Positions 1 through 42,294 of a stretch of DNA of 42,294 nucleotides are shown here, one piece after another. The stretch lies in the NCBI GenBank assembly GCA_026390935.1, contig JAPLEZ010000104.1:1-42294 (forward strand), read 5' to 3'. This DNA is from Bacteroidota bacterium. Its GTDB lineage: Bacteria; Bacteroidota; Bacteroidia; Flavobacteriales_C; GCA-002722245. A model generated the notes under the pieces. That model had not been told where the DNA came from and ran no database searches. It was given only the letters and a program-made list of their open reading frames with translations. Position 1 is the first letter of the stretch; each line of letters starts with the position of its first letter. The position numbers and the translations under genes were made by a program.

Positions 1-1145
1 CCGGAATTCACCTTTAAATTAATTTGATTGAGCACAGTTACGCTTTGTCGCGATTCATAATAAAATGACACGTTTTTCAATTCAATATCTCCTTTGATAG
101 CAAAATCAGGTTTAACAGGAATGTTTGTCGAAACGGGCTCAACAGGCTCTTCCATCATTTTCATCAGACTTTCAGTTGCGCCAAGTGTTTTTTGAATTTT
201 GGCATATAAATCAGGGAAAGAACCTATTGATGTGCCAAGCATCACAGTAAGGAAAATAAATTGAAAGAATTCAGCTTTGGTAATGTTGCCAGATTGAACC
301 AGTTCAATTCCTTGCCATATAATGAATACAATTGCTCCCAGCATTATTGTAAGAATAAAAGCAATGAATATTCCGCGCCAAAGTGCTGATTTCATTGAAG
401 TATCTCTGATGTTATTGATAGAGACCGTATAGTTTTTAATTTCAAAAAACTCGTTGGTATAGGCTTTTAAATTTTTTATTCCGGTTAGTGATTCTTCCAG
501 CACAGAGTTGGATTGTGCGGCTTCATCTTGCGCTTTCCGAGATAGTTTTTTAATGAACTTACCGAAAATCATGGCGGACACAGCAACAACAGGAATAATC
601 GCCAGCATGATAAGGGACAAGCGAGGAGAAAAATAAAAGATTAACCCCAAGCTCGCAGCAATGACAATGATTTGTCGGAAGAATTCAGCGAGAGTGGTAG
701 CAAGAGTCTCTTCTATTTGTTGCGTGTCGCTTGCAATTCGTGAAGTTAGTTCACCTACTTTGTTTTTATCGAAGAAACTCATTGGCGAAGAAACCAAATG
801 TTTGAAAGCTGCCAAACGGAGGTCGCGCAAAGTGTTTTGCGTTACATAACTAAAAGTATATACTCTGAAAAATGAAAATATGGCCTGGGCTGGAAGAACA
901 ATGGCCAGCATCATTAATATAGTATAGATGTTGTCGGTGCTACTAACGTTAATATCCACAGGAAGGGAGGAACTGTAATTGGTTCCAAGTAATTTCCCTA
1001 ATAGAACAGGAAGTGCGATGGAAGTGATACTTGTGAGTACCAGAAAAATAAAACCAATAAAATACCAGGTAGAATAAGGTTTTAAGTAAACCAAAAAGTT
1101 TTTGGCTTTCTTTAAGTCGGGTTTGGGTTTTTTGTCTTTTGACAT
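1..1145 (-). CDS. ABC exporter, permease part (MsbA/lipid-exporter type), 3' end outside window
   Basis: Reading the minus strand from an ATG at 1145 gives an open frame of 381 codons that runs off the left edge with no stop. After a charged lysine-rich N-terminus (MSKDKKPKPDLKKAKN) come about six hydrophobic segments (roughly residues 20-300) and cytoplasmic coupling stretches such as SSPMSFFDKNKVGELTSRI, typical of type-1 ABC exporter membrane domains. The visible end (DIELKNVSFYYESRQS) is the first strand and A-loop tyrosine region of an ABC ATPase domain; Walker A would lie just outside. The family flips lipids or exports hydrophobic substrates as homodimers in the inner membrane. The substrate cannot be told from sequence. 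The gene is transcribed away from rpmH. A lipid A flippase (MsbA) or a generic multidrug exporter are the main alternatives. Confidence 0.9.
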   Translation of the reverse strand, partial: MSKDKKPKPDLKKAKNFLVYLKPYSTWYFIGFIFLVLTSITSIALPVLLGKLLGTNYSSSLPVDINVSSTDNIYTILMMLAIVLPAQAIFSFFRVYTFSYVTQNTLRDLRLAAFKHLVSSPMSFFDKNKVGELTSRIASDTQQIEETLATTLAEFFRQIIVIAASLGLIFYFSPRLSLIMLAIIPVVAVSAMIFGKFIKKLSRKAQDEAAQSNSVLEESLTGIKNLKAYTNEFFEIKNYTVSINNIRDTSMKSALWRGIFIAFILTIMLGAIVFIIWQGIELVQSGNITKAEFFQFIFLTVMLGTSIGSFPDLYAKIQKTLGATESLMKMMEEPVEPVSTNIPVKPDFAIKGDIELKNVSFYYESRQSVTVLNQINLKVNS

Positions 1146-1191
1146 GGGTGCAAAATTATTCTAATCTCTTAGAAAACTGTCATGTTTATGT

Positions 1192-1295
1192 CGATACTTT
1201 TTGTCTTGAAACAAAAAGTATCCAAAAAATTCAAGAGCCAAGAGATGCTTCAGCCCGCAAAAAGGCCATCGCCGGCCCGCCTCTTGGCTCGGGCC
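1192..1295. repeat. Intergenic hairpin cluster
   Basis: The 282-nt gap between the ABC gene and rpmH holds no gene. It contains a perfect 12-bp stem (GATACTTTTTGT at 1193-1204, ACAAAAAGTATC at 1211-1222, 6-nt loop), then a 10-bp inverted pair (GAGCCAAGAG at 1235-1244, CTCTTGGCTC at 1281-1290) and an overlapping GGCCCG/CGGGCC pair (1274-1279, 1290-1295). The 3' half is clearly more GC-rich than its surroundings. It resembles dispersed intergenic repeats seen in many Bacteroidota genomes; that it is repeated elsewhere in this genome is inference. Confidence 0.6.
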
Positions 1296-1358
1296 AGCGC
1301 TCGTAGTTAGTGATCGACTCTGTGAAAAGTTGAATTAGAAAGTTTTTTTCTTGAATTA

Positions 1359-1391
1359 TTTGCAGAACTATTTAAAATAGTTCTATATTTG
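1359..1391 (+). promoter_or_regulatory. rpmH promoter with operator-like palindrome
   Basis: TTTG at 1359-1362 and TATATTTG at 1384-1391 match the Bacteroidota -33 (TTTG) and -7 (TANNTTTG) elements with a 21-nt spacer. Nineteen of those 21 spacer bases (1365-1383) form a perfect 9-1-9 palindrome (GAACTATTT, A, AAATAGTTC). Transcription would start near 1396-1398, about 30 nt before the rpmH start codon; that leader has a small CCGA/TCGG hairpin. Confidence 0.7.
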
Positions 1392-1427
1392 CAACCCGAT
1401 AAAGTTCGGTATTAAAAATTTATAGCA

Positions 1428-1586
1428 ATGTTAAGAACATTTCAACCTTCGGTAAGAAAAAGAAAAAATAAGCACGGGTTCCGTTCAAGAATGGAAACTG
1501 CTAACGGTCGTAGAGTTTTAGCTAAAAGAAGAGCTAAAGGAAGAAAAAAATTAACTGTATCTGACGAAAGAAGACACAAGCGTTAA
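1428..1586 (+). CDS. rpmH: 50S ribosomal protein L34
   Basis: A 52-codon frame encodes [18 protein letters not shown] followed by the [20 protein letters not shown] core and a C-terminal [13 protein letters not shown]. This is the complete, very basic L34 protein of the large ribosomal subunit; the length fits the Bacteroidota form, which has a slightly longer tail than E. coli L34 (46 residues). It binds 23S rRNA. The frame is short but unmistakable. It has its own strong promoter upstream (1359-1391) and its own terminator downstream, so it is a single-gene unit here, not next to rnpA or dnaA as in many other phyla. The second residue is Leu where Lys is common. Confidence 0.97.
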
Positions 1587-1610
1587 GATGCCGTTTCAAG
1601 TAATATATTT

Positions 1611-1646
1611 AAAAAAGGAAGTTTCAAAACTTCCTTTTTTTTTGTG
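1611..1646 (+). terminator. rpmH intrinsic terminator
   Basis: GGAAGTTT and AAACTTCC form a tight hairpin with a CA centre, preceded by a run of A and followed by nine or more T, 25 nt after the rpmH stop codon. The A and T runs extend the stem and make it potentially bidirectional. Confidence 0.9.
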
Positions 1647-1660
1647 TAAAACTCAGGAAA

Positions 1661-1749
1661 AGTTCAAGGTTCAAAGTTCATTGTTAAAAGTTAGCTTTGC
1701 GCCTTGTTTAGATCTGCTATCATTGAACTTTGAACATTAAACTTTGAAC
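1661..1749. repeat. Inverted repeat in the carB leader
   Basis: GTTCAAAGTTCA (1669-1680) pairs perfectly with TGAACTTTGAAC (1724-1735) across a 43-nt loop. Each arm also carries a second, degenerate copy of the same word (GTTCAAG at 1662, ACTTTGAAC at 1741-1749). The element ends about 10 nt before the carB start codon. It resembles the palindromic family further along in word content (GAAC/TTGAAC) but is not the same sequence. Confidence 0.6.
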
Positions 1750-1759
1750 AAATTATAGT

Positions 1760-4576
1760 ATGCCAAAAGATACATCAATCAAGTCGGTCCTCATTATAGG
1801 AAGTGGACCAATCGTTATCGGACAAGCTTGTGAATTCGACTATGCAGGATCTCAAGCCGCTCGTTCATTAAAAGAAGAAGGAATTACAGTTTCATTGATC
1901 AATTCGAATCCGGCTACCATCATGACGGATCCTGTTACGGCTGAGCATGTTTATTTGATGCCGCTAACTCCTGAATCCATTGAACATATATTAAAAGAAA
2001 GAAAGATTGATGCTGTTTTACCAACTATGGGTGGGCAAACGGCTTTGAACCTTTGCATAGAGTGTGATAAAATTGGGATTTGGCAAAAATACGGTGTTCG
2101 CTTGATCGGTGTAGATATTGAAGCTATTGAAATTACAGAGAACAGAGATAAGTTCCGACAATTGATGGATCAGATAGGTGTTGGTCAAGCGCCTTCCCGA
2201 ATTGTTAAGTCATTCCTTCAAGGAAAGGAGTTTGCGCAGGAGATAGGCTTCCCCTTAGTAATCCGTCCTTCTTATACATTAGGAGGTACAGGTGCAGCTT
2301 TCGTTCATAAAAAAGAAGATTTTGATACTTTGCTAACTCGTGGTTTACACGCTTCTCCAATTCATGAAGTGTTGATTGACAAAGCGGTGTTGGGCTGGAA
2401 AGAATATGAGTTGGAGTTGCTTCGCGATAAAAACGACAACGTGGTGATCATTTGTTCAATTGAGAATTTTGATCCAATGGGAGTTCATACTGGAGACTCT
2501 ATTACTGTGGCTCCTGCAATGACACTTTCCGACAGAACTTACCAACGCATGCGTGACCACGCAATTCACATGATGCGTTCAATCGGTAATTTCGCGGGAG
2601 GTTGCAACGTGCAGTTTGCAGTTAGTCCGGACGAAAGAGAGGATATCATCGCCATCGAAATCAATCCAAGAGTTTCCCGTTCATCGGCCCTGGCTTCAAA
2701 AGCTACTGGTTATCCAATTGCTAAAATCGCATCAAAACTGGCTATCGGTTATTCATTGGATGAATTAGAAAATCAAATTACTAAATCTACTTCGGCTTTG
2801 TTTGAGCCAACTTTGGATTATGTAATTGTAAAAATACCTCGTTGGAATTTTAATAAATTCCCTGGAGCAGATCGTCAACTGGGTTTACAAATGAAATCGG
2901 TGGGTGAGGTAATGGGTATTGGACGATCATTCCAAGAGGCATTGCAAAAAGCTTGTCAGTCGTTGGAAATCAATCGTAACGGTTTAGGTGCTGATGGTAA
3001 AGAAGAGCGCAATCAAGATACTATTCTTCATAGTTTAGAGCATCCTTCTTGGAACCGATTGTTTCATGTTTACGATGCATTCAAGTTGGGTATTCCAATG
3101 AAAACGATTTACGAAAAAACGAAGATCGATTTCTGGTTCCTCAATCAGATTGAAGAAATGATTGCTTTGGAAAAAGAAATTGAGAAGTTCACCATTGCCA
3201 ATATCTCTAAAGACCTGCTATTTGAAGCAAAACAAAAGGGCTATGGTGACCGTCAGGTTGCACATTTGTTGAAATGTTTGGAAAGTGAAGTGTTTTCAAA
3301 AAGACAAGAAATGGGCATCCAGCGCGTGTACAAATTGGTTGATACCTGCGCAGCAGAGTTTGAAGCAAAAACACCTTATTACTATTCCACATTTGAATTA
3401 GAAAATGAGTCTATTGTTAGTGATAAGAAAAAAATAATTGTGCTAGGTTCGGGTCCAAACCGTATCGGACAAGGAATTGAATTCGATTATTCATGTGTAC
3501 ACGGTGTATTAGCAGCGAAAGAGGCTGGGTATGAAACCATCATGATCAATTGTAATCCTGAAACGGTTTCTACTGATTTTAGTACTGCCGATAAATTGTA
3601 TTTTGAGCCTGTTTTCTGGGAACATATTTACGACATCATTTTGCATGAAAAACCAGAAGGAGTTATCGTTCAATTAGGTGGACAAACTGCATTGAAACTG
3701 GCGGAAAAACTGGATAAATACGGAATTAAAATCATTGGTACTTCATACAAAGCTTTGGATTTAGCCGAAGATCGTGGTTCGTTTTCTACTTTATTGGCCG
3801 AAAACAATGTGCCGTACCCTAAGTTTGGTGTAATTGAAACGGCTGAAGAGGCCAATGCACTGGCAAAAGAATTAGGTTTTCCTTTATTGGTTCGTCCATC
3901 TTATGTTTTAGGCGGACAAGGGATGAAAATCGTTATCAACGAAGAAGAACTAGAGCATCATGTGGTGAATTTGTTCAAAGATATTCCTGGAAATAAAATC
4001 TTATTAGATCATTATTTGGATGGAGCGATAGAGGCAGAGGCTGATGCGATTTGCGATGGTGAAGATGTTTACATCATCGGTATCATGCAGCACATTGAGC
4101 CTGCAGGAATCCACTCTGGAGACTCTTATGCTGTTTTGCCTCCATACAATCTGGGTGATTTGATCATCCACCAAATTGAAGACATCACTAAAAAAATTGC
4201 AGTTGCTTTGAGAACCGTTGGTTTGCTCAACATTCAATTCGCAATTAAAGACGATAAAGTATATGTGATTGAAGCCAATCCGCGTGCATCACGTACAGTT
4301 CCTTTTATTGCTAAAGCTTACAAAGAGCCTTATGTAAATTATGCTACCAAAGTAATGTTGGGTGATAAGAAGGTGAAAGACTTCAATTTCAATCCTCATA
4401 AAAAAGGATATGCGATTAAAGTTCCGGTTTTCTCTTTCGATAAATTCCCGAATGTGAACAAGGAACTCGGACCGGAAATGAAATCTACTGGTGAGGCCAT
4501 TTACTTTATTGATGACCTTACTGATCCTTTCTTCCGCAAGGTGTACTCTGAAAGAAATCTTTATTTGAGCAGATAA
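1760..4576 (+). CDS. carB: Carbamoyl-phosphate synthase large subunit lacking the allosteric domain
   Basis: CarB makes carbamoyl phosphate from bicarbonate, ATP and ammonia delivered by CarA, feeding arginine and pyrimidine synthesis. The protein (938 aa) has two homologous ATP-grasp halves: the first opens with VLIIGSGPIVIGQACEFDYAG (near residue 10), the second with IIVLGSGPNRIGQGIEFDYS (near residue 562). Each half carries the metal-binding motif: IEINPRVSRSSALASKATG in the first and IEANPRASRTVPFIAKAY in the second. The end, FDKFPNVNKELGPEMKSTGE plus about 25 residues, matches the point where the E. coli protein (1073 aa) continues into its MGS-like regulatory domain, which is absent here. 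No frameshift is needed to explain this: the stop is followed at once (TAATG) by another gene. Short CarB of this kind occurs in Flavobacteriia. carA is not in the window. Confidence 0.97.
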   Translation: MPKDTSIKSVLIIGSGPIVIGQACEFDYAGSQAARSLKEEGITVSLINSNPATIMTDPVTAEHVYLMPLTPESIEHILKERKIDAVLPTMGGQTALNLCIECDKIGIWQKYGVRLIGVDIEAIEITENRDKFRQLMDQIGVGQAPSRIVKSFLQGKEFAQEIGFPLVIRPSYTLGGTGAAFVHKKEDFDTLLTRGLHASPIHEVLIDKAVLGWKEYELELLRDKNDNVVIICSIENFDPMGVHTGDSITVAPAMTLSDRTYQRMRDHAIHMMRSIGNFAGGCNVQFAVSPDEREDIIAIEINPRVSRSSALASKATGYPIAKIASKLAIGYSLDELENQITKSTSALFEPTLDYVIVKIPRWNFNKFPGADRQLGLQMKSVGEVMGIGRSFQEALQKACQSLEINRNGLGADGKEERNQDTILHSLEHPSWNRLFHVYDAFKLGIPMKTIYEKTKIDFWFLNQIEEMIALEKEIEKFTIANISKDLLFEAKQKGYGDRQVAHLLKCLESEVFSKRQEMGIQRVYKLVDTCAAEFEAKTPYYYSTFELENESIVSDKKKIIVLGSGPNRIGQGIEFDYSCVHGVLAAKEAGYETIMINCNPETVSTDFSTADKLYFEPVFWEHIYDIILHEKPEGVIVQLGGQTALKLAEKLDKYGIKIIGTSYKALDLAEDRGSFSTLLAENNVPYPKFGVIETAEEANALAKELGFPLLVRPSYVLGGQGMKIVINEEELEHHVVNLFKDIPGNKILLDHYLDGAIEAEADAICDGEDVYIIGIMQHIEPAGIHSGDSYAVLPPYNLGDLIIHQIEDITKKIAVALRTVGLLNIQFAIKDDKVYVIEANPRASRTVPFIAKAYKEPYVNYATKVMLGDKKVKDFNFNPHKKGYAIKVPVFSFDKFPNVNKELGPEMKSTGEAIYFIDDLTDPFFRKVYSERNLYLSR

Positions 4577-4839
4577 TGGTATTACTCAGTATCACCGGTT
4601 TAGTAAAAACAATAGTTTACATTCTGGTGATTTACTATGGCTTGAAGTTTCTGGTTCGCTATGTGTTTCCCATGTTGCTTAAGAATTATGTCGATAACAA
4701 AGTGGGCGAAATGAAGAAGCAACAAAATGCTGTTTATGAGCAGGAAGTGGAGCAACTCAAAAAGCAAAAAGGCAAAGTGACCATATCCAAAGATCCGTCG
4801 AAAGACGGGGAGTATGTGGATTATGAAGAGATTGTTTGA
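4576..4839 (+). CDS. Small membrane protein, DUF4834-like
   Basis: This 87-residue protein has one N-terminal membrane segment (about residues 8-35), a charged stretch rich in Lys, Gln and Glu (about 44-68, possible coiled coil), and an acidic end, GEYVDYEEIV. That architecture, including the conserved GEYVDYEE-type tail, matches the Bacteroidota DUF4834 family; the function is unknown. Its start overlaps the carB stop (TAATG), so it is translationally coupled to carB. Its TGA stop is the first stop reached inside the palindromic repeat that begins at 4834. Confidence 0.8.
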   Translation: MVLLSITGLVKTIVYILVIYYGLKFLVRYVFPMLLKNYVDNKVGEMKKQQNAVYEQEVEQLKKQKGKVTISKDPSKDGEYVDYEEIV

Positions 4840-4967
4840 ACCTTGATTGATTTTACTTTAATTTCTTTTAAAGGTTAAATCGAATGTTAGAAACATTTCA
4901 CTTGATGAAAAGATTAACTTGATTTCAGCTCCTTAAATCCTTTAATCAAGTGAATCAAGGTTCCGAC
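4834..4967. repeat. Palindromic repeat, copy 1 (with about 50-nt insertion)
   Basis: Left arm GAACCTTGATT (4838-4848) and right arm ATCAAGTGAATCAAGGTTC (4945-4963) pair. Compared with copy 2 at 14623, the left arm is interrupted: after GATT come about 50 extra bases before the expected CACTTGAT resumes at 4899-4906. The DUF4834-like stop codon lies within the first bases of the element. Confidence 0.75.
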
Positions 4968-5004
4968 AAATTTTTGTCAATACCGGGTGAATCAAGTAAG
5001 TTTA
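4965..5004 (+). promoter_or_regulatory. Possible promoter of the glycan cluster
   Basis: TTTG (4973-4976) and TAAGTTTA (4997-5004, one mismatch to TANNTTTG) are 20 nt apart. The -33 box sits in the small palindrome GACAAA-TT-TTTGTC (4965-4978). The predicted start would fall at or very near the ATG at 5009, implying an almost leaderless message, so the assignment is uncertain. Confidence 0.35.
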
Positions 5005-5008
5005 CACC

Positions 5009-6493
5009 ATGGGCGTAGTTCAAAAGCAAGGCATACAATCATCAATAATTTTATACGCCGGATTTGCCATTGGGGCATTTAATATTCTTGTTTTATTCCC
5101 GCGTTTTTTTACTACTGAAGAATTCGGGTTAACGCGTCTTCTTTTCGCCGTTGCTAGCACTTTTTCGGGCTTGGCCTTGCTTGGAACTAATCAGATGATG
5201 ATTAAGTTTTTCCCTTTTTATAAAGACAGATTACACAAAAAGGAAAATGATTTTTTGTTTTTGGCAACAATGCTTCCCATAATAGGCTTTGTTATTTTAT
5301 GTATTGTTTCTTATTTGTTGAAAGATGTATTTCTGGAAAATTATTCCAAGCGGTCATCTCTCTTTGTACATTATTTTTATCTGATTTATCCGCTAGCATT
5401 TTCACTCACGCTCTTTACTGTTTTTGAAACCTATTCTCGTAGTCTATTAAAAACAGTAGTTCCGTCGGTTTTGCGTGATCTTGGGTATCGGGCATTTACC
5501 ACCTTTTTTATCGCTTTGTTTGTGATGAAATTGGTGAGCTTCGATTCCTTTATTGTGATTTTTTGCAATTATTATTTTATTGCTGTTGCGATTATGTTGA
5601 TTTACATCTATCGCATGGAGCACTTAAATTACGTGGTCTCAAGGAGTGTTGTAAGTAAGCGTTTGTACAAGCGAATTCTTACTTACGGCACCTTAATGTT
5701 TGGGGGGAGTTTGTTTGGCATTCTTGCAGAGAATGTTGATGCATTTATGATAGCAGGAATAGCGGGGTTGGAAAGTACAGCCATTTTTGTAGTGGCGAGT
5801 TATGTTGCAACTATAATTCAATTGCCAAAAAGAAGCATCACAAATATTTTAACTCCAATGGTAGCGCAGGCATGGAAGGATAAAAACATTTCTCTGATTG
5901 ATCGCATGTACAAGAAGTCTTCTATCAATTTAATGGTAACAGGTGTTTTTCTTTTTTTGTTGGTATGGGTGAATATTGATGCTTTGTTTAGTTTTTTACC
6001 TCCGGTGTACATTGGCGGAAAATATGTTGTTTTAATCATGGGCATTTCAACCATTATTGATTTGTCGACGGGAATCAATGGAGAGATATTGGTGACTTCA
6101 AGCGTTTGGAGAGTGTCTTTTTATTCTCATGTTGTTTTAATAGCATTGTCGATACCCACCAATTATTTTTTAGTAAAGCAGTTTGGAATCATGGGATCTG
6201 CCTATTCAAATTTAATTGCGTACAGCGCATACAACACCTATCGTTTTGTGATTATTTACCACAAATATAAAATGCAACCCTTTACATGGAATAGTTTGAA
6301 ATGCTTAATTATCGGAGGATTGAGTGTAATTGTGGTGGTGAGTATTCCTGATTTTTCCAATCCTTTTATTTCCATTGCAATTAAAGGTTTGTTGGTTTGT
6401 GTTTTGTTCGGCACAGCAACAATCTTTTTTAAGGTATCAGATGATATAAACGCTATTTATTATAAAACATGGAAGAGGTTTTATAATAAATAG
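5009..6493 (+). CDS. Wzx-like polysaccharide/lipid-linked glycan flippase
   Basis: The 494-residue protein is hydrophobic throughout, with about 12-14 predicted membrane helices separated by short basic loops, the layout of the MOP/MVF exporter superfamily (RfbX, Wzx, MATE-like). The N-terminal part (IQSSIILYAGFAIGAFNILV, then FTTEEFGLTRLL) is typical of polysaccharide biosynthesis protein families in which the first helix is followed by an 'eeyGl' motif. Such proteins flip undecaprenyl-linked glycan units across the inner membrane. It heads a co-directional run of glycosyltransferases and methyltransferases, which supports a role in surface glycan assembly. The substrate cannot be inferred. 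The last codons lie in a perfect 20-bp inverted repeat. Confidence 0.85.
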   Translation: MGVVQKQGIQSSIILYAGFAIGAFNILVLFPRFFTTEEFGLTRLLFAVASTFSGLALLGTNQMMIKFFPFYKDRLHKKENDFLFLATMLPIIGFVILCIVSYLLKDVFLENYSKRSSLFVHYFYLIYPLAFSLTLFTVFETYSRSLLKTVVPSVLRDLGYRAFTTFFIALFVMKLVSFDSFIVIFCNYYFIAVAIMLIYIYRMEHLNYVVSRSVVSKRLYKRILTYGTLMFGGSLFGILAENVDAFMIAGIAGLESTAIFVVASYVATIIQLPKRSITNILTPMVAQAWKDKNISLIDRMYKKSSINLMVTGVFLFLLVWVNIDALFSFLPPVYIGGKYVVLIMGISTIIDLSTGINGEILVTSSVWRVSFYSHVVLIALSIPTNYFLVKQFGIMGSAYSNLIAYSAYNTYRFVIIYHKYKMQPFTWNSLKCLIIGGLSVIVVVSIPDFSNPFISIAIKGLLVCVLFGTATIFFKVSDDINAIYYKTWKRFYNK

Positions 6494-6497
6494 CGTT
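6449..6497. repeat. Perfect 20-bp inverted repeat spanning the flippase stop codon
   Basis: The arms 6449-6468 and 6478-6497 are exactly complementary, with a 9-nt loop (ATGGAAGAG). The right arm contains the TAG stop (6491-6493). There is no T run directly after it, so it is not a classical intrinsic terminator. It could act as an RNA-stabilising 3' stem or attenuate transcription. Confidence 0.8.
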
Positions 6498-6527
6498 AGT
6501 GAAATTCAAAGGGAAAATCTATTTATT

Positions 6528-6558
6528 CAACACAATTTTCCGAAGATCTATTGTGTTG
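6528..6558 (+). terminator. Stem-loop after flippase, possible terminator
   Basis: CAACACAAT (6528-6536) and ATTGTGTTG (6550-6558) form a perfect 9-bp stem with a 13-nt loop, 35 nt after the flippase stop. Only scattered T residues follow, so termination efficiency is doubtful. The rest of the 300-nt gap up to 6793 holds no convincing gene; TTTG (6736) and TATATTTA (6754-6761) resemble promoter boxes but the 14-nt spacing is short. Confidence 0.4.
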
Positions 6559-6793
6559 TGATTCTCGTTAATGCCACTTTCTAATTGACTGATCCTTAGC
6601 AAATTTTAAATAAATTCATGTTGCATAGTTGAAGGGATGAGTGTTTGTTTTTGAGAGATGTTGCCTGTTTACTTTGTAAGTGAGAGAGACAAAAAAAAGT
6701 TATTCAAGAAAACTATTCGTTTCTCAGTTAAAATGTTTGCGAGATTTAGGGTTTATATTTACGTTTACACTATGTGTATTAATCATTAATTGA

Positions 6794-7516
6794 ATGAAGA
6801 AAGTTAAAAAAACCATCTTAAGCGTTTATCAATTTTTTTGTAAAATTGTCCTCTCTCCAGTTTTACTTCTTGAACAGAAATTCCCAAGATTTCCCAATGT
6901 CAATGAAAGAACCGTTGAATATGCTTATGCTTTTAAGCAATTACAAAAGATATATCCTTCCAATATATTAGACGTGGGCACAGGAATTTCTTCCTGGCCG
7001 CACATCTTGTCGAATTGTGGCTATAAGGTAACAGCAATAGATTTGATTGACGGATATTGGAACGGCACGTTTTTCAATCGTCACTATAAAGTCATTAATG
7101 ACGATGTTATTTCACCCACAAAAATCAAGGGGGATTTTGAATTCATATCTTGTATCAGTGTTTTGGAACATATTCCTAATCATGAAGGTGCTATGAAAAG
7201 CATGATGAATATGCTGAAAGTGGGAGGTTTTTTGTTGTTAACCTGTCCGTACAATGAAAACTTATATCATGAAAATATTTACAAACATCCTGATTTCAAA
7301 TCGGATGTAAAGTCCACTTTTATCACTCAGATATATTCCCGCAAGCAAATAGAACAATGGTTGAAGGGAACAAACTGCGAAATAGTTGATCAGGAATATT
7401 ATCAGATTTTTGAAGGTGAATTATGGAGTTTTGGAAAATTGATAAAACCATCGGTGAAAGTAGATAAAACAGCGTTGCATCACTTGACCTGTTTATTGAT
7501 CAGAAAAAACAAATAG
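6794..7516 (+). CDS. Class I SAM-dependent methyltransferase
   Basis: The 240-residue protein contains the SAM-binding motif I ILDVGTGISSWPHIL (near residue 55), the acidic ribose contact VTAIDLIDGYW, a motif IV-like ISCISVLEHIPNHEGAM and a following KVGGFLLLTCPYNEN strand typical of Methyltransf_11/23-type enzymes. The substrate is unknown, but the position between a flippase and glycosyltransferases suggests methylation of a sugar or lipid-linked glycan. An amphipathic or hydrophobic N-terminus (residues 5-25) may tether it to the membrane. It is separated by 300 nt from the flippase and by 26 nt from the YfhO gene. Confidence 0.85.
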   Translation: MKKVKKTILSVYQFFCKIVLSPVLLLEQKFPRFPNVNERTVEYAYAFKQLQKIYPSNILDVGTGISSWPHILSNCGYKVTAIDLIDGYWNGTFFNRHYKVINDDVISPTKIKGDFEFISCISVLEHIPNHEGAMKSMMNMLKVGGFLLLTCPYNENLYHENIYKHPDFKSDVKSTFITQIYSRKQIEQWLKGTNCEIVDQEYYQIFEGELWSFGKLIKPSVKVDKTALHHLTCLLIRKNK

Positions 7517-7542
7517 AGCTTAATTATTAAACAATTTATAGA

Positions 7543-10023
7543 ATGAAAGAATTTATTCAGAAGAACTTGCTGATCCATTTAGGGATGATCGCTATTGGAT
7601 TGATCTTTAGCTGGGTTTTGTTTTTCACTCCTGTTTTTAACGGAAAAACTTTGTCGCAATCCGATAACTCTAGTTCTATCGCTATGGCGAAGGAGGTAAG
7701 TGATTTTGAAGAACAAACGGGTGAAACTTCCATGTGGACCAATTCCATGTTTGGAGGGATGCCAACCTATATGATCAAAGGAAATCAGGACAATAATATC
7801 TTTCGTTATGTTTCAGCTGCTTTAAAATTCGGACTCCCGTATACCACAGTCAGTATTTTCTTTACTTATTTTCTCTTTTTGTATTTCTTTTTTGTGGCGG
7901 TCAAAATGAAACCACTCGAGGCTTTTTTGGGAGCCATCATGTTTGCCCTAAGTTCGTACAACGTCATCATCATTGAAGCCGGCCACATCACTAAAGCTTA
8001 TGCCATTGGGTATACACCGATCATCTTAACAGGTGTTGTTCTTGCTCTTCGCAACAAATATTTGTTGGGCGGAATTATTACTTGTATTGGTTTAGGGGTG
8101 CAGCTATACAGCAATCACTTTCAAATTACCTACTACACTGGAATAATAGTGGGATTGCTCATCATCAGCTGGCTGGTGTACGCAATTCAAAAAAAGGAAA
8201 TTGCACAATGGTTAAAAGGGACTAGTGTAATCGTGATCGCTTCTGCTTTTGCGGTATTGCCAAATACTTCCCATTTGTGGACAACCTACGAATACCAAAA
8301 GGAAACCATGAGAGGAGGATCGGATTTGGTGGCTGATTCAGTGAACGTGCAAACAGTGAAGCCAACGGCGGCTGACTCGGCGAAGGTGAAAACTGTGAAG
8401 CCAACAGGATTGGAGAAAAAATATGCTTTCGACTGGAGTCAGGGGAAATCAGAAACTTTCACTTTGCTCATTCCGCGATTCATGGGAGGTGGAAGCGGAG
8501 AGGAGTTGGATGAATCATCTAACGCCTATGAGGCGATGATTCAAAATAATGTGCCTACAGGCGAGGCAAAAAAAATAATTAAATCTGCGCCAACCTATCG
8601 TGGTGATCAGCCATTTACATCAGGCGCCATTTATTTCGGTTGTATCATTGTTTTTCTTGCAGTGCTTGGTTTTGTGCTAATAAAAGGTCCCATCCGCTGG
8701 TGGCTAATAGCGGGAACAGTGGTCAGTATTTGTTTGGCCTGGGGTAGAAATTTACCATCGGTCAATTACTTTTTATTCGACCATTTGCCTTTATACAATA
8801 AATTTCGTTCGGTATCCATGTGGTTGGCGCTAACCAGTTTGCTGGCTGTTGTTTCTGCCGTTTTGGGAGTGCATGAATATTTCAATAATCCCGACGAAAA
8901 AAATAAAAAACTCCTCATGATCACTTATGGAGTGGTAGGTGGTTTATGTTTGTTTTTCGGACTCTTCGGTTCGGAGTTCTTTGATTTTACTGCAGCGGTG
9001 GATGCCAAAATGGTGCAAGGCGGATATCCGCAATGGCTGGTGGATGCTTTTGTGGAAGATAGAGCCGATATGTTGCAGTCGGATGCGTTGAAATCATTTG
9101 CTTTGATTTCTCTGGCTTTTGGTGCATTGTTCTTATTCTACAAAAAAGTATTGAAAGCAGAAATCGCAATCGTTGCCATTTGCTTAATATCCTTATTGGA
9201 TTTGTACAAATTCGATAAGTCTTTCATATCAGAAGATAAATTTTCACGAGTAAAAAAGAGTATTGATATTGTTGAGAGCAGTGCCGATAAGCAAATATTG
9301 GAAGATAAAGATCCGAATTTCCGTGTGCTAAATACTGCTACAGACACTTACAATGATGCCTACACTTCTTACTTCCACAAATCGGTAGGTGGTTATCATC
9401 CTGCGAAATTGAAAAGATATCAGGATATGATTGAGCGCCACATTTCACAGCAAAACTTGTCGGTGCTGAACATGCTCAATACTAAATATGTTATCCAAAA
9501 TCAGCAGGGACAATTGGTGGTATTTAAAAACGACAGGGCTTTAGGCAATGCCTGGTTTATTGATACTTTAAAAGTGGTGAATACTCCCAATGAGGAAATT
9601 GCTGCGTTGAATGCTCCTTTTGAATCAAAAACTACTGCCGTCATCGATACTTCGTTTTACGCTGCATTGGCAAATAAAAAAGATGTGTTTGCTGATACAG
9701 GTGAAATCAAGCTGACTTCATACAAACCGAATGAATTAATTTATACCTCAAATAATCCTGAGCTTGGTTTTGCCGTGTTCTCTGAAATCTATTACAAAGA
9801 TGGATGGCAGGCGTCCATTGACGGGAAAGAGGTAGATCACTTGCGTGTGAATTATATTTTACGCGCATTGGAAATTCCAGCCGGTAAGCATGAAATTAAA
9901 TTTGTTTTTGCACCTGAGTCATTTGTAGTGGGAAGTAAAATCAGCGGCATTAGTTCTATTGTAGTTTTAGTAATACTGCTTTTGTCAGTAGGAGTGTTTG
10001 TATATAAAAGGAAAAAAGCATGA
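7543..10023 (+). CDS. YfhO-family multi-pass membrane protein
   Basis: The 826-residue protein starts with a short cytoplasmic end and a membrane helix, continues with about a dozen helices to residue 540, then a large extracytoplasmic domain (to about 785) and a final helix followed by a basic tail (YKRKKA). The stretch SMWTNSMFGGMPTYMIKG after helix 1 and the arrangement overall fit YfhO proteins, GT-C-like enzymes that in Firmicutes add sugars to lipoteichoic acid from lipid-linked donors. In Bacteroidota the acceptor is unknown. A 13-residue unit (ADSVNVQTVKPTA / ADSAKVKTVKPTG) is tandemly repeated near residue 264. It overlaps the next gene by 4 nt (ATGA), so it belongs to the glycan operon. 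Confidence 0.9.
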   Translation: MKEFIQKNLLIHLGMIAIGLIFSWVLFFTPVFNGKTLSQSDNSSSIAMAKEVSDFEEQTGETSMWTNSMFGGMPTYMIKGNQDNNIFRYVSAALKFGLPYTTVSIFFTYFLFLYFFFVAVKMKPLEAFLGAIMFALSSYNVIIIEAGHITKAYAIGYTPIILTGVVLALRNKYLLGGIITCIGLGVQLYSNHFQITYYTGIIVGLLIISWLVYAIQKKEIAQWLKGTSVIVIASAFAVLPNTSHLWTTYEYQKETMRGGSDLVADSVNVQTVKPTAADSAKVKTVKPTGLEKKYAFDWSQGKSETFTLLIPRFMGGGSGEELDESSNAYEAMIQNNVPTGEAKKIIKSAPTYRGDQPFTSGAIYFGCIIVFLAVLGFVLIKGPIRWWLIAGTVVSICLAWGRNLPSVNYFLFDHLPLYNKFRSVSMWLALTSLLAVVSAVLGVHEYFNNPDEKNKKLLMITYGVVGGLCLFFGLFGSEFFDFTAAVDAKMVQGGYPQWLVDAFVEDRADMLQSDALKSFALISLAFGALFLFYKKVLKAEIAIVAICLISLLDLYKFDKSFISEDKFSRVKKSIDIVESSADKQILEDKDPNFRVLNTATDTYNDAYTSYFHKSVGGYHPAKLKRYQDMIERHISQQNLSVLNMLNTKYVIQNQQGQLVVFKNDRALGNAWFIDTLKVVNTPNEEIAALNAPFESKTTAVIDTSFYAALANKKDVFADTGEIKLTSYKPNELIYTSNNPELGFAVFSEIYYKDGWQASIDGKEVDHLRVNYILRALEIPAGKHEIKFVFAPESFVVGSKISGISSIVVLVILLLSVGVFVYKRKKA
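8332..8409 (+). repeat. 39-nt in-frame tandem duplication inside the yfhO-like gene
   Basis: Two adjacent 39-nt units (8332-8370 and 8371-8409) encode the same 13-residue pattern ADSxxVxTVKPTx. They differ at several bases, so the duplication is not recent. It lies in a predicted extracytoplasmic loop. Confidence 0.75.
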
Positions 10024-10664
10024 AAGCCATAAAAAACACATTTAGATGGCTGTTGAATTTAATTGGATTGGGCGGCATTGTTCAGTTAAGAGCGAACAGT
10101 ATCCTTTCGCATTACGGTTGGTTTAAGAGTTTTCAAATCAAATCTTCTATAGATAAAAACGGAAATCCAATTCCATGGTGTACTTATCCTTTTATTGAAT
10201 TTATTGAGCCAAGATTGTCAAAGGAATTTAATGTTTTAGAATTCGGAAGTGGGAATTCTACTTTATGGTATTCCAGGAAAGTAGCTAAAATAAAATGTGT
10301 GGAACACGATAAGTCCTGGTACGAAAAAGTAAAAAAGGAATTGTCGGGGAATATTGAAATAGTTTATCAAGAGTTACAATACAATGGCGCCTATTCCAGA
10401 GAAGCCAAAGATCAGAAATACGACATTATCATAGTGGATGGCAGGGATAGAATCAATTGTTTGTTCAATTCATTGCAGGCGCTCAAGGAAGGTGGAGTTT
10501 TTGTTTTTGATAACAGCGAATTAAAACAGTATTCAGGAAAGATAGAGGAGTTTTGTGTGCTTAACAACTTTAAAAAAATCGATTTTGTTGGGATGTCACC
10601 AATATCAGTTCACCGCACCGCTACTTCCGTTTTGTATAGAAGCAATAACTGTTTGAATATATAA
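10020..10664 (+). CDS. Class I SAM-dependent methyltransferase, membrane-glycan cluster
   Basis: This 214-residue protein has motif I VLEFGSGNSTLWYSRKV (near residue 76), the acidic post-motif KCVEHDKSWYEKV, and YDIIIVDGRDRINCL as motif IV, followed by ALKEGGVFVFDNSEL. It is most like the Bacteroidota enzymes related to methyltransferase family 24. The DGRDR motif and DNSE are consistent with small-molecule or sugar methylation, but the substrate is not visible. The start codon overlaps the stop of the YfhO gene (ATGA), which indicates translational coupling; a glycosyltransferase follows 5 nt later. Confidence 0.8.
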   Translation: MKAIKNTFRWLLNLIGLGGIVQLRANSILSHYGWFKSFQIKSSIDKNGNPIPWCTYPFIEFIEPRLSKEFNVLEFGSGNSTLWYSRKVAKIKCVEHDKSWYEKVKKELSGNIEIVYQELQYNGAYSREAKDQKYDIIIVDGRDRINCLFNSLQALKEGGVFVFDNSELKQYSGKIEEFCVLNNFKKIDFVGMSPISVHRTATSVLYRSNNCLNI

Positions 10665-10669
10665 TTCAA

Positions 10670-11872
10670 ATGAAAGTGCTTTTCATATTTGGAGGTTTGC
10701 CGCATTATTACAATGCTATTTTAAATAGGCTGAACAACGTGCCAAATTTGGAAATATCTGTAGTTGTTCCTTCCGAAAAAAGTGCAACAATTGGAGCTGG
10801 AGTGCATCAATCAGACAAAGGAATCAATTTTAAAATTCATCGTTTAGAAGAATATTCAACGCTTTTAAAGAAGCCATTTTTTAAGGGGATCAGCGCCAAA
10901 ATAAAAGAAATTTCTCCCGATGCCATTGTAGTTGGCTGGCCATATATTATTTTTTTCTGGTGCAATCCTTTTTTAAGAAATCTGTTGAAGAGAAGCAATA
11001 TAAAGCTGATTTGTAAAGAGATTCCTTTTAATATCCCTAAATACGACGATATTCTCGCAGGAAAAGAAATTTCTTATTTCGAAGAGAATTCTTCTTTCAA
11101 AGTGGTGAAAAATAAAACGCAGGTGAAGTTGTTGGGTTTTCTTTACAAAGGGTATTTCAATTTGGCCGATGCTCATGTGAATTACGTGGATTCGGCATTT
11201 GAAATTCTAGGAAGCTACGGTGTACCAAAAGAGAAAATATTCATTACTTACAATTCTATTGATACTGACGTTTTGCTCAAAGAAATTGGCAATGCAGAAC
11301 CCAATCCAATAAAAAAAACGGTGCTGCATGTTGGTCGATTGGTGAAATGGAAAAAAGTGGATTTGCTTATTCGCGCTCATGCTGAACTGGTAAAAAAACA
11401 TACGGATGCAGAATTGAGAATTATAGGCGATGGCCCTGAAATGTCTGCTTTAAAAGTACTAGCAGCAGAATTAAAAATTTCCGAAAATGTGAATTTTTTA
11501 GGTAAAATTTATGATGCTGAACTGGGTAAATATTTTTTAAGCTCGTCGGTGTACGTACTGGCTGGAATGGGCGGATTGTCGATTAATGAAGCAATGTGTT
11601 ATTCTTTGCCTGTTGTTGTTTCGGAGTGCGACGGCACAGAAAAAAAACTGTTGCGCGACGGATTCAATGGAAAGTATTTCATTACAGATGATCAGAAAGA
11701 TTTAGCCAATCAAATTGATTTCGTAATTTCCGATGATCAAAGAAATGTGGAGATGGGGAAAAACTCCTTGTCGATAGTGAAAAATGAAATCAATGTAAAC
11801 ACCGTTATTCAAGGCTATTTAGATGCTTTCAATTACGTGTCTCAAAATAAAAATAAACTTGAAGTTGAATGA
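10670..11872 (+). CDS. Glycosyltransferase family 4 (GT-B fold)
   Basis: The 400-residue protein has the two Rossmann halves of GT-B enzymes. The N-terminal half starts MKVLFIFGGLPHYYNAIL; the C-terminal half carries the nucleotide-sugar site: VLHVGRLVKWKKVDLLIRAH (near residue 220), ELRIIGDGPEMSALK, and the acidic motif GGLSINEAMCYSLPVVVSE (an E-x7-E pattern, near 302). Retaining transfer of a sugar from an NDP- or GDP-sugar to a lipid-linked acceptor is expected. The sugar is unknown. It overlaps the following FkbM gene by 4 nt (ATGA). Confidence 0.9.
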   Translation: MKVLFIFGGLPHYYNAILNRLNNVPNLEISVVVPSEKSATIGAGVHQSDKGINFKIHRLEEYSTLLKKPFFKGISAKIKEISPDAIVVGWPYIIFFWCNPFLRNLLKRSNIKLICKEIPFNIPKYDDILAGKEISYFEENSSFKVVKNKTQVKLLGFLYKGYFNLADAHVNYVDSAFEILGSYGVPKEKIFITYNSIDTDVLLKEIGNAEPNPIKKTVLHVGRLVKWKKVDLLIRAHAELVKKHTDAELRIIGDGPEMSALKVLAAELKISENVNFLGKIYDAELGKYFLSSSVYVLAGMGGLSINEAMCYSLPVVVSECDGTEKKLLRDGFNGKYFITDDQKDLANQIDFVISDDQRNVEMGKNSLSIVKNEINVNTVIQGYLDAFNYVSQNKNKLEVE

Positions 11873-12663
11873 AGAGCTTTTTGTACATACTTTTTAATGA
11901 AGTAAAACGATTTTTCAGCATAAGGGAATACCGCATTTTGTTAATGCTTGCATTGAAATATGGAACGAGTAAGCGTTACGAAAAAAAGGAAATCGCCTTC
12001 GACGGACACGTTTTTGTTGTTGCCGATTTCAAATCTTTTTTCTGGCAGTACAAACAAATTTATGTCGACAAATGCTATCAGTTTAAAACAGAAGAAAAAA
12101 ATCCTGTTATTCTGGATTGTGGTGCCAACGTGGGATTGAGTGCTTTGTTTTTTTCTAGATCATATCCGTCGGCAAAAATTGTAGCTTACGAAGCCGATGC
12201 AAATATTTACAATTGTTTGCTCAATAACATTCAAAAAAACAAAGTAAGAAATGTAGAAGCTCTTCAAAAGGCCGTGTGGACGAGCAATGCGGGAATTACA
12301 TTTTTGTCGGAAGGAGCAGATGGTGGTGCTGTTTGCGCCGAAGGAACAGCGGTGGAAAGTGTTGCTTTGAAAGACGAAATTGAAAATTATCAAAAAATTT
12401 CCTTGCTTAAAATGGACATTGAAGGTGCCGAAGTGGAAGTGATTCGTTCGGTAAAAGATGTGCTGCACAAATGTGAAAATGTATTTATTGAATACCATTC
12501 CTTTGCAGGTAAAGAACAGCATTTACATGAATTGCTTACCATTCTTTCCAGCAACGGTTTTCGTTATTATTTAAAAGAAGAAGTAGTGCTGAGTCAGCCT
12601 TTTGTTACGAAAGGAAATCCCGGACCAATGGACATGCAAATAAATATTTTCGCCTACAAATAA
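11869..12663 (+). CDS. FkbM-family methyltransferase
   Basis: The 264-residue protein contains VILDCGANVGLSALFFSRSY (SAM motif I, near residue 82), KIVAYEADANIYNCLLNNI (motif II) and the diagnostic FkbM signature LLKMDIEGAEVEVI (near residue 178) followed by VFIEYHSF. FkbM enzymes O-methylate sugars and polyketides; in glycan clusters they usually methylate a sugar hydroxyl. The N-terminal 60 residues are basic and could bind the membrane or the lipid-linked substrate. It overlaps both neighbours by 1-4 nt. Confidence 0.9.
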   Translation: MKSFLYILFNEVKRFFSIREYRILLMLALKYGTSKRYEKKEIAFDGHVFVVADFKSFFWQYKQIYVDKCYQFKTEEKNPVILDCGANVGLSALFFSRSYPSAKIVAYEADANIYNCLLNNIQKNKVRNVEALQKAVWTSNAGITFLSEGADGGAVCAEGTAVESVALKDEIENYQKISLLKMDIEGAEVEVIRSVKDVLHKCENVFIEYHSFAGKEQHLHELLTILSSNGFRYYLKEEVVLSQPFVTKGNPGPMDMQINIFAYK

Positions 12664-13877
12664 TGAAAGTTGTTATTATAAGCAATACAGACAGTGGTGG
12701 TGGTGCAGCAATTGCTGCTCGCCGACTGAATGATGCATTGAATAAAAATGGAGTGCTTTCAAAAATGTTGGTGGTTAATAAAGTCACTGCTTCACAAGAT
12801 GTGGTGCAGGTTGATAAAAGCATTTTTCACAAAGCCTTCACTTACATTGAATATCTCCTTCAAAGACGTGTTTTATTGAAAGATAAAAGCGTTGCCATGT
12901 TTTCTACGAATAAAGTGGGCGTTGATTTTTCTGACAATTTATTTTTGCAATCGGCTGATGTAATCAATATTCACTGGGTGAATTTTGGTTGTCTTTCTTT
13001 AAACGATATTCAAAAGTTGTATGCTTTGAAAAAGCCTATCGTTTGGACTTTACACGACATGTGGCTATTTACCGGAGGTTGCCATTATTCGGGCGATTGT
13101 TTGAAGTATGAAAAGGATTGCGATACTTGTCCGATGTTGAATTTCGGCAGCATTTCTCATTCTGTTTGGACAAAGAAAAAAGAAATTTTCAAGGGTCAAC
13201 ATCTTAATGTGATCACCCCCAGTGTATGGTTAGGGGAGCTTTGTAAAACAGCTTCGCTAACAAATGCGGCAAATGTGCAAGCCATTCCCAACACCTTAAA
13301 TACCGAGCTATTCAAGCCTGTTTCAAAAGCGGAAGCGTGTAAAAAATTAAATCTCGATCCGTCGAAAAAATATTTGTTGTTCTCTGCCGCCAATCCAAAT
13401 GACGTACGAAAAGGATTTTCTTATTTCGTGGAGGCCATTAAAATTGTAAAAGAACAATTTGAAAATGTGGAGTTGATAGTGATGGGCAAGGAACAAAAAG
13501 CATTTGAAAATCTTCCTTTGAAATTGAATTACGTAGGTTTCATTAAATCAGAGGAAGCAGCGGCAACAGTGTATAACGCAGCTTCTGTTTTTGTGATTCC
13601 TTCGCTGGAAGACAATTTGCCCAATACTATTTTGGAGGCTTTAGCTTGTGGAACTCCCTCTGTGGGATTTGCCATTGGAGGAATTAAGGAAATGATTGCA
13701 ACAGGAGTGAATGGTTATTTGGCTCAACCTAAAAATGCAGAAGATCTCGCAAAAGGAATTGTAGAAGTGTTGAAAAATCCTAAGTCCGAAAGTGCGCGCA
13801 ACAGTGCTTTACAGCGTTACAGCGCTAACGTGGTGGTGCAAAAACATGTGGAATTTTTTAAAAGTATTTCAAAATAA
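12663..13877 (+). CDS. Glycosyltransferase family 4 (GT-B fold)
   Basis: The 404-residue protein starts MKVVIISNTDSGGGAAIAARRLNDAL with the glycine-rich acceptor-side loop common in Bacteroidota GT4 enzymes. A Cys-rich insert (GGCHYSGDCLKYEKDCDTCP, near residue 138) with five cysteines is typical of a subgroup and may bind a metal. The C-terminal half has KKYLLFSAANPNDVRKGFSYF, NVELIVMGKEQ and the E-x7-E motif in PSLEDNLPNTILEALACGTP. A sugar donor cannot be assigned. The start overlaps the FkbM stop by one base and the GT2 gene starts immediately after the stop. Confidence 0.9.
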   Translation: MKVVIISNTDSGGGAAIAARRLNDALNKNGVLSKMLVVNKVTASQDVVQVDKSIFHKAFTYIEYLLQRRVLLKDKSVAMFSTNKVGVDFSDNLFLQSADVINIHWVNFGCLSLNDIQKLYALKKPIVWTLHDMWLFTGGCHYSGDCLKYEKDCDTCPMLNFGSISHSVWTKKKEIFKGQHLNVITPSVWLGELCKTASLTNAANVQAIPNTLNTELFKPVSKAEACKKLNLDPSKKYLLFSAANPNDVRKGFSYFVEAIKIVKEQFENVELIVMGKEQKAFENLPLKLNYVGFIKSEEAAATVYNAASVFVIPSLEDNLPNTILEALACGTPSVGFAIGGIKEMIATGVNGYLAQPKNAEDLAKGIVEVLKNPKSESARNSALQRYSANVVVQKHVEFFKSISK

Positions 13878-14621
13878 ATGACACCTAAAATCAGCATAAT
13901 CACTGTAGTTTACAACGGAGGAACTCTGTTGGAAAAAACTATTTTGAGTGTGCTGTCGCAAACTTATTCCAACATTGAATACATCATTGTAGATGGAAAA
14001 TCTACCGATAATACTTTGGCGATTGTAGAGAAATACAAAAGCAAAATCGCAAAGGTGATCAGCGAAAAGGACAGTGGTTTGTATCACGCCATGGACAAAG
14101 GCTTGAAGCTGGCCACCGGAGATTACGTGTGGTTTATGAATTGTGGTGATCAGATCAACGACGAAAAAACAGTTGAGAAAATCTTTGCAGAAAAAATTGC
14201 AGCCGATATTTTTTACAGCGATACAGCTTTAATTGATGAAGAAGGATTATTTCTTTCCTTACTCAGTGAAGTGAGTCACAACAAGGCGCCCGATCCGCTC
14301 ACGCCAAAATCTATGAGCAGGGGAATGGCCGTTTGTCATCAGTCTTTTATTGTGAAAAGAAGCATAGCGCCACCTTTTGAATTGCGATATAAAATTAGTG
14401 CCGATATCGACTGGGTAATAAAATGCTTGAAAAAAAGTACAGTCAATTATAAACTTCCATTTTGTTTGTCGAAATTTTTAGTGGGTGGCATTTCCAGTCA
14501 AAATAGATGGACAGCTGTGAAAGAAAGATTTGTGATGTACAATCATCACTTCGGATTAGTGAAAAATTTATACAACCATATTTTTGTTGTTGGTAGAGTG
14601 GTGAAGAAGATGTTTAAATAA
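13878..14621 (+). CDS. Glycosyltransferase family 2 (WcaE-like)
   Basis: The 247-residue GT-A fold enzyme opens with KISIITVVYNGGTLLEKTI, then YIIVDGKSTDNTLAIV and EKDSGLYHAMDKGLKLATGD, followed by VWFMNCGDQI in place of the usual DxD-containing strand. This pattern is that of colanic-acid WcaE-like transferases and other inverting GT2 enzymes that add sugars to lipid-linked intermediates. It is the last gene of the glycan run; its TAA stop is followed directly by palindromic repeat copy 2, which separates it from the convergent phosphoesterase gene. Confidence 0.9.
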   Translation: MTPKISIITVVYNGGTLLEKTILSVLSQTYSNIEYIIVDGKSTDNTLAIVEKYKSKIAKVISEKDSGLYHAMDKGLKLATGDYVWFMNCGDQINDEKTVEKIFAEKIAADIFYSDTALIDEEGLFLSLLSEVSHNKAPDPLTPKSMSRGMAVCHQSFIVKRSIAPPFELRYKISADIDWVIKCLKKSTVNYKLPFCLSKFLVGGISSQNRWTAVKERFVMYNHHFGLVKNLYNHIFVVGRVVKKMFK

Positions 14622-14622
14622 T

Positions 14623-14706
14623 GTTTGAACCTTGATTCACATGATTAAAAGATTTTCTTGATAGCACATCCTTTAATCCTTTCATCATGTGAATCAAGGT
14701 TCAGAC
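14623..14706. repeat. Palindromic repeat, copy 2 (convergent gene junction)
   Basis: The 19-base arms 14627-14645 (GAACCTTGATTCACATGAT) and 14684-14702 are perfectly complementary, extended by a T-A pair. The element starts 2 nt after the stop of the GT2 gene and its right arm contains the last codons and stop of the opposite-strand phosphoesterase gene, whose protein therefore ends SEP. It can act as a bidirectional terminator between the two convergent genes. Confidence 0.9.
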
Positions 14707-15893
14707 TTTCCCTTCACCAATTCAATCACCGTTATTTCAGGTAAAATTCCAACTCTTCCCGGAAAACCTAAAAATCCGAAACCGCGATTCACATAAATGT
14801 ATTTCCCTGCTTTCTCATAAGCACCGGCCCATTGACGGTAGATGTACTTAATCGGACTCCATTTAAATCCGAAAATTTCCAATCCGAATTGCATGCCGTG
14901 AGTATGACCTGCAAGCGTTAAATGAATAGGATTTGGATGATTTAAAGTCTCCGCTTCCCAATGCGATGGATCGTGTGACAATAATATTTTAAAATCATTG
15001 TCGGTAGTTCCTGCTAATGCTTTGTTTAAGTCGCCATATTTAGCAAAGCCTCTGTTACCCCAATTTTCAACACCAATTAAAGAAATGGATTGTCCGTTTT
15101 TTTCAATTTTCACATTTTCATTCAGCAATAAACGGAAGCCTATTTGTGGATGAACTTCTTTTAAATTTTGCAAGTTTTGAGCTTTGGCGTGAGCACTTTC
15201 CCAAGCAACATAATCGCCATAGTCGTGATTTCCCAAGATGGAGAATTTCCCAAATGGAGCGTTCAGTTTTGCGAACACGGAGATCCATGGATTCATTTCA
15301 TCGGCGGTGTTATTTACTAAATCACCGGTAAATACAATCACGTCACTTTTTTGTTGGTTGGCCATTTCAACACCTCTTTCTACTGCAATAGAATTACTAA
15401 AACTTCCTGAGTGAATATCGGAGAGTTGTGTAATAGTAAAGCCTTCAAAAGCATCTGGTAAATCTTTAAATGCCAGTTTCACTTTGTGTACCCGATAGGC
15501 GTGTTTTCCTTTAATTAAGCCATAAACAATTCCTATGGCGGTAATTAAGGCAACTGTTACTGCCAGTTCACTTATGCCTTCAATTCGTGCAGGCATCAAT
15601 CCTGTGAATGCAGATCGGATAACTCTTATCGTGTCTTCCAGAAATAAAAATGGCAGTACAATCAGTTTAGGGACCAGAGATAAAATACTAATTCCAGCAA
15701 GTTTATTAATGATCGCGGAAGAGTTTCTGTTTACTTTTCCTGATAGCAGTAGGTACAAAATTGTGCTAAGCAATAAACCGTCGAAAATCCAGTATGCAGC
15801 ATGAATCCCTGCAGAGGAGGTGATGGTAGCAATTCCTTGAAAAGCGTAGAGATCAATAAGGAACCAAATAATCAAAATAGGAAGTAAACGCAT
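14694..15893 (-). CDS. Membrane-anchored metallophosphoesterase (YkuE/calcineurin-like)
   Basis: The 399-residue protein has four hydrophobic segments in its first 150 residues, then a calcineurin-like domain: ITQLSDIHSGSF (DxH), VFTGDLVNNTADE (GDxxN), ILGNHDYGDY (GNHD), LLSHDPSHWE and LTLAGHTHGMQFG (GHTH). All five metal-ligand blocks of the binuclear centre are present, so it should be an active phosphodiesterase. Related YkuE proteins act on the outside of the membrane, some on lipid-linked substrates; the substrate here is unknown. Its last residues (SEP) and stop codon come from palindromic repeat copy 2. Confidence 0.92.
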   Translation of the reverse strand: MRLLPILIIWFLIDLYAFQGIATITSSAGIHAAYWIFDGLLLSTILYLLLSGKVNRNSSAIINKLAGISILSLVPKLIVLPFLFLEDTIRVIRSAFTGLMPARIEGISELAVTVALITAIGIVYGLIKGKHAYRVHKVKLAFKDLPDAFEGFTITQLSDIHSGSFSNSIAVERGVEMANQQKSDVIVFTGDLVNNTADEMNPWISVFAKLNAPFGKFSILGNHDYGDYVAWESAHAKAQNLQNLKEVHPQIGFRLLLNENVKIEKNGQSISLIGVENWGNRGFAKYGDLNKALAGTTDNDFKILLSHDPSHWEAETLNHPNPIHLTLAGHTHGMQFGLEIFGFKWSPIKYIYRQWAGAYEKAGKYIYVNRGFGFLGFPGRVGILPEITVIELVKGKSEP

Positions 15894-15982
15894 AGTGAGC
15901 TTTTTTTCTTAAAGCTATGCCCTAATGCAAGTTGTTGCAACATAAAAAAGGTGAAAGGAATAGTGTGGGCGGAGAACAGAAT

Positions 15983-16058
15983 TTATTCCACCACCACCTT
16001 CATTGTTTTTTCTCCCGAGAGACTTGTCACTTTTACCAAAAGCAGACCTTGAAACTCA
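15983..16058 (-). pseudogene. Remnant of a type IX secretion C-terminal sorting domain
   Basis: On the minus strand, in one frame, this gap reads AEFQGLLLVKVTSLSGEKTM, then KVVVE and a TAA stop at 15983-15985. That is the last two strands of a T9SS type A sorting domain (the GxYLVKV...KxVVE pattern). Upstream the frame has no start codon and runs into a repeat (16073-16135), so this is the tail of a lost secreted protein, not an intact gene. It shows that the ancestor, and probably the organism, uses T9SS secretion. Confidence 0.6.
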
Positions 16059-16072
16059 GCGCAATAAAAATT

Positions 16073-16135
16073 TCCCCCAGATTACACAGATTTTCACAGA
16101 TAACGATTTGTGCAAATCTGTGCAATCGGTGGGAG
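16073..16135. repeat. Dispersed-type imperfect palindrome
   Basis: TCCCCCAGATTACACAGATT and following bases are mirrored by AAATCTGTGCAATCGGTGGGA about 40 nt on; the outer parts pair as an imperfect long stem. This 'cagattacacagattttcacagat' type of word is a known class of dispersed intergenic repeat in Bacteroidota and some other phyla. Here it cuts off the T9SS sorting-domain remnant and lies just beyond the DUF2461 stop. Confidence 0.6.
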
Positions 16136-16145
16136 ATAATAAATG

Positions 16146-16829
16146 TTATATATTGAGCAAAGGAACGCCATTGGTATCATGCGTAAGCGCGTAGCTCATC
16201 CAATCAAAGAAGGGACGCATCGCTTTAAAAGCTTCGTTTATTTTTTTAGGAAAATCTTTGCTCATCACTTCTTCATCAGAAAATTCACAACTGATTAGAA
16301 ACTGTTTGAATTGCAGTAAATCCAAAGCAGTGTCTTCTTTATCAAAACCTTTAGGAACTGTTTTTAACTTGTCGCCATGCAACTCGCCAAAAAAGTCTTT
16401 AAAGTTTTTGCTGGAGATAATTTTTCTGAATCCCTTTTCATCAGCTGCAATGGCGTGACGAATGAGATTTAAATCGGCAGGTACCGGACCCCAAAATCCT
16501 CCTCCAACAAAGGAAGCTCCAGGCTGAATGTGAAAGTAATATCCACCTCTCAATTGTTTGGTAGCACGCTGAAATCCGCCACCCCAATGGTTTTTATAAG
16601 GGGATTTATCTTTTGAAAAACGAACGTCGCGGTAAATTCTCATTACTGATTTTTTACCCGATTCGTTTTCAATTTTATCGTGTTTGCTCATTAGCGACAA
16701 TACTTCATCGGCCACTGCAACTACTTCTTGTAAATGCGCCTCGTATTCTTTTTTATGTTCAGTGAACCATTCTCTGTTGTTGTTTTTAGAAAGGTCTTTT
16801 AAAAATTTGAGGTTGGCTTTGGTGATCAT
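16146..16829 (-). CDS. DUF2461 family protein
   Basis: From ATG 16829 the protein is 227 residues and begins MITKANLKFLKDLSKNNNRE, then WFTEHKKEYE, the hallmark of the DUF2461/TIGR02453 family, followed by KKSVMRIYRDVRFSKDKSPYKNHWGG and GGYYFHIQPGASFVGGGFWGP. The function of the family is unknown. A longer frame starting at 16901 exists, but its extra 24 residues are not family-like and would overlap the divergent kinase gene, so the internal ATG is preferred. No operon partner is apparent; the phosphoesterase gene lies 252 nt downstream on the same strand. Confidence 0.92.
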   Translation of the reverse strand: MITKANLKFLKDLSKNNNREWFTEHKKEYEAHLQEVVAVADEVLSLMSKHDKIENESGKKSVMRIYRDVRFSKDKSPYKNHWGGGFQRATKQLRGGYYFHIQPGASFVGGGFWGPVPADLNLIRHAIAADEKGFRKIISSKNFKDFFGELHGDKLKTVPKGFDKEDTALDLLQFKQFLISCEFSDEEVMSKDFPKKINEAFKAMRPFFDWMSYALTHDTNGVPLLNI

Positions 16830-16899
16830 AAAATGGATTTTTTTACAAGATAAAAATATTGCGTCGTATTTCAGTAACTTGCGGCCACAACAAATAGCC

Positions 16900-18198
16900 A
16901 TGCATACACTTCAGCAAATACAGTCGGGAGAACTCAAAGGAATTCAGCGTTTACAGCTTTCTTGCGGATTATCAGATTTTCCTGTGGAGATATTTTCCTT
17001 GGCCGATTCTCTGGAGATTTTAGATTTATCGGGGAATAAACTATCGGAATTGCCCAACGATTTACATCGCTTAAAAAAACTCAAAATTTTGTTTCTGGCG
17101 AACAATGAGTTTACTGAATTCCCATCAACGTTGGCCAATATTCCATCATTGACGATGATAGGGTTCAAGTCGAATAAAATTACAAAGGTTCCCGAAAATG
17201 CATTTCCACCGCATTTGCGCTGGCTGATATTAACTGATAATAAAATAAAGCAATTACCTGTAAGTATTGGCAAATGCACTAAGCTTCAAAAGTGTGCTTT
17301 GGCGGGCAATGAGCTGGAAGGACTTCCTGAAGAAATGGCTGCATGCACCAATCTTGAATTGCTGCGCATCTCAGCCAATAAAATAAAAGTATTTCCTGAA
17401 TGGCTGTTGTCGTTACCTCGTTTGTCGTGGATCGCTTATTCTGGAAATCCTTGCAGTCATCAAGTGTCATTGAAAGATGAGTTGAATGAAATGGACTGGC
17501 AGGAATTCGAAATTCAACATCAATTGGGTGAAGGAGCTTCGGGATTTATTTCCAAAGCCCATTGGTCGACACAGAATAAAGCCGTTGCAGTAAAAGTTTT
17601 TAAGGGCGCAGTGACCAGCGATGGTTTGCCCGAGGATGAAATGAATACTTGTCTGGCAGCAGGATCTCATGAAAATTTGGTGAAGGTGTTGGGTAGAATT
17701 TCCAATCATCCACAGCAAAAACAAGCTTTGGTGATGGAGTTGATTCCAGCGGATTACCGCAATTTGGGCGGACCACCGAGTTTGGAAACTTGCTCTCGCG
17801 ATGTGTTTCCTTCTGGAACAATTTTTTCGTTAAACGATGTTCTTGAAATTGCCAATGGCGTTGCTTCACTTTGTGTGCACTTGCACCAAAGAGGAATAAT
17901 GCACGGCGATTTATATGCGCACAACACTTTGGTGAATGACGCAGCGCACGCTTTGCTGGGCGATTTTGGTGCGGCAACTTTTTACGATTTACACCTTCAA
18001 ACCGCTCCTTTTAATGAGCGCATTGAAGTTCGCGCTTTTGGCTGCTTGTTGGAAGATTTGTTGAATCATACTAAAGAAACCAACCTCGATTTGTTTCAAT
18101 TGAAAGAAGATTGCATGCAGGAAAATGTAGTGAATCGACCGGATTTTGTCGAAATTTGCGAGCGGATTCGGATATTAAAAATTAAAGGCAATGCGTAA
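16900..18198 (+). CDS. Leucine-rich-repeat protein kinase fusion
   Basis: From ATG 16900 the protein is 432 residues. Residues 15-190 are about seven leucine-rich repeats (LEILDLSGNKLSELPNDLHR, LKILFLANNEFTEFP). Residues 205-430 form a compact protein-kinase domain: glycine loop LGEGASGFISKA (near 208), lysine in AVAVKVFKG, catalytic loop HGDLYAHN (His335) and DFG in LGDFGAATF (Asp355). The catalytic Asp, Asn and DFG are kept, with HGD in place of HRD, so activity is likely. No signal peptide or membrane segment is visible, so it should be cytoplasmic. It overlaps the next gene by 8 nt (ATGCGTAA), implying coupled translation with a secreted DUF2625 protein. An upstream in-frame extension to 16684 runs through the divergent gene and is rejected. 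Confidence 0.92.
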   Translation: MHTLQQIQSGELKGIQRLQLSCGLSDFPVEIFSLADSLEILDLSGNKLSELPNDLHRLKKLKILFLANNEFTEFPSTLANIPSLTMIGFKSNKITKVPENAFPPHLRWLILTDNKIKQLPVSIGKCTKLQKCALAGNELEGLPEEMAACTNLELLRISANKIKVFPEWLLSLPRLSWIAYSGNPCSHQVSLKDELNEMDWQEFEIQHQLGEGASGFISKAHWSTQNKAVAVKVFKGAVTSDGLPEDEMNTCLAAGSHENLVKVLGRISNHPQQKQALVMELIPADYRNLGGPPSLETCSRDVFPSGTIFSLNDVLEIANGVASLCVHLHQRGIMHGDLYAHNTLVNDAAHALLGDFGAATFYDLHLQTAPFNERIEVRAFGCLLEDLLNHTKETNLDLFQLKEDCMQENVVNRPDFVEICERIRILKIKGNA

Positions 18199-18919
18199 AT
18201 TATTATTGATATCATTGATTGTTTTATTTCCTGTTTGTGCTTTAAAAGCGCAAACAACTGACATGAAACCATTATCATCGTTAATAAATACTGTTGAACC
18301 AGCATGGACGGATTTTTTGCAACAGTGGATCAAAGAAGCAAAAAATCATGTTGAAGTCTTGCCAAAAGATAAAGTGAAAGCTGATAGTGCTTTGTATAAA
18401 GCGCAGGTTACCACCCGATCCCCAATGGGAGCTGTAATTTATGAAACAGGTGGAATACTAGTGGATCACGGATGGATCAGGATTTTAGGATCAGGATCAA
18501 AAAAACTGGATAGAAATTTAATGGATTGGAATAAAGGAAAGACTTATTCAAAATTGGGAGAGCAACTTCCATACTTATTGATTGCTGATGACGTTTTAGG
18601 TGGTTTTTTTGCAATTAATGCAGGTGGTGTAGATAAAAATGAAATAGGGAAAGTATTTTATTTTGCGCCTGACAATCTCACATGGACTACCACAGGTTTG
18701 AATTATACCGATTTTTTAAATTTTTGTTTTTCAGGAAATATCAAACAGTTTTATGAAACGCTGTATTGGATAGGTTGGGAGAATGATATTAAATTAATTG
18801 ATGGGAATATGGGTTACTCTTGCTTTCCATATTTATACACTGTTGAAGGAAGAGATATTAATAAAGTAAGTAGAAAGGCTGTTTCTATTCAGGAGTTGTG
18901 GGATTTGAATCGTAAATAA
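18191..18919 (+). CDS. Secreted DUF2625 family protein
   Basis: The 242-residue protein has a signal peptide (MRKLLLISLIVLFPVCALKA, cleavage after the Ala) and a body matching DUF2625: LINTVEPAWTDFLQQWI, GGILVDHGWIRILGSG, LLIADDVLGGFFAINAGG and VFYFAPDNLTWTTTGLNYTDFL. Function unknown; cytoplasmic family members occur in other bacteria without the signal peptide, so the periplasmic version here is a variant. It starts inside the end of the LRR-kinase gene and is followed 6 nt later by an LprI-like secreted protein. Confidence 0.85.
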   Translation: MRKLLLISLIVLFPVCALKAQTTDMKPLSSLINTVEPAWTDFLQQWIKEAKNHVEVLPKDKVKADSALYKAQVTTRSPMGAVIYETGGILVDHGWIRILGSGSKKLDRNLMDWNKGKTYSKLGEQLPYLLIADDVLGGFFAINAGGVDKNEIGKVFYFAPDNLTWTTTGLNYTDFLNFCFSGNIKQFYETLYWIGWENDIKLIDGNMGYSCFPYLYTVEGRDINKVSRKAVSIQELWDLNRK

Positions 18920-18925
18920 AATACA

Positions 18926-19459
18926 ATGAAATTTATACTTCTCATTTTGGTTTTCACCTCAAGTTCTTTATCAGCTCAACAAGAATTAACTCCACAAATA
19001 TTAGAGCGCATAAAAGTTGACGTTGAAAAAGAAGTTGTGCTTTATAAAAAGGCACTTGAAAAACAAGAATTAACCATTGATGAAATTGAATTTTCAGTGG
19101 ATACTTTTAGAATTGCACACATCGTTTCAAATCGAATGGATATTGATTTTACTACTACGGGAATGAATATTACGATCAGTGAGATGACAAAAGAATATGA
19201 TAAATTAATGAATAAGTACTACAACAAATTATTGAAGGGTTTAAACACTGAAGACAAAAAGACATTAATTGCTGCACAAAAAGCGTGGTTAGTATATCGC
19301 GATGCTGAAGAAAAATTAATTTGGACTATGAGAAATGAGGAGTATTCAGGTGGAGGAACGATGCAATCAAATATTGCAGCAGGAAGGTATTCAGATCTTA
19401 TTGTACAAAGAACATTGGAGATCTTTAAATATTATAACTTTAGTATCATAAATAAATAA
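18926..19459 (+). CDS. Secreted LprI/DUF1311-like protein
   Basis: The 177-residue protein has a signal peptide (MKFILLILVFTSSSLSA, then QQ) and near its end the LprI pattern LIAAQKAWLVYRDAEEKLIW (near residue 111) plus GGGTMQSNIAAGRYSDLIVQRTLEI. LprI-type domains were described as lysozyme inhibitors, but most members have no tested function. The usual cysteine after YRDAE is replaced here (Glu-Lys), so the disulfide of classic members is missing. It is co-directional with DUF2625 and miaE, with gaps of 5-6 nt. Confidence 0.75.
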   Translation: MKFILLILVFTSSSLSAQQELTPQILERIKVDVEKEVVLYKKALEKQELTIDEIEFSVDTFRIAHIVSNRMDIDFTTTGMNITISEMTKEYDKLMNKYYNKLLKGLNTEDKKTLIAAQKAWLVYRDAEEKLIWTMRNEEYSGGGTMQSNIAAGRYSDLIVQRTLEIFKYYNFSIINK

Positions 19460-19464
19460 CTAAT

Positions 19465-20046
19465 ATGCTAGGCCTCAAACTTCCAACCGATCCCCGCTGG
19501 GTAAATATTGTAGAAAGCAATATTGAAGAAATTTTAACGGATCATGCCTGGTGTGAGCAGAAGGCTGCAACAAACGCAATCACGCTAGTGACGTACAATC
19601 CGGAGCTTACTGATATGGTGACCGATTTGCTCGCTTTAGCAAAAGAAGAGCTCACACATTTTGAAATGGTGCATGAAATCATCAAAGCTCGAGGCTTAAA
19701 ATTGGGCAGAGAACGTAAAGACGATTACGTCAACGAGTTGTATAAATTCATGAAAAAGGGTGGAAGCAGAAACGAGCAATTGGTGAATCGTTTGCTGTTT
19801 GCAGCAATGATAGAAGCCCGAAGCTGCGAGCGATTCAGAGTGTTGTCGGAAAATATTAAGGATCCCGAATTGGCGAAATTCTACCATGAATTAATGGTTA
19901 GTGAAGCCACGCATTATACTATGTTTTTAGGATACGCGAGAAAATACGCTACTGATGTGGACGTGAATCAACGCTGGAAAGAGTGGTTGGAAGCTGAAGC
20001 AGCCATCATATCCAGCTACGGAAAAGAAGAAAGAATACATGGATAA
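19465..20046 (+). CDS. miaE: tRNA 2-methylthio-N6-isopentenyladenosine hydroxylase
   Basis: The 193-residue protein is a ferritin-like diiron monooxygenase that hydroxylates ms2i6A at tRNA position 37. The start MLGLKLPTDPRWVNI and the iron-binding helices are typical: EEILTDHAWCEQKAA, LAKEELTHFEMVHEII (Glu-x2-His), AMIEARSCERFRVL and MVSEATHYTMFLGYA (Glu-x2-His). Length agrees with the family (about 190-270). The stop overlaps the following glycosyltransferase start by 8 nt (ATGGATAA), so the two are translationally coupled, although a functional link is not obvious. The partner genes miaA and miaB are not in the window. Confidence 0.95.
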   Translation: MLGLKLPTDPRWVNIVESNIEEILTDHAWCEQKAATNAITLVTYNPELTDMVTDLLALAKEELTHFEMVHEIIKARGLKLGRERKDDYVNELYKFMKKGGSRNEQLVNRLLFAAMIEARSCERFRVLSENIKDPELAKFYHELMVSEATHYTMFLGYARKYATDVDVNQRWKEWLEAEAAIISSYGKEERIHG

Positions 20047-21271
20047 GAAACATGTTTTGTTCATTGGTTCAGTATGGCCCGAGCCCAATTCATCGGCTGG
20101 AGGCATTAGAATGATGCAACTCATTCGTTTGTTTTTGTCGCGAAATTTCAAAGTCATTTTTGCCAGCGTTGCTGCGGAAAACGAATTTTCTGCCGATTTA
20201 AAAGCACTGGGTGTTGAGAAAGCAATCATTGAATTGAATAAAGAAAGCTTTGATGTTTTTGTTAAAGATTTAAATCCTGCAATTGTCATTTTCGATCGAT
20301 TTATGGTGGAAGAGCAATTTGGTTGGAGAGTGGCAGAGGCTTGTCCGAATGCGCTGCGAATCATTGAAACTATCGACTTGCATTGTGTACGTGTTTCTCG
20401 TCAGCAGGCCTTAAAAACAGGGGAGGAGCTGAATGCGGTTTTATTGATAAATGATATTTCGAAGCGCGAAATTGCCGCGATTTACCGATCTGATTTGTCG
20501 CTAATCATTTCTGAAGCTGAAGTTGAAATTTTGCAAAACGCATTCAAACTCAATAAGGAGCTCATTTTCTATTTGCCTTTTTTGTTGGAAGAAGCAATTG
20601 ATAAAAACCTCCCAACTTTTGAAAATCGCAAAAACTTTGTCACCATCGGTAATTTCAAACATGAACCCAACTGGGATTCGGTGCGCTATTTAAAAGAAAA
20701 TATATGGCCCTTGATTCGTGAAAAAATGCCAGATGCGCAATTGCATATTTATGGTTCTTATAGTAGCGAAAAAGTAACACAGCTGCACAATCCCAAAGAA
20801 GGGTTTCACATTATGGGCAGAGCTGAAAATGCAGAATTAGTGATGAAAGATGCTCGTGTGTGTTTGGCTCCATTGAGGTTTGGTGCAGGTATTAAAGGGA
20901 AATTGTCGCAGGCCATGTTGTGCGGAACGCCAAGCGTAACAACAAGTGTAGGGGCAGAGGGTATGCATGGTAATTTTGAATGGAATGGAATTATAGCGGA
21001 TGAGCCTGAAGTTTTTGCTTCTGCCGCAGTGAAATTGTACAATGACAAAACGCTGTGGGAACAAGCTCAGAACAATGGTTTTACGTTAATCAATGAACGT
21101 TATACTGATAGAAAAGAGGAGTTGAGTTTGCTTCGTCGCATTGAAGTGATTCAACAAAATTTAGACTTGCATCGCGAAAAAAATTTTATTGGCTCAATGC
21201 TTACACACCATACAATGCAAAGCTCAAAGTTCCTGTCTAAATGGATACAGGAGAAGAATAAAGTTTCGTAA
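20039..21271 (+). CDS. Glycosyltransferase, GT-B fold
   Basis: The 410-residue protein begins KKHVLFIGSVWPEPNSSAGG and has an N-terminal half with VIFDRFMVEEQFGWRV and TIDLHCVRVSRQQAL. The C-terminal half has FVTIGNFKHEPNWDSVRYLK, ISGS-like HIYGSYSS and APLRFGAGIKGKLSQAMLCG, with GTPSVTTSVGAEGM as the donor-binding end. The pattern is that of GT4-like proteins of Bacteroidota. The sugar and acceptor are unknown. It lies outside the main glycan cluster, coupled to miaE. Confidence 0.85.
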   Translation: MDKKHVLFIGSVWPEPNSSAGGIRMMQLIRLFLSRNFKVIFASVAAENEFSADLKALGVEKAIIELNKESFDVFVKDLNPAIVIFDRFMVEEQFGWRVAEACPNALRIIETIDLHCVRVSRQQALKTGEELNAVLLINDISKREIAAIYRSDLSLIISEAEVEILQNAFKLNKELIFYLPFLLEEAIDKNLPTFENRKNFVTIGNFKHEPNWDSVRYLKENIWPLIREKMPDAQLHIYGSYSSEKVTQLHNPKEGFHIMGRAENAELVMKDARVCLAPLRFGAGIKGKLSQAMLCGTPSVTTSVGAEGMHGNFEWNGIIADEPEVFASAAVKLYNDKTLWEQAQNNGFTLINERYTDRKEELSLLRRIEVIQQNLDLHREKNFIGSMLTHHTMQSSKFLSKWIQEKNKVS

Positions 21272-21293
21272 ATTCACCCGAAAATACCCCCCT

Positions 21294-22079
21294 ATGATTA
21301 AACTGATAATGGCCGATATGGACGGCACGCTATTGGACGATAGCAAGAGTTTGAGCCATAATTTCTGGGAAATTGAAGAAAAGCTTGCCGAAAAAGGAAT
21401 TCTTTTTGCCGTGGCCAGCGGAAGACAGTTTTACAACCTCATTGAAAAATTTGATAAAATTAAGGACCGCATGCTTTTTTTAGCTGAAAACGGGACTTAC
21501 GTATATTACAAGGGAAAGGAAATTCATGTTAATCCTTTAGATAGAGTATCGGCTCATAAATTTTTGAATATCGGCAGAGCGATCGAAGGCGTCAATCTTA
21601 TTTTGTGCGGAAAAAATTCAGCTTATGTGGAATCCAGCGATTCGAAATTTTTAGCTGAAGCTCGACAGTTCTACAAAAGAATTAAAACCGTTAACGATTT
21701 AACTGAAGTGGATGACGATATTTTAAAAGTGACGATTTGCGATTTTAAAGGAGCAGAAAAAAATGCCTACCACCATTTTAAAGAATTTGAAAAGGACTAC
21801 AAAGTTGCAGTGGCTGGTAAAATTTGGCTCGATATGACGCATGTCACTGCCAACAAAGGAACAGCCATTCGAAAAATTCAAAACGATTTTGGTATTTCTT
21901 TCGATGAAACCATGGTGTTTGGTGATTTTTTAAACGACATGGAAATGATGCAATCGGCAAAACACAGTTACGCCATGAAAAATGCACATCCCGAAATCAT
22001 AAAAGCTTCTGCTTTCGTTACTCAATTTGACAACAATAACAATGGGGTAATGGAAACAATTAGCCGACTTTGCCTTTAA
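21294..22079 (+). CDS. HAD-superfamily hydrolase, Cof type
   Basis: From ATG 21294 the protein is 261 residues and begins MIKLIMADMDGTLLDDSKS, the HAD catalytic motif I with nucleophile Asp8 and acid/base Asp10. A cap of the C2 (Cof) type follows, then NKGTAIRKIQNDFGI (motif III Lys) and MVFGDFLNDMEMMQSA (motif IV). Cof-type enzymes dephosphorylate sugar phosphates and flavin or pyridoxal phosphates; the substrate here is unknown. A longer frame starting at 21189 overlaps the previous gene by 83 nt and its added residues are not HAD-like, so the ATG at the conserved motif is chosen. Confidence 0.92.
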   Translation: MIKLIMADMDGTLLDDSKSLSHNFWEIEEKLAEKGILFAVASGRQFYNLIEKFDKIKDRMLFLAENGTYVYYKGKEIHVNPLDRVSAHKFLNIGRAIEGVNLILCGKNSAYVESSDSKFLAEARQFYKRIKTVNDLTEVDDDILKVTICDFKGAEKNAYHHFKEFEKDYKVAVAGKIWLDMTHVTANKGTAIRKIQNDFGISFDETMVFGDFLNDMEMMQSAKHSYAMKNAHPEIIKASAFVTQFDNNNNGVMETISRLCL

Positions 22080-22165
22080 GTAACAATTGATTTTTTACTA
22101 TTAATCCTTGTTTTTTTTAAGTAAATTTCTCTATTTACATTACTTTAGGCTTATTAAACACAACT

Positions 22166-24643
22166 ATGAGAATAATTGCCATTTTGTTTCTTACCGTAAC
22201 GCTGCAGTTGGGAGCGCAGGATTTTACCGTTAAACAGTATCTCGTAAAAGACGGATTGAGTGCCAACTTAATTGAATGTCTCGGTCAGGATTCCACCGGA
22301 TTTATATGGGTGGGGGCTAAAAACGGACTCAATAAATTTGATGGAAAAAAGTTTCAGAAAGGAAGAATCGTTGCTCTGGATAAATCTTTCGTTTATAGCA
22401 AAGGGATTTTCGCATTTTGTTTGGATAAAAAGGGCAATTTTTGGGCAGGTACAGATGGCTTGGGATTAGTGAAGTACAATTACGAGAAAGATGTTTTTGA
22501 ACAGTTGTCGGTTTTTACTGATCCCGATATCAATATTGAAAGAAAGGTCATCTTAAATGTCAATGAAGATAAAGCTGGAAATCTTTGGGTAACCACACCT
22601 CATGCTGTGGGAGTATTCAATCCGGTAGAAAATAAAATAATTTGGCATCATGATTTTACGAAAGCGGTTAATAAGGAAATAGCTTATTGCAGTACTTTGC
22701 ATATCGACAAACAAGGCAATAAATGGCTGGGCTTGAAAAAGGGTGCAGGTTTGTTTAAGTACGATGATCAGGCACGAGCCTTTGCTCAATTTACTTTTAC
22801 AATAGCGAATGCACCAGGTTTAAAATTAAACATCAAAGACATCGAGCAAATCAACGATAGTACGCTTGCCTTAGCCAATGAAGGTGAAGGATTGGTTTTG
22901 CTCAATATTAATACCAGTCAGGCATATCGCCTTAGTCATATTGCAGGTGATGTTTTTTCTTTGAGTGCTAATTTCGTTTTTAGCTTACATAGCAGAAACG
23001 ACAGTACTTTACTGGTTGGAACGATCAATGGCGGATTGCAAGAGTTTAACACGACAACAAAACTTTTTCATTCGGTTTCTTTAGTGCCAAATGCCAATGA
23101 AAATGGTAAAATTTCTATTTCAGGATTCTGGAAAGATGATCAAGGAAATATTTGGTTGGGTACTCATAATGAAGGGATTTTTATCATTAAGAATTATCCT
23201 CCCGGAATTGTTTCAGTATCTCATAGCACGAGTTCCGGATTGGTTTTGTGTGATAAACCGGTGTCGGCTTTTTGCAGAGATAAGGCGAATAGAATTTGGG
23301 CAACTGTTGATGGCTGTGGTGTGAACTGTTATAACCCTGCTACCAAAACCTGGAAAAACTACAACATATCAAACGGTTTAAAAAGCAATGCTGTGGAAGC
23401 AATACAGGAACTTCCTGATGGAACTTTGTGGATGGCAACATGGGGTGGAGGTGTTGATGTGTTTGATCCTGCAACAGGAAAATTCACCAATTATTCTCCA
23501 GATGTTCCCGGAACGGTTTCTCATTACAATCTTAAATCTTTGTTTTTCGATGGTACTTATTTGTGGATCGGGACTTATGGTGATGGTGTAAATATTTATG
23601 ATTTTAAGAATAAACAATTTATCACTTCCAACAGCAACGGGAAAGCGCCTTTCAACTTAAAAACTCCTTTATGGATCAACAATATATTTAAGGATTCAAA
23701 AGGCTTTCTCTGGATATCTACAAGTACAGGCTTATTCATGTACGACAAGAAAAAACTGTATTCGTTTTTTAATGATCCAACAAAAAAGAATTCAATCATT
23801 TCCAATTATTCGGCTTGTGTAAGTGAAGATTTGTACCATGGTTTGTGGGTAGGAACAATGGAAGGTTTGTGTTTGTATAATTACACCAGTCGATCTTTCA
23901 TCGCCAACAATCAGCCCTTGTTAAAAGGGTCCATTAAAGGAATTACTTCTGATCGTAATGGCTTGCTGTGGATTTCTGTAAACAGCAATGTGGTGCAGTA
24001 TGATTCTCAAAAAGATAGTGTAATGGCGTTGCTTCAAAGTGTAAATCTTGATATGCCGACTTACACTGAAAATGGAGTGTTTTTCGACAAAACAACTGGT
24101 GATTTGTATTTTGGAAATTCAAAAGGATACACTACTGTTAATCCTGATTTCATTAAGACGGATACCAGAGGTTTGAAAATTATTTTCACATCGTTGACCA
24201 TCAATAACAGTGAGATTGATCCGTTTTTAGAGGATGAAAATGGTCTTGATAAACAACTGCATTTGGCGTCTTCTTTTGTTTTGGAACCTGATCAAAATAA
24301 TTTCGCAATTGATTTTACAGTGCTCGATCCATCAAACAGAAACCAGTATTTATACTTGTATAAACTGGAGGGGTTTGATAATAATTGGCAGAATGCAGGA
24401 GATGAAAGCAAGGCCTTTTATACCAATCTTGCTCCGGGAACTTATACTTTTTCGGTAAAGGCAACGAATATGGCCGGACAGGAAATTCTGACTTCTAAAA
24501 AAATTGAGATCAAAATTTTACCTCATTGGTATCAGGCTTTATGGTTTAAAATCACAGGAATTGCACTATTAGTTATTCTGTTTTTCGGTATAATTGAATG
24601 GAGAACAAGAAAGCTGAAAAAACAATACAGCAAAATTCCCTAA
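22166..24643 (+). CDS. Periplasmic propeller sensor (Reg_prop/Y_Y_Y) without output domain
   Basis: The 825-residue protein has a signal peptide (MRIIAILFLTVTLQLGAQ), about 12-14 Reg_prop repeats making a double beta-propeller (for example LGQDSTGFIWVGAKNGLNKF, DDQGNIWLGTHNEGIFII, DSKGFLWISTSTGLFMY), a Y_Y_Y domain (LYKLEGFDNNWQNAGDESKA, near residue 728) and one membrane helix (about 793-812). It stops ten or so residues later (RKLKKQYSKIP). In hybrid two-component systems of Bacteroidota this architecture continues into a histidine kinase, LytTR or HTH output; nothing of that kind follows in any frame before the terminator at 24685. It may act with a separate partner or be a truncated remnant. 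Confidence 0.88.
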   Translation: MRIIAILFLTVTLQLGAQDFTVKQYLVKDGLSANLIECLGQDSTGFIWVGAKNGLNKFDGKKFQKGRIVALDKSFVYSKGIFAFCLDKKGNFWAGTDGLGLVKYNYEKDVFEQLSVFTDPDINIERKVILNVNEDKAGNLWVTTPHAVGVFNPVENKIIWHHDFTKAVNKEIAYCSTLHIDKQGNKWLGLKKGAGLFKYDDQARAFAQFTFTIANAPGLKLNIKDIEQINDSTLALANEGEGLVLLNINTSQAYRLSHIAGDVFSLSANFVFSLHSRNDSTLLVGTINGGLQEFNTTTKLFHSVSLVPNANENGKISISGFWKDDQGNIWLGTHNEGIFIIKNYPPGIVSVSHSTSSGLVLCDKPVSAFCRDKANRIWATVDGCGVNCYNPATKTWKNYNISNGLKSNAVEAIQELPDGTLWMATWGGGVDVFDPATGKFTNYSPDVPGTVSHYNLKSLFFDGTYLWIGTYGDGVNIYDFKNKQFITSNSNGKAPFNLKTPLWINNIFKDSKGFLWISTSTGLFMYDKKKLYSFFNDPTKKNSIISNYSACVSEDLYHGLWVGTMEGLCLYNYTSRSFIANNQPLLKGSIKGITSDRNGLLWISVNSNVVQYDSQKDSVMALLQSVNLDMPTYTENGVFFDKTTGDLYFGNSKGYTTVNPDFIKTDTRGLKIIFTSLTINNSEIDPFLEDENGLDKQLHLASSFVLEPDQNNFAIDFTVLDPSNRNQYLYLYKLEGFDNNWQNAGDESKAFYTNLAPGTYTFSVKATNMAGQEILTSKKIEIKILPHWYQALWFKITGIALLVILFFGIIEWRTRKLKKQYSKIP

Positions 24644-24684
24644 AAGGGAGGAGGTGATTTTTACATTTTCTGAAAATTAAAACA

Positions 24685-24720
24685 TAAAAAAGTCCAGCAG
24701 TTTTCTGCGGGACTTTTTAT
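24685..24720. terminator. Bidirectional terminator between sensor and rpoD
   Basis: AAAAAAGTCCAGCAG, TTTT loop and CTGCGGGACTTTTT form a strong hairpin with A and T runs on both sides, in the gap between two convergent genes. Confidence 0.92.
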
Positions 24721-24735
24721 TGATGATTTATATGA

Positions 24736-25599
24736 TTACCCCAAATAGGTTTTCAATAATTTGCTTCTTGTGTTATTTTTCAAGCGTTTAATCGCTTTTT
24801 CTTTGATCTGGCGAACACGCTCTCTGGTTAAGTCAAATTTAGCGCCGATCTCTTCAAGACTGATTTCTCTGTATCCATCAATGCCATAAAACATTTTAAT
24901 CACTTCGCTTTCACGATCAGTTAATGTAGACAAGGATCTATTGATTTCAGCTCTCAAAGACTCAACGATCAGTTCTCTGTCGGCTTTTGGAGAATCTTCA
25001 TTCACCATCACGTCCAGTAAGCCATGATCTTCCCCATCTTGAAAAGGAGCGTCTACAGAAATGTGACGCGTATTCATGTGCAACACGTTAGATACTTCTT
25101 GCTCAGGTAAATCCAAGTGCTCAGATAATTCCTGTGCATTGGGTTCTCTTTCCAATTGTTGTTCTAATTGAGAAGCACCCTTGTTGATTTTGCTGATGGC
25201 GCCAATTTTATTCAAAGGCAAACGCACCATTCTTGATTGTTCAGAGATAGCTTGAATGATAGATTGACGAATCCACCATACCGCGTAGGAGATAAATTTA
25301 AAACCTCTCGTTTCATCAAATCTTCTAGCCGCTTTAATCAAACCTAAGTTTCCTTCATTGATCAAATCGGGTAAGGTCATACCTTGACCTTGGTATTGTT
25401 TTGCAACGGATACAACGAATCTTAGGTTGGCCTTGGTTAATTTTTCAAGGGCCGCCTGGTCCCCGTCTCTTATTTTTTGAGCCAGGATTACTTCTTCGTC
25501 AGCAGTAATCAAAGATTCTTTTCCTATTTCTTGCAAATATTTATCGAGAGTTATGCTATCTCTTTTGGTAATGGACTGGGTGATTTTTAGTTGTCTCAT
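24736..25599 (-). CDS. rpoD: Primary RNA polymerase sigma factor
   Basis: The 287-residue sigma-70 factor directs transcription from the TTTG / TANNTTTG promoters of this phylum. It lacks region 1.1 and the non-conserved insert, as is usual in Bacteroidota. Visible parts: region 1.2 ([22 protein letters not shown]), region 2 ([20 protein letters not shown], then [19 protein letters not shown]), region 3 ([15 protein letters not shown]) and region 4 ([35 protein letters not shown]). A TATATTTG box on the minus strand (25641-25634) lies about 35 nt upstream of the start codon; no clear -33 element is seen at normal spacing. Stop codon faces the terminator at 24685-24720. Confidence 0.97.
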
Positions 25600-25633
25600 G
25601 TTGTATATCAGTGTATTAATATAACTAGGTCTG

Positions 25634-25641
25634 CAAATATA
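25634..25641 (-). promoter_or_regulatory. Possible -7 box of rpoD
   Basis: TATATTTG on the minus strand matches TANNTTTG and would give a start near 25628, about 29 nt of leader. A TTTG lies only 13 nt upstream, closer than the usual 17-23. Confidence 0.45.
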
Positions 25642-25683
25642 ACCTATAGAAGTTCAAAAGTCCAGTTTTTTAACACTAAACAA

Positions 25684-26340
25684 CTAACGATTTTCTTCTT
25701 TTAAAATGTCGATGTCTTCTATCAGCTGATTGACGTCGTTTGTAGAGGTTCCGTCGTAAAAACCGCGTATCCTTTTTTTTGCATCGATGAGCATGAGGTT
25801 TTCGGTATGAATAAAGTCGTCTTTGTCGCCATTACCCTTTGTTTTTACCGCTAAGTAAGAGTTTCGCGCCAAATGATATATTTCCTTTTTATCGCCGGTC
25901 ACAAATTGCCATTGGGGTAGTTCAGCTCCGAAGCGAAGTGAGTATTTTTTTAATATGGGAGGGGTATCACTTTCTGGCAAGGAAGTATGTGAAAGAAACA
26001 TGACCGAAGAGTCTCCTTTGTATTCATCATACACTCGTTTGAGCTGACCGGTCATAATCGGACAAATATTGGTGCAGGTAGTAAAGAAGAAATCTGCAAC
26101 ATAAATTTTGCCTTCAAAAAGCTGGTCGCTAATGCTGTCGCCATTTTGATTGATCAGTTTGAAAGGTGCAATTGTATGTCCTCCCGAAATGCTTCTTAGG
26201 CTGTCGGTCACCAAAAGTGGATTGATATCAGAGGGATTGTATACAGGTAATTTTTTCTTGTTGAGAATAGGATATCCTATAGCCACAGCTATGAAGAAAA
26301 GCACTACTAGGATCAAAATTCTTTTGGTGATGGGCTTCAT
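25684..26340 (-). CDS. SCO1/SenC family copper chaperone
   Basis: The 218-residue protein has an N-terminal membrane anchor (residues 7-24) and a thioredoxin-like SCO domain with the copper-binding CxxxC pair in TTCTNICPIMTGQL (Cys89, Cys93) and the distal His178 in DDFIHTENLMLID. SCO proteins deliver copper to the CuA site of cytochrome oxidase or act as thiol-disulfide partners in the periplasm. All copper ligands are present. It follows the monooxygenase gene with no gap, on the same strand, with the SAM hydrolase gene upstream of that. Confidence 0.95.
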   Translation of the reverse strand: MKPITKRILILVVLFFIAVAIGYPILNKKKLPVYNPSDINPLLVTDSLRSISGGHTIAPFKLINQNGDSISDQLFEGKIYVADFFFTTCTNICPIMTGQLKRVYDEYKGDSSVMFLSHTSLPESDTPPILKKYSLRFGAELPQWQFVTGDKKEIYHLARNSYLAVKTKGNGDKDDFIHTENLMLIDAKKRIRGFYDGTSTNDVNQLIEDIDILKEENR

Positions 26341-26625
26341 TTACAGCATATTAGTAGTCCATGCCTCAGGCTTTTCCTGAAACCATTCTTTGGCTTGCGG
26401 CCATACTTCGTTGAAAAGATCCGAGTTGCGGTACTTGTTTAACGATTCTTCACTGTCCCAATGGCTATAGGTAAAAAAGATGTTTGTTTTTGCAGTGCCT
26501 TGCAAGCCTTGTAAGTGAAGACAACCCGGAAAAGCAGCGATATCTTTTCTGTAGCGATCGAACAGTTGTTGAAAATCACCAATTTTATCTGGCAGAAGCG
26601 TCAGTTTTACAATTCGTGCTATCAT
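26341..26625 (-). CDS. Antibiotic biosynthesis monooxygenase (ABM) domain protein
   Basis: The 94-residue protein is a single ABM ferredoxin-like fold: MIARIVKLTLLPDKIGDFQQ, LFDRYRKDIAAFPGCLHLQG and TYSHWDSEESLNKYRNSDLF. Members act as cofactor-free monooxygenases or heme-degrading enzymes, often dimeric; most are of unknown role. The heme-binding residues of IsdG-type proteins cannot be recognised here. It overlaps the SAM hydrolase gene by 4 nt (ATGA) and touches the SCO gene. Confidence 0.9.
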   Translation of the reverse strand: MIARIVKLTLLPDKIGDFQQLFDRYRKDIAAFPGCLHLQGLQGTAKTNIFFTYSHWDSEESLNKYRNSDLFNEVWPQAKEWFQEKPEAWTTNML

Positions 26626-27404
26626 GATTCAAATTCAACTCTAATGGTGTCGTAAAGTTTAAGTCCGAATAAATTGGAAGCATTTCCTTTATTAATTGAA
26701 ATCTCCAGAAAGCCAGAGTTGCTAAATAGCGCCACTTTTTCACCTTCGGGAACAAGATTGTAATTGTCGCTGATTTCATCAATGGTATAATCGGCGCGGC
26801 GGAAGATAATTCCAAAGTTTCTGTTTTTGCCAAAATCGCTGAACAGTTGTTTGGAGATATTGGTGATAACGTTGCCGTAAGTATCAATATAAGTCACCAT
26901 TCCTTTGATGATATTGCCTTCTGAAATGGCTCGGAAAATCATTCTTTCCTGGATATTATTTGTTTTTCGTCCAAGCTTATCCAGTCCGTCACCTCGGGCG
27001 ATGATGGCCGCTGCTTTCACAAACACATCTTTGGTTGGGAAAGTTTGTGATGAATTGGCATCGGAAATCTGTATTTCGTAAATCGTTTCAATAGGAGAAT
27101 CAAAAATCAGAGAGAACATCCCATTGTCGGCACCAATAAAAAAGTGACCATCTTTTTCAATGGCCAAATGACGCGTTTGCTCGTCGGCTCCAGGAGCAAC
27201 TCCAATGATGTGAATGCTCCCTTTAGGGAAATCATTGTACACATTTTTTAAACAAAATGAAGCTACTGCAATGTCAAATGGCGGGATGTCGTGACTAATA
27301 TCTACGATGTTGGCATTCGGAATCTCTTTTAGAATAGCACCTTTGAGAGATCCCACGTAATAATCCTTTAAGCCTAAATCCGTTGTTAATGTGATAACCG
27401 CCAT
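26622..27404 (-). CDS. SAM hydrolase / SAM hydroxide adenosyltransferase (DUF62)
   Basis: From ATG 27404 the protein is 260 residues: MAVITLTTDLGLKDYYVGSL with the conserved Asp, IVDISHDIPPFDIAVASFCL, GVAPGADEQTRHLA and FIGADNGMFSLIF. The family splits S-adenosylmethionine into adenosine and methionine using hydroxide and is related to fluorinase and chlorinase. The frame is open to a TTG at 27422, but a perfect TATATTTG -7 box on the same strand at 27427-27420 overlaps that TTG, so transcription should start near 27414 and the ATG is the true start. Confidence 0.93.
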   Translation of the reverse strand: MAVITLTTDLGLKDYYVGSLKGAILKEIPNANIVDISHDIPPFDIAVASFCLKNVYNDFPKGSIHIIGVAPGADEQTRHLAIEKDGHFFIGADNGMFSLIFDSPIETIYEIQISDANSSQTFPTKDVFVKAAAIIARGDGLDKLGRKTNNIQERMIFRAISEGNIIKGMVTYIDTYGNVITNISKQLFSDFGKNRNFGIIFRRADYTIDEISDNYNLVPEGEKVALFSNSGFLEISINKGNASNLFGLKLYDTIRVEFES

Positions 27405-27419
27405 TCTGTATCTGTTGGT

Positions 27420-27427
27420 CAAATATA
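27420..27427 (-). promoter_or_regulatory. -7 box of the SAM hydrolase operon
   Basis: TATATTTG on the minus strand fits the Bacteroidota consensus. Its place, 16 nt before the ATG at 27404, rules out the TTG start at 27422. I see no clear -33 TTTG at normal spacing. Confidence 0.5.
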
Positions 27428-27465
27428 CAAGAGAATTCCTATTTTAGCGTCTTAAAATTTTAGTA

Positions 27466-28410
27466 TTGGACAAGCTGCTCGTTATTGAAAATGTTGAACC
27501 CATCCAATTGTTGGGGGTTAACAACATAAAACTCAATCATATCAAAAAGGTTTTTCCCAAAGTGAAAATTGTTTCACGAGGGGATGAATTGATTGTAAGT
27601 GGTAGCAGAACGGAAATCATTGAATTTGAAAAATATCTGGCATTGTTCATTTCTCATATAGAAAAATATGGCAAACTCACCGAAACCAACATTGATAGTT
27701 TAATGGGGGTTCAAGGGGAGAATATAATTGCCAATGAAGAGGGGGAAGGCGTGATTGTTTATGGTAACGGCGGAATCATAGTTAAAGCCAAAACACCCAA
27801 CCAAAGAAGAATGGTGGCGGCCGTAAATAAAAACGATATGGTATTTGCCATGGGACCGGCTGGAACAGGAAAAACCTATACAGCAGTAGCTTTGGCGGTA
27901 AGGGCATTGAAAAACAAAGAAGTTAAAAGAATTATATTGACGCGTCCTGCTGTGGAATCGGGTGAGAATTTAGGTTTTCTACCGGGCGATTTAAAAGAAA
28001 AGCTGGATCCTTACATGCAACCTTTGTATGATGCGCTGCGCGATATGATTCCGGTTGCAAAACTGTCGGAATACATTGAGAAGAAAGTGATTGAAATTGC
28101 GCCTCTGGCATTTATGCGCGGACGAACATTAAACAATGCTTTTGTTATTTTAGATGAAGCGCAAAATACCACTGAGGGACAAATCAAAATGTTTTTAACC
28201 CGAATGGGGGAAGCGGCCAAGTTTGTCATTACGGGTGATGTTACTCAAATAGATTTGCCTCACCGACAACCATCGGGATTGATTCACGCCAGTAAAATCC
28301 TAAAAGGAATTGATGGTATTGAATTCATCTACCTCGATGGAAAAGATGTATTACGTCACCCAATAGTTAAAGAAATATTAACTGCTTACGAGAAAGCAGG
28401 CAAACAATAA
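27466..28410 (+). CDS. PhoH family ATPase/RNA helicase-like protein
   Basis: The 314-residue protein has an N-terminal KH-like region (residues 1-80) and a PhoH P-loop domain: Walker A GPAGTGKTYTAVALAV (130-137), TRPAVESGENLGFLPGDLKE, and Walker B AFVILDEAQNTTEGQIKMFL (228-231), with VITGDVTQIDLP. PhoH proteins act in RNA metabolism, with YbeY-type factors. The start is TTG: an in-frame TAG lies at 27445 and no ATG precedes the conserved N-terminus. Divergent from the SAM hydrolase gene and 15 nt upstream of purC. Confidence 0.93.
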   Translation: MDKLLVIENVEPIQLLGVNNIKLNHIKKVFPKVKIVSRGDELIVSGSRTEIIEFEKYLALFISHIEKYGKLTETNIDSLMGVQGENIIANEEGEGVIVYGNGGIIVKAKTPNQRRMVAAVNKNDMVFAMGPAGTGKTYTAVALAVRALKNKEVKRIILTRPAVESGENLGFLPGDLKEKLDPYMQPLYDALRDMIPVAKLSEYIEKKVIEIAPLAFMRGRTLNNAFVILDEAQNTTEGQIKMFLTRMGEAAKFVITGDVTQIDLPHRQPSGLIHASKILKGIDGIEFIYLDGKDVLRHPIVKEILTAYEKAGKQ

Positions 28411-28425
28411 ATTGTATAAAAAATT

Positions 28426-29367
28426 ATGGAAGCATTAGTTAAAACCGATTTCAAATTCCCCAATCAAAGTGCTGTTTATAAAGGAAAAGTCAGAGATGTA
28501 TATTCAATAGGAGATGTTTTGGTGATGGTGGCTTCCGATAGGATTTCGGCCTTTGACGTGGTGTTACCGAGAGGAATCCCTTATAAAGGACAAGTATTGA
28601 ATCAAATTGCTCAGCATTTTTTAAATGGTACAAAAGACATCGTTCCCAACTGGCTGATGGCTTCTCCGGATCCTATGGTTTCTGTGGGGAAAAGATGCGA
28701 ACCCTTTAAAGTTGAAATGGTGATTCGTGGCTATTTATCAGGACATGCAGCACGACAATACAAAGCAGGAATTCGCACTTTATGCGGCGTAACCATGCCA
28801 GAAGGTTTGAAAGAAAACGACAAATTTCCTCAGCCTATCATCACACCAACAACTAAAGCATCTGAAGGTCACGACGAAGATATTTCTCGTGAAGAAATTT
28901 TGAAACAGGGCATCGTTTCCGAAAAAGATTATGTTCAGTTGGAGGCATATACCAGGGCTCTATTTCAAAGAGGGTCTGAAATGGCGGCTGCGAAGAAATT
29001 AATTTTAGTGGATACCAAATACGAGTTTGGTAAAGACAAAGACGGCAACATTATTTTGATTGACGAGATCCATACACCTGATTCTTCTCGTTATTTCTAT
29101 TCAGAAGGATATTCAGAGCGTCAGGCAAAGGGCGAAGAACAAAAACAATTATCAAAAGAGTTTGTTCGTCAGTGGTTAATCGGTAATGGCTTTCAAGGTA
29201 AGGACGGACAAAAGGTGCCAGAAATGCCTGATGATTTTGTTGAAATGACATCTGAACGATACATTGAGTTATTTGAAAATATTACCGGAAACCCATTCGT
29301 TAAGGCCGACATAAGGAACATTGAGGGAAGGATAGAAAGCAATATTATAAAATATCTGAAAGGTTAA
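28426..29367 (+). CDS. purC: Phosphoribosylaminoimidazole-succinocarboxamide synthase
   Basis: PurC joins aspartate to CAIR in de novo purine synthesis. The 313-residue protein has the SAICAR synthase motifs [85 protein letters not shown] and [11 protein letters not shown]. The length is that of the longer eukaryote/Bacteroidota type, not the ~240-residue E. coli type. It lies 15 nt after phoH on the same strand and is probably cotranscribed. Confidence 0.97.
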
Positions 29368-29416
29368 TCATTTTTTCTATCTTAGAATCCGAGGTATTAT
29401 TCTAAAACTACATTTA

Positions 29417-30604
29417 ATGAAAAAAATTACCATTCTAACGTTGGCAATTGTTGCCCTATTTAACATAAGTTCATTCGCTCAAAAGCAAAGTGCTGTTTTG
29501 CTTTTTGATTACAAAAAAAGTGATGCAACCTCTGAGCATAAAAAGCAATTGCAGGCTGTATTTGATTTTTTTAACAGTGATTCCATTTCAGTAAAAATTG
29601 ATTCTTATTGCGATAGCATTGGGGGACCTGAGTATAATCTTGGTTTGGGCGAGGCAAGAGCAAAGTCGGTAAAGCAGTTTTTTAAAGGTAAAAAAGTGAA
29701 GTTGATCAATTTTAATGTCGTGAATCACGGTGTTGAAGGTGCTGTTGCTTCAAATGCCACTGAAGAAGGAAGAAAGATCAATAGAAGGGTAGTTGTGGAA
29801 GTGTGGTCGGTAAAGGCAGGAGCAATCAAGGATTTGCCAGTAGTCAATCAAGATTCTATAAAAGCCGCACTTATAAAGTTGTTTTGCAAAAGTGATACTA
29901 CAGTTGAATTACCAAATGGCGTAATTATAAAAATGAATCGTTGTGAGTTTGAATTGGTAAAAAATTGTATTTCAATAGGTTCATACAACACTCCTGAAAT
30001 GCTAAGGAAGTCGGGTTACACAACAATGGGTCCTGAGGCAACTGCATTAAAATCAGCTGGGGTTTTAGAAGTTAAGTTATGTTCTGATTCCTGTTTGGTG
30101 AGTCCTCTTAAAATATTTATTCCTATACTGGAATCTTGTCAGGATCCTCATGAGTACACAGTTTGGAAAGGATACAGTAACAAGTTCTGGCAGTTGAATG
30201 GAGAGGCTGTAAAAAAAGTGACGATGAATGGCAAAGAGTATTTTGCTTTGGAAACTATTTGTTCTGTTGCAATGAACATTGCAGTAGAAAGTGAAAACAG
30301 CGTGAAGTATAAGTTTAAAGCAAAAAAAGGATTGAAGTTTACGGAGATAAGAGTGTCGTATGAATGTGCGATGGGGATTTATCATTGGCAATCAACGGAT
30401 AAGCCCGTGAAAAAGGCTGTAATTATGATGCCTTGTCCGAAGAAAGATATTTCGTTTGAAGTATACGGCGTAGCGAAAGACGGACAGTTAGTGCGTATGG
30501 ATTATACTGCTTCTGAAAAGTTAAAGGCTAAAGGCAAACAAAAGTTGTGCACAGGTAAAGTTGTTGCTAAAAAGTTTTACTTTTTTCCAGTGAATTTTAA
30601 ATAG
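29417..30604 (+). CDS. Secreted protein with OmpA-like domain and unknown C-terminal part
   Basis: The 395-residue protein has a signal peptide (MKKITILTLAIVALFNISSF, then AQ) and an OmpA-like region (about 25-135): VLLFDYKKSDATSEHKKQLQ, SISVKIDSYCDSIGGPEYNL, GLGEARAKSVKQFF and EEGRKINRRVVVEVW. That domain binds peptidoglycan in relatives. Residues 140-395 contain no domain I recognise, with a pattern of single cysteines (CKSD, CEFELVKNC, CSDSC, CQDP, CSVAM, CAMGIY, CPKK). It is followed 3 nt later by the Wzz-like gene. A 7-bp hairpin (29382-29405) sits in the leader. Function unknown. Confidence 0.75.
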   Translation: MKKITILTLAIVALFNISSFAQKQSAVLLFDYKKSDATSEHKKQLQAVFDFFNSDSISVKIDSYCDSIGGPEYNLGLGEARAKSVKQFFKGKKVKLINFNVVNHGVEGAVASNATEEGRKINRRVVVEVWSVKAGAIKDLPVVNQDSIKAALIKLFCKSDTTVELPNGVIIKMNRCEFELVKNCISIGSYNTPEMLRKSGYTTMGPEATALKSAGVLEVKLCSDSCLVSPLKIFIPILESCQDPHEYTVWKGYSNKFWQLNGEAVKKVTMNGKEYFALETICSVAMNIAVESENSVKYKFKAKKGLKFTEIRVSYECAMGIYHWQSTDKPVKKAVIMMPCPKKDISFEVYGVAKDGQLVRMDYTASEKLKAKGKQKLCTGKVVAKKFYFFPVNFK

Positions 30605-30607
30605 GAG

Positions 30608-31387
30608 ATGGCAAAAATAAAGGGCATTTTAAGCATCTGGCTATTAAAGTATTGGTACTTATTGCTTTTTTGCCTTGTGCTGGCTTATGGCCTATTTTAC
30701 TTTTTTAAGCATAACAAACAAGAAGGTTTTTTCATTTGTAAGATGATGGGTTCTACCTACATGTTATCTGGTTCTTCTATCAGCGAATATATGGAGCCTT
30801 TTGACATGGCGATAAAGGAAAGAGATTATAAAAGCGTGGATCGACTGATAGGTGTGAAGGAAGATGTTTCAAAAAAAATAAAAACCATTGTTTATGCTGC
30901 TCAGTCGGTAATTGAAGAGCAAAACATTCGCTATGAATATAGGATAATCATAACAACAAATGATACTGTTGGTTTTTCTATCTTAGAAAATGCTTTAGTG
31001 AATTATCTTAGTAATCATGCTTTGGTGCAGGAGAATTTTAATAATAAAGTCAAAAAATTCAAAACTGATACCAGCTTAATTCAGGCAGATTTACGAAGAG
31101 TGGATTCCACGGCAGCAACATTGAAAAATAAGCAGATTGAATTTTATGAAACGCTTATGCAAAAAAAAGTAGATTTAAAATTACAATTGTCTAAAACCGA
31201 AGGTAAATTCAATGAAAATTACATTCATAAAAAGATTTATGGATTTAATACTTCTACCACAAAGGTTGATCCTAGTACTGATAGTCAGAAAGTTACCCTC
31301 TTGCAATGGTTGTTGATTTTTACCATTGTGGATTTTATTCTTGTTTTTGCAATTAATAAAAATTTCCGTCAGCTGATTTTGTCGTAA
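30608..31387 (+). CDS. Membrane protein with two terminal helices (Wzz-like topology)
   Basis: The 259-residue protein has one membrane helix near each end (about 12-33 and 232-250) and a mostly helical extracytoplasmic middle including a likely coiled coil (about 145-205: LIQADLRRVDSTAATLKNKQ, LKLQLSKTEGKFNE). This topology is like Wzz/chain-length determinant proteins, but no diagnostic sequence motif is seen, so the similarity is only in shape. It lies between the OmpA-like gene (3-nt gap) and recN (1-nt gap), indicating an operon. Confidence 0.6.
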   Translation: MAKIKGILSIWLLKYWYLLLFCLVLAYGLFYFFKHNKQEGFFICKMMGSTYMLSGSSISEYMEPFDMAIKERDYKSVDRLIGVKEDVSKKIKTIVYAAQSVIEEQNIRYEYRIIITTNDTVGFSILENALVNYLSNHALVQENFNNKVKKFKTDTSLIQADLRRVDSTAATLKNKQIEFYETLMQKKVDLKLQLSKTEGKFNENYIHKKIYGFNTSTTKVDPSTDSQKVTLLQWLLIFTIVDFILVFAINKNFRQLILS

Positions 31388-31388
31388 C

Positions 31389-33047
31389 ATGTTGAAGCAT
31401 ATTTCCATAAAGAATTTTGTTTTGATCAAAGAACTGAAGTTGGAGTTTACTTCTGGCTTGTCAGTGATCACTGGTGAAACAGGTGCTGGTAAATCAATTA
31501 TGCTTGATGCTTTGCAATTGCTTTTGGGTGCTCGTGCCGACAGTTCAGTAATCCGAAAGGGTGAAAAAAAATGTGTAATTGAAGGAGTGTTTCATATTGA
31601 TAAATCGCTCAAATCTTTATTTAAAGAATATGATGTTGATTTTGAAGAAGACACCATTCTCCGCAGGGAAATTTCTGACAATGGTAAAAGTCGATCATTT
31701 GCCAACGATACGCCTGTAACGCTTCCCTTTTTAAAAGCCATTGCGCAAAACGTGGTTGATATTCATTCGCAACATGCATTTTTGTCGCTGAAATCTTCTG
31801 GTTTTATTTTGGATATTTTAGATGGTTTGGCTGGCAGCGAAAAACAATTGGGTAGTTATAGCACTGCATTACATGAGTACAAAGAACTTTCTCGATTGCT
31901 AGAGAAAGAGGAAGCTGATGTGAAGCAAAGCAAAGAAAATTTAGATTACTGGAAATTCAAATTTACTGAAATTGAAGCTGCTAATTTGGAAGAGGGAGAA
32001 GAGGAAAGTGTGGAGAACGATTTAAAAATATTAGAGAATTCAGGTGAGGTGCGGGAACGTATGGAGCGCATTCTTCAATATTTAAATTCTGAAGATAGTG
32101 CTTTGGATAAACTAATTAGTGCTGAAACGGAATTTGAAAAACTGGAGCGACTTACGGGTGGGTTTTCGGTTTTTGTGGAACGTATTCGTGCGCTTCGACT
32201 GGAAGCAGAAGATGTTGCGGCTGAAGTGGAAAAGCAATCAAACACAATGTCTTTTGATAAAAGTAAACTTGTTGAATTACAGGATCGACAAAACCTGATT
32301 TACGGTTTGCTCAAAAAATACAATCTCGTATCAGCGAAAGATTTACTGAATGAAGCGGCTGATTTGAAAGGAAAAATTTCTGGTGCGGCATACTCTGAAG
32401 AGCGATTGGAAGAGTTCCGAAATAAGAAAAAAGTGTTGCATAAATCCTTGTTGGATTTGTCGGCGCAGCTGAGTAAGGCCCGCAAAAAAGCAGCGCCACA
32501 GCTTATAAAGCAAATAGTGGATTTGTTGGCTCAACTGAAAATGTCGAAAGCTAGAGTGGAAGTGGATTTATGTTTTTCGCCCAACAATAATTTTTCAGAA
32601 TCAGGACAAGATAAACCGGTGTTGATGTTTTCTGCCAATCAGGGTGAGGATTTGAAAGCAATTGAAGACGCTGCTTCTGGTGGGGAATTGTCGAGAGTGA
32701 TGCTGGCTGTGAAAAGCTGCATGGCCAAACATTTTACTTTGCCGGCCATTATTTTTGATGAAATTGATACTGGTGTTTCGGGAGAAGTAGCACATAAAAT
32801 GGGATTGGTTTTGCAGGAGATGGGTAAGAACATGCAGGTGATCGCCATTTCACATTTACCACAAATAGCTTCTAAAGCGCAACAGCATTATCGCGTGGAG
32901 AAATCTATTGCCAACGGTATGACCGAATCCAAAGTTTATTTGCTCAATGAACAACAAAGAATAGAAGAAATTGCGCAAATGTTGAGTGGCGACAAGTTGA
33001 CTAAAAAGTCGCTGGAGAACGCAAAGGAGTTGTTGGGGATTGTCTGA
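31389..33047 (+). CDS. recN: DNA repair ATPase RecN
   Basis: RecN is an SMC-like protein acting in double-strand-break repair. The 552-residue protein begins MLKHISIKNFVLIKELKLEF, Walker A GETGAGKSIMLDAL (29-36), a long coiled coil (about 160-360), the ABC signature ASGGELSRVMLAVKS (near 430) and Walker B AIIFDEIDTGVSGEVAHKMG. All ATPase motifs are intact and length matches the family. The TGA stop is provided by the first bases of palindromic repeat copy 3. Partners such as DNA ligase or NAD kinase, often near recN in other phyla, are not here. Confidence 0.96.
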   Translation: MLKHISIKNFVLIKELKLEFTSGLSVITGETGAGKSIMLDALQLLLGARADSSVIRKGEKKCVIEGVFHIDKSLKSLFKEYDVDFEEDTILRREISDNGKSRSFANDTPVTLPFLKAIAQNVVDIHSQHAFLSLKSSGFILDILDGLAGSEKQLGSYSTALHEYKELSRLLEKEEADVKQSKENLDYWKFKFTEIEAANLEEGEEESVENDLKILENSGEVRERMERILQYLNSEDSALDKLISAETEFEKLERLTGGFSVFVERIRALRLEAEDVAAEVEKQSNTMSFDKSKLVELQDRQNLIYGLLKKYNLVSAKDLLNEAADLKGKISGAAYSEERLEEFRNKKKVLHKSLLDLSAQLSKARKKAAPQLIKQIVDLLAQLKMSKARVEVDLCFSPNNNFSESGQDKPVLMFSANQGEDLKAIEDAASGGELSRVMLAVKSCMAKHFTLPAIIFDEIDTGVSGEVAHKMGLVLQEMGKNMQVIAISHLPQIASKAQQHYRVEKSIANGMTESKVYLLNEQQRIEEIAQMLSGDKLTKKSLENAKELLGIV

Positions 33048-33132
33048 ACCTTGATGCACTTGATTAAAGGATTAAAAGATTCTAGCGTAAAACCATCCTT
33101 CAATCCTTTAATCAAGTGCATCAAGGTTCAGA
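33043..33132. repeat. Palindromic repeat, copy 3 (31-bp perfect stem)
   Basis: Arms 33043-33073 and 33102-33132 are exactly complementary over 31 bases, with a 28-nt loop. The left arm supplies the recN stop codon. The right arm is directly followed by the truncated NUDIX gene fragment, whose SEP-stop end it encodes. It is the longest and most perfect member of the family in this window. Confidence 0.92.
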
Positions 33133-33243
33133 TTTCAAAATTTCCCTCAACTCAAACAATATCATTGCCGTAGCGCCCCAAACCACTTCGTCTTTCATGT
33201 CGAAATAAGGAATAATAAAGCTGAATCCGGTCGATAGCTGCAT
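33121..33243 (-). pseudogene. Duplicated 3' fragment of the NUDIX gene
   Basis: The minus strand encodes a 40-residue stretch starting MQLSTGFSFIIPYFDMKDEV and ending EILKSEP, nearly the same as the last 40 residues of the complete NUDIX gene (MQLSAGFSFTVPYFDIKDEV...), offset by 178 nt. Four amino acids and about seven bases differ, so it is an older or imported allele fragment. It lacks the Nudix box and cannot be functional on its own. Confidence 0.85.
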
Positions 33244-33250
33244 TGGTTTT

Positions 33251-33312
33251 TAAAGGATTAAAAGATTCTAGCGTAAAACCATCCTTTAATCAAGTGCATC
33301 AAGGTTCAGATT
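33251..33312. repeat. Palindromic repeat, copy 4 (loop and right arm only)
   Basis: This half-element repeats the loop and right arm of copy 3 (offset 186 nt, then 178 nt after an 8-nt deletion between the two). The first left-arm bases up to the TGAT are missing. It encodes the SEP end and TGA stop of the complete NUDIX gene. Confidence 0.85.
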
Positions 33313-33928
33313 TCAAAATTTCCCTCAATTCAAACAATATCATTGCCGTAGCGCCCCAAACCACTTCGTCTTTAATGTCGAAATAAGGAACAGTAAAGCT
33401 GAATCCGGCCGAGAGCTGCATTGGCTTTTCCTTGATAGAATCGTTGGAAAGAATATGCGGTAGGTCAATTTCAATGACTTCTTCTACTTCTTTTGGGTCT
33501 TTGATAAATACAGGGCGTTCTTTACAAACGCTAATGAAAGGAAGTACCTCAAAATTGCTGGGTGGTATAAATAAAGTAGTAAGTTGTCCGAGTATGTTCA
33601 CTTTTTCAGGTGCAATTCTTAATTCTTCTTTTGCTTCGCGCAAGGCGGTTTCTTCATAGGTCTCCTCATTTTCATGCTTTCCTCCGGGGAAACTAATTTG
33701 TCCGCTGTGGTGTCCATCATAACTCGGGCGCTTCATCAAAACTAAGTGTGGGACTTCATTTACTGGATAAATTAAAATTAATACGCAGGCAGTTCTTGCT
33801 TTTTCTGTTCTGGTTTTAAATTTTTCATTTACTTTGTCGTGATAGGGGGCCATGCGGATTTGCACTTCTTTTCCGGGAAGTGGATTTTGCAAAGCATTTT
33901 TGAGTTTTATTATAAATTCAGAAAACAT
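33299..33928 (-). CDS. CoA pyrophosphatase-like NUDIX hydrolase
   Basis: The 209-residue protein has the full Nudix box GGKHENEETYEETALREAKE followed by EL (near residue 79), preceded by the CoA-pyrophosphatase signature LVLMKRPSYDGHHSGQISFP. Such enzymes cleave CoA or acyl-CoA to 4'-phosphopantetheine and 3',5'-ADP. All metal-binding glutamates are present. The last residues SEP and the TGA stop are part of a palindromic repeat; the duplicated 3' fragment at 33121-33243 lies just beyond. Divergent from a small secreted protein gene 27 nt away. Confidence 0.94.
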   Translation of the reverse strand: MFSEFIIKLKNALQNPLPGKEVQIRMAPYHDKVNEKFKTRTEKARTACVLILIYPVNEVPHLVLMKRPSYDGHHSGQISFPGGKHENEETYEETALREAKEELRIAPEKVNILGQLTTLFIPPSNFEVLPFISVCKERPVFIKDPKEVEEVIEIDLPHILSNDSIKEKPMQLSAGFSFTVPYFDIKDEVVWGATAMILFELREILKSEP

Positions 33929-33955
33929 TTACTACTAACAACTAAAGTTAAAGGT

Positions 33956-34345
33956 ATGCGGAAATTTGAAGCACTATTAATTTTATTTTTGCTTTCGGCA
34001 TTATTTTCAAATGCTCAGGACAAACTGAATTTAAACGGTTTGTGGCAGGATTCCTGCGGAACATCATTCTCCAATTGCTATGCTATCATCTCTCAGCAAG
34101 GCAATTCAATTAGTTTTAGTCATTATTTAGAATTTGAAGGACAATCTTTTGTTGAAACGGGCAAAGGAAAACTCAAAGGCAGAACTATCGTGTATAGTGT
34201 GAAAGTTACCTTGGAAATTAATGGCTGGGCCACCGAAGGAGTACATGAATTAACATTGTCGGAAGACGGGAAAACGTTGCGCGGATCCTTTAAAGACAAT
34301 AAAGGGAATAGCGGTCCAATAGTTTTGAAGAGAATTAGTTCGTGA
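33956..34345 (+). CDS. Small secreted protein of unknown function
   Basis: From ATG 33956 the protein is 129 residues with a clear signal peptide (MRKFEALLILFLLSALFSNA, then QDK). The mature part (LNLNGLWQDSCGTSFSNCYA, SISFSHYLEFEGQSFVETGK, then TIVYSVKVTLEINGWATEG) is predicted beta-rich and lipocalin-like in pattern, with two cysteines that could pair; the final part is KTLRGSFKDNKGNSGPIVLK. An upstream extension to 33839 overlaps the divergent NUDIX gene and is not signal-peptide-like, so it is rejected. The 3' end overlaps the convergent WD40 gene by 11 nt. Confidence 0.75.
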   Translation: MRKFEALLILFLLSALFSNAQDKLNLNGLWQDSCGTSFSNCYAIISQQGNSISFSHYLEFEGQSFVETGKGKLKGRTIVYSVKVTLEINGWATEGVHELTLSEDGKTLRGSFKDNKGNSGPIVLKRISS

Positions 34346-35237
34346 TTTTCCAGCCAATGATCTTCTTGTCGTCACTTCCTGAAATAAAGTAATTTTTGCC
34401 TTCAGGCCAGTAGATGCAGTTGACAGAGTGGGTGTGTCCTCGATGTAATTTGTAATCTATTCGCTCTAGTACATCCAGCGTTTTTGCATCCCATAGCTTT
34501 ATTGTTTTATCTCTGCTGCAGGTCACGAAATGCAGATTGTCGCTGCTGAATTCAATGCCGTATATTGCCCAATTATGAGCTGGAATCGACAAAATGTTCT
34601 GATAGTCGTGTTCCATGTTCCAAAATTTCAAAAAGGCATCCTTGCCACCACTAATCAATACTTTTTTGTCGGGATGGAACTTAACCACATTCACTTTGTC
34701 GTGTGCAGGAAATTCATGCGTCAACTCAAAATCTGTGAGTTTCATTATTTTGATCAATCCATCTCCTGTTGCAAAAGCAGCGATATTCATTTCTTTGTGA
34801 ATGCTCATTGAGCGAATTTTGTCGGAGCCGAGGGCAATGGCTTTAATTAATTTGAAATCACTGCTCCAAACTGATACAGTGCCATCGCCGCTCAATAAAA
34901 ATATGCGATCGCCATTCTCGTCGTATTCAATGTGGAAAATTCCTTCTTTGTGGTAAGGAATGAACTTTACTTCTTTTTTGCTGCGGGTGTCAATTGCGTG
35001 CAAGTTGCCATTAAACAATCCAATGAGCAGTAGATTGTATTTTTCAATGTTTTTTAAAGCAATGGCAGGGGAGTTGGTTTGAATGGTAAAGCCGATGTTG
35101 CTTCGTTCTTCTGCATTCCATGCAGTAACAATTTTATCGCCACTGCCCGAAAAAAAATCATCTTTGCCTAATCCTTTTTCCAGAGCGTAAACAGAAGCGT
35201 TGTGACCAGTGAGTTCAAATATTTTTTCCAGCTTCAT
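34335..35237 (-). CDS. WD40-repeat protein
   Basis: From ATG 35237 the protein is 300 residues and consists almost entirely of about seven WD40 repeats, for example KIFELTGHNASVYALEKGLG, SGGKDAFLKFWNMEHDYQNI, VTCSRDKTIKLWDAKTLDVL and HTHSVNCIYWPEGKNYFISG with a closing GSDDKKIIGWK. No signal peptide is present, so it should be a cytoplasmic scaffold propeller. No partner is indicated by the neighbours. The frame is open to a TTG at 35249, but the ATG directly before the first repeat is the more likely start. Confidence 0.92.
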   Translation of the reverse strand: MKLEKIFELTGHNASVYALEKGLGKDDFFSGSGDKIVTAWNAEERSNIGFTIQTNSPAIALKNIEKYNLLLIGLFNGNLHAIDTRSKKEVKFIPYHKEGIFHIEYDENGDRIFLLSGDGTVSVWSSDFKLIKAIALGSDKIRSMSIHKEMNIAAFATGDGLIKIMKLTDFELTHEFPAHDKVNVVKFHPDKKVLISGGKDAFLKFWNMEHDYQNILSIPAHNWAIYGIEFSSDNLHFVTCSRDKTIKLWDAKTLDVLERIDYKLHRGHTHSVNCIYWPEGKNYFISGSDDKKIIGWKITN

Positions 35238-35270
35238 AACAGTGGACAATAATACTTATTTTTACTGCAA

Positions 35271-36920
35271 ATGAAAGAGAAATTATCAAACAAACAATGG
35301 GCACTGCTTTTTACAGCGGGGTGGATTGTTTTTAATTTGGTGTTATCGGCTTTCACTGATTTGGCAGAGGATGAGGCTTATTACTGGTTGTTTGCTAAGT
35401 TTTTAGACTGGGGTTATTTCGATCATCCGCCAATGATTGCATTGATGATTAAGGCAGGAGGATGGTTGTTTGCAGATGAGTTGGGTGTTCGATTTTTTAC
35501 TGTGTTATTTTCCGGACTCACACTCTACCTACTTTTTTACATTACTGAATTTAGGCGAGTGACGTTGATGTTTTTGTTGTTTTTAAGCAGTCCGGCCTTT
35601 CATGCTTTTGGCTTCATTTCTGCGCCCGATGTTCCTTTGATGTTTTTTGGTACTCTTTATATTTTGCTGTTTAAGCGCTTTACAGAAAATGATTCGCTAA
35701 AGAATTCTTTGTTGTTGGGAATAGTGGTGTCGTTAATGATGTACAGTAAATATCATGGAATTTTATTGGTGATGTTCACTTTGCTGCCCAACTTAAAATT
35801 ACTTAGGCGCAAATCGTTTTGGATCACAACAGCAGTGGCGCTACTTCTGTTTGTTCCTCATATCTGGTGGCAAGTTGAAAACGATTACCCTTCGGTGCAG
35901 TACCATTTGGTGGATAGAGTGAACAGAAATTATGAGTTTAGTTTTACTGCAGAATATATCCTGGGACAAATTCTTTTTTGTGGTCCGATTCTATTTTTAT
36001 TGTTTTTCAGGTTCATAAAAACAACTTCATCTCCATTTTATAAAACCATGAAATGGACAACGGTAGCGGTGTTTTTGTTTTTCTTGTTCTTTTCTTTTCG
36101 CACCTTTATTGAGGCCAATTGGGGTGCAGTGGCCTACGTTCCGTTGATACTTTTTGTGCATGGATCCATTCAATTGGACTTAGAAAAGCTTTGGAAAGTA
36201 ATTGCTAGTGCTATAGTTGGAGTGCTGATTTTATTTAGAGTGGCTTTGATGTTTCCAAACGAGCTTTTAAACTTTAGCGTAACAAGGCAGTTTTACCACG
36301 ACGATGAATTTTATCCCGCAGTACAGAAAATCGCAGGTGATTTGCCTGTAGTGTTTTTCAACACTTACCAGAAACCTTCCAAATATTACTTTTACTCTGG
36401 AGTGCCTTCTTTCTCGCTCAATTCCTTTTGGTACAGAAGAAATCAATTTGACAAATGGCCAATCCAGAGAGATCTTCAAGGTAAAAAAGTGCTTCTGGTC
36501 TCTACGGAAGCCTTTTTGGGAGCAAAGATTTTTAAAGCGAAGTACTCCGATATCTATTATCATGAACAATCCGATTTTGTATCCTATGGGTATATTGAGT
36601 TCTTGTTGGCGAATAAAAAGCTGGAGATTTCTTCCCAACAAAAGTTGCGTGATACATTAATCGTTAAAAATATCTGGGATAAAAGTCTGCACTACGATAC
36701 CACTAAAGTAGAGATAGGAGTGGTTGTTAAAACCAAGCACACGGAACAGCGTTTTGTGGTGGCAAAAGCTTCTGAAAAAGACTTGATTTCTGGAGGTGAA
36801 ATTCCTTTTGAAATCCCCGTTATACTTAAAAAAGGGGAGTATCAACTGATCTTCGGTATTAACAGCGAACTTAGCTTAACTCTCTGGAATAGTTCTGTTT
36901 ACGAACTTATTGTGAAATAA
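35271..36920 (+). CDS. Membrane glycosyltransferase family 39-like (ArnT/PMT type)
   Basis: The 549-residue protein has about ten or more membrane helices in its first 340 residues and the GT-C catalytic loop LAEDEAYYWLFAKFLDWGYF (near residue 31; DEAYYW with DHPPM following), characteristic of the ArnT/PMT family that transfers a sugar from a polyprenyl phosphate donor. The C-terminal 200 residues are a soluble extracytoplasmic domain. The acceptor, lipid A or protein, cannot be told from sequence. The start is 33 nt from the divergent WD40 gene. Confidence 0.88.
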   Translation: MKEKLSNKQWALLFTAGWIVFNLVLSAFTDLAEDEAYYWLFAKFLDWGYFDHPPMIALMIKAGGWLFADELGVRFFTVLFSGLTLYLLFYITEFRRVTLMFLLFLSSPAFHAFGFISAPDVPLMFFGTLYILLFKRFTENDSLKNSLLLGIVVSLMMYSKYHGILLVMFTLLPNLKLLRRKSFWITTAVALLLFVPHIWWQVENDYPSVQYHLVDRVNRNYEFSFTAEYILGQILFCGPILFLLFFRFIKTTSSPFYKTMKWTTVAVFLFFLFFSFRTFIEANWGAVAYVPLILFVHGSIQLDLEKLWKVIASAIVGVLILFRVALMFPNELLNFSVTRQFYHDDEFYPAVQKIAGDLPVVFFNTYQKPSKYYFYSGVPSFSLNSFWYRRNQFDKWPIQRDLQGKKVLLVSTEAFLGAKIFKAKYSDIYYHEQSDFVSYGYIEFLLANKKLEISSQQKLRDTLIVKNIWDKSLHYDTTKVEIGVVVKTKHTEQRFVVAKASEKDLISGGEIPFEIPVILKKGEYQLIFGINSELSLTLWNSSVYELIVK

Positions 36921-36993
36921 TCCTTCAATGGCTTGGTTGTTTAGAAATGTTTTTCTATCTTGTCGACCCTGATAAAAAAACCTACAGGAATTA

Positions 36994-37959
36994 ATGCCAT
37001 TTTATTTAAGAAACATATTATTCATACTGGGATTCTTTTTGTTTGCCTCAGCCTCCGACGGGAATGAAAAATCAGGTTCGGAAAAGGACGAAGAGGCCTT
37101 GGTGAATTTGATTCAGCAATCGCAATTAAGCAAAGAAAAATTGGTGTACTTGGTAGATTCACTTTTAAATGGTGATACCATTTCATATTGTGTGTTGGAT
37201 GCCTTAAATAAAAAACTGGCGAGTGAAGCTTTTTATCATTTGCCCATTGATACAAATCCACCTTCACATGATTTGTATTGTTTATGGGATACTGAAAATC
37301 CGAATTCTCATGCCGAATTGCCTTTAAATGATACTGCGTACAACTTTGAGTTAGTGGATAAGCTAAATGATTGCGGATTTGCAATGCCTGTCAATGGCAT
37401 CATTACTTCATTATACGGCTATCGCGATGGGAAAATGCACAACGGAATTGACATCGCTTTAAAAACAGGCGATCCTGTAGTTTCGGCTTTCCGCGGAATG
37501 GTTCGTGTTGCTAGGTATTACGGAAGCTTTGGAAATGTAGTTGTCATTCGCCATTACAATGGTTTTGAAACGGTATATGCACATTTGTCTAAAATATCTG
37601 TTAAGCCTGGTGACATGGTTGATCCTGGACAATTGATTGGGAAAGGTGGAAATACGGGAAGGTCAAGAGGTGCGCACCTTCATTTTGAATTAAGATTCAA
37701 AGGATATCCAGTTAATCCTAGATACGTGATTGATCTTGAAAAGAAAACGATACTGAGCGAAACGGTTGTGGTTAGAAAAACAAAAACAGGCTTTACAGCT
37801 TTTCCTGAAGGAACAATTTTCCACACCATAAAAAGAGGAGATTACCTTTATAAGGTAGCTACTCAATATGGCATTACTGTGAAACAACTCTGTGCTTGGA
37901 ACGGTCTTCACAAGAAGAGCAGTTTAGTGGCAGGGATGAAGTTGAAGGTGAGTCAGTAA
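36994..37959 (+). CDS. Secreted M23 peptidase with C-terminal LysM
   Basis: The 321-residue protein has a hydrophobic signal sequence (about 3-20), a spacer with acidic residues, an M23 domain (about 130-245) and a LysM (about 276-320: HTIKRGDYLYKVATQYGITV). The zinc ligands are all present: His149 and Asp153 in MHNGIDIALKTGD, His228 and His230 in GAHLHFELRF, plus the catalytic His197 in VYAHLSK. It should be an active peptidoglycan endopeptidase in the periplasm, with LysM binding the glycan. Palindromic repeat copy 5 begins 2 nt after its stop. Confidence 0.95.
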   Translation: MPFYLRNILFILGFFLFASASDGNEKSGSEKDEEALVNLIQQSQLSKEKLVYLVDSLLNGDTISYCVLDALNKKLASEAFYHLPIDTNPPSHDLYCLWDTENPNSHAELPLNDTAYNFELVDKLNDCGFAMPVNGIITSLYGYRDGKMHNGIDIALKTGDPVVSAFRGMVRVARYYGSFGNVVVIRHYNGFETVYAHLSKISVKPGDMVDPGQLIGKGGNTGRSRGAHLHFELRFKGYPVNPRYVIDLEKKTILSETVVVRKTKTGFTAFPEGTIFHTIKRGDYLYKVATQYGITVKQLCAWNGLHKKSSLVAGMKLKVSQ

Positions 37960-37961
37960 TG

Positions 37962-38043
37962 TTTGAACCTTGATGCACTTGATTAAAAGTTGATCCCGAT
38001 TGCACATCCTTGAATCCTTTCATCAAGTAAATCAAGGTTCAGA
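37962..38043. repeat. Palindromic repeat, copy 5 (convergent gene junction)
   Basis: Left arm GAACCTTGATGCACTTGAT (37965-37983) and right arm ATCAAGTAAATCAAGGTTC (38022-38040) pair with two mismatches. The element fills the gap between the convergent peptidase and LRR genes. The arms belong to different variants: left is like copy 3, right like copy 1, as if they had recombined or drifted. Confidence 0.85.
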
Positions 38044-38047
38044 TATT

Positions 38048-38536
38048 TTACTTTGTTGTTGCCCCAGGAATCACAATCTCCACTTCGCTTTCTGCTTTTT
38101 CTTCATAAACCACATTTACATTCGGCAATAAGTTTTTACCAGCTTCTTTAACCGCGGCGGTCCATTCTGGATGGTCTTTCACGTCTACTCGTTTTAATGA
38201 AGGAAGTTTGGCAAGTACGGGAGGCATTTTAGCTAAGTAACGTGTTCCATCCAAATTGATGTATTTTAATTTAGTAAGAGCAACAAAGGATTCAGGTAAA
38301 TTGGGAATTTGGTTAAATGATAAATCCAAGCACTCCAAATTTACCAGCTTATCAATCCCAGCAGGAACAGCTTTTAAATGCTTCATTCCTAAATCCAAAC
38401 ATTTTACTGTTTCAGGAGCTTTTAATGCTTCTTCCATATTATTAATAGAGAAGGCGCAATCGCATTGATCCGTATTTCCAGCAGAAAATGAAATGGAGAT
38501 AAATACCGGAATAGAGTAAAGGAGTAATTTTTTCAT
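38048..38536 (-). CDS. Secreted leucine-rich-repeat protein
   Basis: The 162-residue protein has a signal peptide (MKKLLLYSIPVFISISFSAG) and about four LRR units: VKCLDLGMKHLKAVPAGIDK, LECLDLSFNQIPNLPESFVA, LKYINLDGTRYLAKMPPVLA and LPSLKRVDVKDHPEW. A short Cys pair (DQCDC) follows the signal. No enzymatic domain is present; a binding role outside the cytoplasm is likely. It lies downstream of clpB on the same strand, past the clpB terminator, and palindromic repeat copy 5 is 5 nt beyond its stop. Confidence 0.88.
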   Translation of the reverse strand: MKKLLLYSIPVFISISFSAGNTDQCDCAFSINNMEEALKAPETVKCLDLGMKHLKAVPAGIDKLVNLECLDLSFNQIPNLPESFVALTKLKYINLDGTRYLAKMPPVLAKLPSLKRVDVKDHPEWTAAVKEAGKNLLPNVNVVYEEKAESEVEIVIPGATTK

Positions 38537-38572
38537 GAATAGTAATTTACTGTTTAAGATAATAGAAAGAGT

Positions 38573-38606
38573 TAAAAAAACAAAGTCCGGTATTTCTACC
38601 GGACTT
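38573..38606 (-). terminator. clpB intrinsic terminator
   Basis: On the minus strand a perfect 10-bp stem (AAGTCCGGTA / TACCGGACTT, loop GAAA) is followed by TG and seven T, 13 nt after the clpB stop. The LRR gene downstream needs its own promoter or read-through. Confidence 0.9.
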
Positions 38607-38618
38607 CAGCAAGTGAAA

Positions 38619-41258
38619 TTAATTGTGTTTCACTTCATCAACCAACTCATGAAGCTTCTCTATATCCTTGTTTCTGAAGACGAATTTATCATCAAAAATA
38701 TCTAGCATGATATGAGAGTGAGGTTTGATATTGCCTTTCAAAATTTCTTTCGAAAGCTCATTCAACACATCTCTTTGTATCACTCGTTTTAGCGGACGAG
38801 CACCAAACTGAGGATCATAGCCTCTTTCCGATAGGGCGTCCAATGCAAATTCGCTGGCTTCCATCGTGATTCCTTGGTGCGCCAATCTTTCTTCGAGCTG
38901 ACGCAATTGAATTTTTACGATGCCGTGAATGTTGCTTTTGCTTAAGGGAGCGAACAAAATAGTTTCGTCAATACGGTTCAAAAACTCTGGACGGATCGTT
39001 TGTCGCAGCATTTCAAAAACTTCTGTTTTGGTTTGTTCCATCACCTTATCCAGTTTTTTGTTTTTTAAATCGGCAAAATTGGCCTGAATAATATGTGCAC
39101 CTAAGTTGGAAGTCATGATGATAATAGTGTTTTTAAAATTCACCACGCGACCTTTATTGTCGGTTAATCTACCATCATCCAACACTTGTAAGAGAATATT
39201 AAATACATCTGGATGAGCTTTTTCAATCTCGTCAAGAAGCACAACAGAATAAGGTTTTCTTCGCACCGCTTCTGTCAACTGACCACCTTCTTCATAGCCT
39301 ACATATCCCGGAGGAGCACCAACAAGGCGCGATACAGCATGCTTTTCCTGATATTCACTCATATCGATACGCACCATAGCATTTCGATCGTTGAATAAAT
39401 AATCCGATAAAGCTTTAGCCAATTCTGTTTTACCAACGCCTGTTGTTCCTAGGAAAATGAAGGACCCAATTGGACGGTTGACATCCTGCAGCCCAGCGCG
39501 ATTTCTTCGCACGGCGTCAGCAATGGCCTGAATGGCTTCTTCCTGACCGATCACAGTTTTGTGCAATTCATCTTCCAGTTTGAGCAGTTTTTGAACTTCG
39601 CTTTCCACCATTTTTTGAATAGGAATACCTGTCCATTTGCTCACCACATCAGCAATTTCTTCACTGTCTACTTCCTCTTTTATCATTTTAGAAGACACTT
39701 GGAGTTCAATTAGTTTCTTCTTTCCGTTTTCCAATTCAGCTTCAGCTTCTTTAATTCGTCCATAGCGCAATTCAGCGACCAGTTCGTAGTTTCCTGAACG
39801 TTCAGCTTGTTCGGCTTCATGCTTTAAATTTTCTATATTTTCTTTTGCTTTCTGGATGGTATCCACCACACTTTTTTCTGATTCCCATTTAGCTTTCAGT
39901 CCATTTCTTTGTTCACTTAAATTGGCTAATTCTTCAGACAAGCGGGCTGATTTTGCTTCGTCGCCTTCGCGTTTGATGGCTTCGCGCTCAATTTCCAGTT
40001 GCATGATTTTTCTTTCCAGTTCATCGAGTTCTTCTGGTTTTGAGTTTATTTCCATGCGCAGTTTTGAAGCGGCTTCGTCAATTAAGTCGATGGCTTTGTC
40101 TGGTAAAAAACGATCGGTGATGTATCGTTGAGAAAGCTCAACTGCAGCAATGATGGCCTCGTCCTTAATTTGAACCTTATGGTGATTTTCGTAACGTTCT
40201 TTCAATCCGCGTAAAATAGAAATTGCATCTTCGGTTGATGGCTCATCAACATTTACCTTTTGGAATCGACGTTCCAAGGCTTTGTCTTTTTCAAAATACT
40301 TTTGGTATTCATTAAGAGTGGTGGCTCCAATAGCGCGCAATTCACCACGGGCCAAAGCTGGTTTTAAAATATTGGCCGCATCCATAGCGCCTTCGCCACC
40401 GCCCCCCGCACCAACAAGGGTGTGGATTTCATCGATAAATAAAATGATTTGACCATCGGCAGATGTCACTTCTTTAACAACGGATTTGAGTCTTTCCTCA
40501 AATTCACCTTTGTATTTTGCGCCGGCAATGAGTGAACCCATATCCAGAGAATACAATGTTTTGTCTTTCAGGTTTTCGGGTACATCACCATTAATGATAC
40601 GGTGTGCAATACCTTCGGCGATAGCGGTTTTACCAACACCAGGCTCACCAATTAATATCGGATTGTTCTTTGTTCTTCGGGATAAAATTTGAAGGACACG
40701 GCGGATTTCATCATCTCGACCAATCACTGGATCCAGCTTTCCTTCTTTTGCTAAAGCGTTTAAGTTTTTAGCGTATTTATTTAATGCATTGTAGTTTTCT
40801 TCCTGACTTTGGGAAGTCACTCTTTCCCCTTTTCGCAATTCGAGAATGGCTTGTTTGAGATCGGTTTCCTTCACGCCCATATCTTTTAACAACTGAGCAG
40901 CGCTGTCTTTAGTGGAAATAATTCCCATCAAAAGATGTTCAATAGAAACATAGTCGTCTTTAAAATCTTTGATGAGACTTTGAGCTTTGCTTAAAGCTTC
41001 GTTTGCATAGCGACCGATTGTTTGCGTGCCACCTGAAACTTTGGGATAGGAGTCGATGATTTTGTCTAAAGCTTGCTTTATGATTGTATCGTTAATGCCT
41101 AATTTTTTTAATAGGAAGGGAGTAACGTTTTCATCCACTTCAAATATACCTTTGATGAGGTGTCCGTTTTCAATGGCTTGGTTTCCTTTTTCCATGGCCA
41201 ATTGCTGTGCACGTTGAATTGCTTCTTGCGCTTTTATTGTAAAATTATTGAAATTCAT
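38619..41258 (-). CDS. clpB: ATP-dependent disaggregase ClpB
   Basis: The 879-residue protein is full length. It has the N-terminal double-repeat domain (1-145), AAA1 with Walker [14 protein letters not shown] (near 207) and Walker [18 protein letters not shown], the coiled-coil M domain (about 405-530, with [15 protein letters not shown]), and AAA2 with Walker [17 protein letters not shown] (near 608), Walker [17 protein letters not shown] and a C-terminal substrate-release region. ClpB rescues aggregated proteins with DnaK. No CIRCE (HrcA) operator is seen upstream. Short palindromes (GTCACTATGAC at 41317-41327, GATC-rich words near 41332-41340) lie in its leader. It ends in a strong terminator. 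Confidence 0.97.
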
Positions 41259-41481
41259 ATGATGTAATTTTAATTCGAATTTCAGGTTTCAATTTGTATT
41301 CCAAGATGATTTTTATGTCACTATGACCTGATCTTGATCACTTCATTGACATAAAGACTTATCGACAAAATAAAACAGGAGAAATTGTCATTGTGTGGAT
41401 GAAAAAATAGTATTAATTTTCACATGTAACTTTTCAGCTATTAATTTGTTTTAGATTAACAATTGAGTACTTCGATTTTTG

Positions 41482-41646
41482 TTCCGGGGGGGACTAGCGT
41501 TAACTAAATGGCAATTAAATCTGTTAGTTAATTAAACATCAAGCCTCCGGAAATGCAAAGAAAATTTTATTTTTTTCATTTATCTGTTCGTTCTAAATGT
41601 GGGACGAAATCTGCTGTTTCCGAAGGTGGACATCCACTTTTTTTAT
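41482..41646 (+). promoter_or_regulatory. Candidate attenuator or riboswitch-like leader
   Basis: Three segments can pair in mutually exclusive ways. A (TTCCGGGGG, 41482-41490) pairs with B (CCTCCGGAA, 41544-41552) over 9 bp with one G-U. B (CCTCCGGAAA) also pairs with C (TTTCCGAAGG, 41617-41626), ten positions with one mismatch. The end of C is the left arm of a terminator hairpin (41623-41640) followed by a T run. A:B pairing would free the terminator; B:C would block it. Within A:B lies a second perfect 8-bp pair, TTAACTAA (41500-41507) and TTAGTTAA (41524-41531), flanking a 7-codon frame ATG...TAA. No match to a riboswitch class is recognised. The rest of the 434-nt gap shows no gene. Confidence 0.4.
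41623..41646 (+). terminator. Intrinsic terminator inside the GH8 leader
   Basis: AAGGTGG and CCACTTT form a 7-bp stem (one G-U) with a 4-nt loop, followed by T residues (seven T in a row, 41638-41644, partly in the stem). It lies 67-70 nt before the GH8-like start codon on the same strand, so it would stop transcription before that gene. Confidence 0.6.
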
Positions 41647-41712
41647 ACCCTAACCTAGCCAACCCAAACAACTTAAGATAAAACAGTTAGAATGTACTAC
41701 TTTACTTTTACT

Positions 41713-42294
41713 ATGAATTCACGATCAATTTTTAGCACTTTGTTTTTTGTGCTATTCTACTCTATAGCCTTTTCTCAGGTTACCGTTAATATCAATTCAG
41801 GCAATCCGAATCATCCTTTTCCTCAGTTTTATGATTATAAAGGAGGAACTTCTTTAGCGTCAGAAAACGGAGTGGGAATGCCACATGCCGAGATGGAGCA
41901 GAGAATAAGGGACGCTTATAAAATCATGACCAACAGCATGACTTACAATGTAAACAATGGCGGAGTTTACGGTCCGGTTACTGTTGCAGGAGTGAAATAT
42001 ATTATGCCGCATGATGTGGCTTCAGGGGCTGATGCCGGACATTGTACCTGCGTGGAAGGTGACGGATACAACTTGCTGGCAGCGGCTTACATGGCTGATA
42101 AAGCTACGTTTGATGGATATTATATGTGGGTGCACGACCGCCAGTTTCAAAAAACAAAACGCTTCATTGATTGCGTTACCAATTCACCTGGGTATTCGTA
42201 TAGTCCGGGAATTTCAGGCGCAGGTAGTTTAGGTGCTCCAACTAATGTTAAGGGAGGTGGAAGAAGAAATCGAGAAGATGGTGTGGGCGATCCG
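41713..42294 (+). CDS. Secreted glycoside hydrolase family 8-like protein, 3' end outside window
   Basis: The 194 visible residues start with a signal peptide (MNSRSIFSTLFFVLFYSIAF, cleavage near SQ) and continue with PHAEMEQRIRDAYKIMTNSM, then GHCTCVEGDGYNLLAAAYMA (Glu115) and DKATFDGYYMWVHDRQF. The CVEGDGYNLLAA block resembles the SEGxGYG catalytic-acid block of family 8 glycosidases and DKATFDGYYMWVHD its W/F-D-x-L-W continuation. Such enzymes cut beta-glucans or chitosan. An in-frame ATG at 41692 would add seven residues before the signal peptide. The family assignment is moderate because only the first part is visible; other (alpha/alpha)6 glycosidases are possible. Confidence 0.6.
   Translation, partial: MNSRSIFSTLFFVLFYSIAFSQVTVNINSGNPNHPFPQFYDYKGGTSLASENGVGMPHAEMEQRIRDAYKIMTNSMTYNVNNGGVYGPVTVAGVKYIMPHDVASGADAGHCTCVEGDGYNLLAAAYMADKATFDGYYMWVHDRQFQKTKRFIDCVTNSPGYSYSPGISGAGSLGAPTNVKGGGRRNREDGVGDP

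Follow-up and report, generated by a model that had tools for sequence, protein, structure and literature searches.

A structure-conserved, lineage-specific 5′ leader with possible cis-regulatory function upstream of a GH8-like gene in Bacteroidota

The DNA analysed here, referred to as the window, is a stretch of 42,294 nucleotides that ends within a GH8-like gene. Sequence comparison indicates that this gene is preceded by a real, lineage-specific leader with a conserved structure. The leader, of about 230 nt, lies between an ECF-sigma promoter and a gene for a type IX–secreted, GH8-like giant protein. It would fold into conserved hairpins and, in the reading that is tentatively favored here, may act in cis on its own gene once transcription is under way. 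The comparisons show the promoter motif, its regulon context, and the conserved hairpins directly; the transcription start, the alternative pairing in the cell, and the effect on translation are what we infer from them, and most of the evidence comes from two close sequences, namely, the window and one genome of the same genus (G002). To our knowledge, few mRNA leaders of Bacteroidota are understood, and this leader is a concrete case in which to test the control of large type IX–secreted surface proteins by RNA structure near the translation start. All coordinates given below are window positions, and the features are on the forward strand.

The N-terminal part of the GH8-like gene occupies positions 41692 to 42294, where the end of the contig cuts the gene. 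Its ortholog in G002 encodes 2493 amino acids, in which a T9SS type B sorting domain accompanies DUF11 and PKD domains and a weak GH8 match (23.3, just below the cut-off of 24). The expectation that the controlled gene product is secreted and GH8-like was borne out. The start codon at 41692 is favored over that at 41713 because an ATG is found at the place matching 41692 in both G002 and a further ortholog, G004, which lacks an ATG matching 41713. A contig search for GH8 homologs returned three same-genus MAGs, one Cytophagaceae record, and one Chitinispirillaceae record, and the promoter motif described below is absent upstream of the latter two. In another genome, G003, the gene follows closely behind another gene and the leader is absent. 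Separately, the final 40-odd bases of the contig (42250–42294; protein ...GGGRRNREDGVGDP) mismatch the orthologs and look like low-quality contig-end sequence.

An ECF-type promoter, TGTAAC-N15-TTGTTTTA, is located at 41425–41453, and the same motif with equal spacing lies upstream of the orthologs in G002 and G004 and of the paralogs of the GH8-like gene. In the whole genome (G000), there are eight perfect sites, compared to one for the reversed pattern used as the control in these genome-wide statistics, and all eight are upstream of genes; across five genomes of the genus, the counts are 22 and 1, respectively. Most sites are 20–314 nt upstream of genes whose products have a signal-peptide-like start, and the promoter of the GH8-like gene is 238–240 nt from that gene in three genomes. 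One site precedes a sigma gene, the product of which matches sigma_PG0214 (NF058625, NCBIfam) with 140.5 bits (cut-off 130). Two genes follow: the product of the first bears a PorP/SprF domain in the C-terminal half, and the second encodes a PorP/SprF protein. Genes for secreted giant proteins and the ECF sigma gene itself share this promoter and form a small regulon, and the motif ties the GH8-like gene to an autoregulated sigma factor adjoining PorP-like proteins. The picture is one of an ECF regulon that is autoregulated and linked to type IX secretion, in which the sigma_PG0214-type sigma factor presumably reads the motif. At the sigma locus (L107:1857-5032, G000:C36), the sigma gene with its own regulon promoter is followed by a 554-aa protein that combines an N-terminal part containing one apparent membrane segment, as judged by eye, with the C-terminal PorP/SprF domain. 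This protein is a candidate anti-sigma factor that would extend to the outer membrane, resembling the dual membrane-spanning factors known from Bacteroides.

With this promoter just upstream, transcription is likely to start near 41455–41463, as predicted from the promoter geometry with either the −35 element TGTAAC or a −7 type box (TAATTTGT, 41443–41450), and the leader should therefore be transcribed. This zone precedes every element described in the original prediction, and a start downstream of 41646, which would have spoken against that prediction, is thus improbable. Together with the compensatory changes found in G002, the regulon promoter makes a transcribed, structured leader very probable.

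Among 100 relatives searched at the DNA level, G002 alone aligned over the leader, with 79% identity over 281 nt; four other matches were short, AT-rich, and chance-like. Similarity between the window and G002 is 10% in 41395–41414, upstream of the promoter, and 41 of 75 fourfold degenerate coding sites (55%) agree, while 41465–41498 and 41646–41667 are 100% identical. Column-shuffled RNAalifold tests of the two aligned sequences gave z = −3.8 (0/200) and −4.3 (0/150) for the whole leader and z = −6.7 (0/300) for its 3′ half. In the consensus, which includes a long-range closure, 43 of 43 pairs are kept between the window and G002, four of them by double change, and slid controls gave 23–44% paired compared to 100% for the consensus. 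A covariance model built from the window and G002 matched only these two among 60 genomes; the next best match, in genome G039 (E 0.002, one of the 60 genomes), overlaps open frames and was taken to be chance. The check for the same leader before other genes accordingly gave no example in the 60 genomes, and a search with the G-hairpin pattern yielded no second leader, the near-perfect matches that were checked being apparent coding stretches.

Three local hairpins are conserved, and the compensatory changes are found in two of them, P3 and P5. First, hairpin P2 (GUUAAC-UAAA-UGGCA...UGUUA-GUUAAU, 41499–41532), which spans the perfect 8-bp pair between TTAACTAA (41500–41507) and TTAGTTAA (41524–41531), keeps 11 of 11 pairs in G002, three of them through one-sided change. 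Second, hairpin P3 (41588–41607) keeps 8 of 8 pairs with two compensatory and two one-sided changes. Third, hairpin P5 (41623–41640), which is terminator-like in the window species, keeps its lower five pairs with two compensatory changes. At the 5′ end, an invariant block (41465–41498, 34 of 34 nt identical in G002) carries a local hairpin, GUUCC[GGGG]GGGAC, at 41481–41494. A 5′ hairpin is kept with other sequence, CUUCC[GGGG]GGAAG, in G004, which has no confident alignment beyond it and shows two small hairpins ahead of the start region. A seven-codon frame within P2 (41508–41531, MAIKSVS), suggested as a possible leader peptide, was rejected, as the corresponding frame in G002 reads MTK-stop.

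How these elements might act depends on which segments pair over long distances. Segment A (41482–41490), inside the invariant block, can form nine pairs, one of them G-U, with 41544–41552 of segment B (CCUCCGGAAAUGCA, 41544–41557). Positions 41544–41553 of B can alternatively form 9 of 10 pairs with 41617–41626 of segment C (GCUGUUUCCGAAGG, 41613–41626, of which GCTGTTTCCG is invariant in G002), with a C-A mismatch at 41547/41623. Further downstream are segment D, the invariant UACCCUAACCUAGCCAACCCAA (41646–41667, 22 of 22 nt identical in G002), which offers CUAGCC and CCC for pairing with the 5′ block in the RNAalifold consensus, and the start-codon region AACAG...AUGUACU (41682–41698), in which AACAG can pair with 41479–41483 and GUACU with 41466–41470. 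In the favored reading, translation would be open when the 5′ block is paired with B and closed when the block is paired with D and the start-codon region while B is paired with C. The two-sequence consensus places these long-range helices in the order AGUAC/GUACU (at the start codon), UUGUU/AACAR, GGG/CCC, GG/CC, and CUAG/CUAG. All 19 long-range pairs are kept in G002 with almost no variation, and covariation cannot prove them because nearly all are invariant; the closure would nevertheless explain why both the 5′ block and D are frozen. Folds of the growing transcript of the window exchange A:B for A:D plus B:C as soon as 41667 has been made. The single-sequence fold of G002 prefers another structure in which A:D is not formed, and G004 has no significant comparable long-range pairing. 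Tests of long-range duplex energy gave modest support, with p = 0.015–0.05 for the window, 0.11–0.17 for G002, and 0.04–0.13 for the alignment. The long-range closure is the leading but unproved mechanism.

The original prediction was of a transcription attenuator, in which A:B allows a terminator at 41623–41644 and B:C disrupts it. Segments A, B, and C, the terminator hairpin, the 8-bp pair, and the MAIKSVS frame are all present in the window where they had been described, as is the four-base overlap of C with the terminator stem (41623–41626). The stem (41623–41629/41634–41640; −8.5 kcal/mol) is followed by T7 at 41638–41644; this hairpin was missed by a simple terminator scan, probably because some of the Ts are used in the stem. 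A terminator-like hairpin combined with exclusive A:B and B:C pairings occurred in only 1 of 1000 dinucleotide shuffles of 41461–41691, with criteria set post hoc, and 41478–41650 folded as a single sequence gave z = −2.06. Folds of transcript prefixes gave B:C at 0.88 when the window was read to 41630, and both A:B and the hairpin at 0.92 when it was read to 41646. However, the exclusiveness holds for A:B against B:C and not fully for B:C against the terminator: the B:C core (CGGAAAUGC/GC-U-GUUUCCG) lies clear of the terminator stem and can coexist with the hairpin, which is incompatible solely with the outer CCU/AGG pairs. In G002, the terminator falls to −1.7 kcal/mol with a broken U-tract and the tail CACUUUUACC (CACUUUU), two of the nine A:B pairs are broken with segment A unchanged and no compensation, and the ten B:C positions comprise five unchanged, one compensatory, three broken, and one that is mismatched in the window only. 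Of the two alternatives, only a CCGG core is kept in G002, and no counterpart of B was seen in G004. The promoter, the exclusive helices, and a hairpin with T7 that is a credible terminator in the window would still fit an attenuator working only in the window species, and the attenuator reading as such, supported only in part, is rather unlikely. Because relatives do not retain the terminator, a role in translation or in the fate of the mRNA is likelier than that of a classical attenuator, with translational control somewhat favored over attenuation. As originally stated, no known riboswitch was recognized: Rfam 15 had no match in the window at the gathering score, and with relaxed thresholds the best weak matches (E 0.18 or worse) were far below it. 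The accompanying idea of sugar or nucleotide sensing drew no support, as nothing points to either ligand.

Alternatively, the leader may be a passive structured 5′ untranslated region, in which the hairpins stabilize the mRNA or the conserved blocks bind a protein or small RNA and no switching takes place. Such a role is compatible with all the data, including the compensatory changes in local hairpins, the 34-nt invariant block, and the GGGG-loop hairpin shared with G004, but on its own it does not explain why the start region carries a matching invariant block, and it is considered unlikely. It is very improbable that the leader ends mainly at 41644 as a small RNA some 185 nt long: the promoter and terminator-like end of the window species would suit such a molecule, but G002 lacks the terminator, and the spacing of promoter and gene is kept at 238–240 nt in the three genomes. 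Chance pairing in an AT-rich spacer, for which the reliance on two close sequences leaves some room, is scarcely credible given the z values of −3.8 to −6.7, the compensatory changes, and the slid controls.

Other members of the regulon were also examined for leader structure. The long leader shared by loci L029 and L038 has a conserved structure (z = −5.8); within about 210 nt downstream of its promoter, it contains an invariant hairpin, AAAAUGAGAAUAAAACUCAUUUU, and encloses the start codon in a small hairpin, AAUCA-UUA-UGAUU. As a lead only, this points to a wider leader pattern in the regulon. Structure is not conserved in three pairs of short regulon leaders (z 0.4 to 0.7), and pairing of 5′ ends to starts in other regulon leaders is not significant. 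The long paralog leaders L052 and L021 are too diverged for a structure test; they share a hairpin and then CUAACUUUUGURUAUAG-like letters, and the remainder is not alignable. At L022, L025, and L036, the regulon promoter is followed by a conserved small frame (MNELIKKYQRQQVEEF...), a terminator-like hairpin, and a small lipoprotein-like protein. That the regulon generally adds control at the RNA level, with long leaders whose 5′ ends fold onto the translation start and switch by alternative pairing, is doubtful; if true, two of the long-leader genes of this ECF regulon for giant type IX–secreted surface proteins would be the first cases of such control.

Compared to known regulatory leaders, the favored cis-acting leader shares features with two classes. 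First, it resembles trp-type or ligand-gated attenuators in having exclusive A:B and B:C pairings and, in the window genome, a terminator-like hairpin, but it differs from them in lacking a conserved terminator, a conserved peptide, and a recognized sensor, and in preceding a gene for a secreted giant protein. Second, as in translational leaders that sequester the start, its 5′ block and start region are invariant and complementary. Shine-Dalgarno pairing is little used in Bacteroidota translation, and unlike in those leaders no Shine-Dalgarno role is expected here and the pairing is without covariation proof.

The regulon likewise has counterparts. In Porphyromonas gingivalis, the ECF sigma factor SigP controls type IX secretion-related genes, and its target motif differs from TGTAAC-N15-TTGTTTTA (PMC4800418). 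In Flavobacterium psychrophilum, SM6, an ECF-type motif class, controls type IX secretion genes and also precedes a sigma/anti-sigma operon, and a second motif class reads TAnnTTGY (PMC9723704); the GH8 promoters described here happen to match the latter, whereas the paralog promoters do not. Unlike the SigP and SM6 regulons, the present one has a sigma factor of the NF058625 (sigma_PG0214) type, and its targets are secreted giant proteins.
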